Notes under the pieces: model-generated | Databases searched by the model: none | What the model was told of the DNA's origin: nothing | Seen by the model: the letters and a program-made list of their open reading frames with translations, nothing else | Made by a program: the position numbers and the translations under genes | In this document: in pieces, positions 1 through 64,000 of the stretch | Layout: the number at the start of each line of letters is the position of its first letter | Position numbering within the stretch: the stretch's first letter is position 1 | Assembly (NCBI GenBank): GCA_013205245.1 | Contig: JABMNH010000016.1 | Location: 1 to 64,000 of the forward strand | Source: Flavobacteriales bacterium | Lineage (GTDB): Bacteria; Bacteroidota; Bacteroidia; Flavobacteriales; Flavobacteriaceae | Direction of reading: 5' to 3' | DNA length: 64,000 bases

Positions 1-32
1 TACTAAGTTCAATTAATAAGTGCAACAGTTAA

Positions 33-64
33 CAAATATCGGAAAGTTAACTTTCCGATATTTG
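33..64. repeat. 32-bp perfect palindrome in the IS30 leader
   Basis: The sequence CAAATATCGGAAAG-TTAA-CTTTCCGATATTTG is a perfect 32-bp inverted repeat between the left terminal repeat and the transposase start. As RNA it would form a strong hairpin directly before the start codon. That could limit read-in translation or transcription from outside, but this role is inference. Confidence 0.85.
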
Positions 65-82
65 AAAAAAAACTGATTGCCG

Positions 83-1060
83 ATGAATTATCAACAATTA
101 ATCGACTCTCAAAGATACCAAATAGAAGCGTATCTAAAAGCAAAATGTACGATTACACAAATAGCAGTAGAGTTAGGTGTTCATAAAAGTACGATTAGCA
201 GAGAGTTAAGAAGAAACAGTAAAAAGCGAGGATACAATGGAAGCTATGCCATTAAGATGAGTTTAGAACGCAAGAAAGAAAGCTATAAACATCACGCATT
301 TGATGAGAATATGAAACGGTATATTAATAGAAAACTTACCTGTAATCAATGGTCGCCAGAACAGATAAAGGGACGTTGTGATTTAGATAAAATATCTATG
401 GTGAGTATAGAAAGAATTTATCAATATATCTATCAAAACCAATCAGAAGGAGGTACATTGTATTTACACCTTAGAACAGCTCGTAGATGGCGTAAAAAGC
501 GTTTACACAGGAAACACCAAAGAGGTCAGATACCCAATAGGATAATGATAAATCAAAGACCTGAAATAGTAAATACCAAAGAACGTTTTGGCGACTGGGA
601 AGTAGATACTATTATCGGTAAAAACCATAAAACGGCCATTCTTACAGCAACAGAACGTAAAAGTCAATTTGAACTAATGGTTAAAACCGATGGCACTAAA
701 GCGGAATCTATAAGAAAACAAATGATTAACCTATTGGCACCTTTTAAAGAACTGGTTAAAACAATCACATCTGATAATGGAAAAGAATTTGCTAAACATC
801 AAGAAATTAGTGAAAAACTAGAAACAGATTTTTTCTTTGCTGACCCTTACTCACCTTGGCAAAGAGGACTTAATGAATACAACAACAAATTAATAAGACA
901 ATACCTACCTAAAAAAACAGACTTTAACCTCATAAATAACAACACTATAAATATGATTATTAACAAATTAAATAATAGACCAAGAAAATTATTAGGCTAC
1001 AAATCCCCTAATGAAGTATTTTTATCTAATTTTAACCACGCTGGTGCACTTAATAGTTGA
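83..1060 (+). CDS. IS30-family transposase
   Basis: DDE transposase that would move the surrounding element. An N-terminal helix-turn-helix (ITQIAVELGVHKSTISREL) recognises the ends. The catalytic core follows, with Asp in DWEVDTIIG (about D175), Asp in TSDNGKEF (about D231) and Glu in RGLNEYNN (about E265), the usual IS30 D-D-E pattern with the Y-SPWQRG-NE signature. The length of about 325 residues is normal and no frameshift is seen, so it may be active. The ORF track starts at TTG 77; ATG 83 (MNYQQL) is the better start and agrees with family N-termini. The stop codon lies inside the right terminal repeat. Confidence 0.9.
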   Translation: MNYQQLIDSQRYQIEAYLKAKCTITQIAVELGVHKSTISRELRRNSKKRGYNGSYAIKMSLERKKESYKHHAFDENMKRYINRKLTCNQWSPEQIKGRCDLDKISMVSIERIYQYIYQNQSEGGTLYLHLRTARRWRKKRLHRKHQRGQIPNRIMINQRPEIVNTKERFGDWEVDTIIGKNHKTAILTATERKSQFELMVKTDGTKAESIRKQMINLLAPFKELVKTITSDNGKEFAKHQEISEKLETDFFFADPYSPWQRGLNEYNNKLIRQYLPKKTDFNLINNNTINMIINKLNNRPRKLLGYKSPNEVFLSNFNHAGALNS

Positions 1061-1093
1061 ATCTAGCTTTTGAAGATGAAGTCAATTATATAG

Positions 1094-1165
1094 TACCCTC
1101 GCTAGGAATCGAACCTAGATCTAAAGTTTAGGAAACTTTTGTTCTATCCGTTGAACTACGAGGGC
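1094..1165 (-). tRNA. tRNA-Arg (anticodon CCU)
   Basis: On the minus strand this reads GCCCTCG-TA-GTTC..GAAC-A-AAAGT-TTCCTAA-ACTTT-AGATC-CTAGG-TTCGATT-CCTAG-CGAGGGT-A. The acceptor, D, anticodon and T stems all close (one G-U in the acceptor). The seven-base anticodon loop TTCCTAA gives anticodon CCT, which decodes AGG as arginine. The overall form matches the E. coli argW type. CCA is not encoded in the DNA. Confidence 0.94.
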
Positions 1166-1177
1166 AAAATGTAGTTG

Positions 1178-1185
1178 CAAAAATA
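1178..1185 (-). promoter_or_regulatory. Putative -10 box of tRNA-Arg
   Basis: The minus strand carries TATTTTTG, which fits the Bacteroidota TAnnTTTG element, 12 bases upstream of the tRNA 5' end. A convincing TTG at -33 is not seen; TTTTACG lies at about the right distance. Confidence 0.5.
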
Positions 1186-1255
1186 GCATTTTTGTTGAAG
1201 CCGTAAAACTATAATACCGCATTTAATTTACCTGTTATTTATAGCAACTAAAATG

Positions 1256-1263
1256 TATATTTG
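1256..1263 (+). promoter_or_regulatory. Putative -10 box of menC
   Basis: TATATTTG (TAnnTTTG type) ends six bases before ATG 1270. If this box is used, transcription would begin at or within a base or two of the start codon, giving a leaderless or nearly leaderless mRNA. No good -33 TTG is present, so the call is tentative. Confidence 0.45.
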
Positions 1264-1269
1264 TGTTGT

Positions 1270-2319
1270 ATGATAAAAGCTTCTTTTAAAAAATACGATT
1301 TACATTTTAAGCACCCCAGTGGCACCTCGCGTGGTGTGTTGCGCCATAAAACCACTTATTTCTTACAATTATTAGAAGGTAATAAACAAGGTCTTGGCGA
1401 ATGCGGGTTGTTTAAAGGACTCAGCGCTGATGATGTACCCAATTATGAAGATAAGTTGCGCTGGTTATGTGCAAATATTAATTCCCGTCAAGCGGATTTA
1501 ATAGAAGAATTAAAAGCATATCCTTCCATTCAATTTGGATTAGAACAAGCGTTTCTATCGCTTAAGAGCGAAGATAAATTTATTTTATTCCCCTCTAAAT
1601 TTACTGATGGAAAAGTTGGAATTCCTATAAACGGCTTGATTTGGATGGGCTCAAAAGAGTTTATGAATAAGCAGATTAAAGAGAAATTAAAAGCTGGGTT
1701 CACAACTTTAAAACTAAAAATAGGCGCTATAGATTTTGAGGCCGAATTGGGTTTAATTAAAGCTTTAAGACAAAATTTTTCAGCCAACGACATCGCATTA
1801 CGCGTAGATGCCAATGGTGGTTTTAGTCCACTAGAAGCGCTTGAAAAATTAAAGCGTTTATCAGATTTTGATTTACATTCTATTGAACAACCTATAAAAG
1901 TAAATCAGTGGGAAGTCATGGCGCAACTTTGCGAAAACACCCCTTTGCCCATTGCTTTAGACGAAGAACTTATTGGTATTTTTGACGACGCTAAAAAAGA
2001 ACAGCTCTTGCAAATTATCAAGCCACAATACATCATTTTAAAACCGAGTTTGATTGGTGGTTTTGCCGGTTCAAATACGTGGATTCATCTGGCCGAAAAA
2101 CAAAATATGGGGTGGTGGATAACCTCAGCACTCGAAAGTAATATTGGTTTAAATGCAATTGCGCAATTCACCTACACACTTCAAAATAAATTACCACAAG
2201 GCTTAGGTACAGGCGGTTTGTTTACAAATAATATTGAATCGCCCTTACAGGTTAAAAAAGGCGCCTTATTTTACAACACAGAAAAAACATGGCAAATGCC
2301 AGATTTTAATTTATTATAA
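1270..2319 (+). CDS. menC: o-succinylbenzoate synthase (MenC-type enolase-superfamily enzyme)
   Basis: Dehydrates SHCHC to o-succinylbenzoate in menaquinone synthesis, in the cytoplasm. The enolase-superfamily barrel residues are visible (numbered from the TTG of the ORF track): the KxK motif in LKLKIG (151-153), metal ligands D183 (RVDANGG), E209 (IEQP) and D234 (ALDEE), and the opposing Lys K261 (ILKPSLIGG). Length of about 350 residues is normal. ATG 1270 (MIKASFKKY) is preferred over TTG 1261. Members of this superfamily can also be dipeptide epimerases; the nearby menE makes MenC the better call. The next gene starts five bases downstream, suggesting one transcript. Confidence 0.85.
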   Translation: MIKASFKKYDLHFKHPSGTSRGVLRHKTTYFLQLLEGNKQGLGECGLFKGLSADDVPNYEDKLRWLCANINSRQADLIEELKAYPSIQFGLEQAFLSLKSEDKFILFPSKFTDGKVGIPINGLIWMGSKEFMNKQIKEKLKAGFTTLKLKIGAIDFEAELGLIKALRQNFSANDIALRVDANGGFSPLEALEKLKRLSDFDLHSIEQPIKVNQWEVMAQLCENTPLPIALDEELIGIFDDAKKEQLLQIIKPQYIILKPSLIGGFAGSNTWIHLAEKQNMGWWITSALESNIGLNAIAQFTYTLQNKLPQGLGTGGLFTNNIESPLQVKKGALFYNTEKTWQMPDFNLL

Positions 2320-2324
2320 ATTAT

Positions 2325-3263
2325 ATGGATTTTATAGCACAAGCGTTTAAAGGAAAAGCACAATGGTATCATTATTTTGGAGGCACTTTATTGTCTTTTT
2401 TTATCATGCAATTTGGGGCTATTCCGTTGGGTATTGCTTCTAGTCTTGTTAAAAATCCAAATTTAAATCCCACAAATCTAAATCCAGGTCTTGATAATAA
2501 TTTATTTTTGTTTTTGATGATAATCCCTTTTGGTTTAGGTTTATGGGGCCTCTATATAAGCATCATTAAAATCCACCGCTTGCCCTTTATAAAAGCTTTA
2601 ACCTCACGACCAAAAATAGATTGGCACCGATTTTTATACGCTTTTTTAGTGTGGTTTTTAATGCTTGTAGCATTTCTGATTTTAGATTTGTTTTTTTATG
2701 AGAACAATTATGTAGGCAATTTTAAACCCATCCCATTTTTAATTTTAGTATTGGTTTCATTTTTATTTATGCCTTTACAGACAAGTTTTGAAGAGCTGCT
2801 TTTTAGAGGTTATCTTATGCAGGGTTTTGGCGTAGTCACACGTAGCAGATTAGCAGCTTTAGTAGTGACGTCATCTATTTTTGGCTTGTTGCATTTTGCC
2901 AATCCAGAGGTTGCTAAACTGGGAAATATTCTTTTGATACATTATATAGCTACGGGTTTTTTATTCGGCATCATTGCCTTAATGGATGACGGTATAGAAC
3001 TTACCTTAGGGTTACATGCCGCCAATAATATCGCAGCAGCTATTTTTGTAACCACCAATTGGTCTGTTTTTCAAACGGATGCTTTGTTTGTCAACATATC
3101 TGAGCCTAAAATAGATTGGACAACCTATGCAACCATAATTGTCATTTATCCAGCAGTATTATTTATATTTTCTAAGAAATATGGCTGGACAAATTGGCGA
3201 CAAAAACTCATGGGTAAAGTAGAAATACCTCTAGAAATTACAGAAGAAATAACGGTAGAATAA
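2325..3263 (+). CDS. CPBP-family intramembrane metalloprotease
   Basis: Multi-pass membrane protein of the Abi/CaaX-like protease family. The three conserved motifs are present in order: EELLFRG (about 156-162, EExxxR), FGLLHF (186-191) and HAANN (231-235), which supply the predicted zinc ligands. About eight hydrophobic segments are visible, the first around residues 18-40. Physiological substrates of bacterial members are mostly unknown. It begins five bases after menC and lies between menC and menE, probably in the same operon, but nothing in the sequence links it to quinone synthesis. Confidence 0.85.
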   Translation: MDFIAQAFKGKAQWYHYFGGTLLSFFIMQFGAIPLGIASSLVKNPNLNPTNLNPGLDNNLFLFLMIIPFGLGLWGLYISIIKIHRLPFIKALTSRPKIDWHRFLYAFLVWFLMLVAFLILDLFFYENNYVGNFKPIPFLILVLVSFLFMPLQTSFEELLFRGYLMQGFGVVTRSRLAALVVTSSIFGLLHFANPEVAKLGNILLIHYIATGFLFGIIALMDDGIELTLGLHAANNIAAAIFVTTNWSVFQTDALFVNISEPKIDWTTYATIIVIYPAVLFIFSKKYGWTNWRQKLMGKVEIPLEITEEITVE

Positions 3264-3275
3264 ATAATAACATAT

Positions 3276-3299
3276 TTCTGAACGAAGTGAAGCATCTCA
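3276..3299 (+). repeat. Degenerate intergenic repeat at the menE start
   Basis: TTCTGAACGAAGTGAAGCATCTCA resembles a short repeat often seen between flavobacterial genes. Here it covers the junction between the CPBP gene and menE, and the GTG used as the menE start lies inside it. Confidence 0.55.
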
Positions 3300-4384
3300 A
3301 TAAAATACACAGCAATTTTTCCCTTAACGGATGTAAATTTAAATCTATAAATGATTTATTAAGCTCTTCTGAATCCATTTCTGAGGGTGTATTTCTGTTT
3401 TTAATAGATTGGTTTCATGCCGATGATTTTATTGTAGTTCAGACTTCTGGCTCCACAGGAAAACCAAAAACCATTAAAATTAAAAAAGAATTTATGGTGA
3501 ACAGTGCTTTAGCCACAGGTGACTTTTTTAATTTAAAAGAAGACACAACAGCTTTATTGTGTTTGTCTCCCAATTATATTGCTGGAAAGATAATGTTGGT
3601 ACGCGCGCTTGTTTTGGGTTGGCATTTAGATGTGGTGAATCCGAGTTCCCATCCGCTTGACGGGCATCATAAAACCTATGATTTTTGTGCCATGATACCG
3701 CTTCAGGTTCAGAATTCTTTACTGCAATTAGACCGCATAAAAACACTTATTATTGGGGGCGCAGCTATAGATAAAATTCTTGAGCAACAATTACAAAAGT
3801 TAAAAACACGTGTTTTTGCCACTTACGGCATGACCGAAACCGTGACACATATTGCTGTAAAGCAACTTAATAATTGCCGTACAAATGTCACGTCGAGCGC
3901 CAGCCCGAAAGACTTATTCTGGCAGGCAGTCGAGACGCCTTTTAAAGATAGTTTTAAAACACTTCCCAATGTTTTTATTTCAAAAGATAAGAGAGGTTGT
4001 TTGGTTATAAAGGCCCCAAAAATTTCTGATGCGCCAATCATTACGAACGATTTGGTCGACATTATAGACAGCCAACATTTTAAATGGCTGGGCCGTTATG
4101 ATACAATTATCAATTCTGGTGGCATTAAAATCATCCCAGAAATGGTAGAACAAAAACTCGAAAATATTTTGCTTTTCCGTTTTTTTATCACCGGTTTATC
4201 CGATAAAAAATTAGGCGAAAAGGTCACGCTTGTATGCGAAGGCAAAGCACAAAGTATAGAAAAGCTTCAGATAGAAAAAGTATTGTCGAAATACGAAAAT
4301 CCCAAACAAATTTTATTTGTTGAAAAATTTGTAGAAACCAACACACACAAAATAAACAGAAAGGCGACCTTAAAATTAATCTAA
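3287..4384 (+). CDS. menE: o-succinylbenzoate--CoA ligase (MenE, AMP-binding)
   Basis: Activates o-succinylbenzoate with ATP and CoA in menaquinone synthesis. AMP-binding motifs are visible: QTSGSTGKPKT (P-loop-like A3 motif), TYGMTET (A5), GRYDTIINSGGIKI (A7/A8) and a C-terminal lysine in NRKATLKL that is probably the catalytic A10 Lys. At 365 residues it is compact, as usual for flavobacterial MenE. The only plausible start is GTG 3287 (MKHLNKIHSNF), inside a repeat. Codons for about NVTSSASPKDLFWQAVETP (3886-3939) look like an in-frame repeat insertion absent from the family core. The gene ends before a convergent terminator shared with secA. Confidence 0.85.
   Translation: MKHLNKIHSNFSLNGCKFKSINDLLSSSESISEGVFLFLIDWFHADDFIVVQTSGSTGKPKTIKIKKEFMVNSALATGDFFNLKEDTTALLCLSPNYIAGKIMLVRALVLGWHLDVVNPSSHPLDGHHKTYDFCAMIPLQVQNSLLQLDRIKTLIIGGAAIDKILEQQLQKLKTRVFATYGMTETVTHIAVKQLNNCRTNVTSSASPKDLFWQAVETPFKDSFKTLPNVFISKDKRGCLVIKAPKISDAPIITNDLVDIIDSQHFKWLGRYDTIINSGGIKIIPEMVEQKLENILLFRFFITGLSDKKLGEKVTLVCEGKAQSIEKLQIEKVLSKYENPKQILFVEKFVETNTHKINRKATLKLI
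3886..3939 (+). repeat. Palindromic-repeat insertion inside menE
   Basis: TGTCACGTCGAGCG..GCAGTCGAGACG matches the outer arms of the intergenic repeat family whose usual form is TCTCGACTGCGCTCGAAATGACA (reverse orientation), with extra bases in the middle. It is in frame and adds about 18 residues to MenE between the TET motif and the C-terminal lid. Confidence 0.55.
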
Positions 4385-4394
4385 ATAATTCTGC

Positions 4395-4476
4395 GATGCT
4401 CTGCATCGAGGTTTCTGCTATGACCTCTCCTTTGGAGAGGTCGGAACTGCTTTTTCGCAGTTCTGGGTGAGGTAAA
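4395..4476. repeat. Composite palindromic intergenic repeat
   Basis: Three small hairpins stand in a row: GATGC-TCT-GCATC (4395-4407), GACCTCTCC-TTT-GGAGAGGTC (4422-4442) and AACTGC..GCAGTT (4445-4462), ending in TGGGTGAGGT. The central CCTCTCCTTTGGAGAGG block is a familiar flavobacterial intergenic repeat. It lies between the converging menE and secA genes. Confidence 0.7.
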
Positions 4477-4478
4477 AT

Positions 4479-4527
4479 AAAAAAATTGGCTATTTTGGCT
4501 TTAGAACCAAAATATCCAATTTTTTTT
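4479..4527. terminator. Bidirectional terminator between menE and secA
   Basis: AAAAAAATTGG-C-TATTTTGG / CCAAAATA-T-CCAATTTTTTT pairs over about 18 bp with one mismatch and an 8-base loop. It is flanked by A and T runs, so it can stop transcription from both converging genes. Confidence 0.8.
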
Positions 4528-4539
4528 ATTGAGAAATAT

Positions 4540-7500
4540 TTAAGCTTCGTCTGTAATAACCCATTCTCCTTTTTCAATAAGCGGAATAGCTTGCTTGTAT
4601 TTAAGCGATTTATTTTCGCCGCTCAAAATATTCTTAATGGTAACATGCTCGTTTCTACCAATTTTACGCTCACTTCTTACAATAGTTTCAACAGCCTGTG
4701 GTGCTTGTGTAGGGTTTGCTTCACCACCTTCGCTTAAGTTGTGAACTTCTTCTTTACTCAATTGCACTTTTTCGCGTTTTGAACTTCTTGCTTGGCTTAC
4801 TTGATTCGGATTTTGATTAGGCAATTCACCTTTAAATAAGAAAGAAACAACCTCTTTATTTATTTTATCAATTAGGTTTTTAAATAATTCAAATGCTTCA
4901 AACTTATAAATTAAAAGCGGATCTTTTTGCTCGTAAGTAGCATTTTGAACCGATTGTTTTAATTCATCCATTTGACGTAGATGGTCTTTCCAAGCTTCGT
5001 CAATAATTGATAAAGTGATATTTTTTTCGAAATCTTTTACCAATTCTGCACCTTTTGAGTAGTAGGCTTGTTTTAAATTTGTAACGACCTGAATGGTTTT
5101 AATACCATCAGTAAAAGGTACAACAATACGTTCGTATTTATCGCCTTGATTTAGATAGACATCTTTAATAACAGGATAGGCCAAAACCGCATTGCGTTCT
5201 ATTTTTTCTTTATAATGCTTAGTGACATTTTGATACAATATCTCGGCTATTTCAGGAATAGTTTTAGACCTAAATTCTTCTTCGGTAATGGGTGATGTAA
5301 ATGAAAAATGGCGGATAAGTTCAAACTCAAAGTTAGGAAAATCACTTGTGTTCTTGTTATCCTCGGTAATCACTTCGCATGTATCATAAATCATATTGAT
5401 AATATCAACCTGAAGGCGATCTCCGTAAAGGGCATGACGGCGGCGTTTGTAAACCACTTCGCGTTGTGCGTTCATTATATCATCATATTCTAGTAAGCGT
5501 TTACGAATACCAAAATTGTTCTCTTCTACTTTACGTTGGGCACGTTCTATAGATTTTGTTATCATAGAATGTTGGATAACTTCGCCATCTTCTAAGCCTA
5601 AACGGTCCATCATTTTGGCGATTTTTTCTGAGCCAAAAAGACGCATTAAATTATCTTCGAGCGACACATAAAATTGTGATGAGCCTGGGTCACCTTGTCG
5701 TCCAGCTCTACCACGTAACTGACGGTCTACACGTCTTGAATCATGACGTTCTGTACCCACAATTGCCAAACCTCCAGCGGCTTTAACTGCGTCAGATAAT
5801 TTAATATCTGTACCACGTCCCGCCATATTTGTGGCAATAGTTACCACGCCAGGGTTACCAGCTGTGGCTACAATATCGGCCTCTTTTTTATGCATTTTGG
5901 CATTTAAAACGTTGTGCTCAATTTTTCTAATTTTAAGCATGCGGCTTAAAAGTTCTGAAATTTCAACAGATGTTGTCCCTACCAAAACAGGTTGTCCTTT
6001 GGCAACAAGTACTGCTATTTCTTCGATAACAGCATTGTATTTTTCGCGTTTGGTTTTGTAAATTAAATCCTCTTCATCTTTTCTAATCAGTGGCATATTG
6101 GTGGGTATTTCTACAACATCTAGTTTGTAGATTTCCCAAAATTCGCCGGCTTCTGTTACAGCAGTACCTGTCATACCAGACAGTTTACGGTACATTCTAA
6201 AATAATTTTGAAGTGTAACTGTAGCAAAAGTTTGAGTTGCATCTTCGATATTTACATTTTCTTTGGCTTCAATAGCTTGGTGTAACCCATCAGAATAGCG
6301 GCGGCCTTCCATAATACGACCCGTTTGTTCATCAACAATTTTAATCTTTCCTTCCATTAAAACGTATTCTACGTCTTTTTCAAAAAGGGTATAGGCTTTT
6401 AATAGTTGATTAAGCGTATGGATGCGTTCACTTTTGACACTAAAATCGCGATATAATTCGTCTTTTAAATTGGCTTTTTTCTCGGGAGCACCATCTAATT
6501 TATCTATTTTACCAAGTTCTACACTGATATCAGGTAAAACAAAAAAACTACCTTCCTTGTCATCGCCAGAAAGGTGATTGATGCCTTTATCGGTTAACTC
6601 AATAGAATTATTTTTTTCGTCGATTACAAAATAAAGATCAGCATCAATTATGGGCATTTCTCTATTGTTATCTTGCATAAAATGGCCTTCAGTTTTTTGA
6701 AGCAAAGCTTTTATGCCTTCTTGACTCAAAAATTTGATAAGGGCTTTACTTTTTGGCAATCCTCTAAAAGCACGGTATAATAAAACACCCCCTTCTTTGG
6801 TATTTCCAGCAACCAAAAGTTTTTTGGCTTCAGCTAAAACACCGGTAAGCAATTGGCGTTGCATATTTACCAATTTGTCAATTTTAGGTTTGAGCTCATT
6901 AAATTCATGACGGTCTCCTTGAGGCGTAGCGCCAGAAATAATTAAAGGTGTCCGCGCATCATCAACTAAAACAGAATCGACCTCATCTACAATGGCATAA
7001 TTAGGAGGTCTTTGAACAAGATCCTCTGGCGTATGCGCCATATTGTCTCTCAAATAATCGAAACCAAATTCATTGTTAGTTCCGTAAGTGATATCGGCAT
7101 TATAGGCTTTTCGTCTCGCTTCAGAATTAGGTTCGTGTAAATCTATACAGTCAATACTTAAACCGTGGAATTGAAAAAGAGGACCCATCCATGCCGAGTC
7201 ACGTTTGGCTAAATAATCGTTTACAGTAACAACGTGAACACCATTTCCTGTTAAAGCATTTAGATAGAGAGGTAAGGTAGCTACAAGTGTTTTACCTTCA
7301 CCAGTCATCATTTCGGCAATTTTACCACCGTGTAAAACGGCACCGCCAATAAGCTGTACATCGTATGGCACCATATCCCAAGTAATAGGTTTTCCGGCGG
7401 CATCCCAAGAATTTTTCCAAATGGCTTTATCGCCATCAAGGCTCACAAAATTGTATTTAGCTGTTAGTTCTCTGTCAAATGGGGTAGCAGTAACAGTTAA

Positions 7501-7881
7501 TGTGGCATTATTTACAAAGCGTTTAGCCGTTTCTTTAACAACGGCAAACGCTTCGGGCATTATGTCTTGTAAAGTAATTTCTGAAGCTTGATAAGCTTCG
7601 TCAATTAGAGAATCGATTTCTTTGTAAAGGACTTCTTTTTGGTCTATATCTACAGTTTCTATTTCTGCTTTAAGCGATTCGATTTTATCATCAAAAGGTT
7701 TTCTAGCTTCTTTTATTTGTAGTTTAAACTGATTGGTTTTATCTCTTAATTGATCTAAAGTTAAGGCGTTTATTTGTGATTCAAATGTTTTAACATTATC
7801 AACTATAGGTTGTAGTGTTTTTAAGTCTTTTTTACTTTTGTCTCCAACAAAAATTTTAAGAACGGAATTTATAATACTCAT
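4540..7881 (-). CDS. secA: Preprotein translocase ATPase SecA
   Basis: Motor that pushes preproteins through SecYEG. Visible motifs are Walker A MTGEGKTL (194-198), DEVDS (299-303, Walker B), the second nucleotide-fold motif NMAGRGTDI, and RQLRGRAGRQGDPGSSQFYVSLEDNLMR. At 1113 residues it is longer than the E. coli protein, with insertions between the two nucleotide folds as is usual in Bacteroidota. The C-terminus (KGEWVITDEA) lacks the CxCx8CH zinc motif, also usual for the phylum. The start MSIINSVLKIF agrees with the family. A TTG-N16-TAAATTTG promoter lies just upstream. Confidence 0.97.
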   Translation of the reverse strand: MSIINSVLKIFVGDKSKKDLKTLQPIVDNVKTFESQINALTLDQLRDKTNQFKLQIKEARKPFDDKIESLKAEIETVDIDQKEVLYKEIDSLIDEAYQASEITLQDIMPEAFAVVKETAKRFVNNATLTVTATPFDRELTAKYNFVSLDGDKAIWKNSWDAAGKPITWDMVPYDVQLIGGAVLHGGKIAEMMTGEGKTLVATLPLYLNALTGNGVHVVTVNDYLAKRDSAWMGPLFQFHGLSIDCIDLHEPNSEARRKAYNADITYGTNNEFGFDYLRDNMAHTPEDLVQRPPNYAIVDEVDSVLVDDARTPLIISGATPQGDRHEFNELKPKIDKLVNMQRQLLTGVLAEAKKLLVAGNTKEGGVLLYRAFRGLPKSKALIKFLSQEGIKALLQKTEGHFMQDNNREMPIIDADLYFVIDEKNNSIELTDKGINHLSGDDKEGSFFVLPDISVELGKIDKLDGAPEKKANLKDELYRDFSVKSERIHTLNQLLKAYTLFEKDVEYVLMEGKIKIVDEQTGRIMEGRRYSDGLHQAIEAKENVNIEDATQTFATVTLQNYFRMYRKLSGMTGTAVTEAGEFWEIYKLDVVEIPTNMPLIRKDEEDLIYKTKREKYNAVIEEIAVLVAKGQPVLVGTTSVEISELLSRMLKIRKIEHNVLNAKMHKKEADIVATAGNPGVVTIATNMAGRGTDIKLSDAVKAAGGLAIVGTERHDSRRVDRQLRGRAGRQGDPGSSQFYVSLEDNLMRLFGSEKIAKMMDRLGLEDGEVIQHSMITKSIERAQRKVEENNFGIRKRLLEYDDIMNAQREVVYKRRRHALYGDRLQVDIINMIYDTCEVITEDNKNTSDFPNFEFELIRHFSFTSPITEEEFRSKTIPEIAEILYQNVTKHYKEKIERNAVLAYPVIKDVYLNQGDKYERIVVPFTDGIKTIQVVTNLKQAYYSKGAELVKDFEKNITLSIIDEAWKDHLRQMDELKQSVQNATYEQKDPLLIYKFEAFELFKNLIDKINKEVVSFLFKGELPNQNPNQVSQARSSKREKVQLSKEEVHNLSEGGEANPTQAPQAVETIVRSERKIGRNEHVTIKNILSGENKSLKYKQAIPLIEKGEWVITDEA

Positions 7882-7906
7882 AATGATATGTCAATATTTA
7901 AGGATT

Positions 7907-7933
7907 CAAATTTAAGCAAAAAAAAAGCCTCAA
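7907..7933 (-). promoter_or_regulatory. secA promoter
   Basis: Reading the minus strand: TTG (7931-7933), a 16-base spacer, then TAAATTTG (7907-7914). Transcription would start near 7900, about 20 bases before the secA ATG. The element is embedded in the terminator of the upstream DUF2795 gene. Confidence 0.6.
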
Positions 7934-7943
7934 CCGAGACTTT
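7918..7943 (-). terminator. Terminator of the DUF2795 gene
   Basis: On the minus strand AAAGTCTC-GGTT-GAGGCTTT forms an 8-bp stem (one T-G pair), followed by a run of nine T residues. It ends transcription from the small upstream gene and shares bases with the secA promoter. Confidence 0.75.
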
Positions 7944-7948
7944 AATTT

Positions 7949-8170
7949 TTAATATTCTTCTTCATTCCAAAGGAAATCTTCATCGGTGGGGTAGTCTGGC
8001 CATATTTCCTGGATTAAGTCATAACTTTCACCTTCGTCTTCTAGAGACTGAAGATTTTCTACAACCTCAAGAGGTGCTCCTGTTCTGATTGAATAATCAA
8101 TTAACTCATCTTTTGTAGCGGGCCAAGGCGCGTCACTAAGGTAAGAGGCAAGTTCTAATGTCCAATACAT
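7949..8170 (-). CDS. DUF2795 domain protein
   Basis: Small acidic protein of 73 residues (MYWTLELASYLSDAPWPATKDELIDYSIRTGAP..). The pattern of a short helical region around PATKDELIDYA/S is that of DUF2795, a conserved small family in Bacteroidota whose function is unknown. The acidic tail (DEDFLWNEEEY) is typical. It has its own terminator and lies alone between secA and the adenosyltransferase. The overlapping plus-strand ORF at 7888 is a shadow. Confidence 0.85.
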   Translation of the reverse strand: MYWTLELASYLSDAPWPATKDELIDYSIRTGAPLEVVENLQSLEDEGESYDLIQEIWPDYPTDEDFLWNEEEY

Positions 8171-8278
8171 AATATTAAAATTAATTTTTTTGCAAAAATA
8201 AATTTTTTATTGACATGAGCAAGTAAATTAACTTTAATTTTTTTAATAAATAAATGAACGTAAAAAATCAGCTATAAA

Positions 8279-8851
8279 TTACTGTTTTTTTGGTATCCAA
8301 AAGATTTCTTTTGCTTTATGTGAAAGAGACAATTTTCGTGCCAACACAAAGAGGTAGTCAGATAGTCGGTTTATGTAGGTAATAATATCTTCTTCAACGG
8401 GGCTTTCTTCTTGTAGCGCCACAATACACCTCTCTGCACGTCTGCAAACGGTTCTTGCTATATGACAAGATGACACAATTGGATGTCCGCCAGGTAAAAT
8501 GAAATGGGTCATTTCTGGAAGTGTTTCATTGAACTTATCTATTTGATGTTCTAAATAAAAAACATCTTGCGTATTTATTTTAGGGATATTTAAGCGTTCT
8601 TTCCCATTTTTTAATTCCTGTTTTAAAGGATCAGTAGCCAACATGGCACCTAAAGTAAAAAGCTGATTTTGGATGTTAAAAAGATCTTTTTTTAAGGATT
8701 CTTGTGTGATGGTATCTCTTAAGAAACCGATATGTGCATTGAGTTCATCTACTGTGCCATAACTTTCTATGCGAAGATTGTTTTTTAAGACCCTACTGCC
8801 TCCAAAAAGAGAGGTTAAACCTTTATCGCCCGTTTTGGTATATATTTTCAT
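8279..8851 (-). CDS. Cob(I)yrinic acid a,c-diamide adenosyltransferase (PduO type)
   Basis: Transfers adenosyl from ATP to cob(I)alamin to make coenzyme B12. The N-terminal ATP-binding signature KIYTKTGDKGLTSLFGGSR and the later VCRRAERC segment with R-x-A-E-R are the PduO/CobO2 family hallmarks. Length 190 is standard. It is transcribed with the downstream DUF2795 gene or alone; the 108-base gap before that gene carries no clear signal. Confidence 0.93.
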   Translation of the reverse strand: MKIYTKTGDKGLTSLFGGSRVLKNNLRIESYGTVDELNAHIGFLRDTITQESLKKDLFNIQNQLFTLGAMLATDPLKQELKNGKERLNIPKINTQDVFYLEHQIDKFNETLPEMTHFILPGGHPIVSSCHIARTVCRRAERCIVALQEESPVEEDIITYINRLSDYLFVLARKLSLSHKAKEIFWIPKKQ

Positions 8852-8875
8852 GTGCTTAGATTTTAGTCAAAGATA

Positions 8876-9670
8876 TTAAGTTTTCGTTCTAATATAAAAA
8901 TATTGTTTAGATTGCTCTGTTCTAAAAAACAACAATCCGAAATGAAAGAGATCAATACTCACACTTACTTTTGGATGTGCCATCATTTCGCGCCAAGCTT
9001 CTTGCATTTCTTTACTTAAGTAGATATCATCAAAAATAAAGAGGCTGTCGTTATGCGTTGTTTTTAAACATTGATTGAAATAATCTAGAGTCGCTTCTTT
9101 TTGATGATTGCCGTCAAAATAGATGAAGTCGAATTTGTTTTCGGAAGTCATTTTTGGAAGTATTTTTGAAAATTTACTGGTTATAAATGAAATGGAATTT
9201 AATCCTAATTGTTTTAAATGTGATTTTGCGAAATTTGAAGTTTCAGGGCAACCTTCTATAGTAATGACATTTGATTGATTTTGTTGCGATAATATTAAAG
9301 TTGATAATCCTAATGAAGTGCCTAATTCCAGCACATTTAGTGGTTTGAAATAATCGATAATTTTAATTAGAAGTTTGGCTTTAATATTAGAAATTCCAGC
9401 ATACTTTTCCATGTCGCTGATAATTAGGTGATTGCTTTTAAAATGTTTTGAGCCAGCGCCAAAATCATTGACTTCAATTGAAGTTTTATCAGATTTTAAT
9501 TGATTTTTATAAGATAAAAATGATTGAAAAACAGGATGTGATTTATTCAATTTTTTATCCAAGCAATTGTAGGTAAAATCGAATACAAAAGGTGAATGAA
9601 TACCGTGCTTATTTGTCGATTTAACAAGAAATTTAAAATATGAAAATAATTGATAATACATATCCATCAT
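8876..9670 (-). CDS. Class I SAM-dependent methyltransferase
   Basis: Rossmann-type methyltransferase with motif I VLELGTSLGLSTLIL and the acidic motif-II region VITIEG, followed by FDFIYFDGNHQKEATLDYF, resembling the O-methyltransferase/cephalosporin hydroxylase-like group. The substrate cannot be read from the sequence. The ORF track begins at 9751, but the first 27 residues would run into the promoter of the divergent gene. ATG 9670 or 9661 (MDMYYQLFSYFKFLVKSTNKHGIHSPF) is the likely start, and this N-terminus is typical of flavobacterial relatives. Confidence 0.8.
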   Translation of the reverse strand: MMDMYYQLFSYFKFLVKSTNKHGIHSPFVFDFTYNCLDKKLNKSHPVFQSFLSYKNQLKSDKTSIEVNDFGAGSKHFKSNHLIISDMEKYAGISNIKAKLLIKIIDYFKPLNVLELGTSLGLSTLILSQQNQSNVITIEGCPETSNFAKSHLKQLGLNSISFITSKFSKILPKMTSENKFDFIYFDGNHQKEATLDYFNQCLKTTHNDSLFIFDDIYLSKEMQEAWREMMAHPKVSVSIDLFHFGLLFFRTEQSKQYFYIRTKT

Positions 9671-9695
9671 TAATTTTACGAAAATAACTGAAAAA

Positions 9696-9727
9696 TTGGT
9701 AAAATAAACGAATAACCTATATATTTG
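9696..9727 (+). promoter_or_regulatory. Promoter of the polysaccharide locus
   Basis: TTG (9696-9698), a 21-base spacer, then TATATTTG (9720-9727), a full Bacteroidota-type promoter. Transcription would start near 9734, 16 bases before the ATG of the truncated wza. The promoter is intact although the first gene is not. Confidence 0.7.
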
Positions 9728-9749
9728 CTGATTAAGGTAAAAATAAATC

Positions 9750-9935
9750 ATGTGTAAGTTTTTTGTTGCGATAATACTTCTTGTAATTTTAACTTCGTGT
9801 GTGTCTAATAAAAGAACTGTTTACTTTCAAGGAGAACCTTCTTTAAAATCTGATGTGTATAAACTCAATAATGAGCCATATAAACTTCAGGTTAGCGATG
9901 TTTTAGTTGTTAATATTATAAAATTTAATGAATAA
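9750..9935 (+). pseudogene. Truncated polysaccharide export lipoprotein (Wza/BexD-like)
   Basis: The 61-residue ORF starts like an outer-membrane polysaccharide exporter: a lipoprotein signal peptide with lipobox LTSC (Cys about 17), then NKRTVYFQGEP and the opening of the Poly_export domain, NEPYKLQVSDVLVVNI. It then stops. Family members run to roughly 250 residues or more, so most of the Poly_export domain and the SLBB domain are missing. The stop overlaps the start of the next gene by 8 bp, which suggests a deletion joined the two. No Wzc-like kinase gene follows. The stub would still be exported but could not form a channel. Confidence 0.75.
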
Positions 9936-11223
9936 TTCTAAGATAGCCATCATAGGTATGGGATATGTGGGTTTGCCTCTTGCAGTTGAATTTGCAAAAA
10001 AATACCAAGTGGTAGGATTTGATATAAATAAATCAAGAATAGCCGATTTAAGAAAAGGAAAAGATTGTACCCTAGAGATCACTAGAGAATCTTTAAACGC
10101 TGTTAATGTAGGTTCATTAAAAAGTTTACACACTAAAGGTCTTTGGTTAACCGATGATTTGGCCGAAATAAAACAAGCTAATTTTTATATTGTTACAGTG
10201 CCAACACCTGTTGATAAAAACAACAAACCAGATTTAACACCCCTTTATAAAGCCAGCGAATCTGTTGGTAAGGTCTTGTCTAAAAACGATATTGTTGTGT
10301 ATGAATCTACAGTTTATCCTGGTGCCACAGAAGAAGAATGTGTGCCGGTTTTAGAACAATTTTCGGGTCTAACTTTTAATAAAGATTTTTTTGTAGGCTA
10401 TTCGCCAGAGCGGATTAACCCCGGAGATAAAGAGCATACCGTTTTAAAAATATTAAAAGTAACATCGGGTTCTACACCCGAGACGGGTGAAAAAGTAGAT
10501 GCTATTTATAAATCGGTTATTACTGCGGGAACCCATTTAGCTCCATCTATAAAAGTAGCCGAAGCCGCCAAAGTCATTGAAAATTCGCAACGCGATATCA
10601 ACATTGCTTTTGTAAACGAATTGTCTAAAATTTTCAATCTGATGGATATCGATACGGCCGAGGTTTTAGAAGCGGCAGGCACTAAGTGGAATTTTCTAAA
10701 ATTTAGTCCGGGTTTAGTAGGCGGTCATTGTATTGGTGTTGATCCTTATTATTTGGCAGAAAGCGCCATAAAATTGGGCTATAATCCAGAAATTATTTTG
10801 GCTGGACGCCGATTAAATGACAGCATGGGGCCTTATGTAGCGCAAGAAACAGTCAAATTAATGATTGCTAAAGACATCCCTGTAAAGGGAAGTAAAGTAT
10901 TGGTTTTAGGTATTACTTTTAAAGAAAATTGCCCAGACATTCGCAATTCTCGCGTGATAGACATCATTAAAGAATTGCAATCATTTAATTGTAATGTTGA
11001 AGTGTATGACCCTTGGGCTTCAGAAGAATCAGTTAAAAAAGAATACAATTTAGATTTAATTAAAGACAAAATCAATTTATCTTCAAATTATGACTCAGTT
11101 GTCATGGCTGTATCTCATAATGAGTTTTTAGGTATTAACATCTCAAAATATGTTAATAAAAAACACGTTATATTTGATGTTAAAGGGATTTTACCAAAAA
11201 AAGCATCAGACAAACGACTTTAA
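9928..11223 (+). CDS. UDP-N-acetylhexosamine 6-dehydrogenase (WbpO/TviB type nucleotide-sugar dehydrogenase)
   Basis: Oxidises a UDP-sugar at C6 with two NAD+ to give a UDP-uronic acid for surface polysaccharide. Visible are the N-terminal NAD fold (KIAIIGMGYVGLPLAVEFAK), the central YSPERINPGDK segment, the catalytic cysteine in GLVGGHCIGVDPYYL, and a C-terminal substrate domain (GSKVLVLGITFKENCPDIRNS). Length 431 and motif wording fit the UDP-HexNAc dehydrogenases better than UDP-glucose dehydrogenase, but the substrate is inference. The gene is intact inside a damaged locus and is followed seven bases later by the epimerase. Confidence 0.88.
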   Translation: MNNSKIAIIGMGYVGLPLAVEFAKKYQVVGFDINKSRIADLRKGKDCTLEITRESLNAVNVGSLKSLHTKGLWLTDDLAEIKQANFYIVTVPTPVDKNNKPDLTPLYKASESVGKVLSKNDIVVYESTVYPGATEEECVPVLEQFSGLTFNKDFFVGYSPERINPGDKEHTVLKILKVTSGSTPETGEKVDAIYKSVITAGTHLAPSIKVAEAAKVIENSQRDINIAFVNELSKIFNLMDIDTAEVLEAAGTKWNFLKFSPGLVGGHCIGVDPYYLAESAIKLGYNPEIILAGRRLNDSMGPYVAQETVKLMIAKDIPVKGSKVLVLGITFKENCPDIRNSRVIDIIKELQSFNCNVEVYDPWASEESVKKEYNLDLIKDKINLSSNYDSVVMAVSHNEFLGINISKYVNKKHVIFDVKGILPKKASDKRL

Positions 11224-11229
11224 TAAACT

Positions 11230-12273
11230 ATGCCAAAAATACTAATTACAGGAGCTGCCGGTTTTATAGGATTTCATTTGTCTAAGTTGTTAGCCAAAAA
11301 TCATTATAAAGTATTTGGTATTGATAACATCAACGATTATTACGACCCTAATTTAAAGTTAGCACGTTTAGAAAATTTAAACATTAACACTACCGATTTA
11401 GAATACAATAAACCTCTAAAAGGTGACATCATTTTTATTAAATTAGATTTACAGGATCTTGAAAATCTTAAAGAATTATTTAAAAAAGAAAAATTTGATT
11501 TTGTAGTTAATTTAGCGGCTCAAGCAGGTGTGAGGTATTCTTTAATAAATCCGCATTCATATGTTGATAATAACATCACAGGATTTTTAAACATTTTAGA
11601 ATGCTGTCGCGCTTATCCCGTAAAACATTTGGTTTTTGCCTCATCGAGCTCGGTTTACGGATTGAGTGAAGACATTCCGTTTTCGGTGCACAATCATACC
11701 GATCATCCTTTGGCGATGTATGCCGCAAGCAAAAAAGCCAATGAAATGATGGCACATTCGTATGCGCATTTGTTCAATATTCCTGCTACAGGATTGCGAT
11801 TTTTTACAGTCTATGGCCCTTGGGGTCGTCCAGATATGGCTTTGGCCATTTTCACAAAAGCCATTGTAGAAGACAAACCTTTTGAGGTTTTTAATTATGG
11901 GAAAATGAGCCGTGATTTCACTTACGTGGATGACATCGTAGAAAGTATCAAACGTCTTTTACCTTTAGCACCAAAACTGAATAATCCAAAATTTGATGCC
12001 AAACATCCCGATCCATCAATGAGTTCAGCACCCTATCAATTATTTAATATTGGCAATAACAGTCCGGTGCAATTAATGGATTATATTCACGCCATCGAAA
12101 AAGCTGTTGGTAAAAAAGGTAAAATTGTATTTAAGCCCATGCAGCCCGGTGATGTGGCAGCCACTTATGCCGATGTGCAAAGTTTGTATGATTATATCAA
12201 TTTTAAACCAAATACGCCAATAGAACTTGGTATTCAGGCTTTTGTAGATAAATATTTGGAGTTGAATAAGTAA
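11230..12273 (+). CDS. NAD-dependent UDP-sugar 4-epimerase (CapI/UDP-glucuronate epimerase type)
   Basis: Extended short-chain dehydrogenase with the GAAGFIGFHL NAD-binding loop, the catalytic Ser in SSSSVYG, and YAASKKANEMMAHSY (YxxxK). NDYYDPNLKLARLENL is the hallmark of the CapI/GAE group, which interconverts UDP-glucuronate and UDP-galacturonate. Next to the dehydrogenase it would epimerise the uronic acid just made. Length of 347 is complete. It is transcribed with the preceding gene and leads directly into the broken ABC permease. Confidence 0.88.
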   Translation: MPKILITGAAGFIGFHLSKLLAKNHYKVFGIDNINDYYDPNLKLARLENLNINTTDLEYNKPLKGDIIFIKLDLQDLENLKELFKKEKFDFVVNLAAQAGVRYSLINPHSYVDNNITGFLNILECCRAYPVKHLVFASSSSVYGLSEDIPFSVHNHTDHPLAMYAASKKANEMMAHSYAHLFNIPATGLRFFTVYGPWGRPDMALAIFTKAIVEDKPFEVFNYGKMSRDFTYVDDIVESIKRLLPLAPKLNNPKFDAKHPDPSMSSAPYQLFNIGNNSPVQLMDYIHAIEKAVGKKGKIVFKPMQPGDVAATYADVQSLYDYINFKPNTPIELGIQAFVDKYLELNK

Positions 12274-12490
12274 AATTTTTATGAGCGATAATAAAAATAA
12301 CGATTGGCTTTTTGAGATAAAACCAAAGGATAGTTTAATACGACTTAATTTAAAAGAAGTTTGGCAATACCGTGATTTGCTTTTTTTATTCGTAAAACGA
12401 GATGTGGTTACCTTATACAAACAAATAGTTCTTGGGCCGCTTTGGTATGTCATTCAGCCACTTATAACATCATTAATTTTTACCTTAATT

Positions 12491-12498
12491 TTTAATAA
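12491..12498. repeat. 8-bp target duplication of IS1595, left copy
   Basis: TTTAATAA directly before the left tip of the element. The same 8 bp recur at 13457-13464 after the right tip. AT-rich 8-bp duplications are the rule for IS1595. Confidence 0.9.
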
Positions 12499-13456
12499 TA
12501 GAGGTGTCTACTTAGCTACTTATGATAATTTCCTTATAACTAGTACTTTTACTTTTCACCATTCTGTTAATTAGGTTATCAAAAATGGTTTGTTTGTGTT
12601 TAGACCTGTTTAATCGATAGCTATATTCGTTTAAATATTTTTTAATATGCTCTTCATGCATCCAAGAATATACACTTCTCAGACCTGCCTTTAGTTGATG
12701 AATTATTGTATTCATTTCAAAAAAGTCAGATACATTACTTTTAATTTGAGTAATATTATAGTCCTTTTTTAAGGGCTGATAACCTTTCCATTTATCGGTT
12801 GTGATTTTTGCATCATTTGAAATATGACTCACAAAAATCTTACTTAATTCTTTAGATGAATAATTATCAATTCTTTTAAAGTAAGCTCGTTTTACTCCTC
12901 GCTTTTTGTCGATTTTTACTGCTGCAACAACCTTTTTCTTTTTACTGTTATTACTCCTTCCTTGCTTCAAATCTTCTTTTCCTCCATAAACAAATTCACC
13001 CACTAAAACATGACCTGTAATAGGGTATAAATCACTGCTTTTCATTGCTAATCGTACTTTGTGCATAAATAACCAAGCTGTTTGACGACTTATATCTAAA
13101 CGTCTTGCCATTTGTGAAGAGGAAACACTTTTTGTTGCACAACTCATCTCAAAAACAATAGTAAATGCTTTTCGAATACCAAATTTGACTTTATGAAACA
13201 ACGTATTTGCAGTTGAACTCTCTATATGATGACACAAATTACAATCTCTAGCATAGTTGAATTTGCGAATGGTACATTTAGTATTATTACATTTTTTACA
13301 TTTAAAGCCATCTTGCCATTTAATCTTTGCCAAATAAAACAAACAGTCTTTATCTGTTTTATAAGTATCAAAAAAATCAATGATACTCTCGCTTTTAAAA
13401 TTTTCCATTCTAAATATATTTTGGATTAAAGATAAGTAACTATATTGACACCTCTA
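12499..13456 (-). mobile_element. IS1595-family insertion sequence (958 bp)
   Basis: The left tip TAGAGGTGTCTACTTAGCTACTTAT and the reverse complement of the right tip TAGAGGTGTCAATATAGTTACTTAT form about 25-bp imperfect inverted repeats. The element is bounded by the 8-bp direct repeat TTTAATAA (12491-12498 and 13457-13464). It splits an ABC permease gene. Its single ORF, on the minus strand, fills nearly the whole element. Confidence 0.92.
12512..13408 (-). CDS. IS1595-family transposase, first catalytic Asp replaced by Gly
   Basis: Full-length transposase of 298 residues. An N-terminal zinc ribbon (CKKCNNTKC..CNLCHH, about 37-60) is followed by an HTH-like region and the DDE-type ISXO2 domain. 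The family motif VDE(F/T)xxGGKE reads LVGEFVYGGKE here: codon 137 is GGT where GAT would give the first catalytic Asp. The other sites, D205 (KITTDKWKGY), the HQLKAGLRSVYSWM segment and E261 (YLNEYSYRLNR), are in place. A one-base transition probably makes this copy inactive in cis, although it must have been mobile when it inserted. Confidence 0.88.
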   Translation of the reverse strand: MENFKSESIIDFFDTYKTDKDCLFYLAKIKWQDGFKCKKCNNTKCTIRKFNYARDCNLCHHIESSTANTLFHKVKFGIRKAFTIVFEMSCATKSVSSSQMARRLDISRQTAWLFMHKVRLAMKSSDLYPITGHVLVGEFVYGGKEDLKQGRSNNSKKKKVVAAVKIDKKRGVKRAYFKRIDNYSSKELSKIFVSHISNDAKITTDKWKGYQPLKKDYNITQIKSNVSDFFEMNTIIHQLKAGLRSVYSWMHEEHIKKYLNEYSYRLNRSKHKQTIFDNLINRMVKSKSTSYKEIIISS

Positions 13457-13464
13457 TTTAATAA
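13457..13464. repeat. 8-bp target duplication of IS1595, right copy
   Basis: TTTAATAA directly after the right tip, identical to 12491-12498. Confidence 0.9.
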
Positions 13465-14104
13465 TATTGCCAATATTTCTACAGGAAGTATTCCGCCATT
13501 TTTGTTTAATCTGGCAGGTGTTATCACTTGGAATTACTTTAAAGAATGTTTAACGGCGACATCAGATACTTTTAAAAAGAACGAAGCTATTTTCGGGAAA
13601 GTTTATTTTCCTAGAATCATTATGCCATTGTCAATAATTGTGTCTAATCTCATAAAATTCGGCATTCAGTTACTGATATTAGTGGCATTTTATATTTATT
13701 TTGTGATGATTGGTTATGACTTAAAACCAAATGGTTTCGTTTTTCTTTTCCCTGTTTTAGTGTTGTTTATGGGAATGCTGGGTTTGGGGATGATTATTTC
13801 GTCTATGGTTACAAAATACCCGCGGTTTAACCTTTCTAGTAAGTTTTGGTGTGCAATTATTGATGTACGTTTCTTTGGTAGTCTTACCTTTGTCATTATT
13901 TCAAGAAAAGGGATATGAATGGGCGGTAAAATACAACCCGATGGCGTATATTATTGAAACTACTAGATTTTTGTTGTTGAATGAAGGTCGGGTTTCTATG
14001 TTTGGCATTGTTTATACAAGTGTTAGCAGCATATTGATTTTATTGGCAGGGATTGTTATTTTTAACAAAACAGAAAAGAGTTTTATTGATACCATATAAG
14101 ATTT

Positions 14105-14422
14105 ATGTCTGAAGTTATATTAAAAATCAAAAATTTATCAAAGCAATACCGATTGGGTGTTGTAGGCACCGGTACCATTAGTCACGATTTAAACCGTTGG
14201 TGGGCAAACATCAGAGGTAAAGAAGATCCCTATTTAAAAATTGACGAAAGTAATGATCGGTCAATCAAAGGAAAATCAAATTATGTGTGGGCTTTAAAAG
14301 ATATCAATTTTGAGGTTAAAAAAGGAGAAGTGCTTGGTATTATTGGTAAAAATGGGGCAGGTAAATCAACCTTGTTAAAAATTCTGTCAAAAGTAACAAG
14401 CCTCTTCTTTAGAGGGCATTAA
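14105..14422 (+). pseudogene. Truncated ABC-transporter ATPase for polysaccharide export (Wzt/TagH-like)
   Basis: The 105-residue ORF begins normally ([56 protein letters not shown]) and ends with the unrelated tail SLFFRGH. Walker A (GKNGAGKST) is present, but the Q-loop, ABC signature, Walker B and H-loop are gone; relatives are more than 230 residues, often about 400. The foreign tail is hairpin sequence that looks like the lnt terminator, so a deletion removed the rest of this gene and probably further polysaccharide genes. The stop overlaps the lnt stop by three bases. Confidence 0.85.
14399..14417 (-). terminator. Remnant of the lnt terminator hairpin
   Basis: GCCTCT-TCTT-TAGAGGGC contains the inverted repeat CCTCT/AGAGG immediately after the lnt stop on the minus strand. 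The T run expected after it is absent (CTTGTTACTTTTG follows), so it looks like a terminator cut by the deletion that created the truncated ATPase. Confidence 0.45.
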
Positions 14423-16017
14423 AAAATTGTAGTACGTTTTCTTAAAAAAACAGTTAACAGTATAAGCATGCTTAAAAACTGTGAAATTCGCGCAATGTAA
14501 TCACCGTATTTTGTATAAAAAGTCAAGTTATTGTTTAATCTAATTTTAGCTTTAATCACACCTTTAATACCGTAATCTAATCGTTTAACAATATCTCCTT
14601 TTTGATTTATAACAGCCGACACGCCTGTATTGGCAGTCCTAACCAAACTACGTCTGTTCTCAATAGCGCGAAGTTTAGAAAGCATTAAATGTTGTTTATG
14701 TCCTTGCGTGTTTTTCCACCAGCCATCATTTGTAATAACGGCTAAAAAATTAGCACCATTTTGTACAAATCCGTTTACAAAATTCCCGTAAATTGATTCG
14801 TAACAAATTATTGGAGCTACATTAAAATTATCCGATGAAAACACATCTCTATTTGATTGTGTCCCGAGAGAAGAAATAGAACCACCCAAATTAATAAGCG
14901 ATTCACCCAAAATGGGTTGTAAAATATTTTTATAAGGAAACAATTCTACACCCGCTACGAGTTTCGATTTGTAATATATTTTTGGTTCATTATGAGCTTT
15001 TATAAAAGCCGCACTATTATACATGTCATACCATTTGTTCTTAGAATTCTTGAACCTATTAGCTGATTCCGACGGTTGTTCAATACTTTGGTATTGTTTG
15101 TAAAAAGTATAGCCCCCAATAAAATTAATATGTGGGTTTGTTTTTGTAAAATCTTTTATAAGTTTATAGGCTTCGGTATTTGTATAATTTTCTTGTAAAA
15201 CAGGATTTGCAAATGTGGTTTCTGGCGCAATAACAAAATTTGTAGTAGAATCAATGACGCCATTTGTCATTGCTATGAGGTTTTTGGCCGATTCTAAATT
15301 AGAAATGTTATATTTTTCTGTATATGAGTCAATATTTGGTTGAATGAGTACAACTTCTGCAATACCAATGGTTTTAGATGAATAAGAATTATATAGATAT
15401 AACGATCCGTAAATGCCTAAAATGATGATTGAAAAGTTGCATAATAAGCCTTTAGATAATTTTTTTAAATCACGTAGTTCAAAGTAATTTTTTAATGATA
15501 AATAGATACCAATATTTACCAACCAAATCCATAAAGTACCACCAAAAACACCTGTATACGCATACCACTGAATCCATTTATGATTGTAAGAAAATCCGTT
15601 ACCTAGGTTTAGCCACGGCCAAGAAAAATCCCAATTCAAAATGAATTTTTCAAAACTAATCCAAAATACAACAAGAAAAAATAGCGCCGTTTTGGCATTG
15701 GCTTTTCTTGCGACTTTATGGTATATAAAAAACACCAAAGTCATTAACGACGCATTGAGCCAAAAAGCAAAGAACATTCCGAAAACAGTAGAATTCCACA
15801 GCCACCACGTTGTAATGGCATTAAATAGTAGAAAAGTTATATAGCTATAGCCTATGAGTTTAAGACCAGCTCTTTTGGTAGCATTTTTTCTTAAATTTTG
15901 TTCAACAAAAAGTAAGGGAACAAACCCAATAAAAAGCAATAATGAAATGCCATACGTAGGCCAAGAAGACCCCAACAATAATCCTGATAAACAAGCTAAA
16001 AGAAAGTTTTTTTTCAT
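14419..16017 (-). CDS. lnt: Apolipoprotein N-acyltransferase
   Basis: Adds the third acyl chain to lipoproteins at the inner membrane. The N-terminal half is a set of hydrophobic helices ([15 protein letters not shown].., about 1-200). A nitrilase-like domain follows, with the catalytic triad visible as Glu in VIAPETTF, Lys in [15 protein letters not shown] and Cys in [14 protein letters not shown] last helix closes the protein. Length of 532 is normal. It is followed downstream by the damaged polysaccharide locus and preceded by the PorV/PorQ-like gene with only three bases between them. Confidence 0.95.
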
Positions 16018-16020
16018 AAA

Positions 16021-17091
16021 CTAACGGTATTTTGAAAGGTCTAGTTTAACAGAAAATACATTAGAAAATAAGGTGCCACTGGCACCTCCAATATTACTTA
16101 AAGCATAATCAATTTGAATGCCTTTAATTAAAAATCCAACACCAATATTTGGTTCTAAAACAGTAGATTTTGAACCGTCGAAGTTTTTTGAACGCTGAAA
16201 ATTAGTAACACCAGCTCTTAAAAAAGCCAAATCTTGAAATTTTAATTCAAATCCTAAAGCCGGACTCATACTTATAAATGATGTAGAAATTAAATCGTTT
16301 GTGCGCTTAAAGCGGATGTTCATATCGGCTTCAGCCAAAAGGCTAAAGTCATAATTAAAAACAAATTGTCTGGCAAATCCTAACTGAATTTTAGGAACTG
16401 ATAATTCAAGTGTTTGTGGTAATTCCTGATTTTGACCTGGAATAGCTGCGCTTATTTTATCGAATTCGGTTTGATTGATTGTCCATGCATTAAAAGTAGA
16501 TGTGGCATCCCTCACCATCAATCCAAAATCGTATTTCTCTGATTTATATTGCAACCCGAAATCCATACCAAATCCCCAGGCATTAGCAAATTTACCAATA
16601 ATGCGTCGGATGACTTTGGCATTAAATCCAATACTTAGCCCTTTTTTATTTAGCTTTTTTGCATAAGCCATATTAAAGGCATAATCTGTTGCAGAAAATA
16701 GGCTAATGCGGTTAAAATCTATGTTACCTTGATTGTCAATCAAATCGGTAGTATTTAAAATATCATCCACACCAAAACGCAAAGCGTAAAATGCAATGGT
16801 ACTTTTTCTATTTATAGGGGTGGCATAAGCGGCAAAATCGTAATTGGCAATGCCTTGAAAATATGAGGCGTGCATTAAACTGGCTTCGGTGCCTTCTATA
16901 TTTATTAAACCCGCAGGATTCCAATATCCAGCATTGATTCCTTTGGTTGAAGCTACCACAGCTTTGCCCATTCCAAAAGCATCGGCGCCAACGCCAAGAT
17001 TTAAAAATTCATTAGAAAATTTTCTAAAAACTTGAGCACTTAAGCTGTGTGCAAAGAATAATAAAATTATGGAAAGTGCGAGTTTCTTCAA
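16021..17091 (-). CDS. PorV/PorQ-family outer-membrane beta-barrel protein
   Basis: A signal peptide (MKKLALSIILLFFAHSLSAQ) is followed by the PorV/PorQ opening FLNLGVGADAFGMGKAVVASTKGINAGYWNPAGL, which resembles FadL-like barrels. The rest alternates in the manner of beta strands and ends with an aromatic/basic terminus (FSVKLDLSKYR). Relatives include type IX secretion barrel proteins, but this one is not next to any por genes, so a direct secretion role is not shown. It lies just upstream of lnt on the same strand. Confidence 0.8.
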   Translation of the reverse strand: MKKLALSIILLFFAHSLSAQVFRKFSNEFLNLGVGADAFGMGKAVVASTKGINAGYWNPAGLINIEGTEASLMHASYFQGIANYDFAAYATPINRKSTIAFYALRFGVDDILNTTDLIDNQGNIDFNRISLFSATDYAFNMAYAKKLNKKGLSIGFNAKVIRRIIGKFANAWGFGMDFGLQYKSEKYDFGLMVRDATSTFNAWTINQTEFDKISAAIPGQNQELPQTLELSVPKIQLGFARQFVFNYDFSLLAEADMNIRFKRTNDLISTSFISMSPALGFELKFQDLAFLRAGVTNFQRSKNFDGSKSTVLEPNIGVGFLIKGIQIDYALSNIGGASGTLFSNVFSVKLDLSKYR

Positions 17092-17151
17092 AAAAGTTTA
17101 ATTTTTACAAATATCATATTTTATAGTTTAATTAACTGAATTTTAAAAAAC

Positions 17152-18135
17152 TTATTGTGATGTGCTACATTCATCATTTAAGAAATTTAAGACACGTTGT
17201 TCAACCCAAAGATTGTTATATTTATTAAATGTGCTGTTAAAGCCTACATGCCCACCATAAGTTGTAGGAAGAAAACTAAAATAAGGATGCTTTTCGGCTA
17301 TTTCAAACGGATAACATCTTCCCATTAAAAAGGGATCGTCTAAAGCATTAATTAATAATGTAGGTTTATTAATTAAAGACAAGAAACCCAAACTGCTATT
17401 TTTATGCCAATATTCTTGGGCACTTTTATAGCCAAAAACAGGCGCTGTAAAAACATTGTCAAAATCGTGAAAGTTTTTTGAAGAAAGAATGGCTTTTATA
17501 TCTAATCCATTATCTGGGAAAGTTGCCATTTTTTCTAAAGCCTTAACTTTTAAAGATTTTAAAAACTTATTCATATAGATATAACTTGCCGATTTTGCCA
17601 ATTGAATTGAAGAATCTTCTAAAGAGCAAGGTGCCGAAATTGCTACTGCGCGTTTAACGAGACTAGGTATCTTATCGGCATATTCGCCCATATATTTTAA
17701 GGTTAAATTCCCGCCAAGGCTAAAACCTACAATGTTTATGTTGTTATAATTATAATTGGCAACAACATGTTTTATTATAAAATCTAGATCGTCTGTTTTA
17801 CCACTGTGATAGGTCTGTAATTTTTTATTGGGTTCACCGCTACACCCTCTTAAATTTACAGCAATAACATCGGTATTTTTTGAATTCAAATAGTGTGTTA
17901 AAGCCAATATATAACTCGATTTTGAACTGCCCTCTAATCCGTGAATGACAATGACAACACGTTTAGAACTGACAGAACTTATGTCTAAATCAATAAAATC
18001 ATCGTCATCTGTAAAGAGGCGTTTTCTTGTATAGTTGATTTTAAAATGAGCAGAAATTGTTTTGTAAATGGTATTAAAATGCCCATTTTTAAAAATGCCC
18101 CAAAGCGGATATGAAGTCTCGTTTAATAAGGGCAT
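17152..18135 (-). CDS. YheT-family alpha/beta hydrolase
   Basis: Serine hydrolase of 327 residues. The oxyanion-hole motif IHGLEGSSKS, the AVNLRGCSGEPN segment, the nucleophile elbow GFSLGGNLTLKYMGE (GxSxG) and the C-terminal YGGHVGF histidine are all where the YheT/Embryogenesis-associated group has them. An acid residue is likely in the NALDDPF loop. The substrate is unknown for most members. It begins two bases after the nucleosidase gene ends, so the two are probably cotranscribed. Confidence 0.87.
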   Translation of the reverse strand: MPLLNETSYPLWGIFKNGHFNTIYKTISAHFKINYTRKRLFTDDDDFIDLDISSVSSKRVVIVIHGLEGSSKSSYILALTHYLNSKNTDVIAVNLRGCSGEPNKKLQTYHSGKTDDLDFIIKHVVANYNYNNINIVGFSLGGNLTLKYMGEYADKIPSLVKRAVAISAPCSLEDSSIQLAKSASYIYMNKFLKSLKVKALEKMATFPDNGLDIKAILSSKNFHDFDNVFTAPVFGYKSAQEYWHKNSSLGFLSLINKPTLLINALDDPFLMGRCYPFEIAEKHPYFSFLPTTYGGHVGFNSTFNKYNNLWVEQRVLNFLNDECSTSQ

Positions 18136-18137
18136 AA

Positions 18138-18881
18138 TTAACTCAAAAATATTTTTAAAATACCAAGGGCGTATTTTGATGCAATGATTTTAGCGAATTT
18201 CTGAAAATCAATCGAAGCATTCTCTTTTGCCTTATCGGATATGGTTCTTATAATGCCAAAATCAATCTTATAATCATAACAAACTTGAGCTACTGCAGCG
18301 CCTTCCATTTCTACACAAAGGGCATCAGGTAAACTGATATTGAGTTCTTCAATTTTTTGTACCGATGAAATAAACTGATCGCCACTAGCAATACCACCAT
18401 AGTATGTTTTAGGATTTGTTATGCCGAATTCTTTTGTGAAAGTTGTGTCTAGATTATTAGAAAATGATTCTAGATATTTTTCAGATGCCATTCTCAATTG
18501 TTGGGTTACAGTTGCATTTGTTTTAAAAGCCGTCTTTTTTATAATAGGAATTTCGAACTGTTTAAATAGAGGTCTGGCATCCATATCGTGCTGATAAAGA
18601 TGTGTGCCAACAACAACATCGCCAATATTTAAATGTTCTTGTAAAGCGCCAGCCACGCCCGTAAAAACAATTTTATTTACTTTAAAACTTTCTATAAGTT
18701 GTGTTGTTGTGATTGCTGCAGCTACTTTTCCCCAATTAGAGAAAACCAAAACCACGGGTTTGTTGTATAAATTTCCTTTATGAAAAGTGCGATTTCCGTG
18801 TGTAGTTGTGGTGACATCCGTCATGCTGTCTAAAACACTGTGAATCTCATCGGGCATGGCACTTATAATTCCTAAATACAT
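18138..18881 (-). CDS. mtnN: 5'-methylthioadenosine/S-adenosylhomocysteine nucleosidase
   Basis: Cleaves adenine from MTA and SAH in the cytoplasm, recycling by-products of SAM metabolism. The phosphorylase fold motifs are clear: GIISAMPDEI at the N-terminus, VFTGVAGAL, IASGDQF, the ribose-binding Glu in CVEMEGAAVAQVC and the catalytic Asp in RTISDKA. Length of 247 is slightly above the E. coli enzyme, with an insertion around the ISLPDAL segment. It is in a minus-strand run behind the LolD-like gene (10-base gap). Confidence 0.9.
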   Translation of the reverse strand: MYLGIISAMPDEIHSVLDSMTDVTTTTHGNRTFHKGNLYNKPVVLVFSNWGKVAAAITTTQLIESFKVNKIVFTGVAGALQEHLNIGDVVVGTHLYQHDMDARPLFKQFEIPIIKKTAFKTNATVTQQLRMASEKYLESFSNNLDTTFTKEFGITNPKTYYGGIASGDQFISSVQKIEELNISLPDALCVEMEGAAVAQVCYDYKIDFGIIRTISDKAKENASIDFQKFAKIIASKYALGILKIFLS

Positions 18882-18891
18882 TTTTAATAAA

Positions 18892-19545
18892 TTAAATTAT
18901 TAATCCGTCTTTCATGCTAAGTGTTCTGTCTGCCATTTTAGCCAATTCTAAGTTGTGTGTTACGATGACAAAAGTATGTCCGAATGTGTCGCGTAAATCA
19001 AAAAATAATGCGTGTAAACTATCGGCTGTAGCCGAATCTAGGTTTCCTGTGGGTTCATCGGCAAAAATAACATCTGGTTTGTTTATAAGGGCTCTTGCTA
19101 CAGCCACACGTTGTTGTTCGCCACCAGAAAGTTCGTTTGGATGGTGGTTTAACCGATGCGATAATTGTAAATAATTTAGAATCTCTGTGGCCTCTTTTAC
19201 AACGTCTTTTTTAAGTTTACCTGCAATAAATCCAGGAATACAAACATTTTCTAAAGCTGTAAACTCTGGCAAAAGTTGATGAAATTGAAATATAAATCCG
19301 ATATGAGAATTTCTGAATTTAGATATTTTTTTATCCTTTAAATCTAAAGTCTCCTGATTGTTAATACTTAAAAAAGCACCTTTATTTGGCTGGTCTAAAG
19401 TGCCTAAAATTTGAAGTAAAGTTGTCTTGCCAGCACCAGATGGGCCAACAATGGCAACTATTTCTTTTTTTTTAATATGTAAGTCAATACCTTTTAGGAC
19501 TTGTAAATCTCCAAAAGATTTATAGATGTTTTTGGCTACAATCAT
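18892..19545 (-). CDS. lolD: LolD-type ABC transporter ATP-binding protein
   Basis: Complete ATPase of 217 residues. It carries Walker [10 protein letters not shown], the Q-loop [18 protein letters not shown], signature [15 protein letters not shown], Walker [14 protein letters not shown] and the H-loop VTHNLELA. The wording of the Q-loop region and size are those of the LolD/MacB branch, which powers lipoprotein release from the inner membrane. The LolC/E permease is not in this window, so the partner is inferred. Start [11 protein letters not shown] agrees with relatives. Confidence 0.85.
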
Positions 19546-19587
19546 TGTTGAAATTAAAGTTGTGAAGGTAGGATAATTTACAAATGT

Positions 19588-22005
19588 TTACAACCACGTT
19601 TTAATTTTATTGTAATCTAGATAGTAAACCCATTTTATTGATAAATTTTGTTGAAGCGGTTGCTTAAAAAGATTATTTAAATTATTTGAAAATGATAAAT
19701 GCGATTGGTCGTCTGAATTAAAAATAGAGTTACGGTACAAGACAACCAATTCGCTACCTCTAGAGAATTGCCAAATATAACGCAGATCAAGATTCCAAGA
19801 ATTAAAATTAACATTGTTATTAGAAGTATAACTACTAGGGCTTAATAGGCCGCTATCTTCTAATTTAAAATAATTGTTTTTATAAGTTACAGGTGTCCAA
19901 TTATATCTAAAAGCCATCGTTAATGAGGCTACATCGCTAAAGCTATATTTCCCACTTAATGAATTGACAATAGATTTGTTATTTCTTACACCAAAAATTA
20001 TGCTGTTATCTTCTAAGGTTGTAACATAGCCTTTTCCGCTAAAATTATTTTCAAAATTAAGAGAATAACTTAAAAATAATTTGTCATTGGCACGGTAAAT
20101 AGGCGTTAAACTAAACCAGCAACTATTTTCTTTTTCGTTAAATCGTTTAAAATAACCCATGTTGGCATTGAGTGCAAATTTTTTTCTATAATCGGAAGAA
20201 ATAAATACGTTAAAATTCATTCTAGGATTTTCTATGTAAAAGTTTACATTGTTCCTTGGCTCGTTAAAATCTTTTTGTTTTCCAAAACCTCCGTTAATAT
20301 TGCCACCAAAAGTAAATTGTTTTAAGGTGGTAGCGAAAAAATTTATGTTTACAAAATTACCAGTATAAACACTAGGTTTAAAACGTCTAAACATACCAGC
20401 ATTAAAATTTATGCGATAGCTATTAAATCGTTTTGTAGGTTTAAATATTCGATATGAAACATTCGCGTAAAATTCATTGAAATTATTGCTTTGTTGGAAT
20501 CCTAAATCGTTAATATTATATTTATCATCGGCTAGACTATGACTCAATGAAAAGCGTAAATTTCCTTTAGTTTTATTGTAGGAAAGGTCTGTAGCATAGC
20601 CAGATATTTTTCCTTCAATGGGGTCATTTACCTGACTCACTTTAATGGAACCACGGTAGTTATTTGCATTGGCCTTATCGGATAAATTTAATAACAAAGC
20701 AGAACTGTTGGCTGTTCTAAAATCTTTGCTACGTGATACATTGGTGTTTACAAACGACACAGATGAATTTTTATTAAATTCTTGATCTATAACCAAGACG
20801 TTATAATTTGCCAAAGGTTCTGTAACAACTTTTCGAATATTTTGGGTGTCATTATTTTTTATTACAGCTTCGGTTTTAGCTGTTATAGCGTCTAATACAG
20901 CAATGCCAAGCCCTTTTTTTGTGCGTCCCGAAACTTTAATTGCCGTAATTAGTTTGGCAATATCAGGATTACTTATAATGCTTTCGTTTGAGGCTAAATT
21001 GCTATAAGCATCACCATAATTGACAGGTGTTTTGCCGATACGTCTCGAAAAAAACAGATTTCCTTTGTTTAACAAATCGGCACCTTCTAAAAAGAATTGA
21101 CGTTGTTCTTCGAACTGGGTTTCAAACGGGCCTAAATTCAAAACCAAATTATCAAATCCAGCTTGACTAAAATCGGGATTAATAGTGGCGTCAAGCGTAA
21201 AATTATCACTTAAACCATATTTCACATCTAAACCTAGTTGTGTTTTCATCAAAGTTTTACCTTCAAATTTAGTAACATTAGTTGTGGAAATAGGTAAAAA
21301 ATTGAGTCGGATAGGCGTTTTAATATTAGATAAATTGGATAATATGCCCGAATATTGGTACAAATTCCCTTTGGTTTTATCTACAAAGCTCCAAATATAT
21401 TCTTCTCGACTACTCTGAATGCTTCTATAAAAATTAATATGCCAAGATTGGTCTTTTTCATCAGAAAAACGTAAGGCAGAAAACGGAATTTTCATTTCAA
21501 CATACCAACCTTTATCGTCAAATGAAATCGCGCTAAACCAAACATCGCTCCAACTTAAATCTTCGCCATTAGCAGCCGATATTTTAGCGTCAATCTGAGT
21601 GCCGCTGGCTGTTACAAAAAATTCAGTATCGTTTTGACCGTCTTTAAGGGGATTTATAGTAAATCCAAAAATATCAGATTGCGCAAAATTATCCCGATCG
21701 CTAAATTGTTTCATGATGGTTTCTGGCTTACTATCAAATAAATAACCTGCAACATAAATAGCTTCATTATCATAAGCCAATTTCACCTCTGTCTTCTGGG
21801 TATCAAGTTCTTTATCACCACTGCCAGGTTCTAACATGACAAAGTTTTTAGCTATAGGTAGGTTTTTCCAAGCTTCATCATTTAAATGCCCGTCAATTTT
21901 AGGAGGTTTAGAAATACGTGTGGCAACTAAAGTTTTACGTTTAATCTCTTGGGTAAAGCCTAAAAGGGTGCTCAATAGACAAAGCGTTAAAACTAATTTT
22001 TTCAT
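19588..22005 (-). CDS. DUF5916 outer-membrane protein with CBM9-like N-terminal domain
   Basis: Signal peptide (MKKLVLTLCLLSTLLGFTQ), then a family-9-like carbohydrate-binding fold (PKIDGHLNDEAWKNLP..YDNEAIYVAGYLFDS..FFVTASGTQID..EMKIPFSALRF, about 35-210), then DUF5916, which looks like a large outer-membrane beta-barrel (GPFETQFEEQRQFFLEGADLLNKGNLFFSRRIG..). Length of 805 is normal. The role is not known; the family is abundant in Bacteroidota and is usually monocistronic, as here. No TonB box or plug is seen. Confidence 0.85.
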   Translation of the reverse strand: MKKLVLTLCLLSTLLGFTQEIKRKTLVATRISKPPKIDGHLNDEAWKNLPIAKNFVMLEPGSGDKELDTQKTEVKLAYDNEAIYVAGYLFDSKPETIMKQFSDRDNFAQSDIFGFTINPLKDGQNDTEFFVTASGTQIDAKISAANGEDLSWSDVWFSAISFDDKGWYVEMKIPFSALRFSDEKDQSWHINFYRSIQSSREEYIWSFVDKTKGNLYQYSGILSNLSNIKTPIRLNFLPISTTNVTKFEGKTLMKTQLGLDVKYGLSDNFTLDATINPDFSQAGFDNLVLNLGPFETQFEEQRQFFLEGADLLNKGNLFFSRRIGKTPVNYGDAYSNLASNESIISNPDIAKLITAIKVSGRTKKGLGIAVLDAITAKTEAVIKNNDTQNIRKVVTEPLANYNVLVIDQEFNKNSSVSFVNTNVSRSKDFRTANSSALLLNLSDKANANNYRGSIKVSQVNDPIEGKISGYATDLSYNKTKGNLRFSLSHSLADDKYNINDLGFQQSNNFNEFYANVSYRIFKPTKRFNSYRINFNAGMFRRFKPSVYTGNFVNINFFATTLKQFTFGGNINGGFGKQKDFNEPRNNVNFYIENPRMNFNVFISSDYRKKFALNANMGYFKRFNEKENSCWFSLTPIYRANDKLFLSYSLNFENNFSGKGYVTTLEDNSIIFGVRNNKSIVNSLSGKYSFSDVASLTMAFRYNWTPVTYKNNYFKLEDSGLLSPSSYTSNNNVNFNSWNLDLRYIWQFSRGSELVVLYRNSIFNSDDQSHLSFSNNLNNLFKQPLQQNLSIKWVYYLDYNKIKTWL

Positions 22006-22160
22006 AAAGTTGTTTTTGGTCTTAGATAAAAGATTTACTAAAATAAATATTCTATTTTTATCAATTATTAAATATTTGTTAAACTCTTATAAAAGGCATA
22101 AAGAAGTACAAGTTATTACAAACTTTATAAAAAAACAGGGCATATTTTAAATTAGAAATG

Positions 22161-22168
22161 TAATTTTG
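22161..22168 (+). promoter_or_regulatory. Putative -10 box of sucC
   Basis: TAATTTTG (TAnnTTTG type) lies 28 bases before the sucC ATG. No clear TTG is present at the expected -33 position. Confidence 0.4.
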
Positions 22169-22196
22169 TAACATCTTAAATTAAAACAAATAAGTA

Positions 22197-23390
22197 ATGA
22201 ATTTACACGAATATCAAGGCAAAGACATTTTAAGTAGTTTTGGCGTAAAAGTTCAACGCGGTATCGTAGCCGACAATCCTGTAAAAGCATTAGAAGCAGC
22301 AAAACAATTAGCAACAGAAACAGGCACTAGCTGGTGGGTTGTTAAAGCGCAAGTTCATGCTGGTGGACGTGGTAAAGGTGGTGGGGTAAAACTAGCCAAA
22401 AACTTACAAGATGTAGAAAATATTGCAAAAGATATGTTGGGGATGATGTTAATAACACCTCAAACTTCTAAAGAGGGCAAAAGAGTTAATCAAATATTAA
22501 TTACCGAAGATGTTTATTATCCAGGCGAAAGCGAAACAAGTGAGTTTTATATGTCGGTTTTATTAAACAGAGGCATAGGTCGTAATATGATTATGTATTC
22601 TACCGAAGGCGGTATGGATATTGAATCTGTTGCAGAAAACACACCTCATTTAATTTTTACAGAAGAGGTTAATCCTGCCACAGGGTTATTGCCATTTCAA
22701 GCACGTAAAATTGCTTTTAACTTAGGTTTGTCTGGCAAAGCATTTAAAGAGATGACTAAATTTGTAACATCACTTTATACAGCTTATGATAAATCGGATG
22801 CGTCTCTTTTTGAAATAAATCCTGTTTTAAAAACATCTGATAATAATATTTTAGCTGTTGATGCTAAAGTGTCGCTTGATGATAATGCCCTTTTCAGACA
22901 TAAAGATTATGTTGAAATGCGCGATATCCGCGAAGAAAATGCCATAGAAGTTGAAGCAAAAGCAGCCGGATTAAATTATGTTGACCTTGACGGAAATGTG
23001 GGTTGTATGGTTAATGGCGCTGGATTGGCCATGAGCACTATGGATTTAATAAAACAATCTGGTGGCGAACCTGCTAACTTTTTAGATGTTGGTGGTACTG
23101 CCGATGCTGAGCGTGTAGAAAAAGCTTTTAGAATTATATTAAAAGATACAAATGTAAAAACCATTTTGGTTAATATTTTTGGTGGAATTGTGCGTTGCGA
23201 CCGGGTAGCACAAGGTATCGTTGATGCTTATAAAAATATGGGAGACGTCATTAAAGTACCGATTATTGTCCGTTTGCAAGGAACCAATGCCATTGAAGCC
23301 AAAAAACTGATTGATGATAGCGGCTTGAATGTTATTTCTGCAGTTGAATTTCAAGAAGCAGCCGATAAAGTAAAAGAAGTTTTACAATAA
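22197..23390 (+). CDS. sucC: Succinyl-CoA synthetase (ADP-forming) beta subunit
   Basis: Citric-acid-cycle enzyme that forms succinate and a nucleoside triphosphate from succinyl-CoA. The ATP-grasp N-terminus (MNLHEYQGKDILSSFGV, VVKAQVHAGGRGKGGGVK), the ITEDVYYPGESETSEFYMS segment, and the C-terminal ligase domain (NGAGLAMSTMDLIKQSGGEPANFLDVGGTA..ILVNIFGGIVRCD) match SucC over its full 397 residues. The partner sucD is not adjacent, which is common in flavobacteria. A strong terminator follows. Confidence 0.96.
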   Translation: MNLHEYQGKDILSSFGVKVQRGIVADNPVKALEAAKQLATETGTSWWVVKAQVHAGGRGKGGGVKLAKNLQDVENIAKDMLGMMLITPQTSKEGKRVNQILITEDVYYPGESETSEFYMSVLLNRGIGRNMIMYSTEGGMDIESVAENTPHLIFTEEVNPATGLLPFQARKIAFNLGLSGKAFKEMTKFVTSLYTAYDKSDASLFEINPVLKTSDNNILAVDAKVSLDDNALFRHKDYVEMRDIREENAIEVEAKAAGLNYVDLDGNVGCMVNGAGLAMSTMDLIKQSGGEPANFLDVGGTADAERVEKAFRIILKDTNVKTILVNIFGGIVRCDRVAQGIVDAYKNMGDVIKVPIIVRLQGTNAIEAKKLIDDSGLNVISAVEFQEAADKVKEVLQ

Positions 23391-23406
23391 AAATAAATTA
23401 TAGATT

Positions 23407-23437
23407 AAAAAAACACGCTGATAAGGCGTGTTTTTTT
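23407..23437 (+). terminator. sucC terminator
   Basis: AAAAAAACACGC-TGATAAG-GCGTGTTTTTTT: a 12-bp stem with a 7-base loop and T run, 16 bases after the sucC stop. Confidence 0.9.
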
Positions 23438-23466
23438 AATTTTATACTCACTTTAAAAAGCAAAAC

Positions 23467-23676
23467 ATGGATGTAAAAGATAGCAATGGCAATATTTTAA
23501 ATGATGGAGATACTGTAAATGTCACCAAAGATTTAAAAATTAAGGGCATGGCAAAAACCTTAAAACGTGGTGTGCCAATTAAAGGCATCAGGTTGACAAA
23601 TAGTCCAGATGAAGTTGAATGCCGCATCGGTAAAAGTCAGATTGTTTTAAAAACTTGTTTTTTAAAGAAAGCATAA
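23467..23676 (+). CDS. PhnA/YjdM C-terminal domain protein
   Basis: Small protein of 69 residues (DSNGNILNDGDTVNVTKDLKIKGMAKTLKRGVPIKGIRLTN..) matching the C-terminal SH3-like half of the YjdM/PhnA family. The N-terminal zinc ribbon of the longer members is absent, as in many Bacteroidota homologues. Despite the old name, the family is not a proven phosphonate hydrolase. It has its own short intergenic regions and could be monocistronic. Confidence 0.85.
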   Translation: MDVKDSNGNILNDGDTVNVTKDLKIKGMAKTLKRGVPIKGIRLTNSPDEVECRIGKSQIVLKTCFLKKA

Positions 23677-23763
23677 GTTTATAATTCATTTTATAAATGC
23701 AATTTTTTCGTAATTATTTAATTACTGGCATAATAATGGCTATGTAAAATAAAAATTAAAACC

Positions 23764-24306
23764 ATGAAAAAAATCTTCCTATCAGCATTATTATTTATTG
23801 TAAGTCTTTCTTTTTTTGCACAAGAAAAGGAACCAATACAACACGAGTTAAAAATTAACATGTCTAATTTAATTGGATTTAAATGGCTAGATGTTGGTTA
23901 TGAACGTCTATTAAACGATGAATCATCGTTTGGTATTGGAACACTTATTAGCTTAGATAATCAAATTGAAGGCGTGGACGGATACCGAACTTTTTCTATC
24001 ACGCCCTATTACCGCCAGTTTTTTTCTAGTAAATATGCACAAGGATTTTTTGTGGAAGCATTTACAATGATTCATTCTGGAAGAGAATACACATATTTTT
24101 ATGACGACCTTCCGCCATACAGCTCACATGAAATAGGAGATAACTACACAGATTTAGCTGTTGGTATTTCAGTAGGTGGCAAATGGGTTACTGAAAGAGG
24201 TTTTGTTGCCGAAGTTTATGCTGGTATTGGCAGAGATATGTTTAATCAAAGTCCCCTTGAAGTTGTTGGGCGCGGAGGTATTTCTATTGGTTACCGATTT
24301 AAATAA
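23764..24306 (+). CDS. Secreted beta-barrel-like protein (DUF3575-like)
   Basis: Signal peptide (MKKIFLSALLFIVSLSFFAQ) followed by about 160 residues rich in alternating aromatic and polar positions: ELKINMSNLIGFKWLDVGYERLLNDESSFGIG, GGKWVTERGFVAEVYAGIGR and the terminal strand GGISIGYRFK. This pattern is that of small outer-membrane barrels such as DUF3575 proteins. The role is unknown. The gene ends at a strong shared terminator. Confidence 0.75.
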   Translation: MKKIFLSALLFIVSLSFFAQEKEPIQHELKINMSNLIGFKWLDVGYERLLNDESSFGIGTLISLDNQIEGVDGYRTFSITPYYRQFFSSKYAQGFFVEAFTMIHSGREYTYFYDDLPPYSSHEIGDNYTDLAVGISVGGKWVTERGFVAEVYAGIGRDMFNQSPLEVVGRGGISIGYRFK

Positions 24307-24322
24307 TATATATAAAATTCAA

Positions 24323-24356
24323 AAAAAGAGGCGGTCTTTTCAGACCGCCTCTTTTT
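24323..24356. terminator. Bidirectional terminator between the barrel gene and glyS
   Basis: AAAAAGAGGCGGTCT-TTTC-AGACCGCCTCTTTTT: a 15-bp perfect stem, GC-rich in the middle, flanked by A and T runs, serving both converging genes. Confidence 0.95.
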
Positions 24357-24370
24357 AGTTTTATAATATT

Positions 24371-25909
24371 CTAGCATTTCTCTAACCAATATTTTGGCGA
24401 TACTTCTTTAGAAATGATGTCTTTTAAATCAGCAATGTTAACGCGGTCTTGTTTCATAGAGTCGCGGTATCTAATAGTAACGGTATTGTCTTTTAAAGTG
24501 TCGTGATCTACTGTTATGCAAAATGGTGTGCCATTGGCATCTTGACGTCTGTAACGGCGTCCTATGGCATCTTTTTCATCGTAAGTTAAAGTGAAATCAA
24601 ATTTCAAATCAGCCATTATTTGTTTGGCAACTTCGGGCAAACCATCTTTTTTAACCAATGGTAAAATAGCTGCTTTTACTGGGGCTAAAACTGCTGGCAA
24701 TTTTAAAACAGTTCTGGTAGAGCCATCTTCTAAAATTTCGTCTTGAAGCGAATTTGAGAAAACAGCCAAGAACATGCGGTCTAAACCAATAGATGTTTCA
24801 ACAACATAAGGCACATAATTTTCGCCAAGTTCAGGGTCGAAATATTGTAATTTTTTACCAGAGAATTCCTGATGGCTACTCAAATCAAAATCAGTTCTTG
24901 AATGAATGCCTTCTAGCTCTTTAAAACCGAATGGGAATTTAAATTCAATATCTGCGGCGGCATTAGCGTAATGCGCTAATTTATCATGGTCGTGAAAACG
25001 GTAATTATCGGCACCCAAACCAAGCGCCAAATGCCATTTAAGGCGTTTTTCTTTCCAGCTTTCATACCATTTTAATTCCTCACCTGGGCGTACAAAAAAT
25101 TGCATTTCCATTTGTTCAAACTCACGCATTCTAAAAATAAACTGACGTGCCACAATCTCATTTCTAAAGGCTTTACCTGTTTGTGCAATACCAAAAGGGA
25201 TTTTCATACGCCCCGATTTTTGAACGTTTAAAAAATTCACAAAAATACCTTGAGCCGTTTCTGGCCTTAGATATAAATCCATGGCATTTTCGGCAGAAGC
25301 GCCTAATTTTGTACCAAACATCAAGTTAAATTGCTTTACCTCAGTCCAGTTTCTTGAGCCTGTAAGCGGGCATGCAATTTCTAATTCTTCTATCAGTGCT
25401 TTAACGTCGGCTAAATCTTCTTTTTCTAAAGACTGCCCCATGCGTTTTAAAATGGCGTCGCCTTTTTCTTTGTATTGTACTACGCGTTCATTGGTTGCTA
25501 AAAATTCTGCTTTATCAAAAGCATCACCAAAACGTTTGGCTGCTTTGTTAATCTCTTTCTCTATTTTGGCCTCAATTTTTGCTACATAATCCTCAATTAA
25601 AACATCTGCACGGTAGCGTTTTTTAGAGTCTTTATTATCAATAAGAGGGTCGTTAAATGCATCAACATGACCAGAAGCTTTCCAAGTAGTTGGATGCATT
25701 AAAATGGCAGCATCTAAACCTACAATATTGTTGTTCATCTGAACCATGGCTTGCCACCAAAACTCGCGAATATTCTTTTTTAATTCAACGCCATTTTGGC
25801 CGTAATCATAAACAGCACTTAAACCGTCATAGATTTCACTTGACTGAAAAACATAGCCATATTCTTTGGCATGTGCTACTACTTTTTTGAATTTATCTTG
25901 GTCTGCCAT
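24371..25909 (-). CDS. glyS: Glycine--tRNA ligase (single-subunit, alpha2 type)
   Basis: Charges tRNA-Gly. Class II motifs are visible: GLSAVYDYGQNGVELKKNI near the N-terminus, motif 2 FRNEIVARQFIFRMREFEQMEMQFFV, and motif 3 ETSIGLDRMFLAVF. The C-terminal anticodon-binding domain (LPAVLAPVKAAILPLVKKDG..GRRYRRQDANGTPFCITVD) follows. At 512 residues it belongs to the eukaryotic-like homodimeric class used by Bacteroidota, not the alpha2beta2 enzyme of E. coli. It is divergent from comF across a 172-base gap. Confidence 0.97.
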   Translation of the reverse strand: MADQDKFKKVVAHAKEYGYVFQSSEIYDGLSAVYDYGQNGVELKKNIREFWWQAMVQMNNNIVGLDAAILMHPTTWKASGHVDAFNDPLIDNKDSKKRYRADVLIEDYVAKIEAKIEKEINKAAKRFGDAFDKAEFLATNERVVQYKEKGDAILKRMGQSLEKEDLADVKALIEELEIACPLTGSRNWTEVKQFNLMFGTKLGASAENAMDLYLRPETAQGIFVNFLNVQKSGRMKIPFGIAQTGKAFRNEIVARQFIFRMREFEQMEMQFFVRPGEELKWYESWKEKRLKWHLALGLGADNYRFHDHDKLAHYANAAADIEFKFPFGFKELEGIHSRTDFDLSSHQEFSGKKLQYFDPELGENYVPYVVETSIGLDRMFLAVFSNSLQDEILEDGSTRTVLKLPAVLAPVKAAILPLVKKDGLPEVAKQIMADLKFDFTLTYDEKDAIGRRYRRQDANGTPFCITVDHDTLKDNTVTIRYRDSMKQDRVNIADLKDIISKEVSPKYWLEKC

Positions 25910-26081
25910 AATTTATATATCGGGTAAAAGTCTAATTTATTTTTTGTGAGTCTTAAAATTGTAATAAGTTGCAAACTTAATCGTAATTGTTAAAAATTAC
26001 TATTTTTTTACTGTATTTTAAGGCGGAAAGTGTACTTTTATATTCCCCTCAAGACTAATTTATTTATTAAAATTAATTTTG

Positions 26082-26768
26082 ATGTGGATTTTTAACGACC
26101 TTTTTTACTTATTTTTCCCAAACAGATGTCTTACTTGCGACGAAGCACTTGTAAATTCTGAGCAATTACTATGCACATTTTGTTTACACGATTTGCCTTT
26201 TACTAACCATACAGAAAGTGCAGGAAATGCAGTAGAGCTTTCTTTTTATGGCAGAATTCCGGTTCAATCGGCTACAGCCTTATTATTGTTTTATAAAAAA
26301 GGGAAAGTTCAAAATTTAATTCATTTATTAAAATACAAAGGCCATCAAGAGATTGGGACTTATTTTGGTAACTGGTTTGGTAATGATTTGGCAGCTTCAA
26401 AAAGGTTTAATACGGTAGACTTTGTTATTCCTGTGCCCATGCATCATAAAAAGCTTAAGTTAAGAGGTTACAACCAGGTGGCTAATTTTGGTAAATCTAT
26501 CGCGAAAGCGTTAAAAGTTCCATATATTGATGATAAATTAATTAAAGTATCGTCAACAGCATCTCAAACAAAAAAACACAGAACGGAACGCGTTAAAAAT
26601 GTGAATGAAATATTTACTTTAAATGATGTTCATTTTTTTGAAAACAAACACATTTTATTGGTAGACGATGTGATTACAACAGGCGCCACTTTAGAGGTTT
26701 GTTGTAACGAATTGTTAAAAACAAAAGCTGTGAAAATAAGCATCGCTTCTTTGGCTTTTACAGCCTGA
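26082..26768 (+). CDS. ComF-family phosphoribosyltransferase-like protein
   Basis: About 229 residues with a double zinc knuckle (RCLTCDEALV..LLCTFCLHDLP), then the type I phosphoribosyltransferase fold ending in the PRPP loop ILLVDDVITTGATLEVC. Homologues take part in DNA uptake and natural transformation. Whether this organism is competent cannot be told here, though comM is also in the window. ATG 26082 is preferred to TTG 26079. The gene is followed by a short gap and a lipoprotein gene on the same strand. Confidence 0.88.
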   Translation: MWIFNDLFYLFFPNRCLTCDEALVNSEQLLCTFCLHDLPFTNHTESAGNAVELSFYGRIPVQSATALLLFYKKGKVQNLIHLLKYKGHQEIGTYFGNWFGNDLAASKRFNTVDFVIPVPMHHKKLKLRGYNQVANFGKSIAKALKVPYIDDKLIKVSSTASQTKKHRTERVKNVNEIFTLNDVHFFENKHILLVDDVITTGATLEVCCNELLKTKAVKISIASLAFTA

Positions 26769-26822
26769 TAAAATTTATAAAAAGTAAAAAAATAAATTGT
26801 TTCTTTGTATCAAATTTTAGAA

Positions 26823-28469
26823 ATGAAATCTCATAATTTCAGAATTGGCATTATTTTTTTATTGATTTTCAGCATTTTTTCTTGTGCTAGAAGAGGGCGT
26901 CCAACAGGTGGGCCAAAAGATGAAGCTGCACCAATAATGGTAACAGCAGAACCCGCTTTTGAAACGGTAAATTTTAAGGCTAAAAAAATTAATATAAATT
27001 TTGATGAGTTTATTAAACTTAAAGATGTTGGCAAACAACTTATAGTTTCACCTCCTTTAAAATACAAACCTGTTGTTACTCCTTTAGGAACAGCAAGTAA
27101 AACACTTAAAATAGAACTGCTAGACACACTTAAAGCAGAGACAACTTATATTTTTAATTTTGGCACGAGCGTACAAGACAACAATGAAGGCAATGTGTTG
27201 TACAATTTTAAATATGTGATGTCTACGGGCAGTTATATCGATTCTCTTAAAATTAATGGAAAAATAAAAGACGCTTTAAGCAATGTGGTTGATAAAGATG
27301 TGGCTATTCTATTGTATAAACTAGATACAGCTTATAACGATTCTATTATTTACAAAGGTTTGCCAAATTATATAGCCAATTCATTAGATACAGTTGTGTG
27401 GGAAATGACCAATATAAAGGAAGGGAAATATTTATTAGCGGCATTAAAACAAAAAAATTACAATTATAAATTTAATCCTAAAACAGATAAAATCGCCTTT
27501 TATAAAGACACCATTCATATCACACCAGATTCTATTAAAACAGTTTCTGATTCACTTTCGACTTTAGCTCTTAAATCTTACGAATTATCTCTTTTTAAAG
27601 AAATTGTAGATTATAAATTAGCACGTCCTTCTGAAGTCGCTATTCAACACATTGTTTTTGGTTATGAAGGTCATGCCAAAGATTTAAAAGTAGAGTTGTT
27701 ATCTGACGTTCCTAAAGACTTTAAATCAGTTCAAGCTTTTGAGATAGATAAAGACACTTTAAACTATTGGTTCAACACACCCAATTTAGATTCGCTGCAA
27801 TTTAAAGTAAGCAACAATACTTTTATTGATACTGTAACCGTAAAATTACGTGCCAAAGAATTCGATTCATTGAAAGTTGGCAGCAATTCAAAAGCGCTTC
27901 TTAATTTTAGAGATGATTTTAAATTGGTGACAAATCAACCCATTACAGAGGTAGATACTTCAAAAATAGTTTTTATTGATAGAGACTCACTTAAAATACC
28001 TTATACCACTAAGATATCAGATTTAAAAAAAGAACTGATATTTAAATTCAATAAAACAGAAAATAATGCCTACAAATTAGTGTTGTTGCCTAAGGCTATA
28101 ACAACTTTTTTTGAAAGCTCTAAAGATACCATCCGTTATAGATTTGCCACTAAAAAGCTCATTGATTATGGCAGTATTTCTCTAAACCTTAACGGTGCCA
28201 AATCATATCCTATAATGCTACAATTGACCGATAAAAATAACAAGGTCATACAGACAAAACATCTAAACAATCCACAAGATGTTATTTTTGATATGATTGA
28301 CCCAGCCGTATATTTTGTGCGTGCTATTTACGATGACAATAAAAATGGCATTTGGGACACCGGCAGTTTTAAAAACAGAATACAACCAGAAACCGTTATT
28401 TATTTTCCAAAAGGAATTGACGTTCGTGCCAATTGGATAGTTAACGAAGTGTTTAATATTTCTAAATAA
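26823..28469 (+). CDS. Ig-like domain lipoprotein (Bacteroidota family)
   Basis: Lipoprotein signal peptide MKSHNFRIGIIFLLIFSIFSC, with the lipobox cysteine followed by ARRGRPTGGPKDEAAP. A Big_5-type Ig-like domain follows (PAFETVNFKAKKININFDEFIKLKD), and the tail ends with IYDDNKNGIWDTGSF. This arrangement (C-x-TGGPKDE.. then Ig-like) is one conserved Bacteroidota family of unknown function, often essential-gene neighbours. ATG 26823 gives the proper signal peptide; the earlier ATG 26805 does not. Confidence 0.82.
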   Translation: MKSHNFRIGIIFLLIFSIFSCARRGRPTGGPKDEAAPIMVTAEPAFETVNFKAKKININFDEFIKLKDVGKQLIVSPPLKYKPVVTPLGTASKTLKIELLDTLKAETTYIFNFGTSVQDNNEGNVLYNFKYVMSTGSYIDSLKINGKIKDALSNVVDKDVAILLYKLDTAYNDSIIYKGLPNYIANSLDTVVWEMTNIKEGKYLLAALKQKNYNYKFNPKTDKIAFYKDTIHITPDSIKTVSDSLSTLALKSYELSLFKEIVDYKLARPSEVAIQHIVFGYEGHAKDLKVELLSDVPKDFKSVQAFEIDKDTLNYWFNTPNLDSLQFKVSNNTFIDTVTVKLRAKEFDSLKVGSNSKALLNFRDDFKLVTNQPITEVDTSKIVFIDRDSLKIPYTTKISDLKKELIFKFNKTENNAYKLVLLPKAITTFFESSKDTIRYRFATKKLIDYGSISLNLNGAKSYPIMLQLTDKNNKVIQTKHLNNPQDVIFDMIDPAVYFVRAIYDDNKNGIWDTGSFKNRIQPETVIYFPKGIDVRANWIVNEVFNISK

Positions 28470-28531
28470 AGAGAAAGTGTAACACAGCTTACTTAACAAA
28501 TAATTATTTTTTTACTCTTGTTTTAAGTTGC

Positions 28532-28539
28532 TATATTTG
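28532..28539 (+). promoter_or_regulatory. Putative -10 box of the Mrp gene
   Basis: TATATTTG lies 31 bases before the ATG of the Mrp-like gene. Only a TTG too close (11 bases) is seen upstream, so the -33 element is weak or absent. Confidence 0.45.
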
Positions 28540-28570
28540 TTGTTTAGAATGAATATAATTAAGAATACTT

Positions 28571-29698
28571 ATGCAATATAAAAAACAAGATATATTAGAT
28601 GCCTTAGATACTATTACAGAACCGGGTACAGGCAAAAGTTTGGTCGAAAGCAATGCTGTTAAAAATGTGGTCATTTTTGGCAAAGAAGTGATAGTAGATG
28701 TGACCATTTCCAATCCTACTTTACAAGCAAAAAAGAAAACTGAAGTCGAAATAATGAAAGTGATTCACGACAAAGTGTATCAAAAATTAGATGTAAAAGT
28801 AAATGTAAAGGCTGTTGTTCCAGAAAAAACAGAACCTCAGAAAAAAGAGAGTCCTTTGCCAAATATTAAAAATATTGTAGCCGTAGCTTCTGGAAAAGGA
28901 GGTGTAGGTAAATCTACAATTACGGCAAATTTGGCTGTTTCATTATCAAAAATGGGATTTAAAGTAGGTATTTTAGATGCCGATGTTTATGGACCATCAA
29001 TACCTATGATGTTTGATGTGCCTTCTGCAAAACCACTTTCTGTGATGGAAGGTGGCCATTCTAAAATGAAACCTATAGAAAGTTATGGCATAAAAATACT
29101 ATCTCTTGGATTTTTTACCGATGCCAATCAAGCGGTTATTTGGCGTGGTGCTATGGCTTCAAAAGCACTAAACCAATTGTTGTTTGATGCCGCTTGGGGC
29201 GAACTCGACTTCTTGTTAATAGATTTACCTCCAGGTACAGGCGACATCCATTTGTCAATTGTACAAACCATTCCGGTTACAGGCGCTGTTATTGTTAGCA
29301 CACCACAAAATATCGCTTTAGCGGATGCCAGAAAAGGTATTGCGATGTTTAAACAAGAAAATATCAACGTACCCGTTTTAGGATTGGTCGAGAACATGAG
29401 CTATTTCACACCAGATGATTTGCCAGAAAATAAATATTATATTTTTGGAAAAGATGGCGCCAAACATTTAGCCGAAGACGAAGAAACAAGATTTTTAGGA
29501 GAAATTCCGTTGGTGCAAAGTATTCGCGAATCTGGCGATGTGGGCCATCCGATAAGTTTACAAGAAAACACTATTTTAGAAGCGGCATTTAAAACCATTG
29601 CTAAAAATGTGGTAGAAGAGTTGATAAAACGCAATGACGATTTGCCACCAACCGAAATTGTAAGAATATCGGCTATGGCAGGTTGTGCTACCAAGTAA
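28571..29698 (+). CDS. Mrp/NBP35-family iron-sulfur cluster carrier ATPase
   Basis: Carries Fe-S clusters to apoproteins. An N-terminal MIP18/DUF59 domain (about 1-85) is followed by the deviant Walker A VASGKGGVGKSTITANLAV, GILDADVYGPSIPMMFD, the switch region DFLLIDLPPGTGDIHLS and ENMSYF. In many members the last is followed by a CxxC, here replaced by TPDDLPENK as is usual in Bacteroidota. Length of 375 is complete. It is followed 11 bases later by a NifU-like gene, which supports an Fe-S role. Confidence 0.92.
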   Translation: MQYKKQDILDALDTITEPGTGKSLVESNAVKNVVIFGKEVIVDVTISNPTLQAKKKTEVEIMKVIHDKVYQKLDVKVNVKAVVPEKTEPQKKESPLPNIKNIVAVASGKGGVGKSTITANLAVSLSKMGFKVGILDADVYGPSIPMMFDVPSAKPLSVMEGGHSKMKPIESYGIKILSLGFFTDANQAVIWRGAMASKALNQLLFDAAWGELDFLLIDLPPGTGDIHLSIVQTIPVTGAVIVSTPQNIALADARKGIAMFKQENINVPVLGLVENMSYFTPDDLPENKYYIFGKDGAKHLAEDEETRFLGEIPLVQSIRESGDVGHPISLQENTILEAAFKTIAKNVVEELIKRNDDLPPTEIVRISAMAGCATK

Positions 29699-29709
29699 AA
29701 TATATTTTA

Positions 29710-29946
29710 ATGACAGCACAACAAATACATGATAAAGTTGAAGAAGCCCTTGAAGAAATTAGACCTTTTTTAATTTCTGATGGGGGTAATATTAGTCTTG
29801 TAGCTATTGAAGGTAATACGGTTAAAGTAAAACTAGAAGGCACTTGTATAGATTGTACTGTGAATCAAATGACATTAAAAAATGGTGTTGAAGCCACCAT
29901 TAAAAAATATGTACCTCATATATCGGCAGTTATCGAAGTAAAATAA
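29710..29946 (+). CDS. NifU C-terminal-domain iron-sulfur scaffold
   Basis: Short protein of 78 residues (MTAQQIHDKVEEALEEIRPFLISDGGNISLVAIEGN..). It has the NifU/NfuA core including LEGTCIDCTVNQMTLKNGVE, where CxxC is the Fe-S ligand pair. It probably assembles or passes clusters together with the Mrp-like protein directly upstream. ATG 29710 is used; the ORF track start at 29683 lies inside the mrp coding region. Confidence 0.92.
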   Translation: MTAQQIHDKVEEALEEIRPFLISDGGNISLVAIEGNTVKVKLEGTCIDCTVNQMTLKNGVEATIKKYVPHISAVIEVK

Positions 29947-30114
29947 AACAATCAATTATTAGTTATATTTGTTAAAAAGAAAACCAATACATAGAGAATT
30001 TATATTTTTAGGCTTATTGGCCTTGTTAAAATTCTATATAAAACGGAATCCGGAATAAGAAGTAGTTTTTATTTTTTATACTTTAGATTTATTAATTTCT
30101 TAAAACAAAAAACG
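29947..30114 (+). promoter_or_regulatory. Leader region of the tyrosine-catabolic genes
   Basis: This 168-base gap carries a TATATTTG box at 29964-29971, which would give a leader of about 135 bases before hmgA. It also carries an imperfect inverted repeat (GAATTT..AGGC-TTATTG-GCCT..AAATTC, about 29995-30034). A closer box is not obvious. A regulatory role is possible but not shown. Confidence 0.35.
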
Positions 30115-31275
30115 ATGCCTAGATATCATACCTTAGGTAAAATTCCACCTAAACGCCATACCGTTTTTAAAAATAACAAAGGCGATTTTTATTACGAAGA
30201 ACTTTTTGGAACCGTTGGTTTTGATGGCATGTCGTCATTATTGTATCACACGCAAAGACCGACACAAGTAAAAGATATTTTAGAGTCTTACGATGTAACG
30301 CCTAAAATAGCCGTGGCTAAAAACATGAAATCTTTAAGCCTTAACGGATTTAAAGTACCCGCTAAAGCCGATTTTTTAGAAAGCCGTCATGCTGTTTTAG
30401 TCAACAGTGATTGTCAGATAATTTTGGCTGCACCAAAAAAATCATTAACCGATTATTTTTATAAAAACACCGATTCAGACGAGGTGATTTTCATCCATAA
30501 AGGCACAGGTAAACTGCGTACTTTTTTAGGGAATATCGATTTTAAATACGGCGACTATTTGGTTATTCCACGTGGTATGATTTACCAAATTGACTTTGAT
30601 ACAGAAGATAATCGTTTGTTTATAGTAGAATCTAAAAGTCCAGTTTATACGCCTAAAAACTATCGCAATTGGTTTGGGCAACATTTAGAACATGCGCCTT
30701 TTTGCGAGCGCGATATGCATCCGCCAAGTGCCTTAGAAACCTTTAATCAGAAAGGAGATTTTTTATTAAAAGTTAAAAAGCAAGATGCCATGCATCAATA
30801 TGTTTATGCCTATCATCCGTTTAGCGTGGTTGGATGGGATGGTTATAACTATCCTTATAAATTTTCTATTCACGATTTCGAACCGATAACAGGACGTGTT
30901 CATTTGCCACCGCCCATTCATCAAACTTTTGAAGCGGCTGGATTCGTGATTTGTTCTTTTGTACCTCGTTTATACGATTACCATCCAGATGCAATTCCTG
31001 CACCTTACAATCATAGCAATATAGATTCCGATGAGGTTTTGTATTATGTAGATGGCGATTTTATGAGTCGGAATAATATAGAAAAAGGACAAATAACATT
31101 ACATCCGGCGGGTATTCCGCACGGACCACATCCTGGTGCTATGGAACGCAGTATCGGCAAAAAAGAAACCCAAGAACTGGCTGTAATGGTTGATACTTTT
31201 AAACCTTTAATGATGACAGAGACGGCTGTACAAATTCAAAATGAAGATTATTATAAGTCTTGGTTGGAAGATTAA
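30115..31275 (+). CDS. hmgA: Homogentisate 1,2-dioxygenase
   Basis: Opens the ring of homogentisate in tyrosine and phenylalanine breakdown. The cupin-type iron site is visible in the second half: APYNHSNIDSDEVLYYVDGDF supplies His and Glu, and ITLHPAGIPHGPHPG supplies the third ligand region. The N-terminal cupin contains DEVIFIHKGTGKLRTFLGNIDFKYGDYLVIPRG. At 386 residues it is shorter than the eukaryotic enzyme, normal for the bacterial branch. It is followed 74 bases later by hppD, which makes its substrate. Confidence 0.93.
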   Translation: MPRYHTLGKIPPKRHTVFKNNKGDFYYEELFGTVGFDGMSSLLYHTQRPTQVKDILESYDVTPKIAVAKNMKSLSLNGFKVPAKADFLESRHAVLVNSDCQIILAAPKKSLTDYFYKNTDSDEVIFIHKGTGKLRTFLGNIDFKYGDYLVIPRGMIYQIDFDTEDNRLFIVESKSPVYTPKNYRNWFGQHLEHAPFCERDMHPPSALETFNQKGDFLLKVKKQDAMHQYVYAYHPFSVVGWDGYNYPYKFSIHDFEPITGRVHLPPPIHQTFEAAGFVICSFVPRLYDYHPDAIPAPYNHSNIDSDEVLYYVDGDFMSRNNIEKGQITLHPAGIPHGPHPGAMERSIGKKETQELAVMVDTFKPLMMTETAVQIQNEDYYKSWLED

Positions 31276-31349
31276 TCAGATAATATAAAATAAAAATAAT
31301 TTTTAATTGGCTTATTTTAGAATTGGCTAATTATCTAATTTAATACACA

Positions 31350-32507
31350 ATGAGTAAATTAAAAAACGTAGAATACGGATTAGAAAAAATATTTGAAGGG
31401 GCACAAGATTTCTTACCTCTTTTAGGGACAGATTATGTTGAGTTCTATGTAGGTAATGCCAAGCAGTCTGCCCACTTTTATAAAACGGCTTTTGGATTTC
31501 AATCGCATGCCTATAAAGGTTTAGAAACGGGCTGTAAAGATTATGCCTCTTATGTGTTAACTCAAGATAAAATTAAATTGGTTTTAACAACACCTTTACA
31601 TTCTAATTCACCAATAAATGATCATTTAGCAAAACACGGTGATGGTGTAAAAGTCATTGCTTTGTGGGTAGAAGATGCCACTAAAGCTTGGGAGGAAACC
31701 ACTAAACGAGACGCTAAATCATTTATGAAACCAACTGTAGAAAAAGATAGTGATGGCGAGGTTGTCCGATCTGGAATTCACACTTACGGTGATGTTGTTC
31801 ATATTTTTGTAGAGCGCAAAAATTATAAAGGACAATTTTTACCGGGTTATAAAAAATGGGAATCAGATTATAATCCAACATCGGTAGGTTTAAAATTTAT
31901 TGACCACATGGTAGGAAACGTAGGTTGGGGAGAAATGGACCTTTGGGTTAAGTGGTATGAAGATGTGATGGGATTTGTTAACTTTTTATCATTCGACGAT
32001 AAACAAATTCACACAGAATACTCCGCTTTAATGAGTAAGGTGATGAGCAACGGAAACGGGCGCATAAAATTTCCAATTAATGAGCCCGCAAAAGCTGCCA
32101 AAAAATCGCAGATTGAAGAATATTTAGATTTTTATGAAGATTCTGGAGCGCAACATATTGCTGTTGCAACCGATGATATTATAGAAACCGTAAAACAATT
32201 AAGAGAAAGAGGCGTTGAGTTTTTACCTGCACCTCCAAAAGCATATTACGATGATATTCCTAACCGACTTGGTGTACATATGAAAATAATGCACGAAGAT
32301 ATAGATGCTTTAAGACGTTTATCAATATTGGTAGATGCCGATGAGGAAGGCTATTTATTGCAAATCTTTACCAAACCTGTAGAAGATAGGCCTACATTAT
32401 TTTTTGAAATTATTCAAAGAATGGGGGCTAAAGGATTTGGCGCAGGTAATTTTAAAGCCTTGTTTGAATCTATAGAAAGAGAGCAAGAATTGCGCGGGAC
32501 GTTGTAA
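31350..32507 (+). CDS. hppD: 4-hydroxyphenylpyruvate dioxygenase
   Basis: Converts 4-hydroxyphenylpyruvate to homogentisate. Two glyoxalase-like halves are present: DYVEFYVGNAKQSAHFYKTAFGFQ at about 25 and FIDHMVGNVGWGEMDLWVKWYEDVMGF at about 188. Iron ligands are His in FIDHMVGNV, His in AQHIAVATDDI and Glu in LFFEIIQR. The C-terminal helix (GAGNFKALFESIEREQELRGTL) that gates the active site is complete. With hmgA it forms a two-gene tyrosine degradation unit ending at a hairpin terminator. Confidence 0.95.
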   Translation: MSKLKNVEYGLEKIFEGAQDFLPLLGTDYVEFYVGNAKQSAHFYKTAFGFQSHAYKGLETGCKDYASYVLTQDKIKLVLTTPLHSNSPINDHLAKHGDGVKVIALWVEDATKAWEETTKRDAKSFMKPTVEKDSDGEVVRSGIHTYGDVVHIFVERKNYKGQFLPGYKKWESDYNPTSVGLKFIDHMVGNVGWGEMDLWVKWYEDVMGFVNFLSFDDKQIHTEYSALMSKVMSNGNGRIKFPINEPAKAAKKSQIEEYLDFYEDSGAQHIAVATDDIIETVKQLRERGVEFLPAPPKAYYDDIPNRLGVHMKIMHEDIDALRRLSILVDADEEGYLLQIFTKPVEDRPTLFFEIIQRMGAKGFGAGNFKALFESIEREQELRGTL

Positions 32508-32516
32508 CTAATTTTA

Positions 32517-32555
32517 TGTCATCCTGAGAGCCCCGATTATTCGGGAGAAGGGTAT
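32517..32555. repeat. Degenerate intergenic palindromic repeat
   Basis: TGTCATCCTGAGAG-CCCCGATTATTCGGGAG-AAGGGT belongs to the 'TGTCAyCCTGAG..GAAGGGT' repeat family also seen at 58901-58930. Its centre is the small hairpin CCCGA/TCGGG. Confidence 0.6.
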
Positions 32556-32569
32556 AAAAAAATAGGTTA

Positions 32570-32610
32570 AGAAAACCACAAAGTCATTTAACTTTGCGGT
32601 TTTCTTTTTT
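32570..32610 (+). terminator. hppD terminator
   Basis: AGAAAACCACAAAGT-CATTTA-ACTTTGCGGTTTTCT is a 15-bp stem with one A-C mismatch, followed by TTTTT. Confidence 0.85.
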
Positions 32611-32684
32611 ACAAACCCAAATCTTTTAATATCAAAGGCTTAATACTTCAATAATTTTCATACTTTTATACAAAGCTTAAAAGT

Positions 32685-34223
32685 ATGCTCGCAAAAGTTT
32701 ATGGCGGCGCGGTTTTTGGCGTCGAGGCAACCACCATCACGGTCGAAGTAAATATTGATAAAGGCATTGGCTACCATCTTGTCGGTTTGCCCGATAACGC
32801 TATTAAAGAGAGCAGTTATCGTATTTCTGCAGCTTTAAAAAACAATGGCTATGTATTCCCTGGTAAAAAAATCACCATCAATATGGCGCCAGCCGATTTA
32901 CGCAAAGAAGGCTCGGCATACGATTTAACTTTGGCTGTGGGAATTTTATCGGCTTCAAGCCAGATAAAAGCAGACAATCTCGATAAATATATTATTATGG
33001 GTGAGTTGTCTCTTGACGGAGGTCTGCAACCTTTTAAAGGTGCTTTGCCTATGGCTATAAAAGCGCGAGACGATGGGTTTAAAGGTTTTATTTTGCCCAA
33101 ACAAAACGCTATGGAAGCTGCCATTGTTGATAAATTAGAAATTTATGCTGTAGAAAACATCAATGAAGTGATTTCCTTTTTTAAGGACCCAACATCTTTA
33201 AAACCTTTAGTCGTCGATACCCGAAAGCAGTTTTATGAAAATTTAGAACATCCCGAATTCGATTTCTCTGATGTCAAAGGACAAGAATCTATAAAACGCT
33301 GTATGGAAATCGCAGCAGCAGGTGGGCATAATGTTATTTTAATTGGCCCTCCCGGAAGTGGAAAAACAATGTTGGCAAAACGATTGCCTACTATTTTACC
33401 GCCTATGACGCTTCAAGAGGCTTTAGAAACCACAAAGATTCATTCGGTTGTGGGACGCGTCAAAGAAAATGTGGGATTGATGAGTCAGCGGCCATTTAGA
33501 TCGCCCCACCATACAATTTCTGATGTAGCTCTCGTTGGCGGTGGTGCCTATCCACAACCCGGAGAAATTTCCTTATCGCATAATGGCGTATTGTTTTTAG
33601 ATGAGTTACCTGAATTTAAACGGACAGTTTTAGAAGTAATGCGACAACCTTTAGAAGACCGTGAGGTCACTATTTCGCGTGCAAAATTTACGGTTACTTA
33701 TCCGTGCAGTATTATGTTGGTGGCAAGTATGAATCCGAGTCCGAGTGGTTATTTTGCCGATGATGAAAAAGCCTTGTCAACATCACCACAAGAAATGCAA
33801 CGCTATTTAAGTAAAATATCTGGACCACTATTAGATCGCATAGATATTCATATAGAAGTGCAGCCCGTTCCGTTTGAAAAACTATCCGAAGAGCGGAAAG
33901 GAGAATCGAGTAAAATCATTAGAGATCGCGTAATTAAAGCCAGAGAAATACAAACTGAACGTTTTAAAGCAAACAAAAATGTGCATTATAATGCGCAGAT
34001 GAGCGTTAAGCAAATTCGCAAGTATTGTGCTTTAGATGCCGAAAGTATGAATTTACTAAAAATAGCCATGGAGCGTTTGGGTTTGTCGGCCAGAGCTTAT
34101 GACCGTATTTTAAAAGTATCGCGTAGTATTGCCGATTTAGAAGCCTCAGAAATTATTACACCAGATCATATTTCGGAAGCTATTCAATACCGCAGTTTGG
34201 ATAGAGAAGGGTGGTTGGGGTAA
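32685..34223 (+). CDS. YifB/ComM-family Mg-chelatase-like AAA ATPase
   Basis: Hexameric helicase-type ATPase; ComM homologues promote branch migration during natural transformation. A Lon-like N-terminal domain ([47 protein letters not shown]) is followed by Walker [16 protein letters not shown], the [17 protein letters not shown] segment, Walker [14 protein letters not shown] and a C-terminal lid ([19 protein letters not shown]). All 512 residues are present. With comF in the same window it hints at, but does not prove, a transformation system. Confidence 0.92.
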
Positions 34224-34289
34224 AATAAGTTAAAGGAGCAATGTGGTGTTTTGAAAAAAAATACCTTTGTAATACTGTTTAAATTTCTT

Positions 34290-34901
34290 TTATTTTGAAA
34301 CGTTAACAGAGGCTTCAATTAATACATCATCCCACGTTTTACTAATGCCATCTTTGCCTTTATGTTGGTCAAAACAGGCTTTTATTAATGATTCAAACGC
34401 ATCTCCAATATTCCAATCTGGTAAAGACATTACGCCTTTAAAATTGATGGTATTCCCATCGGATGTGAAAGTTAGGGGAAGACTTTTTGTTACACCATTC
34501 ATTACAACCTCAAGAGAACCCATATTATCTCCATCTACTTGAATAGTACCAGTTAGCAAACTGGTACTTGCCATAACGCCAAAAAATAATTTTTTTAGTT
34601 TACCGTCGCGTTCTTCGTTTTTGCTAAAAATACTGCTTACGGGAATGCTAAATTCTAAATTATTTAATGCCGATTGAGGTGTTTTACCCCCAACTGATTT
34701 AGTGATGTTAACAATATTAAAAACGCCGCTAACGGGTAATTTATCAGTAGTTTTATAAGCGGTCCATTTTACAGTTGCTGTAGAATCTACAACTTTGTAA
34801 ATACCCTCAACAGATTTAGTTTTATCCTTTTGAGATTTTTTACAAGCTTCAAAACTAAATAATATGAAAAAGCTTAAGATAAATATGATTCCTTTTCTCA
34901 T
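34290..34901 (-). CDS. YceI-family lipoprotein
   Basis: Lipoprotein signal (MRKGIIFILSFFILFSFEAC) followed by a YceI-like lipocalin-type fold: GIYKVVDSTATVKWTAYKTTDKLPVSGVFN, LEFSIPVSSIFSKNEERDGKLKKLFF and INFKGVMSLPDWNIGDAFESL. YceI relatives bind polyisoprenoids in the periplasm; the ligand here is unknown. The predicted protein would be anchored to a membrane by lipid. It starts eight bases from the ACBP gene end, continuing a minus-strand run. Confidence 0.87.
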   Translation of the reverse strand: MRKGIIFILSFFILFSFEACKKSQKDKTKSVEGIYKVVDSTATVKWTAYKTTDKLPVSGVFNIVNITKSVGGKTPQSALNNLEFSIPVSSIFSKNEERDGKLKKLFFGVMASTSLLTGTIQVDGDNMGSLEVVMNGVTKSLPLTFTSDGNTINFKGVMSLPDWNIGDAFESLIKACFDQHKGKDGISKTWDDVLIEASVNVSK

Positions 34902-34908
34902 TGTGTTT

Positions 34909-35187
34909 TTATTCTATTTTTTCTTTAGTTATGGCTTCTACAATGTTTATGTATTCTTCTTTAGATTCTTTTATAGATACACCTTTAAGTTGCATCCAAG
35001 CATTAAATTTAAAAGCATTTCTCACATCTCTTTCATGCGATTTACTTGAAAATCTAGGACTGTCTTTAGTGGCCAATTTGTAATAGGCATATAAACGCAA
35101 CATAATGTCTGGTGGTAAATCGCTTTGATCAATTTTTGAAGCTTTTTGATAAGCAATTTCAAACCTTTCTTTTAGACTTTTCATCAA
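34909..35187 (-). CDS. Acyl-CoA-binding protein
   Basis: Small four-helix protein of 92 residues. The ACBP pattern is clear: FEIAYQKASKI..LPPDIMLRLYAYYKLATKDSP, then NAFKFNAWMQLKGVSIKESKEEYINIV, with the Y..YK, K and W positions that grip the acyl-CoA. ACBPs are mainly eukaryotic but occur in Bacteroidota. Its start overlaps the stop of psd by four bases, tying it to phospholipid synthesis (psd, cdsA). Confidence 0.93.
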   Translation of the reverse strand: MMKSLKERFEIAYQKASKIDQSDLPPDIMLRLYAYYKLATKDSPRFSSKSHERDVRNAFKFNAWMQLKGVSIKESKEEYINIVEAITKEKIE

Positions 35188-35834
35188 ATACTGGCAATTA
35201 TAGTTTCGCCACCAACAGCTTTGTCGTTTAAAGAAACATTAATTTTCATGTCCAAAGGTAAAAAAATATCGATACGCGATCCAAATTTAATAAATCCGGC
35301 ATCTTCACCTTGTACGACGGGCATGTCAACTTTGGCGTAATTTACGATGCGCCTAGCTACAGCACCTGCTATTTGGCGGTATAAAATTGAGCCAACTGTT
35401 TTATTTTCAACCACAATTGTGGTGCGTTCGTTTTCTGTAGAAGATTTGGGATGCCAAGCTACCAAGTATTTTCCTGGGTGGTATTTACTGTATTTCACTT
35501 TGCCTCCTGCCGGATATCTGGTTACGTGAACATTTAAAGGCGACATAAATATGGATATTTGACGTCTTTTATCTTTAAAATATTCTGGTTCAAAAACTTC
35601 TTCAATCACAACTATTTTGCCATCCGCTGGAGCGATAATTTGAGAATCGTTTAAAAGTGTATTTCTGTTGGGATTTCTAAAAAATTGAAGTACTAATAAA
35701 AAACAAATCAGCACAAAAACTTCAGTAATTTTTAAGATTAATAGATTGCTTATAAAGTTATCGGCTAACAGAATGCTTGCTACGGTTAACATTCCTGCGA
35801 TACTGATAATTTTAAATCCTTCTTTGTGAAACAT
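35184..35834 (-). CDS. psd: Phosphatidylserine decarboxylase
   Basis: Makes phosphatidylethanolamine. Two N-terminal hydrophobic helices are followed by the catalytic domain (RQISIFMSPLNVHVTRYPAGGKV, YLVAWHPKSSTENERT). The self-cleavage site that yields the pyruvoyl cofactor is FGS (G185-S186 in FIKFGSRIDIF). At 216 residues it is the short, archaeal-like form usual in this phylum. It overlaps the ACBP gene and sits six bases downstream of cdsA. Confidence 0.94.
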   Translation of the reverse strand: MFHKEGFKIISIAGMLTVASILLADNFISNLLILKITEVFVLICFLLVLQFFRNPNRNTLLNDSQIIAPADGKIVVIEEVFEPEYFKDKRRQISIFMSPLNVHVTRYPAGGKVKYSKYHPGKYLVAWHPKSSTENERTTIVVENKTVGSILYRQIAGAVARRIVNYAKVDMPVVQGEDAGFIKFGSRIDIFLPLDMKINVSLNDKAVGGETIIASI

Positions 35835-35840
35835 GAGTTA

Positions 35841-36620
35841 TTAAACGAGTTGTAAAAATAAGTAAACAAATGGAGCCACCAAAATAAGACTGTCAAGGCG
35901 GTCTAAAAAGCCACCATGGCCAGGTATGACATTAGCGCTGTCTTTAACATTTGCGAGACGTTTGAATTTAGATTCAACCAAATCTCCCATAACGGCAAAA
36001 AGGCCAGTGATATTGGCTAAAATAAACCAATGAAGCATATTCAAATTTGGATAATATATAGAAATGATATACGCCATAATATTTGTGGCTACAATACCAC
36101 CAATAAATCCTTCAATAGTTTTGTTAGGCGAAATACGCTCAATAAGTTTGTGTTTACCAATACTTTTGCCAACAATATATGCAAACGAATCATTGGTCCA
36201 AATAAAAATAAATACTGCAATAATTATTGTTGCATCATAACTACCATGAGAAAATGGAATCCGTAATAATAATCCAAATGGTAAAATAATATATATGGTG
36301 CTTAAGAAAAAGTTACTAATATCTTCTTTCGATATTTTTTCGTTGATAAAATAATTTACAAAAGGAATAACAACACTTATTATAGTAAAGGTGTAAATAA
36401 TATATCCGGGAAGATAATCGGTAAAACTAAAAAACAACAAAATAGCAATGACAAAAATCCATTTTTTAGAGAATTTTATAAGCTTGCTAAATTCTTTTAA
36501 GCATAAAAGCATAATAATAAAAAAGACAACATAAAACGTATGTTTAGAATAATAAGTGCTAGATAATAATGTGGCTGCATATATTAAACCAAAAATAGCA
36601 CGCGTAAAAAATTCTTTCAT
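35841..36620 (-). CDS. cdsA: Phosphatidate cytidylyltransferase
   Basis: Makes CDP-diacylglycerol, the precursor of phosphatidylserine. About seven to eight membrane segments are visible. The C-terminal family signature is complete: ESKFKRLANVKDSANVIPGHGGFLDRLDS. Length of 259 is normal. It lies directly upstream of psd, so the operon supplies two steps of phosphatidylethanolamine synthesis. Confidence 0.95.
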   Translation of the reverse strand: MKEFFTRAIFGLIYAATLLSSTYYSKHTFYVVFFIIMLLCLKEFSKLIKFSKKWIFVIAILLFFSFTDYLPGYIIYTFTIISVVIPFVNYFINEKISKEDISNFFLSTIYIILPFGLLLRIPFSHGSYDATIIIAVFIFIWTNDSFAYIVGKSIGKHKLIERISPNKTIEGFIGGIVATNIMAYIISIYYPNLNMLHWFILANITGLFAVMGDLVESKFKRLANVKDSANVIPGHGGFLDRLDSLILVAPFVYLFLQLV

Positions 36621-36623
36621 ATG

Positions 36624-37214
36624 TTAAAGGTCTTCTAGTAAGAGTAAATATAATTGCTTTGTGTTGTTGTTGCCGTAGTTCATAAAATCGTCAGATTCGT
36701 TAAGAGGATTATAACTTTTAATGGCAGCTATATTACTAGGGATGCAGTTTTTTGGATAACGATTTTTCACGCCTGTTAAGCTTTCGCCTTTATTATGAAC
36801 AAGCTGACTTGTTTTTGCAAACACAATAAAATTTTGTGGAAAAATAGGAAGTAGGTGTTCTTTTAATTGCTTTGAAGAAAATAATATACTTCCATCTTCG
36901 GCAATTAAATGTTCACATTTGGTAATAAAGCAATCGCAATTTGCAATATCATTGCTTGTGCTTAGACTTAAATTCTGTGTTAATTTGTTGAGTTTTTCAG
37001 AAAAAATTAAAGGCTTTTGCCACGTTTCTAATTCTAAGATATTTAATAAATTTTCGATTATCTCTTCTTTAGTTTGACAATAAAGAAAACGGCCTCCTTT
37101 ATCAATAAAGTTTTTTACAAATAAATCATCTAAAGACAGGTTTTGAGAATGCGCTGTCTTTACATCGGTTTTTTGAGGAGGTTGTGTTTTAAAAATCTTC
37201 TTAAAAAAATTCAT
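36624..37214 (-). CDS. LUD-domain protein (LutC/YkgG-like)
   Basis: A 196-residue protein with an N-terminal basic stretch (MNFFKKIFKTQPPQK) and a LUD-like domain: CDCFITKCEHLIAEDGSILFSS, FIVFAKTSQLVHN. It lacks partners LutA/LutB nearby, so lactate use is not indicated; in Bacteroidota this gene is regularly placed between ftsH and cdsA, with unknown role. It is spaced three bases from cdsA and about 40 bases from ftsH. Confidence 0.8.
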   Translation of the reverse strand: MNFFKKIFKTQPPQKTDVKTAHSQNLSLDDLFVKNFIDKGGRFLYCQTKEEIIENLLNILELETWQKPLIFSEKLNKLTQNLSLSTSNDIANCDCFITKCEHLIAEDGSILFSSKQLKEHLLPIFPQNFIVFAKTSQLVHNKGESLTGVKNRYPKNCIPSNIAAIKSYNPLNESDDFMNYGNNNTKQLYLLLLEDL

Positions 37215-37253
37215 AATTGGATTTAACCGTCCAAAAATACAAAAAACAAAATA

Positions 37254-39248
37254 CTAATCTGTCGTTTCTTCTTTATTTTCGCCTTTAACTTCCTCAGTAA
37301 TGTCTTCTATAGGCACAACTTTTTCTTCTTCCTCTTTTTTAAACGGACGTTCTCCAAAAATTCTTATTAGATCATCTCCAAAAATAACCTCTTTTTCTAA
37401 AAGTAAATCGGCCAAAGTTGTCAATTTGTCTTTATGTATATTTAAGATTTCAACGGCACGTTTGTATTGAATATCAATTATTTCATGAATTTCATTATCA
37501 ATAATTCGGGCAGTTTCTTCACTATATGGTTTTGTAAAGTTATAATCACCTTGTCCGCTAGAATCGTAATAAGTTATGTTTCCAATTTTTTTATTTAATC
37601 CATAAATGGTAACAATAGCACGGGCTTGTTTGGTAACTTTCTCTAAATCGTTTAGCGCACCAGTAGAAATTCTGTCGAAAATAACTTCCTCGGCAGCACG
37701 ACCACCAAGCGTAGCACACATTTCGTCAAGCATTTGCTCAGTTTCAACAATCATACGCTCTTCGGGCAGATACCAAGCAGCACCTAAGGATTGTCCTCTT
37801 GGAACGATGGTTACTTTAACCAATGGCGCGGCATGCTCTAACATCCAGCTTACTGTGGCATGACCTGCTTCGTGAAAAGCAATGGTGCGCTTTTCGCGTT
37901 TGGTCATTATTTTATTTTTCTTTTCTAAACCACCTACAATCCTGTCTACAGCATCTAAAAAATCTTGATGGTGAATGCCTTTTTTACCTTTTCTTGCAGC
38001 TATTAAAGCAGACTCGTTACAAACATTGGCAATATCGGCGCCAGAAAACCCTGGTGTTTGTTTAGAGAAGAAGTTAAGATCTACATCTTTGGCTAATTTT
38101 AAAGGCTTTACGTGCACTTTAAAAATAGCTTCGCGTTCACGAATATCTGGCAAGTCAACAAAAATCTGACGGTCAAATCTACCAGCGCGTAATAAGGCTT
38201 TGTCAAGCACATCTGCACGGTTGGTAGCGGCAACTACAATAACGTTAGTGTTTGTACCAAAACCATCCATTTCGGTTAAAAGTTGGTTTAATGTATTTTC
38301 GCGTTCGTCATTTCCACCAGTGATATTACTTTTACCTCTGGCACGACCAACGGCATCAATCTCATCGATAAATATAATTGAAGGCGATTTAGCAGCTGCT
38401 TGTTTAAACAAATCGCGTACACGCGATGCGCCTACACCTACAAACATTTCAACAAAATCTGAACCCGATAATGAGAAAAAAGGCACATCGGCTTCGCCAG
38501 CAACAGCTTTTGCTAGCAAGGTCTTCCCTGTACCTGGAGGGCCAACTAGTAAGGCACCTTTTGGAATCTTACCGCCAAGCGCGGTATATTTATCAGGGTT
38601 TTTAAGAAAATCTACAATTTCTTCTACTTCTTCTTTGGCGCCTTCTAATCCAGCAACATCTTTAAAAGATACTTTTACTTTGGTATTTTGATCGAATAAT
38701 TTGGCTTTAGATTTCCCTATGCTAAATATTTGACCACCGCCACCACCAGCACCACCGCCAGACATACGTTTCATAAAAAACAACCAAATGAGTATCAAAA
38801 ATATAAATGGCGCATACATTAAAAGAGTGTCAAAAATATCGGTTTGAGCGTCGTATTTAATGTCAAAATCTAAGTTGTATTTTGCTTGACTTGCTTTTAA
38901 AGTATTTTCAAAATTTTGTAAATCACCTATTTGATATTGAAATATGGCGCTTGAGCTTGAGAAAAAAGGCGCTTCGGTTTGTTTTTTATAAGCCTCTTTC
39001 TGAAGCGCTTCTTTTTTTATAAATATTTGGGCAATAGATTTGTTTACAATGACAATTTTTGAAACATCATTACTTTCTAAGATGGTTTGAAACTCTTTAC
39101 CTAAAATATTTTTAGTAGATAAATCGCCACCTCTAAATAGAAGAGAGCTTATAAATATAACGGCAACAATGCCATAAATCCAATTGATATTAAATTTTGG
39201 TTTTAAGTCTGGTATTTTATTGTTATTGGGGGTTTTCTTTTTCGCCAT
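37254..39248 (-). CDS. ftsH: ATP-dependent zinc metalloprotease FtsH
   Basis: Membrane-bound AAA protease for membrane and regulatory proteins. Two transmembrane segments (IYGIVAVIFISSLLF, about 24-40, and APFIFLILIWLFFM, about 147-160) flank a periplasmic domain. The AAA part has Walker A GPPGTGKTLLAKA, Walker B SIIFIDEIDAVG and the SRH region NRADVLDKALLRAGRFDR. The peptidase zinc site is HEAGH, with the third ligand Asp in the later STGALNDLEK segment. Length of 664 is normal with an acidic tail. It lies just downstream of rsfS. Confidence 0.97.
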   Translation of the reverse strand: MAKKKTPNNNKIPDLKPKFNINWIYGIVAVIFISSLLFRGGDLSTKNILGKEFQTILESNDVSKIVIVNKSIAQIFIKKEALQKEAYKKQTEAPFFSSSSAIFQYQIGDLQNFENTLKASQAKYNLDFDIKYDAQTDIFDTLLMYAPFIFLILIWLFFMKRMSGGGAGGGGGQIFSIGKSKAKLFDQNTKVKVSFKDVAGLEGAKEEVEEIVDFLKNPDKYTALGGKIPKGALLVGPPGTGKTLLAKAVAGEADVPFFSLSGSDFVEMFVGVGASRVRDLFKQAAAKSPSIIFIDEIDAVGRARGKSNITGGNDERENTLNQLLTEMDGFGTNTNVIVVAATNRADVLDKALLRAGRFDRQIFVDLPDIREREAIFKVHVKPLKLAKDVDLNFFSKQTPGFSGADIANVCNESALIAARKGKKGIHHQDFLDAVDRIVGGLEKKNKIMTKREKRTIAFHEAGHATVSWMLEHAAPLVKVTIVPRGQSLGAAWYLPEERMIVETEQMLDEMCATLGGRAAEEVIFDRISTGALNDLEKVTKQARAIVTIYGLNKKIGNITYYDSSGQGDYNFTKPYSEETARIIDNEIHEIIDIQYKRAVEILNIHKDKLTTLADLLLEKEVIFGDDLIRIFGERPFKKEEEEKVVPIEDITEEVKGENKEETTD

Positions 39249-39270
39249 TTTTTTTTGCTTGAAATATGAT

Positions 39271-39642
39271 TTAATAAGTTGAAGCTATTTCGATGATTTT
39301 TGCATCGCCCCAAAGATTTTCTATATCGTAGAATTCTCTTGTTTGTTTTTGAAAAACATGAACCACCACATGAACGTAGTCCATTAAAACCCAAGTGGCG
39401 TTATTTTCGCCTTCTGTATGCCAAGGTTTTTCTTTGAGTGTTTTACTTACTGTTTTTTGTATAGAACTTGCAATGGCATTTACTTGTGTGTTTGAAGTAC
39501 CGTCGCAAATTATAAAATAACTACAAATGGTATTTTCTAAATCTCTTAAATCTAGAATTTTTATATTTTCTCCTTTAACATCTTCTATTCCTTTTACTAC
39601 TAAGCTTATAAGCTGATCTTGATTGTTGTTTTTATCGGTCAT
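39271..39642 (-). CDS. rsfS: Ribosomal silencing factor RsfS
   Basis: Binds ribosomal protein L14 and blocks subunit joining when nutrients run short. The family core is visible: ILDLRDLENTICSYFIICDGTSNTQVNAIASSI, then KPWHTEGENNATWVLMDYVHVVVHVFQKQTREFYDIENLWGDA. Length of 123 is standard. It is the first gene of the minus-strand run ending at YceI and is divergent from birA. Confidence 0.95.
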   Translation of the reverse strand: MTDKNNNQDQLISLVVKGIEDVKGENIKILDLRDLENTICSYFIICDGTSNTQVNAIASSIQKTVSKTLKEKPWHTEGENNATWVLMDYVHVVVHVFQKQTREFYDIENLWGDAKIIEIASTY

Positions 39643-39696
39643 CTAATCGATTTAATTTAAGATACAAATGTATTAATTTTTATTATTAAACTAACG

Positions 39697-39704
39697 TATA
39701 TTTG
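39697..39704 (+). promoter_or_regulatory. Putative -10 box of birA
   Basis: TATATTTG ends ten bases before ATG 39714. Transcription from this box would start only a few bases before the start codon. No clear -33 TTG is present. Confidence 0.45.
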
Positions 39705-39713
39705 TTTATTGCT

Positions 39714-40448
39714 ATGTTTACAATTGTCAAACTTGATGCCACTAATTCTACCAATTCTTATTTAAAAGAGTGGGCTAAAAAAGCCGATGTTTCTCACGGT
39801 ACAGTTGTACTGGCAAAACATCAGGAATCTGGGCGTGGTCAATTGGGTGCTAAGTGGTTATCTGATAATGGTAAAAACCTTACTTTTAGTATTCTATATA
39901 AATTTTCTAATTTACAAATCACCGATCAGTTTTATTTAAATTGCGCTGTTTCTTTAGCTATATATGATGCGCTTCTTCCAATTATTGGGAAATCTTTAAC
40001 AGTAAAATGGCCAAACGACATAATGTCAGACGATAAAAAAATAGGCGGTATACTTATAGAAAACGCTGTCAAAAATGGTTATATATCACAATCAGTAATA
40101 GGCATAGGCCTAAATGTAAATCAAATTATTTTTTCGGATGAATTACCTGACGCCACTTCTTTAGCAATAATTACACAAAAAACATTCGACTTAGATTCGG
40201 TTCTAGATACTATTTTACAATCTTTGGAAAAAAAGCTAAAGCTTTTAGAATTGGGTCAATTTGCCGATTTAAACAGCGCATACCAAAATACACTATATCG
40301 GCGAAATATATTTTCGAAATTCAATGAAAAAAATAACACTTTTTTAGGAAAAATAATTGGTGTAACGATACAAGGTAAACTTCAAATACAATTAGAAAGT
40401 AACGAATTACGTGAATTTTCTTTAAAAGAAGTACAGTTTATTTTCTAG
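39714..40448 (+). CDS. birA: Biotin--[acetyl-CoA-carboxylase] ligase
   Basis: Attaches biotin to the carboxylase carrier protein. Motifs are LDATNSTNSYLKEW, the biotinyl-AMP loop KHQESGRGQLGAKW (GRGQxG), TVKWPNDIMSDDKKIGGILIE and IGIGLNVNQ. There is no N-terminal HTH, so unlike E. coli BirA it is not a repressor. ATG 39714 (MFTIVKLDATNS) is preferred to TTG 39702. It converges with the SRPBCC gene, overlapping by four bases. Confidence 0.93.
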   Translation: MFTIVKLDATNSTNSYLKEWAKKADVSHGTVVLAKHQESGRGQLGAKWLSDNGKNLTFSILYKFSNLQITDQFYLNCAVSLAIYDALLPIIGKSLTVKWPNDIMSDDKKIGGILIENAVKNGYISQSVIGIGLNVNQIIFSDELPDATSLAIITQKTFDLDSVLDTILQSLEKKLKLLELGQFADLNSAYQNTLYRRNIFSKFNEKNNTFLGKIIGVTIQGKLQIQLESNELREFSLKEVQFIF

Positions 40449-40834
40449 AGATCACTTAGATTTTCCGCTAGGGTATTGATGAATTTTTGAAGCGGATTTT
40501 TTATCATCATCGCCATCATTGGATTAAAATCACCATCAAACTTTAAGTTGATGCTAGCCGATGTTTCGTTTACTGATGCAATGTTTCCTGTTAGCGTAAA
40601 AGGAAATTTATCACTGGCACTTGCAAAAACGATTTTTGATGGTTTTTCGTTTTCATGCAATTTTAATTTGATGCTCGGCATCCCTTTAAGGGCAAAAATA
40701 AAAGCTTGGTCTAAGACTTCAAATTTATCTGTATTTTCGGGCATAATCGTTTCAAAATTTTGAACATCCATCAAAAAATCAAATAACTGATCTGCAGTTT
40801 TATTTACGTTTACAGTTGGGCTTTCTAAATTCAT
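40445..40834 (-). CDS. SRPBCC-family protein
   Basis: Small START-like fold protein of 129 residues: MNLESPTVNVNKTADQLFDFLMDVQNFETIMPENTDKFEV, and a C-terminal helix (NPLQKFINTLAENLSDL). Such proteins bind hydrophobic ligands; the ligand is unknown. In flavobacteria this gene commonly sits behind pyrE, as here with a one-base gap, so the two are probably cotranscribed. Confidence 0.85.
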   Translation of the reverse strand: MNLESPTVNVNKTADQLFDFLMDVQNFETIMPENTDKFEVLDQAFIFALKGMPSIKLKLHENEKPSKIVFASASDKFPFTLTGNIASVNETSASINLKFDGDFNPMMAMMIKNPLQKFINTLAENLSDL

Positions 40835-40835
40835 A

Positions 40836-41474
40836 TTAATTCCATTTACTTGGGTTTAGACGCCATTTAATTAACGTCTCTAGATCTTCTTCTTCAATAT
40901 ATTTCGTGTCAATAGCTTGATTTATAAGATTTTCATAATCGCTTAAACAAGTCAAATCTACGTTAGCATTTTTAAAATTTTGAATCGCTTTTTCAAATCC
41001 GTATGAAAAAATAGCGACCATACCTTTAACATTTGCATCGGCATTTCTCAATGCTTCAACAGCGTTTAAACTGCTCATGCCAGTACTTATTAAATCTTCT
41101 ACAATAACAACGTTTTGACCTTTTTCTAAATGCCCTTCAATCTGATTCTGACGCCCATGCTTTTTGGCTTCGGGTCTTACATAAATAAAGGGAAGCCCCA
41201 ATTCTTCTGCAACTAAAACGCCAATGGCAATAGCACCTGTAGCTACACCTGCAATAACATCGGGTTTACCGTATTTTTCTTCTATTGCTTTGGCTAAATT
41301 TTGACGTAAAAAATTGCGAATTGAGATATAAGATAAAGTAATTCTATTGTCGCAATAAATAGGCGATTTCAATCCAGAAGCCCATGTAAATGGGTCGTTT
41401 GGTTGTAATTTAATTGCTTTTATTTGCAAGAGTAACTCAGCAGTTTTTTTTGCTGTATTTTTGTCTAAAATCAT
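40836..41474 (-). CDS. pyrE: Orotate phosphoribosyltransferase
   Basis: Makes orotidine 5'-phosphate in pyrimidine synthesis. The PRPP-binding loop VVIVEDLISTGMSSLNAVEAL, the VIAGVATGAIAIGVLVAEELGLPFIYVRPEAKKHGRQNQIEG segment and the N-terminal PFTWASGLKSPIYCDNR are family hallmarks. Length of 212 is complete. Its start codon overlaps the region of the divergent NUDIX gene, leaving almost no room for separate promoters. Confidence 0.96.
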   Translation of the reverse strand: MILDKNTAKKTAELLLQIKAIKLQPNDPFTWASGLKSPIYCDNRITLSYISIRNFLRQNLAKAIEEKYGKPDVIAGVATGAIAIGVLVAEELGLPFIYVRPEAKKHGRQNQIEGHLEKGQNVVIVEDLISTGMSSLNAVEALRNADANVKGMVAIFSYGFEKAIQNFKNANVDLTCLSDYENLINQAIDTKYIEEEDLETLIKWRLNPSKWN

Positions 41475-41481
41475 GAGGCAA

Positions 41482-42075
41482 ATGTATATAATTTTTTATA
41501 ACGAAAACCCCATTTATTTATCAGATAATACAGAAAATATTCACAATATAAAATCTTTTGATTTTAAAAGAAGTGATATTTTTGAGCTGCTAAATCAATT
41601 AAAAAATGGCCATTTAAATGGATTCACCTTAACGGATGAAACCTCGGCTGATTTATATCAAGACTTTGTACAACATTTTAAAATTATTGAAGCTGCTGGT
41701 GGTTTGGTCTTTAATGAAACCAAAGAATTGCTTTTTATTTTCAGAAATGGCGTTTGGGATTTACCCAAAGGAAAAATTGAAAAAGGGGAGACAATTGAAG
41801 AAGCCGCTTTACGCGAAGTAGAAGAAGAGTGTGGTGTTACCGATTTAAAACTGGGTAATTTTATAGATAAAACCTATCATATTTACGAATATAAAAATCA
41901 ATTAGTTTTTAAAATAACCCATTGGTTTGAGATGGCTTGTAGCAATCAAAAGTTAACACCACAATTAGAAGAGGGCATTACCAAAGCTGAATTTTTAGAT
42001 GAAAAAGGACAACAAGTAGCTTTAAATACCACCTATGCCAATATTAAATTGTTGGTTGATAATTTGAAATATTAA
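41482..42075 (+). CDS. NUDIX hydrolase
   Basis: About 197 residues with a complete Nudix box GKIEKGETIEEAALREVEEECG. An N-terminal extension (MYIIFYNENPIYLSDN..) precedes the domain and is typical of one Bacteroidota subgroup. The nucleotide substrate cannot be predicted. ATG 41482 is preferred because the earlier ATG 41473 overlaps the pyrE start codon on the other strand, and MYxxFxNxxPI/L is the usual family opening. Confidence 0.88.
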   Translation: MYIIFYNENPIYLSDNTENIHNIKSFDFKRSDIFELLNQLKNGHLNGFTLTDETSADLYQDFVQHFKIIEAAGGLVFNETKELLFIFRNGVWDLPKGKIEKGETIEEAALREVEEECGVTDLKLGNFIDKTYHIYEYKNQLVFKITHWFEMACSNQKLTPQLEEGITKAEFLDEKGQQVALNTTYANIKLLVDNLKY

Positions 42076-42118
42076 AACATTTAAAAGATATTTCGGCGCT
42101 ATCAAATAGAAAAAAATA

Positions 42119-43855
42119 TTATTTTATCCTATACACAGGATATCTCAAAAAAGCGGGCTCTTTATATTTTGAATGATTGTAGATATAACTGAGTTGTGCA
42201 TACCAATTTTCAGAAAAAGCTTTGTCTGTTTTTTGTTTGGTTTCAAAATCGGCTTTAAGTTGTGGATTATTATTCAAGATTTCAACAGCCAAATCTTCAA
42301 ATACATAAGGCGAAAAGCCTTCTTTTTGTTGCAAAATAGTATCGAAAAAATTCCAATTAAAAAACGAATCTGGTGCTGTGGGCTCTAAAGTTTCTAAAAT
42401 ATATCTGGCGGTATAGGGCATAAGCGGGATAAGGTAATCCCCTTTTTTGACTCTAATCGTTTCTATGCTTGTAGTTGTTTGTGTGTTGTAATGTAAATAA
42501 TGGCCTTCGTAAGCATTTTTACGTGTTTTATAATCGGCAATATGATACACTTCAATCTGAATTAAACTGTCTTTTTCAAGTTGTGTCATCGCCACTTTAT
42601 TGTGTTTTAAACGGGCAATAATTGGCCAAAATCCTTGTGGAATAACATAGGCTTTTGGTATTGCAACACTTGACTTTGGTTTAAAATAATCGTAATAAGT
42701 TACGGGTTTTGTAAAAGGTTTATCACGATAGTATTTCAAACGTTTTAAGCCTGTAACATCACTTTTTATATAGCGCCCCTCAAAACCTTTAAATTGTAAA
42801 GTGCTGGTTTTTGTGCTGTCAATCTCCCAAGTCAAAGGATAGGTTTTTTCTTTAAGAATTTTATCAAAGGCATTTTGTCGCACAGTTTTTATGTTTGTGC
42901 CATTTTTTTGGATAAAATTTAAGGCACTTAACATTAATTCGTAAGTCACTTCAACTCTGGGTTTATAGTCTTTTAACATATGCGTTTCTACCATCATTCC
43001 CAAAGTGTTAAACAGAGTGGTGTAACCCGTTGAATATCTTGGAGAATCCATGAATTGTGAAAAGCCAATTTCGGGCACTTGGTTAAAAACATTAACATAA
43101 GGTGTGGCATCAATACCTTTTTTATGTAAATCAGCTAGCATTTCTGGCATCATTTTATTGTGAAGATAATTACCCAAGTTGCCACCCAATTTATTGTGTT
43201 GGGTAAATAAATGGGTAAGCGTGTATTGATAATCGGCGCCATTACTCACATGATTGTCTATAAAAACATCGGGTTTAACCAGATGAAAAATCTCTGCAAA
43301 TGATTGGGCGTTTTTAGTATCATTTTTGATAAAATCACGATTCAAATCAAAGTTCCGTGCATTGCCTCTAAACCCATATGAAGTTGGTCCATTTTGATTG
43401 ACACGTGTTGTTGCATTGCGATTTAAAGAACCGCCAATATTGTAAATAGGAATGATGGCAATCACAATATTTTCGAAAGATTTTTTTAATCTTTTATTCT
43501 GAACAATATCGCGCAAAAGCATCATACTGGCGTCGATGCCATCGGGTTCGCCGGGATGAATGCCATTGTTTATTAAAATGATATTCTTTTTCGATTTATG
43601 GATTTTATCAAAGTCAAATTCTTTATCGGCACTAAAAATAACGAGGTGTAAGGGTTTGCCAGAATCTGTTAAGCCCATTGCTTTTATACTGATTTCGGGA
43701 TAGACTTTAGCTAATTTTTCATAAAAAGAAATTGTTTCTTGATAGGTGGCGGTATTTAATCCGTTGCTTTTTTCAAAGGGCGTTGTAAAGTCTGTTTTAG
43801 TTTGTGCTGTTGTAGCTAATGAGAAACCTAAAAAGAACAAGAAAAGCTTTCTCAT
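42119..43855 (-). CDS. M14-family zinc carboxypeptidase
   Basis: Secreted peptidase of 578 residues: signal peptide MRKLFLFFLGFSLATTAQ, then the M14 domain with the zinc ligands HPGEPDG (HxxE) and a downstream His in VFIDNHVSNGADYQYT, and the probable catalytic Glu in MMVETHML. The remaining 250 residues form a C-terminal extension. It overlaps the coaD gene by four bases, suggesting translational coupling although the functions are unrelated. Confidence 0.87.
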   Translation of the reverse strand: MRKLFLFFLGFSLATTAQTKTDFTTPFEKSNGLNTATYQETISFYEKLAKVYPEISIKAMGLTDSGKPLHLVIFSADKEFDFDKIHKSKKNIILINNGIHPGEPDGIDASMMLLRDIVQNKRLKKSFENIVIAIIPIYNIGGSLNRNATTRVNQNGPTSYGFRGNARNFDLNRDFIKNDTKNAQSFAEIFHLVKPDVFIDNHVSNGADYQYTLTHLFTQHNKLGGNLGNYLHNKMMPEMLADLHKKGIDATPYVNVFNQVPEIGFSQFMDSPRYSTGYTTLFNTLGMMVETHMLKDYKPRVEVTYELMLSALNFIQKNGTNIKTVRQNAFDKILKEKTYPLTWEIDSTKTSTLQFKGFEGRYIKSDVTGLKRLKYYRDKPFTKPVTYYDYFKPKSSVAIPKAYVIPQGFWPIIARLKHNKVAMTQLEKDSLIQIEVYHIADYKTRKNAYEGHYLHYNTQTTTSIETIRVKKGDYLIPLMPYTARYILETLEPTAPDSFFNWNFFDTILQQKEGFSPYVFEDLAVEILNNNPQLKADFETKQKTDKAFSENWYAQLSYIYNHSKYKEPAFLRYPVYRIK

Positions 43856-44316
43856 TTCTTACTTTTAAAACTAACAGATTCTGGCACTAAAATAGACACA
43901 TCGCCATTATTTCTAATAATATCTCTAATGATACTTGAGCTGATAAAGGAGTTTTCTGCGCTGGTCAATAAAAAAACCGTTTCAATATTTGAAAGTTTTC
44001 TATTGGTTTGCGCAATGGCTTTTTCGAATTCAAAATCGGCAGGATTGCGTAAGCCACGCAAAATAAAATCGGCTTCTTGTGTTTTACAATAATCTACTGT
44101 TAAAGTGCTGTACTTATCTACTTTTACTTTGGCTACATTTTCAAAGGTTTTATTGATAAAACCCATGCGCTCATGCAAACTGAACATGTATTTTTTGGTT
44201 GCATTAACACCTACAGCAATAATGATTTCGTCAAATAGCGGTATGGCACGATTAATAATATCAACATGGCCAAGCGTTAGGGGGTCAAAAGATCCTGGAA
44301 ATACAGCTTTTCTCAT
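43852..44316 (-). CDS. coaD: Phosphopantetheine adenylyltransferase
   Basis: Penultimate step of coenzyme A synthesis. The nucleotidyltransferase motifs are GSFDPLTLGHVDIINRA (TxGH), LRGLRNPADFEFE and the ISSSIIRDI loop (S/T-S-x-x-R). Length of 154 is standard. It is the first gene of a two-gene unit with the M14 peptidase, downstream of ddl after a 100-base gap. Confidence 0.96.
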   Translation of the reverse strand: MRKAVFPGSFDPLTLGHVDIINRAIPLFDEIIIAVGVNATKKYMFSLHERMGFINKTFENVAKVKVDKYSTLTVDYCKTQEADFILRGLRNPADFEFEKAIAQTNRKLSNIETVFLLTSAENSFISSSIIRDIIRNNGDVSILVPESVSFKSKK

Positions 44317-44416
44317 AATTTATTGAAATTGATGTGGTGTAAAAGTAATATTAAAAATTAAAACCAAAAATTATTAGTTGTTGTTGCTAAAAGCCAGCAG
44401 CCAATGGCAAAAAGCT

Positions 44417-45391
44417 CTAATCTTTTAAAGCCATCTCAATAGCATTTGTAAACAAATCTTGTAAACTAATACCAGCAGCACGCGATTGTTGCGGTAAAAG
44501 ACTTTCGTTGGTTAAACCGGGCACGGTATTTAATTCTAAAAAGTAGGGTTCATCACCAATAAAAATAAATTCCGATCGTGAAAAGCCTTTCATATTTAAG
44601 ACTTTGTAAACCTTTTTGGCAACAGCCTTTAGATTTTCTAATTGGATTGCACTAATTCTAGCTGGCGTTATTTCTTGTGATTTGCCATTGTATTTGGCAT
44701 CGTAATCAAAGAAATCATTATCACTTACAATTTCTGTTGGGGGCAAAACTAAAATCTCATTTTGATAGTCGATAACGCCCACCGAAACTTCTGTACCTTC
44801 TAAAAAAGATTCTATCAAAACGGTGCTGTCTTCCGCGAAAGCGATATCTAAGGCCGCAAGTAAATCGGCTTCTTTAAACACTTTACTGATGCCAAAACTA
44901 GAACCTGCCTGATTGGGTTTAACAAAACACGGCATGCCAACTTTGTCTGCAATAGCTTTGGTATTTATAGTTTCGCCTTTACTTATAACAAAAGATGTCG
45001 CCATTTTAATGTCGTAATCTCGCAACACGCTCAGGCAATCTTTTTTATTAAAAGTTAAAGCCATTTGGTAAAAAGGCGCCGATGTATGTTTAATGCCCAA
45101 CAAATCGAAATAAGCACAAAGCAAACCGTCTTCTCCAGGCGAGCCGTGAATGGCATTAAAAACGCAATCGAATTTAATTTTAAATCCGTTAAAGTCAAAA
45201 CTAAAATCCGATTTATCAATTGTGTGTTTTTCGGTGTTGTTAATTACTTCCCACGTCGTGCCAGTAATCATCACACAATAAGCATTGTATTTTGTTTTAT
45301 CAAGATTTTGATACACAACAGTGCCACTTTTTATTGAAATGTCAGCCTCGGTGGAATTGCCACCCATAACTATCGCAATGGTCTTTTTCAA
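44417..45391 (-). CDS. ddl: D-alanine--D-alanine ligase
   Basis: Makes the D-Ala-D-Ala dipeptide for peptidoglycan. ATP-grasp features are visible: KTIAIVMGGNSTEADISIKSG at the N-terminus (in place of the usual S-E-H..S motif), NAIHGSPGEDG, MPCFVKPNQAGSSFGISKV, LIESFLEGTEVSVGV and FLELNTVPGLTNESLLPQQ. Length of 324 is normal. It is divergent from the PASTA protein gene. Confidence 0.95.
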   Translation of the reverse strand: MKKTIAIVMGGNSTEADISIKSGTVVYQNLDKTKYNAYCVMITGTTWEVINNTEKHTIDKSDFSFDFNGFKIKFDCVFNAIHGSPGEDGLLCAYFDLLGIKHTSAPFYQMALTFNKKDCLSVLRDYDIKMATSFVISKGETINTKAIADKVGMPCFVKPNQAGSSFGISKVFKEADLLAALDIAFAEDSTVLIESFLEGTEVSVGVIDYQNEILVLPPTEIVSDNDFFDYDAKYNGKSQEITPARISAIQLENLKAVAKKVYKVLNMKGFSRSEFIFIGDEPYFLELNTVPGLTNESLLPQQSRAAGISLQDLFTNAIEMALKD

Positions 45392-45465
45392 ATTTTTTAA
45401 GTAAAGATTCCTTACAAATTTACAAAAATCTTTTATTAAAAATGAGACACAATGTCCGTCGTAAT

Positions 45466-45495
45466 TTGGCGTTTTCTATTTATAAAGTATCTTTG
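45466..45495 (+). promoter_or_regulatory. Promoter of the PASTA/rluD operon
   Basis: TTG (45466-45468), a 19-base spacer, then TATCTTTG (45488-45495): a textbook Bacteroidota promoter. Transcription would begin near 45502, about 13 bases before the ATG. Confidence 0.8.
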
Positions 45496-45514
45496 TTCAA
45501 ATTATTAAAAGCCC

Positions 45515-46072
45515 ATGTCATTTTTAAAATATATATTGAGTAAACCCTTCTTAAAATCGCTTATTACAATTGTTGTGATTTTAATTATTTCTGTTTTTGT
45601 GTTGACACGATGGTTGAATTACACAACACATCACAGCGAAAAAATAACAGTGCCCAATCTTGATAAAATGACCTTAACGGATGTTGTTAAATCTTTAGAT
45701 AGCCTACATTTAAAAGCCATAGTGATAGACTCGGCAAGTTTTAATTCCAATTATCCTGTATTATCGGTTATAGAGCAAAGTCCGCTCGCTGGCGATTTTG
45801 TTAAAGAACACAGAAAAATATACCTTACTTTAAATCCGTCAGGATACAGAAAAGTAACCATTCCAAAAATTTATGGCAAAACCTTGCGTCAGGCTGTTAT
45901 TGAAATTAAAAATATTGGTTTGCAGATAGGAGAGGACCCAACCTATATTCCAGACAAAGGAAAAGATGTGGTTCGCGGCTTAAAACTGGGCGAAAGGTAT
46001 TTATTAGAAGGCGATAAAATAGTAAAGAATGCAAAAGTCGAATTTATTTTAGGTGATGGAAAAGGAGAATAA
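45515..46072 (+). CDS. PASTA-domain membrane protein
   Basis: A short cytoplasmic N-terminus, one transmembrane helix (SLITIVVILIISVFVLTRWL, about 15-35), then PASTA-like repeats outside the membrane: ITVPNLDKMTLTDVVKSLDSL.., VTIPKIYGKTLRQAVIEIKNIGLQIGE. PASTA domains bind peptidoglycan fragments. No kinase or PBP domain is attached, and this stand-alone form next to ddl and rluD is common in flavobacteria. It overlaps the rluD-type gene. Confidence 0.87.
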   Translation: MSFLKYILSKPFLKSLITIVVILIISVFVLTRWLNYTTHHSEKITVPNLDKMTLTDVVKSLDSLHLKAIVIDSASFNSNYPVLSVIEQSPLAGDFVKEHRKIYLTLNPSGYRKVTIPKIYGKTLRQAVIEIKNIGLQIGEDPTYIPDKGKDVVRGLKLGERYLLEGDKIVKNAKVEFILGDGKGE

Positions 46073-47099
46073 ATACCCAATGAGTAAAGAAGATTTTGAA
46101 CAAGAAGAGCTTTACGAACATTTTAAATTTACAGCCAGCGAAGGACAAGAACCTTTACGTGTAGATAAATTTTTGATGAATTTTATCGAAAATGCCACAC
46201 GAAATAAAGTGCAACAAGCCATTAAAGCAGGTGGCGTATTGGTAAACGAAAACACCGTAAAAGCCAATTATAAAGTAAAACCAAAAGACGAAGTGCGTGT
46301 GGTTTTAGCGCATCCACCTCATATCAATTTATTGGTTGCCGAAGATATTCCCATTGACATTGTGTACGAAGATGATGCCGTAATTGTTGTTAATAAAGCT
46401 GCCGGCATGGTAGTGCATCCCGGTCACGGAAATTACAGTGGCACTTTGGTAAACGGTTTGTTACATCACATTGATAATTTACCAACAAATGCGAATGAAC
46501 GCCCCGGATTGGTGCACCGCATTGATAAAGATACAAGTGGCTTATTGGTGGTTGCCAAAACCGAATTTGCCATGGCGCATCTCTCTAAACAATTTTTTGA
46601 TCGCACAACAGAGCGTTTGTATTATGCTTTGGTTTGGGGAAATGTAGAAGAAGACACAGGGACAATTACGGGAAATATAGGCCGCAGTCTTAAAAACCGA
46701 TTGCAAATGAGTGTTTTTCCTGATGGCGATTTCGGCAAACATGCCGTTACACATTATAAAGTCTTAGAGCGTTTTAGTTATGTGACGCTGGTGCAGTGCA
46801 AATTAGAAACGGGTCGCACACATCAAATACGTGCGCATTTTAAACATATTGGGCATACCTTGTTTAACGACGAACGTTATGGTGGCGATTTGATTTTAAA
46901 AGGCACCACCTTTACCAAATACAAACAATTTGTAGATAATTGTTTTAAAATTTTACCACGCCAAGCCTTACACGCCAAAACACTCGGATTTACACATCCC
47001 GTAACGGGCGTTTTTATGCAGTTTAATTCTGATATCCCAGAAGATATGTTGGCTTGTCTAGAAAAATGGCGGAGTTATACCATTAATCAAAAGGAGTAA
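46056..47099 (+). CDS. rluD: RluA/RluD-family pseudouridine synthase
   Basis: Isomerises uridines in 23S rRNA. An N-terminal S4 domain (EPLRVDKFLMNFIENATRNKVQQAIKAGGVLVNENTVKANYKVKP) is followed by the catalytic domain with PGLVHRIDKDTSGLLVVAKTE (HRxDxxTSG, catalytic Asp) and CKLETGRTHQIRAHF. Length is about 347. Start may be GTG 46053, ATG 46056 or ATG 46080; AAAGGAG precedes the last. The gene overlaps the end of the PASTA gene, so the two are coupled. Confidence 0.93.
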   Translation: MEKENKYPMSKEDFEQEELYEHFKFTASEGQEPLRVDKFLMNFIENATRNKVQQAIKAGGVLVNENTVKANYKVKPKDEVRVVLAHPPHINLLVAEDIPIDIVYEDDAVIVVNKAAGMVVHPGHGNYSGTLVNGLLHHIDNLPTNANERPGLVHRIDKDTSGLLVVAKTEFAMAHLSKQFFDRTTERLYYALVWGNVEEDTGTITGNIGRSLKNRLQMSVFPDGDFGKHAVTHYKVLERFSYVTLVQCKLETGRTHQIRAHFKHIGHTLFNDERYGGDLILKGTTFTKYKQFVDNCFKILPRQALHAKTLGFTHPVTGVFMQFNSDIPEDMLACLEKWRSYTINQKE

Positions 47100-47207
47100 A
47101 TTAGTAGTGTTGGATTGCGGGGGCACTTTCTTATTCAAGCTATTCAGAAATTTATGTGGATAAACGTTCGAATACTCATCAATCTTCTCCATTATATTTG
47201 CGTGATT

Positions 47208-48023
47208 TTACGATTTTGGAGGTAGTTTTTTTATTACATAAAAGACAGACGAAGGTGCTATTTTGTTGATTTTATAAATAGCATGATATTTTACATTTTT
47301 TTTAAGAATAGTAGATAAATATTTATCGAAAAGAACATAGAACTTAAATGAATATATAGCCTTTTTAAACATTTTACCCAATGTTTTTTGTAATATAGAA
47401 GTTACTGTAAAACAATATTCTTTTGATATTGTTTTTATGGGGTATTTGCAAAATTCAGAGTCAAAAAAAGATACTGGTATACCACGTTCGTTTTTTGTTA
47501 AACCTACTCTTGGTTTTTGCCAATCACCCATCGAAATTATAGGTTCTCTTAGAAGTAAATGACCATTGGGTTTTAAAACTCTAACAATCTCACTTAGTAC
47601 AAAAGAAACATTTGGGATATGATGCAATGTACCAAAGCATGTAATCAAATCAATAGAGTCTTCATCTAATGGTAATCTACCTTCTATGCTTGGCTTGATA
47701 TACTTTGGAATCAAATTACCTATTTGATTATTTACTAAATTATCGGAAGGTTCAACAATTGTCAAATTAGTTATTTTATTAATTATAGGTTCAAATTCAT
47801 ACCCTCAAGCTGAGCCAAACCCCAAAACATTTTCAAAAGGCAAATCTTTTATTTTTTCAAATCCATGGATTTTATTCATCATATGATATCCATATGAATA
47901 TGAGTCTTTATCCTTACTTCCAAGATCTGCATATCCTTCAGCTTCTTGATTGTACCATTGAGTTATTTTTTCAAGAGAAAAGTCATCTCCATACAGTTTT
48001 TCACCTTTAAAATATTCATTCAT
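47208..48023 (-). pseudogene. Class I SAM methyltransferase with in-frame TGA
   Basis: The first ORF (47805-48023, MNEYFKGEKLYGDDFSLEKITQWYNQEAEGYADL..ENVLGFGSA) ends at a TGA, and the same frame continues without shift as GYEFEPIINKITNLTIVEPSD.. (47208-47801). The second part holds the motifs PLDEDSIDLITCFGTLHHIPN and REPIISMGDW of a Methyltransf_11-like domain. The stop falls in the SAM-binding motif I (FGSA*GYE), where relatives probably have Trp or Gly. A single TGG-to-TGA or GGA-to-TGA change explains it. Substrate is unknown. Confidence 0.8.
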
Positions 48024-48097
48024 ATTTAATTCTAACTTTAAAAAATCATCACTAATGTTAAGACAATCGACTTTAATTGATTATATCATACGATAAG

Positions 48098-48144
48098 CGA
48101 AGCTAGTTAAAATGTTGTTAAGTAGCAAACTAAATTATCGAGAC
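48098..48144. repeat. Direct repeat, copy 1 (flanking the hydrolase)
   Basis: CGAAGCTAGTTAAA..TTAAGTAGCAAACTAAATTA..GAG. The same 47-base pattern, about three quarters identical, recurs at 49170-49214 on the other side of the alpha/beta hydrolase gene. Confidence 0.75.
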
Positions 48145-49091
48145 TATTTTTTCAAAAAATCCAATACAGCTGCTAAACTTTCTTGTGGACTTTCCTCCAT
48201 CGGCACATGACCCACATTTTTTAGAATTTGCAATGTGCTATTGGGTAAATCTTTTTGAAAACGATAGGCACTCTGGGTAGTAATAAGTAAATCTTCTGCT
48301 CCCCAAAGAATGAGTGTGGGTTGTTGGATGGTTTTTATAAGCGTAAAAGCATTGGGAACTTTCTCTAATTTCATTCTATCTACTAAAGCTTGGCGGTTTC
48401 CGGCTCTTAAGGTCAAATCAAAATACCTGTCAACAAGGGCATCTGTTACTTTTGTTTTATCTGCATAAACATTTTCTACGCTAGATCGTACCACAAAACG
48501 CGGTGTAATAAATGTCATAATTTTATTCAATACCGGGGTGCTGGCAATTTTAAAAGCTATAGGTACATCTTCTGATTCTATAGGGTATCCTGACGCATCT
48601 ATTAAAATGAGTTTAGCAACCTTATCGGGATATTTAACAGCGAATTGCCAAGCGATATGTCCTCCCAAAGAGTTACCTGCTAAAATGCATTTTTTTACAC
48701 CTTTTACCACCAAAAAATGATCAATAAACGAAGCGTAATTAGCAATGGAGTACTGTTGATTGACAAAGGGTCCTGTGAGTCCAAAACCAGGAATATCCAT
48801 TCTCAAAACACGTCTGTTGTTTTTTAAAGTAGCTGTCCAGTTATCAAAAGTATGGAGGCTAGAAGCTGTACCATGAATCAATACAATTGGAATGGTGTCG
48901 GTCGGATTTCCTTCATCACGATAGTGAACGTCCATTCCATCTATCGAAATAAAAGCAGAAGGCGATTGGGCATATTTTGCTTTCAATTCTGTTAAAGGGA
49001 TGTCGCGATAACCGTAAAAGCTAATAATAAGAATGACCAACAATCCGATACTGAACAATAAAATTTTAATAATTTTAGTTATTAATTTCAT
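48144..49091 (-). CDS. Alpha/beta hydrolase
   Basis: Membrane-anchored hydrolase of 315 residues. An N-terminal hydrophobic segment (IIKILLFSIGLLVILIISFYGY, about 5-27) is followed by the fold with IVLIHGTASSLHTFDNW (oxyanion hole), the nucleophile LAGNSLGGHIAWQF (GNSLGG), the acid in ILWGAEDLLI and the histidine in LKNVGHVPMEESP. The substrate is unknown. Direct repeats of about 47 bases lie on both sides, which might reflect past mobility or a duplicated regulatory stretch. Confidence 0.87.
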   Translation of the reverse strand: MKLITKIIKILLFSIGLLVILIISFYGYRDIPLTELKAKYAQSPSAFISIDGMDVHYRDEGNPTDTIPIVLIHGTASSLHTFDNWTATLKNNRRVLRMDIPGFGLTGPFVNQQYSIANYASFIDHFLVVKGVKKCILAGNSLGGHIAWQFAVKYPDKVAKLILIDASGYPIESEDVPIAFKIASTPVLNKIMTFITPRFVVRSSVENVYADKTKVTDALVDRYFDLTLRAGNRQALVDRMKLEKVPNAFTLIKTIQQPTLILWGAEDLLITTQSAYRFQKDLPNSTLQILKNVGHVPMEESPQESLAAVLDFLKK

Positions 49092-49169
49092 GGGGTTTTG
49101 TTTTATAATTTAATTTTTAACAAGGGTAAATAATTGCCCCAATATCAATTTAATATATTTTCTCAAAAA

Positions 49170-49214
49170 CGAAGCTAATTGAAAAAACCTTAAGAAGCAA
49201 ACTAAATTAGTAGA
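49170..49214. repeat. Direct repeat, copy 2 (flanking the hydrolase)
   Basis: CGAAGCTAATTGAAA..TTAAGAAGCAAACTAAATTA..GAG, matching 48098-48144 in the same orientation. This copy is upstream of both the hydrolase and the divergent yaaA gene. Confidence 0.75.
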
Positions 49215-49219
49215 GCTGT

Positions 49220-49249
49220 TTGTTACTCTTTTTATGAATTGTATATTTA
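49220..49249 (+). promoter_or_regulatory. Promoter of yaaA
   Basis: TTG (49220-49222), a 19-base spacer, then TATATTTA (49242-49249), close to the Bacteroidota consensus. Transcription would begin near 49256, about 18 bases before the ATG. Confidence 0.6.
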
Positions 49250-49273
49250 CCCACATTTTATATTGTACAATAA

Positions 49274-50032
49274 ATGAAAATAGTCATATCGCCTGCCAAA
49301 TCTTTAGATTACGAAACAACAGTACCAACAGATGCTTTTTCTATACCGGAGTTTTTAGTCAACTCTGAGAAAATACAAAATACCTTAAAAAAGAAATCGG
49401 CTAAAAGCTTGTCTAAATTAATGGCTATTTCAGATAATTTGGGACAGCTTAATTTTGAGCGAAACCAAGAGTGGCAATTGCCATTTACGGCGCAAAATGC
49501 ACGTCAAGCCATATATGCTTTTAAAGGGACGGTTTACGAAGGTTTAGAAGCTTATACTTTATCGCCAAAAAAAATAGAGGATGCACAGCAAAAATTACGC
49601 ATTCTATCTGGGCTTTACGGCTTACTAAAGCCACTCGATTTAATACAACCCTACCGTTTAGAAATGGGCACAAAATTAAAACTTGGACAACGAGAGAATC
49701 TGTATAAATTTTGGGGAGATACCTTAACCAAATCATTAAATAACGAGATGCAAGACGGCGAAGTTTTGCTAAATTTAGCCAGTAACGAATATTTTAAAGT
49801 TCTTCAACCAAAAGTTTTAAAAAACCCAATCATCACACCCGTTTTTAAAGATTTAACAAAAGGCAAGTTAAAAGTGGTGTCGTTTTTCGCCAAAAAAGCG
49901 CGTGGCATGATGGTGCGGTATATTCTTGACAATCAGATTGAAAATATAGAATCTATTAAAAATTTCAATGTAGGTGCTTATGTTTTTGATAGTAAATTAT
50001 CGAATGAAACAACCTTTGTGTTTACACGATAA
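49274..50032 (+). CDS. yaaA: Peroxide stress protein YaaA (DUF328)
   Basis: Homologues limit intracellular free iron and protect DNA during hydrogen peroxide stress. The family opening MKIVISPAKSLDYET is exact, followed by AIYAFKGTVYEGLEAYTLS, LRILSGLYGLLKPLDLIQPYRLEMGTKL, LLNLASNEYFKVL and KVVSFFAKKARGMMVRYIL. Length of 252 is full. It has its own promoter and lies just upstream of the SAM riboswitch. Confidence 0.95.
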   Translation: MKIVISPAKSLDYETTVPTDAFSIPEFLVNSEKIQNTLKKKSAKSLSKLMAISDNLGQLNFERNQEWQLPFTAQNARQAIYAFKGTVYEGLEAYTLSPKKIEDAQQKLRILSGLYGLLKPLDLIQPYRLEMGTKLKLGQRENLYKFWGDTLTKSLNNEMQDGEVLLNLASNEYFKVLQPKVLKNPIITPVFKDLTKGKLKVVSFFAKKARGMMVRYILDNQIENIESIKNFNVGAYVFDSKLSNETTFVFTR

Positions 50033-50075
50033 AACAAAGTGAAATTAAATAATTTTTTAAAAACTAAAAAAAAGT

Positions 50076-50106
50076 TTAGGTCAACAAAAAAAACCATGTA
50101 CATTTG
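50076..50106 (+). promoter_or_regulatory. Promoter of the met operon
   Basis: TTA/TTAGG (about 50076-50080), a spacer of about 20 bases, then TACATTTG (50099-50106). It would start transcription near 50112, placing the riboswitch at the very 5' end of the mRNA. Confidence 0.6.
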
Positions 50107-50145
50107 TACCGTTATTTAAACATAACACAAGTTCATTAAATTAAT

Positions 50146-50242
50146 ACTTATCAAGAAAGGTGGAGGGATTGGCCCTGTGAAACCTTAGCAACCCTTAAAT
50201 TTTTTAAGAAGGTGCTAATTCCTGCTAAACAGCAAGATAAGT
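50146..50242 (+). promoter_or_regulatory. SAM-I riboswitch (S-box)
   Basis: The core reads ACTTATCAAGAAAGGTGGAGGGATTGGCCCTGTGAAACCTTAGCAACC, then a variable hairpin (CTTAAA..TTTAAG), AAGGTGCTAATTCCTGC and GATAAGT. ACTTATC and GATAAGT close helix P1. These are the conserved S-box elements that bind S-adenosylmethionine. The terminator at 50275-50299 follows at the right distance, so high SAM would be expected to switch off the downstream methionine genes. Confidence 0.95.
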
Positions 50243-50274
50243 CAGAAGATATATTTAAAAAACCTCTTTTGACA

Positions 50275-50299
50275 CCTATGCGTTTGCATGGGTTTTTTT
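50275..50299 (+). terminator. Expression-platform terminator of the SAM riboswitch
   Basis: CCTATGC-GTTT-GCATGGG, a 7-bp stem (one T-G pair), followed by seven T residues, between the aptamer and the first gene of the operon. Together with the aptamer it forms a transcription-attenuation switch. Confidence 0.85.
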
Positions 50300-50338
50300 A
50301 TGCCTTAAAGCCATTCTTGATAACAAACACAAAAAAGA

Positions 50339-50755
50339 ATGGAAATACAATTAATAAAAACAGACGCGCAATTCGAATTTACAGCCACAAATAATCAGGC
50401 CGTATTGCCTATTTGTGCATCGCCAAGTTTAGGCGCAGTTCAAAATGGCTTTCGCCCGATGGAGCTTTTACTAGTTAGTTTAGCTTCTTGCCTATCTATT
50501 GATGTGTTGACAATTTTGTACAAACAAAAACAAGACATTTCTAAATATACAGTCAAAGTATCGGCCACAAGAAAAGAATCGGAACCACCCGTTTTCGAAA
50601 ATATTGTGGTAAGCCTCTATGTTTGGGGCACCGTAAGCGAGCTAAAACTCGACAAAGCACTCGCGTTAACAAAAGAAAAGTACTGTTCGGTTTATCACAT
50701 TTTAAAACCAACCGCACACATACAAACACAATATTTTTTAAATCATGAGCAGTAA
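50339..50755 (+). CDS. OsmC-family protein
   Basis: Small OsmC/Ohr-fold protein of 138 residues: GFRPMELLLVSLASCLSIDVLTIL carries the conserved Cys at the end of the central helix, and ALTKEKYCSVYHILKPTAHIQTQYFL carries the second Cys. OsmC/Ohr proteins reduce hydroperoxides with this Cys pair. It is the first gene under the SAM riboswitch and overlaps metY by 11 bases, so it belongs to the methionine operon; a protective or sulfur-handling role is inference. Confidence 0.9.
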   Translation: MEIQLIKTDAQFEFTATNNQAVLPICASPSLGAVQNGFRPMELLLVSLASCLSIDVLTILYKQKQDISKYTVKVSATRKESEPPVFENIVVSLYVWGTVSELKLDKALALTKEKYCSVYHILKPTAHIQTQYFLNHEQ

Positions 50756-51920
50756 AAATTTCGAAACACAAGCCATAAGAACACAAACCTCAAAAACGTC
50801 CTATAAAGAGCATGCAACGCCTTTGTTTTTGACCTCAAGTTTTACATTTGATTCGGCGCAAGAAGGCGAAGCTTTATTTAACGGTCAAGCCGATGGGCAT
50901 ATTTATTCGCGCTTTTCAAATCCCAATGTAGATGAATTTGTAAATAAAATGTGCTTGCTCGAACAAACTGAAAGTGGCGTGGCAACAGCTACAGGTATGG
51001 CAGCTGTATTTACTACTTTTGCTGCCTTGTTAAAATCTGGCGATCATATTGTGGCATCAAAAGCCATTTTTGGCAACTCATTGCATATACTTCAATCTAT
51101 TTTGCCTAATTATGGTATTAGCCATACTTTGGTTGAAATTGACGATAAAGAAGCTTGGCAAAAAGCCGTAACACCACAAACAAAATTGTTGTTTGTAGAG
51201 AGTCCGTCAAACCCCACTTTAAAAATAGCCGATTTATCTTTTTTAGGAAAATTATCTAAAGCGCACAATCTTATTTTTTGTATCGATAATTGTTTTGCCA
51301 CACCTTATTTACAACAACCTGTAAAATTTGGAGCGAACATTATTATCCATTCGGCCACCAAATATATAGATGGACAAGGCCGTGTGTTAGGAGGCGCCAT
51401 TTTAGGTGATAAAAAATATGTCGATTTATGTTACGATTTCATCCGCCGTACAGGCGCAAGCTTATCGCCATTTAATGCGTGGGTTTTGTCAAAAAGTTTA
51501 GAAACCTTGGCCATTAGAATGGACAGGCATTGTGAAAATGCCGAAGCTTTATATCAGTTTTTAGCACAACATTCAGATGTAGAAAAGATTTTTTATCCGT
51601 TTGATAAAAAAAGTCCGCAATACGATTTGGCTAAAAAACAGCAAAAACTAGGTGGTGGTTTGGTAGGTTGTCAGATAAAAGGCGGCAAAGAAAGAGGCAC
51701 GCGTTTTTTAAACGCTTTAAAATTACATTCGTTAACGGCAAATTTGGGTGACACTAGGAGCATAGCAACACATCCTGCTTCTACCACACATTCAAAACTG
51801 AGCGAAGCAGAACAATTAGATTTAGGCATTACAGCCGGATTCATCCGCTTTTCGGTTGGATTAGAACATATAGATGACATCATAGCCGATGTTGCACAAG
51901 CACTCGAAAATTCAAAATGA
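50745..51920 (+). CDS. metY: O-acetyl/succinylhomoserine sulfhydrylase (trans-sulfuration PLP enzyme)
   Basis: Cys/Met-metabolism PLP enzyme of 391 residues. Visible are SRFSNPNVDEFVNKMCLLEQTESGVATATGMAA, the D of FCIDNCFATPYLQQP, the PLP lysine in IIHSATKYIDGQGRVLGG and SLGDTRSIATHPASTTH-like wording (NLGDTRSIATHPASTTH). It would make homocysteine from acylated homoserine and sulfide; the substrate acyl group (acetyl or succinyl) cannot be read directly. The downstream MetX supplies the substrate. Overlaps at both ends (11 and 4 bases) show tight coupling. Confidence 0.9.
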   Translation: MSSKNFETQAIRTQTSKTSYKEHATPLFLTSSFTFDSAQEGEALFNGQADGHIYSRFSNPNVDEFVNKMCLLEQTESGVATATGMAAVFTTFAALLKSGDHIVASKAIFGNSLHILQSILPNYGISHTLVEIDDKEAWQKAVTPQTKLLFVESPSNPTLKIADLSFLGKLSKAHNLIFCIDNCFATPYLQQPVKFGANIIIHSATKYIDGQGRVLGGAILGDKKYVDLCYDFIRRTGASLSPFNAWVLSKSLETLAIRMDRHCENAEALYQFLAQHSDVEKIFYPFDKKSPQYDLAKKQQKLGGGLVGCQIKGGKERGTRFLNALKLHSLTANLGDTRSIATHPASTTHSKLSEAEQLDLGITAGFIRFSVGLEHIDDIIADVAQALENSK

Positions 51921-52888
51921 ATACACAATATCATACAGTAAAAAACTTTCAGCTAGAATCGGGTGACATCTTGCCCGAACTCAAAATCGCCTATCATACT
52001 TTTGGTGTACAAAATGCCAATCAAGACAATGTGGTGTGGGCATTTCATGCGCTAAGTGCCAATTCTAATGTCTTAGATTGGTGGCCGGGTTTGTTTGGCG
52101 AAAACGATTATTTTAATCCCGAAAAACATTTTATAATTTGTGCCAACGTGATAGGTTCGCCTTATGGAAGTTCTGCGCCAACCGATTTAAATTTTCCTTT
52201 TTTCACCTTGCGGGATGTTGCTAAAGCACATTTGGCTTTGGCCGAAACGCTCAAAATAAATTGTATTGAAGTGGCTATCGGCGGTTCTTTTGGTGGCAAT
52301 CAGGCTTTAGAATTTGCCTATGATTTTACAGGGACTATTAAAAATCTTATTTTATTGGTATCCACTGCCGAAGAATCGGCATGGGGCATTGCCATCCATC
52401 AAGCACAGCGTATGGCATTACAAGCCGATGCCAGTTTTGGCGAAATAAAAGGTGGTAAACAAGGCCTTAAAGCAGCGCGTGCCATTGCCATGTTGACGTA
52501 CAGAACACAAAAATCGTATCAAGATACCCAAACAGATACAGAAGAAAAGGTTTCTGATTTTAAAGCAGCATCGTATATTCAGTATCAGGGCGATAAATTT
52601 GAAAGACGTTTTGATGCCTTGTCGTATTATTATTTGAGTAAATGTTTAGACTCTCATGCTATTGGACGTGGCAGAGGCGGTGTAGAAAAAGCCTTGTCGC
52701 AACTTAAACAACGCTGTCTTTTAATAGGTATAGATTCCGATTTGTTGATAGAACCACATCAGCAAAAATTTATGGCGCGCTATATGCCAAATTCGGTTTA
52801 TAAAGAAATACATTCAGATTTTGGGCACGATGGTTTTTTAATAGAAACCAAAGACATTACCAAACTCATCAATGATTTTTTAGACTAA
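51917..52888 (+). CDS. metX: Homoserine O-acetyltransferase (MetX type)
   Basis: Alpha/beta-hydrolase-fold acyltransferase that activates homoserine for methionine synthesis. Motifs are LPELKIAYHTFGV, VVWAFHALSANSNV, CANVIGSPYGSSAP, the nucleophile AIGGSFGGNQALEFA and the catalytic Asp and His in LLIGIDSDLLIEPHQQ and DFGHDGFLIE. At 323 residues it is on the short side of the family but has all catalytic parts. Some MetX-like enzymes use succinyl-CoA, so the donor is uncertain. It ends the riboswitch operon. Confidence 0.9.
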   Translation: MNTQYHTVKNFQLESGDILPELKIAYHTFGVQNANQDNVVWAFHALSANSNVLDWWPGLFGENDYFNPEKHFIICANVIGSPYGSSAPTDLNFPFFTLRDVAKAHLALAETLKINCIEVAIGGSFGGNQALEFAYDFTGTIKNLILLVSTAEESAWGIAIHQAQRMALQADASFGEIKGGKQGLKAARAIAMLTYRTQKSYQDTQTDTEEKVSDFKAASYIQYQGDKFERRFDALSYYYLSKCLDSHAIGRGRGGVEKALSQLKQRCLLIGIDSDLLIEPHQQKFMARYMPNSVYKEIHSDFGHDGFLIETKDITKLINDFLD

Positions 52889-53035
52889 ACAGCATCTTAT
52901 TTACATACATTTCTGCCACTATGTCATTTTTTTATAAATGATTTCTGACAATTCTCTGCATTTAATACGATGGCATAAAGATTGTCATTACAGAATCAGT
53001 TAAAAAACAGAAATTAAAAATTAAATTATAACATT

Positions 53036-54937
53036 ATGAGTAAAATAATAGGAATTGACTTAGGTACAACCAACTCTTGCGTTGCAGTTATGGAAGGTAA
53101 TGAGCCAGTAGTTATACCTAACGCAGAAGGAAAAAGAACAACCCCGTCAATAGTAGGTTTTATAGAAGGTGGCGAACGTAAAGTAGGAGATCCTGCAAAA
53201 CGTCAATCCATTACAAATCCAATAAACACGGTTTATTCTATCAAACGTTTTATGGGGAACAAGTATTCTGAAGATCTTGAAGAAATTGCACGTGTACCTT
53301 ATAAAGTGGTTAAAGGAGATAACAACACACCTCGTGTAGATATTGATGGCCGTTTATATTCGCCTCAAGAAATATCAGCAATGGTACTTCAGAAAATGAA
53401 AAAAACTGCCGAAGATTATTTAGGTCACGATGTAACCGAAGCGGTTATTACTGTGCCTGCTTATTTTAACGATGCGCAACGTCAAGCAACCAAAGAAGCT
53501 GGCGAAATTGCTGGATTAAAAGTGAGTAGAATCATTAACGAACCTACAGCTGCAGCGTTGGCTTATGGTATCGATAAAAAAGGAAAAGATGAAAAAATTG
53601 CTGTGTACGATTTAGGTGGTGGTACTTTTGATATCTCTATTCTTGAAGTTGGCGATGGCGTTTTTGAAGTGCTTTCTACAAATGGGGACACCCATTTAGG
53701 TGGTGACGATTTTGACCAAGTTATTATAGATTGGTTAGCTAACGATTTTAATAAAGAAGAAGGTATTGATTTACGTAAAGACCCAATGGCTTTACAACGT
53801 TTAAAAGAAGCTGCCGAAAAAGCAAAAATTGAATTATCATCAAGCACACAAACAGAAATAAATTTACCTTATGTAACAGCTACAGCTAGTGGTCCAAAAC
53901 ACTTGGTAAAAACATTGACACGTGCAAATTTTGAAAAATTAGCCGATAGCTTAATCAAACGCTCAATGGAGCCAGTTAAAAAAGCATTAAAAGATGCTGA
54001 TTTAAGCATAGGCGATATCGACGAAATAATTTTGGTAGGTGGATCAACCCGCATGCCAGTTATTCAAGAAGTGGTTAAAAAATTCTTTAACAAAGAGCCT
54101 CATAAAGGTGTAAATCCTGATGAAGTTGTAGCTATTGGAGCTGCCATTCAAGGTGGTGTTTTATCTGGCGATGTTAAAGATGTATTGCTTTTAGATGTAA
54201 CGCCTTTGTCTTTAGGTATCGAAACTATGGGTAATGTGATGACAAAATTAATTGAGTCTAACACAACCATCCCAACTAAAAAATCGCAGGTATTTTCTAC
54301 TGCTGTAGACAACCAACCATCTGTAGAAATTCATGTTTTGCAAGGTGAGCGTGCCATGGCAAAAGACAATAAAACCATTGGTAAATTCCATTTAGATGGC
54401 TTGCCACCAGCACAAAGAGGTGTCCCTCAAATCGAAGTGACATTTGATATTGATGCAAATGGTCTTATTAAAGTGTCGGCTTTAGATAAAGCAACTAATA
54501 AATTGCAAGAAATCCGTATTGAAGCGTCTTCTGGTTTAACCGAAGAAGAAATCAAAAAGATGAAAGCTGAAGCTGAAGCTAACGCTGACGCGGATAAAAA
54601 AGCAAGAGAAACTGCTGATAAAATTAATGCTGCCGATGGTATGATTTTCCAAACCGAAAAACAATTGAAAGAATTTGGTGAAAAATTATCTGATGATAAG
54701 AAAAAACCAATTGAAGATGCTTTAGAAGTTTTGAAAAAAGCCCACGAATCGAAAGATTTAGCAGAAATTGACACAGCTATGGAAGTTATTAACGAAGCTT
54801 GGAAAAATGCTTCGGAAGAAATGTACAAAGCAGAGCAACCAGAAGGTGGCGCAGATGCAGGGGCAGGAGAACCAGCACAAGAGGCTGGTACTGCAGACGA
54901 TGCTGTAGAAGATGTTGACTTTGAAGAAGTAAAATAA
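53036..54937 (+). CDS. dnaK: Chaperone protein DnaK (Hsp70)
   Basis: Full-length Hsp70 of 633 residues. The nucleotide-binding domain begins [20 protein letters not shown] and includes [21 protein letters not shown] and [17 protein letters not shown]. The linker [16 protein letters not shown] leads into the substrate-binding domain, and the tail ends with the bacterial EEVK-type motif ([13 protein letters not shown]). No dnaJ or grpE is adjacent. The 147-base upstream gap shows no CIRCE-like inverted repeat, so its heat regulation is unclear. A terminator follows. Confidence 0.97.
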
Positions 54938-54960
54938 GTTTACCCTTTTTCATAAATTTA

Positions 54961-54993
54961 AAAACTCAGCTCTTGTAAAAGAGCTGGGTTTTT
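54961..54993 (+). terminator. dnaK terminator
   Basis: AAAACTCAGCTCTT-GTAA-AAGAGCTGGGTTTTT: a stem of about 14 bp (one C-A/T-G irregularity) followed by T residues, 24 bases after the dnaK stop. Confidence 0.88.
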
Positions 54994-55057
54994 GCGTTGA
55001 ATTATGTTATCACCATGAGCGTCCTTTCATTTATGATAAGGATATAAATCACTTATT

Positions 55058-56122
55058 CTAAAGCCATTTTTTTCTTTTAAAATAGAGAAGCATTCCTATG
55101 GCAATAATAGCCATAAGGCCCAACATGATAAAATAGCTATATTTATAATGTAACTCTGGTAAAACGTCAAAGTTAGTGCCATAAACACCTGCTATAAATG
55201 TAAGTGGAATAAAAATAACTGAGAATACTGTTAAAAACATCATCGTATCATTAAGTTTTGTACTCATTGAAGAATGATAGATGTTTAGCTGATCTGATAA
55301 AATTTCTCGGTAACTTTCAGAAGACTCTAATACCTGTTTAAGGTTGTCTTGTAATTCTTTAAAAAAGATAGATGAACTGTCATTTATAAGCTCAGATTCT
55401 ATTTTTGATAAGGCCAAGAGCATTTCTTTTGTAGGACCAATATTTTTTCGGATAAAGTTTAATTCACGTTTGTAAAAATTTATTTTCTCAACAACATTTT
55501 TACTTGGATTCATAATAAAGTTATCCTCAATATCTTCTATCTTTTCTCCTAAAACACTCAGAATATGAATATAATTATCAATAACCACATCTAATAAAGC
55601 AAATGTTAAATAATCAATATTTGAGTTCCTAATTCTCTTTTTTGATGTTCTAATGCGTTCTCTTACGGGTTCAAAAACATCTCCTTTTTTTTCTTGAAAT
55701 GTAATTAATGCAGATTTAGTTAATATAAGACTCAAATTTTCAATAGAAATGATACCAGATTTTTCATTTAGTTGCAACATTTTAACTGAAATATAAATAC
55801 AATTTTCATATTCTTGTATTTTTGGCCGCGTTTCGGTATTCATTACATCGGCAAGAATAAGGCTGTCTAAATTAAACACTTTTGCAAGCTCTTTTATAAT
55901 ATTTATGTTGTGTAAACCATCAATATTCAACCAAGTTACAGTGTCTGAATTTTTAAATTTATTAATATCGCTAACATTTTTTATGATCTCTTCGTTTAAA
56001 TTTAGAGAATCAAAATCAATAATTCTAAGCAATACATTTTCAATTTTTTTATCTCCTCTAAAAGTTAGATCATATGGTGATAACCCAATTTCATGTTTAT
56101 GTTTTTTTATGAATCGTGCCAT
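55058..56122 (-). CDS. corA: CorA-family divalent-cation transporter
   Basis: Magnesium/cobalt channel. The long cytoplasmic domain (including VTWLNIDGLHNINIIKELAKVFNLDSL) is followed by the two C-terminal transmembrane helices: MFLTVFSVIFIPLTFIAGVYGTNFDVLPEL and YSYFIMLGLMAIIAIGMLLYFKRKKWL. The selectivity signature, usually YGMN, reads YGTN here. The start at M21 (MARFIKKHKHEIGLSPYDLTF) is preferred over the ORF-track start, because the first 20 residues are cysteine-rich and unlike relatives. Length from there is 354. Confidence 0.9.
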   Translation of the reverse strand: MARFIKKHKHEIGLSPYDLTFRGDKKIENVLLRIIDFDSLNLNEEIIKNVSDINKFKNSDTVTWLNIDGLHNINIIKELAKVFNLDSLILADVMNTETRPKIQEYENCIYISVKMLQLNEKSGIISIENLSLILTKSALITFQEKKGDVFEPVRERIRTSKKRIRNSNIDYLTFALLDVVIDNYIHILSVLGEKIEDIEDNFIMNPSKNVVEKINFYKRELNFIRKNIGPTKEMLLALSKIESELINDSSSIFFKELQDNLKQVLESSESYREILSDQLNIYHSSMSTKLNDTMMFLTVFSVIFIPLTFIAGVYGTNFDVLPELHYKYSYFIMLGLMAIIAIGMLLYFKRKKWL

Positions 56123-56169
56123 ATTTTTCCTTTTTAAACAATTCTTTTCATCCTCACAAATATAAGACT

Positions 56170-56560
56170 TTATATATGACAAGATTTTTTTATATTATCT
56201 AGGACGATATTTTTATCAAGCATATTTGCAATATGCCGGTAAGCACAGGCAAATTTTATTTTTTCACCTTTTACATACCATCCTTTTAAGGAAGGTAATC
56301 CATTAATATGATAATAAATAACGGTATCTGTTGTATAATTTAGATAACTATCTGTGTAGGTAGCTTTCATTTGAACACCCTCCTGTTACAGATGAGTCAA
56401 CGGCCTTCCATTCTTCATTTAATTTGGTAACCGACCTTTTATAAATAGCTTTTTGTTCTTTTACTTTATCGCCATAAGTATCGATAAAATATATTTTTGT
56501 TTTTTGAGAAAAAGAATGTTGGAATGATATTAAAAATAGAATCAGAAATATGTTTTTCAT
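56170..56560 (-). pseudogene. Frameshifted secreted protein (MORN/YwqK-like)
   Basis: One ORF (56348-56560) has a signal peptide MKNIFLILFLISFQHSFSQ and then KTKIYFIDTYGDKVKEQKAIYKRSVTKLNEEWKAVDSS; the next frame (56170-56370) continues MKATYTDSYLNYTTDTVIYYHINGLPSLKGWYVKGEKI. Dropping one base in GGAGGGTG near 56380 joins them. The combined protein resembles Bacteroidota secreted proteins with YwqK/MORN-type repeats (YxNGxPSLKGxYxxGEKxG), but it ends early with an unrelated tail. Function of the family is not established. Confidence 0.65.
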
Positions 56561-56660
56561 TGTTGTTGGTTATATGAAGCTATAACAAATATAAACATTT
56601 GTAAATCACAATAAGCTAAAACATAAAGTATTTACAATAAATATATTAGTTGTATCTAGT

Positions 56661-56752
56661 CTTTGCGAGCGTAGCGTGGCAATCTCTTTCAAAACAGTAA
56701 ATAATTTCATGAGATAACCACGTCATCCCGATAGCTATCGGTACTCCTCGTA
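56661..56752. repeat. Composite palindromic repeat at the IS110 insertion site
   Basis: Two palindromes: GTGGCAATCTC (56676-56686) with GAGATAACCAC (56711-56721), and the perfect 14-bp CCGATAGCTATCGG (56728-56741). 'TGCGAGCGTAGCGTGGCAATCTC' and 'CCCGATAGCTATCGG.ACTCCTCG' are familiar flavobacterial intergenic repeat words. The IS110 element sits a dozen bases beyond the second palindrome. Confidence 0.7.
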
Positions 56753-56789
56753 TTCTATGATTAAAACAAATAAAAAATGTTAAATTTAA

Positions 56790-57785
56790 TTAAGCTGCAT
56801 ATTTCATAATATCCACGTATGGTGTCTGACGATTTACAACAGCAAAGATTCTAGATAATAATTTATTCCTAAGAATGTTTATAGTATTCATTTTGTTTTT
56901 ACCTTCAGATACTCTTTTATAATAATAGGTTCTCATTTCTGGGTTGTAATTAATAGATGCTTTAGCACATAGATCTAATAAACTTTTTATTTTTTTATTA
57001 GCTAGATGACTTACTTTTGTTTTACCTCTTATACTTGTTCCTGACGTATTAGGGAAGGGAGCTACGCTACAATAAGAAGCAAACTGTCGCCAACTTTTAA
57101 ATTTAGTAAAGGCTTCGCTGTAGGCAATTATAAATAAAGCCGTTTGTCTGCCAACGCATTTGACACTTGTTATCAGTCTGAAAATATCTTTTAAAGTATT
57201 CTCATTATTGATAATAGTATCTAAACCCTTGTCAACTATATCAATTTGCTTTGTTAAATATTTAATCATTTTTTCTTGCGTTGGTAATAAAATTTCATTG
57301 TCTTTCTTAAGCAACACACGAGAAAATTCTTTTAGAGAAGATTTGTACCCAGCTCTTTGTTTAACTAGTCTATCTCTTAAAGAAAGAAGCCTTTTTAAGT
57401 TAATTATTTCCTCACAAGGCATTTCATATGGTTTAATCTCATCTCTTAATCGGTAACCATAAAGAGCTATTTTTGTAGCGTCTACCTTATCATCTTTACC
57501 TCTTGCAATCCCTAATGATCGTTTAATTTCAAGTCCAGAGACTAAAGCAAAAGGAAGGTTTTGTTCAGTTAAAAACACAGATAATAGATAAGAATAAATA
57601 CCTGTGTGCTCAAAGATAAATAGTGTTTCTTCTTTTGAAAATGGATTATTACAATTAACCCATTTAATTAGTTTTTTAAATCCCTTGTTTGTGTTTTCAA
57701 AGACACTAAACATTTGATTGCTGTGAATCCGAACATCAAATTTTAATTTACTGATGTCAATGCCAATAGTTTGTTTAATTCTCAT
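56790..57785 (-). CDS. IS110-family transposase (DEDD recombinase)
   Basis: Recombinase of 331 residues. The N-terminal RuvC-like DEDD domain shows D10 (IGIDISK), E59 (FEHTG), D99 and D102 (GKDDKVDA). A coiled-coil-like middle (about 120-200) leads to the C-terminal Tnp_20 domain, with SVKCVGRQTALFIIAY, FASYCSVAPFPNTSGTSIRGK (the SGTS segment carries the catalytic serine in this family) and HLANKKIKSLLDLCA. The length is full and no lesion is visible, so it is probably active. Its guide RNA is encoded in the leader upstream. Confidence 0.93.
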   Translation of the reverse strand: MRIKQTIGIDISKLKFDVRIHSNQMFSVFENTNKGFKKLIKWVNCNNPFSKEETLFIFEHTGIYSYLLSVFLTEQNLPFALVSGLEIKRSLGIARGKDDKVDATKIALYGYRLRDEIKPYEMPCEEIINLKRLLSLRDRLVKQRAGYKSSLKEFSRVLLKKDNEILLPTQEKMIKYLTKQIDIVDKGLDTIINNENTLKDIFRLITSVKCVGRQTALFIIAYSEAFTKFKSWRQFASYCSVAPFPNTSGTSIRGKTKVSHLANKKIKSLLDLCAKASINYNPEMRTYYYKRVSEGKNKMNTINILRNKLLSRIFAVVNRQTPYVDIMKYAA

Positions 57786-57811
57786 AACTTTGTATTTAAG
57801 TTTATTAAAAT

Positions 57812-57966
57812 GGTTACTTTGACTAAAACCTTTATGAGGTATTCCGAGGGATATCGGAGCTGAAATTCTATTTGGTCCTTTGTAACCGGGTTATAAAAGA
57901 ATGGGGACTAATACGAGCGATACTTCTAAAAAAACTACGTTAAGACCTAGTTCACCCCATTCTTTT
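57812..57966 (-). ncRNA. Probable IS110 bridge RNA with target- and donor-binding loops
   Basis: Read on the minus strand. Stem-loop A has a 12-bp stem AAAAGAATGGGG/CCCCATTCTTTT (57955-57966 with 57895-57906) and an inner stem (ACTA/TAGT). Its loop holds GTCTTAA (57940-57946), equal to the left target half plus core, and CTCGTATTA (57909-57917), complementary to the right target half. Stem-loop B has a GGTTAC/GTAACC stem (57882-57887 with 57812-57817) and an inner TTCCGA/TCGGAG-type hairpin. Its loop holds ATAGAA (57866-57871), equal to the element's right end plus core, and TAAAGGTT (57827-57834), complementary to core plus left end. Exact RNA ends are unknown. Confidence 0.85.
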
Positions 57967-58090
57967 TTCTTTTAACAAATTTAAATGTTTTTTATAGTTT
58001 GCTAATCTAAAGGTTAAGACGCATTTTTTTTGATTTCCCAAAAAAAACTCAAAACTCATAATTCAAAACTCATAATTCTTCAAGACTTTG

Positions 58091-58098
58091 TATCTTTG
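58091..58098 (+). promoter_or_regulatory. Putative -10 box of the DnaQ-like gene
   Basis: TATCTTTG lies 16 bases before the ATG of the exonuclease gene. The upstream stretch repeats 'AAAACTCATAATTC' twice and has no clear -33 TTG. Confidence 0.45.
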
Positions 58099-58114
58099 AG
58101 TTTTTAAGAAAATT

Positions 58115-58888
58115 ATGGAATTAAACTTGACAAAACCCATGGTGTTTTTCGATTTAGAAACCACTGGCGTAAATATATCTAAAGACCGCATTGTAGAAAT
58201 TGCTATTTTAAAAGTTTTGCCAAACGGCAATAAAGAAAGTAAAACGTGGTTGGTAAATCCAGAGATTGAAATCCCAAAAGAGGCTTCAGATATTCATGGC
58301 ATTACCAACGAACAAGTGGTAACTGAACCCACTTTTGCGGCACTTGCCCCACAAATTAACGATATGATTAAAGGTTGCGATTTAGCCGGATTTAATTCCA
58401 ACCGATTTGACATTCCGCTTTTAGCCGAAGAAATGTTACGCGTAGGTTTAGATTTCGATATGAAAAACAGACTGGCGGTAGATGTACAGGTTATTTTTCA
58501 TAAAAAAGAACAACGCACTTTAAGTGCGGCCTACCAGTTTTACTGTGGCAAAGATTTAGAAAATGCACACTCTGCCATGGCAGATACCACGGCTACTTAC
58601 GAAGTTCTAAAAGCACAATTAGACAAATATCCCGATTTAGAAAATGATGCTAATTTTTTAGAAGCTTATAGCCACCATAAAAAGAATGCCGATTTTGCCA
58701 ATATGATTGTTTTTGATGAAGATGACGAAGAAGCATTTAATTTTGGAAAACACAAAGGCAAAAAAGTAACCGATGTGTTCGAAAAAGAACCGGGGTATTA
58801 CAATTGGATTCAGAATGCCGACTTTCCGTTATACACCAAGAAAGTTTTAACAGCTGTTAAATTACGCAGCTTAAACACTAAAATATAA
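58115..58888 (+). CDS. DnaQ-like 3'-5' exonuclease with DUF3820-like tail
   Basis: DEDDh exonuclease of 257 residues: Exo I MVFFDLETTGVNISKDRIVEIAILK (D, E), Exo II AGFNSNRFDIPLLAEE (D) and Exo III HSAMADTTATYEVL (HxxxxD). The tail (FNFGKHKGKKVTDVFEKEPGYYNWIQNADFPLYTKKVL) matches the small DUF3820-like domain often attached in Bacteroidota. It may proofread or process nucleic acids; it is not joined to a polymerase domain. It lies 100 bases from the left end of the IS110 element, which may separate it from its original upstream region. Confidence 0.9.
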   Translation: MELNLTKPMVFFDLETTGVNISKDRIVEIAILKVLPNGNKESKTWLVNPEIEIPKEASDIHGITNEQVVTEPTFAALAPQINDMIKGCDLAGFNSNRFDIPLLAEEMLRVGLDFDMKNRLAVDVQVIFHKKEQRTLSAAYQFYCGKDLENAHSAMADTTATYEVLKAQLDKYPDLENDANFLEAYSHHKKNADFANMIVFDEDDEEAFNFGKHKGKKVTDVFEKEPGYYNWIQNADFPLYTKKVLTAVKLRSLNTKI

Positions 58889-58900
58889 TAAACTTTAAAT

Positions 58901-58930
58901 TGTCACCCTGAGCGCAGTCGAAGGGTCTTA
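58901..58930. repeat. Degenerate intergenic repeat
   Basis: TGTCACCCTGAGCGCAGTCGAAGGGTCTTA, the classic flavobacterial 'CCCTGAGCGCAGTCGAAGGG' palindromic repeat, between the exonuclease gene and the next gene. The CCCT and AGGG arms pair. Confidence 0.75.
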
Positions 58931-58947
58931 AATATAAAATACAGATT

Positions 58948-59424
58948 ATGCTTGTCCCATTTAATACCTTACCAAAAACATCTAAAGTTTGGATCTACCA
59001 ATCTAACAATGCTTTTTCAGACAGTCAGTTACCAGTAATTAATGACTTGTTAATAAAATTTACAAATCAGTGGCAACGTCATGGCGCCGATTTAGAATCG
59101 TCTTATAAAATAGTTTATAATCAGTTTATAGTTATAGGAGTAAACGATACTGTTTCGGGTTGTTCTATTGATGCTTCGGTACATGTCATCCAAGAAATTG
59201 AGCAACGTTTTAATGTAGATTTAACCAATAAATTACAAACAGCTTTCAGAAATGGCGACAATATAAATACTGTTTCGTTAGCCGATTTTAAAAAATATGT
59301 GGCACTTGGTAAAATAAATGACCTAACAATTGTGTTTAACAATATGGCAGATTCAATAGCTGCTTTTGAAACTGAATGGGAAGTGCCTACCAATAAAAGT
59401 TGGCATAAAAAATATTTTAATTAA
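58948..59424 (+). CDS. Conserved Bacteroidota protein of unknown function
   Basis: Cytoplasmic protein of 158 residues: MLVPFNTLPKTSKVWIYQSNNAFSDSQLPVINDLLIKFTNQWQRHGADLESSYKI.., GCSIDASVHVIQEIEQRFNVDL. I recognise it as a conserved flavobacterial family that databases often label 'ABC transporter ATPase'. The sequence has no Walker A, signature or Walker B motif, so that label is not supported. It lies nine bases before the GH3 fusion gene and is probably cotranscribed with it. Confidence 0.8.
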   Translation: MLVPFNTLPKTSKVWIYQSNNAFSDSQLPVINDLLIKFTNQWQRHGADLESSYKIVYNQFIVIGVNDTVSGCSIDASVHVIQEIEQRFNVDLTNKLQTAFRNGDNINTVSLADFKKYVALGKINDLTIVFNNMADSIAAFETEWEVPTNKSWHKKYFN

Positions 59425-59433
59425 AGCGTAGAT

Positions 59434-62385
59434 ATGCGGTTAAAACTGATAAGTATTGTTTTTGTTTTGCTTTACGCGGTGATATCACATGCGCAAACAA
59501 ATCCTTTATCCGTAAAGGATTTTCAAAAACAGCAACAATGGGTTGACAGTGTTTATAAAACGCTTAGTCTTGATGAAAAAATAGGGCAACTATTTATGGT
59601 GCCAGCCTATTCTAACTTGGATAAAAAGCACGAAAAATCTGTTAAAAACCTTATTAAAAAGTACCATATAGGCAGTCTTATTTTTATGCAAGGCACACCT
59701 CAAAAACAGGCGAAACTTAACAATAATTACCAAGCACTTTCTAAAGTACCTTTGCTTATTGGTTTTGATGGCGAATGGGGTTTAAATATGCGTTTAGAAA
59801 ACACCTATCGTTTTCCGTGGAATATGACCCTTGGCGCGATTCAAGATAATGACCTAATCACACAATTTGGAAAACGTGTGGGCGAACAATGCAAACGTTT
59901 GGGGATTCATGTCAATTTTGCACCCGTGGTAGATGTGAATACAAATCCACTAAACCCCATTATTGGCAACCGTTCTTTTGGCCAAGACCCAAATAATGTG
60001 ACAGAAAAATCTTTGGCCTTTATGCAAGGCATTCAAAGTGAAAATGTACTAACAACCGCCAAACATTTTCCCGGGCACGGCGATACAGCAACCGATTCTC
60101 ATTTAGGTTTACCAACCGTTTTACATAGCAAAGCTTATATTGATAGTGTCGATTTAAAACCATACAAAATACTTATAAATAATGGTTTAACAGGCGTTAT
60201 GGTAGCGCATTTAAACGTACCTAGTTTAGAGCCGACACCTAATTTACCAACCTCTTTGTCCTCGAATGTAATCAATGGATTGCTAAAAAAAGACTTGGGT
60301 TTTAAAGGGCTTGTTTTTACTGATGCTTTAAATATGAAAGGCGTTGCCAATTTTGGCAAAACCACAACAGTCGATTTTAAAGCTTTTCAGGCTGGCAATG
60401 ATGTGATGATGTTTTCGGCAAACATTCCTAAAGCCATTAAAAAAATTAAGAAGGCCGTTTTAAATGGCGCTATTTCTAAATACCGATTAGATGCTTCTGT
60501 AAAAAAGATATTAATGGCTAAATATTGGGCTGGTTTAAACCATTATCAACCTGTAAAAACAAATAATCTTGAAACTGATTTGGTAACAATTGAAGATGCT
60601 ATTTTACACCGAAAATTAGTTAATGCCTCTATTACTTTGGTTAAAAATGAATTTGATTTGGTGCCCATTGCAGATGTTGCTCAAAAAATAGCCTATGTGA
60701 AATTAGGCGATGCACCCAATGATGAATTTGTTAGCACTTTAAAAAAATACACCCGTGTTGATGTTGTTTCTGGGACAAGTATCGCACAATTAAATGCCAA
60801 ACTCCAAGCCTACGATTTGGTTATTGTTGGTTTTCATAAAAGCAATGATAATCCATGGAAAAGCTATAAATTTTCAGATACTGACTTAGAAACCTTAAAA
60901 AGTATTGCTAGAAATAATGAAGTGATTTTAGATGTTTTTGCCAGTCCGTATGCACTGTTGCAAATAAAATCATTTACAGATATTGAAGCTGTTGTGGTAT
61001 CATATCAAAACAGTAATATAGCGCAAAATATTTCGGGGCAAATACTTTTTGGGGCATTGCAAGCCAGTGGTAAATTACCTGTAAGTATTCACGATGATTT
61101 TGCTATGGGTCAAGGTATTTATACTAAAAATCTGCAACGCTTATCTTATGGTTTGCCCGAAGAAGTGGGTATGAGCAGTCTAAAATTGGCACGATTAGAT
61201 TCTATAGCCAACGCCGTTTTAGAAGAAAAAATGGCGCCGGGCATGCAACTGCTTGTGGCGCGACATGGGAAAGTAATTTTTCAAAAAAGTTACGGCTTTT
61301 ATACAGATAAAAATACTGAAAAAGTGAACAATAATAGTTTATATGATTTGGCATCACTCACAAAAATATTAGGTACTTTACCTTTAGTTATGAAAGCTTA
61401 CGAAGAAGGTTCATTTAATTTGGAAACCCGTTTAGATTCACTTTTCCCTGTTTTAATTGGGAGCAATAAAGACACCGTTACAGTAAAAGAAGTCTTGTCG
61501 CATGTGGGTAGGTTGCAAACATGGATTCCGTATTATTTAAAAACGATAGATAGTGTCACTCATCAACCTTTATCGCAATATTATCACAGTACAAAATCAG
61601 ATAAATTCAATATTCAGGTAGCTAAAGACTTGTATTTACGAAGCGATTATGCCGATAGTATTTATCAGGCTATAGCCGATGAACCACAGCGCGAAGAGAA
61701 AGGCTATAAATACAGCGGTTTGGTGTTTTATTTGTTTAAAAATTACTTCGAAAATCAGTACAAAAAACCAATGCAAGATTTAGATAATCAATATTTCTAC
61801 AAACCATTAGGAGCGCAAAATCTAGGTTATTTGCCTTTAAATAAATTTGATAAAACACGCATAGTACCAACTGAGAAGGACGCTTATTACAGACACCAAT
61901 TATTGCGTGGTTATGTGCACGATATGGGCGCTGCTATGATGGGTGGTGTAAGTGGGAATGCGGGTTTATTCTCAAATGCCAATGATGTTGCTAAAATGAT
62001 GCAAATGTATTTGCAAAAAGGGACCTATGGAGGTAAACGTTATTTTAAATCGAAAACTATTGACAGGTTTAACCAACGCTATTACGAAAAAGACAATGTA
62101 AGACGTGGTTTGGGTTTTGATAAACCACAATTAGATCCAGAAGTAATAGCAACCTGTGGTTGTGTGTCTGATAAGAGTTTTGGACATAGTGGTTTTACAG
62201 GAAACTTTGCATGGGCAGATCCAGAAAGTGAGGTTGTGTACGTATTTTTATCGAATAGGGTTTATCCAACAATGGCAAACATCACTTTAGCCAAAAAGGA
62301 TATTCGGACTAAAACACAACAGATAATTCAAGAAGCACTTATTGATTTTTATAAGGCACCCACTTTAGCAAAAAAGCCAAACTGA
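59434..62385 (+). CDS. Fusion of GH3 beta-N-acetylglucosaminidase-like domain and serine beta-lactamase-like domain
   Basis: Secreted protein of 983 residues with a signal peptide MRLKLISIVFVLLYAVISHAQ. The GH3 part (about 40-370) has the NagZ-type KHFPGHGDT loop (210-218) and a nucleophile Asp in VFTDALNMKG (D297). A GH3 C-terminal-like domain follows (about 390-565). The last 400 residues are beta-lactamase/PBP-like, with SLTK (641-644), a YxG/N region GYKYSGLVF and HSGFTGNF. This combination suggests a peptidoglycan-recycling or remodelling enzyme. Its 3' end overlaps the convergent acyltransferase gene by 47 bases. Confidence 0.93.
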   Translation: MRLKLISIVFVLLYAVISHAQTNPLSVKDFQKQQQWVDSVYKTLSLDEKIGQLFMVPAYSNLDKKHEKSVKNLIKKYHIGSLIFMQGTPQKQAKLNNNYQALSKVPLLIGFDGEWGLNMRLENTYRFPWNMTLGAIQDNDLITQFGKRVGEQCKRLGIHVNFAPVVDVNTNPLNPIIGNRSFGQDPNNVTEKSLAFMQGIQSENVLTTAKHFPGHGDTATDSHLGLPTVLHSKAYIDSVDLKPYKILINNGLTGVMVAHLNVPSLEPTPNLPTSLSSNVINGLLKKDLGFKGLVFTDALNMKGVANFGKTTTVDFKAFQAGNDVMMFSANIPKAIKKIKKAVLNGAISKYRLDASVKKILMAKYWAGLNHYQPVKTNNLETDLVTIEDAILHRKLVNASITLVKNEFDLVPIADVAQKIAYVKLGDAPNDEFVSTLKKYTRVDVVSGTSIAQLNAKLQAYDLVIVGFHKSNDNPWKSYKFSDTDLETLKSIARNNEVILDVFASPYALLQIKSFTDIEAVVVSYQNSNIAQNISGQILFGALQASGKLPVSIHDDFAMGQGIYTKNLQRLSYGLPEEVGMSSLKLARLDSIANAVLEEKMAPGMQLLVARHGKVIFQKSYGFYTDKNTEKVNNNSLYDLASLTKILGTLPLVMKAYEEGSFNLETRLDSLFPVLIGSNKDTVTVKEVLSHVGRLQTWIPYYLKTIDSVTHQPLSQYYHSTKSDKFNIQVAKDLYLRSDYADSIYQAIADEPQREEKGYKYSGLVFYLFKNYFENQYKKPMQDLDNQYFYKPLGAQNLGYLPLNKFDKTRIVPTEKDAYYRHQLLRGYVHDMGAAMMGGVSGNAGLFSNANDVAKMMQMYLQKGTYGGKRYFKSKTIDRFNQRYYEKDNVRRGLGFDKPQLDPEVIATCGCVSDKSFGHSGFTGNFAWADPESEVVYVFLSNRVYPTMANITLAKKDIRTKTQQIIQEALIDFYKAPTLAKKPN

Positions 62386-63382
62386 CACAGACTGTCAAAA
62401 AATAGAGGCCCACATTTAATCCGAAAAAGCTATAAACTATAAAGGTTTGTAAAAGGCAGAATAGTGGGATGAGTATTACGTGTAAAGCGAATCTAAAAGT
62501 GCCAAAAAAGATGGGGTCTTTTATTTTTTGTTTCAGAATTTTCCAAATTAAATAAGGCAACCAAGCACTTAAAGCTGTTATTGCGAACACCAATTTATAC
62601 CAAAAATTGACAGGTTTTTTATCTTCTCTTAAAACTGTTTCTTTTGGAAGATTATGTAGCAATTCATTTGTTTCTAACGGGTTTAAAAAATTGGCGTTTA
62701 AAGCTTTTAATTGCTTTATTTTTCCATCATAAGTTTTTAAATCTTCTATATGAACAGTGAGTTTTTTAAGTTCATCACTTGTTTTTGCCACCATTTGTCT
62801 GGTTGATAAATGCACATCAGAAGCATCGTAAAAGGGGTTTGCCAAAAATGCTTTTCCGTAGTAAAGCGAAATACTTTGCGGATATGTAATATGAGCATCA
62901 TAGTTAATACCAACAGGCACAATATAAATTTTAAGATCTTTATATGTGTCTAAAGCGCCAAAAATAATGCGGGTAAAACCTTTGCTTAATTGGCGCACAC
63001 GTCTGTTTAAATGATGATCGCCTTCAGGAAAAATAGCGATTGTTTTTTTGTCGTTTAAAAGCTTAAAACAGGTATTAAACACTTCTGTATTTTTATTTAA
63101 ACTTTGCCAACCATCTCTGATGCGGTAAATAGGAATCATCCGTAAAGAATTGAAAAATCTTCTATTAAATGGGTTGCTAAAAACTGAAGCACGCGATAAA
63201 AAATAAGCTTTGCTATTATTTGTTGTGGCAAGCATGATTGAATCTAAAAGGGCATTTTCGTGGTTTGCCACAAAAAGAACAGCTTCGTTTTTTGGAATAT
63301 TTTGGAGACCTACAACTTTTGTCTTTTTAAAATAAAAAAACAAAATGGCTCTAATATAGCTTCTTATCAACACATAAAACAT
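62339..63382 (-). CDS. PlsC-like lysophospholipid acyltransferase
   Basis: Membrane-associated acyltransferase of 347 residues. The catalytic block is VANHENALLDSIMLATT (an H-x5-D spacing, as in Bacteroidota relatives), followed by SRASVFSNPFNRRFFNSLRMIPIYR and AIFPEGDHH (FPEG). Two to three C-terminal hydrophobic segments (about 255-340) anchor it. It would acylate a lysophospholipid or glycerol phosphate. Its 3' end overlaps the GH3 fusion gene tail to tail. Confidence 0.88.
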   Translation of the reverse strand: MFYVLIRSYIRAILFFYFKKTKVVGLQNIPKNEAVLFVANHENALLDSIMLATTNNSKAYFLSRASVFSNPFNRRFFNSLRMIPIYRIRDGWQSLNKNTEVFNTCFKLLNDKKTIAIFPEGDHHLNRRVRQLSKGFTRIIFGALDTYKDLKIYIVPVGINYDAHITYPQSISLYYGKAFLANPFYDASDVHLSTRQMVAKTSDELKKLTVHIEDLKTYDGKIKQLKALNANFLNPLETNELLHNLPKETVLREDKKPVNFWYKLVFAITALSAWLPYLIWKILKQKIKDPIFFGTFRFALHVILIPLFCLLQTFIVYSFFGLNVGLYFLTVCVSLAFLLKWVPYKNQ

Positions 63383-63384
63383 AG

Positions 63385-64000
63385 CTATTTTACTTTTTTA
63401 TGAGACCAATAAAACCCCAAACCGAGGCCAGAAATAATATGCCAAATACCCCAAGTAGCTGCAATTAAAGCCATGCCGCCCAAACCGTGAAAGAAAGTAA
63501 ATATGAGTAAAAGGCCCAAGCCACTATTTTGTATGCCAGTTTCTATAGCCAGTGTTCTTTGATTTTGCTGTGATAACTTAAAGGTTTTAGCTGTAAGATA
63601 CCCTGTTAAAATGGCTAGAAAATTATGTAAAATCACGATTAAAAGCACCTCAAAAATATATTTTTTAAGCACTTCGAAATTTGTAATAATAGCGATGGCT
63701 ACCAAACAAATAAAAATAGAAACCGAAATAAACTTCAATGGTTTTACGATAATATGTGTTGTTTTTGGAAGATATCTACTGGCGGTCATTCCTAAAATTA
63801 GTGGAATGCCTAAAATTAACGCGATGACTTTAATTAATTCATAAGGATTTAGTTCGATGCTTTTTAAAATGACAGATGTTGGGTGGTACAAATTGCTCCA
63901 CAATTCGAAATTAAATGGTGTTAAAAACATGGCTAACAGGGTAGAAAATGCGGTTAGGCTAATAGACAAAGCTGTGTTTCCTTTGGCTAATTTTGTAATG
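63385..64000 (-). CDS. Bile-acid:sodium symporter family transporter (partial, runs off the window)
   Basis: The frame stays open to the window edge (upstream codons read ITKLAKGNTALSIS), so the N-terminus lies beyond 64000. The visible C-terminal part has about six membrane helices, with ITKLAKGNTALSISLT and IETGIQNSGLGLLLIFTFF, wording typical of the BASS/NTCP family (sodium-binding EXGxQN motif). The natural substrate is unknown. It begins two bases from the acyltransferase gene. Confidence 0.87.
   Translation of the reverse strand, partial: ITKLAKGNTALSISLTAFSTLLAMFLTPFNFELWSNLYHPTSVILKSIELNPYELIKVIALILGIPLILGMTASRYLPKTTHIIVKPLKFISVSIFICLVAIAIITNFEVLKKYIFEVLLIVILHNFLAILTGYLTAKTFKLSQQNQRTLAIETGIQNSGLGLLLIFTFFHGLGGMALIAATWGIWHIISGLGLGFYWSHKKVK

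What the first reader, a model, noticed from the sequence alone, without database searches (positions are those of the whole stretch)
56755..58015. IS110 element whose leader encodes a readable bridge RNA, with guides matching both target and donor
Seen in sequence: the 228-base leader has two stem-loops. Loop A holds, in the right order and on the right strands, GTCTTAA (equal to the left flank plus core) and CTCGTATTA (complementary to core plus the right flank). Loop B holds ATAGAA (equal to right end plus core) and TAAAGGTT (complementary to core plus left end). All four matches meet at the same dinucleotide AA. Established knowledge: IS110 elements such as IS621 use a bridge RNA with target- and donor-binding loops of this form. 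Inference: this is a working RNA-guided recombinase with target GTCTT-AA-TACGAG and an AA core, unlike the CT core of IS621.
Basis: partly seen in the sequence, partly recalled or inferred. Interest (0 to 1): 0.88.

Follow-up and report, generated by a model that had tools for sequence, protein, structure and literature searches.

The report
RNA-guided jumping gene in REP repeat
This is a small bacterial jumping gene (IS110 family) that carries its own guide RNA.

Summary
The element is a complete, single-copy IS110 insertion sequence (56750-58012, minus strand). Its leader encodes a two-loop bridge RNA.

The crossover register is wrong. The AA "core" and target GTCTT-AA-TACGAG are rejected. 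The bases AATAC at the right junction are the element's own conserved end. Homologues of the empty site for the relatives' insertions mostly run without a gap across the junction with a single shared C. The host genome holds the reconstructed target, GTCTTAAC|GAGGAG, intact elsewhere in a REP-like palindrome doublet. The core is therefore NC (AC here): the second base is an invariant C and the first base is free.

What looked like core pairing is the right guide plus a handshake guide, which pairs with the donor strand after strand exchange. The circle junction would rebuild a Bacteroidota-type promoter.

This is a known kind of system. The NC core, and a right-guide base tuned to the donor instead of the target, make it a modest new variant.

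The parts
56750..58012 (-). IS110-family element, 1263 bp counting one copy of the shared C (left junction C at 58013, right junction C at 56750)
   Evidence: Ends set by relatives and empty-site homologues; coordinates
56790..57785 (-). IS110 recombinase, 331 aa; DEDD residues D10, E59, D99, D102 and serine S248 (aligned with S241 of IS621) conserved
   Evidence: AlphaFold model matches ISCro4 and IS621 recombinases, TM about 0.8
57787..57975 (-). Bridge RNA, two-loop part (covariance-model match); the transcript probably starts near 57995
57938..57946 (-). Left target guide GTCTTAACG: 9 of 9 equal to the reconstructed empty site GTCTTAACGAGG; one base out of step with relatives' loops
57913..57917 (-). 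Right target guide CTCGT, complementary to (A8 C9) GAG
57910..57912 (-).
   Evidence: handshake concept from PMC11208158
57865..57871 (-). Left donor guide ATAGAAT, equal to the right end of the element
57828..57834 (-). Right donor guide TAAAGGT, complementary to AC-CTTTA (donor core plus left end)
58013..58020 (-). Left half of the target, GTCTTAAC (edge of a REP-like unit); core bases A8 C9 at its end
56640..56749 (-). Right half of the target and rest of the REP-like doublet (GAGGAG...GACGTGG...GAGATTGCCAC...CGCAAAGAC)
56750..56758 (-). Right-end donor half ATAGAATAC (donor bases 1-9); AATAC belongs to the element
56767..56770 (-). TTTG, candidate -33 box in the right end
58002..58009 (-). 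TAGATTAG, candidate -7 box (TAnnTTTG-like) in the left end; 20 bases from TTTG once the circle closes

Best explanation
A complete IS110-subgroup element inserted once into a REP-like palindrome doublet of a Flavobacteriaceae genome. Shown by sequence: the anatomy, the conserved two-loop RNA, the guide-to-site covariation, the junctions and the target. Inferred from IS621: the excised circle joins right end to left end, which restores a promoter that transcribes the bridge RNA and the recombinase. The target loop pairs with GTCTTAA-C-GAG and the donor loop with ATAGAAT-AC-CTTTA. Top strands are cut 3' of an invariant C at position 9 and exchanged. After the exchange, the right target guide with its handshake guide is complementary to the recombinant strand AAT-AC-GAG. 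Position 8 need not match between target and donor: the left junction usually keeps the target base and the right junction keeps the donor A.
For: Protein family and fold. Two-loop RNA: 29 pairs, 17 with changes on both sides, 92.7% of cells paired, covariation 0.315 against 0.150 shuffled and at most 0.098 when slid (the structure was derived from this alignment). The model also finds the RNA in distant relatives. Guides against own flanks in 17 elements: left 124 matches against shuffled mean 60 (max 102), right 81 against 34 (max 61), 0 of 20,000 shuffles in each case. Empty-site homologues: in most alignments for 10 relatives, gapless across the junction with the single-C register; the rival register never scores higher. 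Exact target GTCTTAACGAGGAG intact at another locus, and 14 sites in the genome against 2 in the control. Promoter halves 19-20 bases apart in 18 of 20 circle junctions, counting TTTG or TTG.
Against: Single copy and no orthologous empty site: the one congeneric genome available is not syntenic on the element's side of the exonuclease gene, so the empty site is inferred from repeats. The window's left guide is one base out of step with relatives, and its inner target-loop stem has a G-G mismatch. In this window alone the rejected register gives longer right-guide pairing (9 nt against 5). No RNA or activity data.
Confidence: 0.9

Rival explanations
1. One reading: the target is GTCTT-AA-TACGAG, with an AA core shared by target and donor.
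For: In this window alone, right-guide pairing is 9 nt in this register against 5 nt in ours, and AA stands at both junctions.
Against: AATAC follows CATAG in most relatives whatever their target. Left junctions of relatives read GC, TC, CC or AC, with no shared AA. Empty-site homologues lack the two extra bases. GTCTTAATACGAG does not occur in the genome, while GTCTTAACGAGGAG does, in a REP-like repeat.
Confidence: 0.04
2. A decayed, immobile IS110 copy: the anatomy is intact but the element no longer moves (single copy, weakened inner loop stem, shifted left guide).
For: One copy in 2.38 Mb; G-G mismatch in the inner target-loop stem and a one-base guide shift.
Against: Open reading frame complete with conserved catalytic residues, both ends intact, full-length RNA model match at 152 bits, 9-nt left guide match to the site.
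Confidence: 0.25
3. Guide-flank matches are coincidence; the recombinase recognises the site by protein alone.
For: No RNA-seq is available here.
Against: 0 of 20,000 permutations on either side; two relatives (L011, L039) share guides but lie in different genomes, and their flanks share the guide-matched bases.
Confidence: 0.01

Closest known systems
IS621 (IS110 group, E. coli) and its bridge RNA (PMC11208160, PMC11208158)
   Same: DEDD/serine recombinase with the same two Pfam domains and fold; RNA in the left end, target loop before donor loop; left guide 5' (same sense as top strand), right guide 3' (complement); REP target; promoter formed across the circle junction; handshake guide next to the right guide.
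   Different: Core NC with invariant C at position 9, instead of CT with near-invariant T; target and donor usually differ at position 8; the right target guide carries the donor's base 8; Bacteroidota-type instead of sigma-70 promoter; right donor guide contiguous (TAAAGGT), whereas that of IS621 is discontiguous.
ISCro4 (PDB 9t56)
   Same: Best structural match (TM 0.81 by query) and best sequence match (E 4e-15).
   Different: About 20% identity in the structural alignment; its core and target were not examined here.
IS1111 group and seekRNA (PMC11187229)
   Same: Related recombinases guided by an RNA from a non-coding end.
   Different: IS1111 carries its RNA region downstream of the gene and has long subterminal inverted repeats; this element has its RNA upstream.

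Membership tests
IS110 family (IS110 group) | Recombinase with DEDD RuvC-like (PF01548) and PF02371 domains, conserved serine | tested here: met
IS110 family (IS110 group) | Long non-coding end upstream of the gene, short right end | tested here: met
   About 227 nt upstream, about 40 nt downstream
IS110 family (IS110 group) | Bridge RNA with target loop then donor loop, conserved fold | tested here: met
IS110 family (IS110 group) | Guides complementary to target and to joined ends | tested here: met
IS110 family (IS110 group) | Scarless insertion around a short core | tested here: met
   Empty-site homologues, mostly gapless
IS110 family (IS110 group) | Circular intermediate with promoter at the junction | not testable with these tools
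   Promoter-like boxes at fixed spacing in predicted junctions; circle itself not observed
IS621-like subfamily | CT core dinucleotide | tested here: not met
   NC core, C in 18 of 18 left and 20 of 20 right junctions; right-end motifs were partly chosen by their AC ending
IS1111 group | RNA region downstream of the gene | tested here: not met

The most novel reading that the evidence does not exclude
In this Bacteroidota branch the target loop's 3' strand is written for the product, not the substrate. Its base for core position 8 matches the donor in 20 of 20 elements and the left-junction (target) base in only 4 of 18. Together with the next three bases it makes an extended handshake of about four pairs, which forms only after top-strand exchange and would favour insertion.
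Probability: 0.35. Interest if true: 0.6.

Novelty: new variant of a known kind. Interest (0 to 1): 0.46.

Why it matters
It supports bridge-RNA targeting in a branch of Bacteroidota IS110 elements through natural covariation and repeat-borne empty sites. It shows that the core is not always CT (here NC, the first base free), and it supplies elements for testing whether handshake pairing drives strand exchange. It also warns that reading guides from a single copy can put the crossover in the wrong place, because the right guide runs on into handshake bases that match the element's own end.

Tried and rejected
Rfam has no match for the leader; the only hit, a miRNA family, is below threshold. 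The congeneric genome G206 gives no empty site: not syntenic on the element's side of the exonuclease gene. A donor-loop handshake with the target does not covary (the donor loop is nearly constant). Target-loop handshake covariation is supported by L016 and L042 but broken in L020, L040 and L043, so it is only suggestive. Right ends of L012, L017, L018 and L019 could not be placed, and those loci were left out of the statistics.

Full report
What is there. On the minus strand, 56790-57785 encodes a 331-aa IS110 recombinase. Pfam finds both IS110 domains and NCBIfam calls it an IS110 RNA-guided transposase. Sequence search finds ISCro4 and IS621, and an AlphaFold model (mean pLDDT 86) matches the ISCro4 and IS621 synaptic-complex recombinases with TM about 0.8. 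The DEDD residues and the serine aligned with S241 of IS621 are conserved in relatives. The element is single-copy in its 2.38-Mb genome.

Relatives. 73 of 400 genomes of the same family carry a relative at E <= 1e-30, and a scan of genome contigs gave 30 loci (some are the same loci), 44-69% identical for the ones aligned here. Their leaders were read and the ends compared.

The RNA. An alignment of 19 leaders gives two stem-loops with open internal loops. Of 29 pairs, 17 have changes on both sides, 92.7% of cells pair, and the covariation score is 0.315 against 0.150 in shuffles and at most 0.098 when partners are slid. The structure was derived from this alignment, so the slid control leans in its favour. 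A covariance model finds the window RNA at 57787-57975 (152 bits) and RNAs upstream of more distant relatives, including Pontibacter, that were not used to build it.

Guides. In 17 elements with both flanks, the left guide matches its own left flank at 124 positions (shuffled mean 60.1, sd 6.3, max 102) and the right guide its own right flank at 81 (mean 33.6, sd 5.2, max 61). None of 20,000 permutations reached either value. L011 and L039, with the same guides in different genomes, share the guide-matched flank bases TCCCAAATC and TTACC.

The register. Most right junctions read CATAGAATAC whatever follows, and most left ends start CCTTTAG after a variable base. So AATAC belongs to the element, and the only base shared by both junctions in every element is C. 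Joining flanks with one C and searching each relative's own genome found repeat copies that span the junction. Several pieces reach only a few bases past the junction (L036, L037), and a few carry gaps nearby (L020, L039, L043 and one for L016).

The host target. The right flank of the window is part of a repeat. Reconstructed with one C, the site is GTCTTAAC|GAGGAG. That exact 14-mer stands intact elsewhere in the genome. Fourteen sites fit the degenerate pattern within one mismatch against two in the control, and most head a palindromic REP-like doublet. IS621 also targets REP elements (PMC11208160). The Polaribacter relative L044 appears to sit at the same point of a similar repeat in the opposite orientation.

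In this window alone the rejected register gives longer right-guide pairing (9 nt against 5), though shorter left-guide pairing (7 against 9). In IS621 the bases next to the right guide form a handshake guide that pairs with the donor strand after exchange (PMC11208158). Here those bases (ATT) match donor bases 5-7 in 17 of 20 elements, and the right guide's base for position 8 matches the donor in 20 of 20 but the left-junction base in 4 of 18. So the long match is target pairing followed by product pairing. Right-end motifs were chosen partly by their AC ending, so the 20 of 20 is somewhat biased. Two elements (L016, L042) covary at the handshake and three (L020, L040, L043) break it.

Junction bases. 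In 14 of 18 elements the left junction carries a non-A base at position 8, the right junction always A, and position 9 is always C. With top strands cut 3' of position 9, as in IS621, this is what inheritance of the top strand would leave. This step is inference.

Promoter. Joining right end to left end puts TTTG (or TTG) 19 or 20 bases from a TAGATTTG-like box in 18 of 20 elements. This fits the Bacteroidota promoter form TTTG...TAnnTTTG (own knowledge) and parallels the circle-junction promoter of IS621.

Verdict. The AA core and the stated target are wrong. The element is an IS110-group member with an NC core and a REP-like target.

Noticed in passing
L017, L018, L019, about 110-120 nt upstream of the true target loop (e.g. 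L018 about 1230-1300): A second hairpin that resembles the target loop, with diverged guide-like sequences; it folds better than shuffles in L018 and L019 (z -3.8, -3.0) but not in L017 (-0.6). Possibly tandem target loops.
   Followed up: partly
L046, L047, L048, L050, L052, L053, L055, L057, L062 (Pontibacter, Rufibacter): Relatives inserted next to (C)TAAC or similar with GG on the right and often GTTAGGC further on, which looks like integron attC sites.
   Followed up: partly
L009, L017, L018, L019, L040, L043, between left end and target loop: Shared stretch like GAGGGGGTCTGGGGGAGACTCATAAC of unknown role.
   Followed up: no
G000 loci L128-L138, L140, L141; window 56640-56749: REP-like palindrome doublets GTCWTWRC|GAGG...GACGTGG...GAGATTGCCAC...CGCAATGAC, about a dozen copies outside the insertion.
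   Followed up: partly
L016, G398: Four copies of this relative in one genome with the same score and identity, one inserted in a GCCTGCC...GGCAGGC palindrome; useful for a copy-by-copy target study.
   Followed up: no
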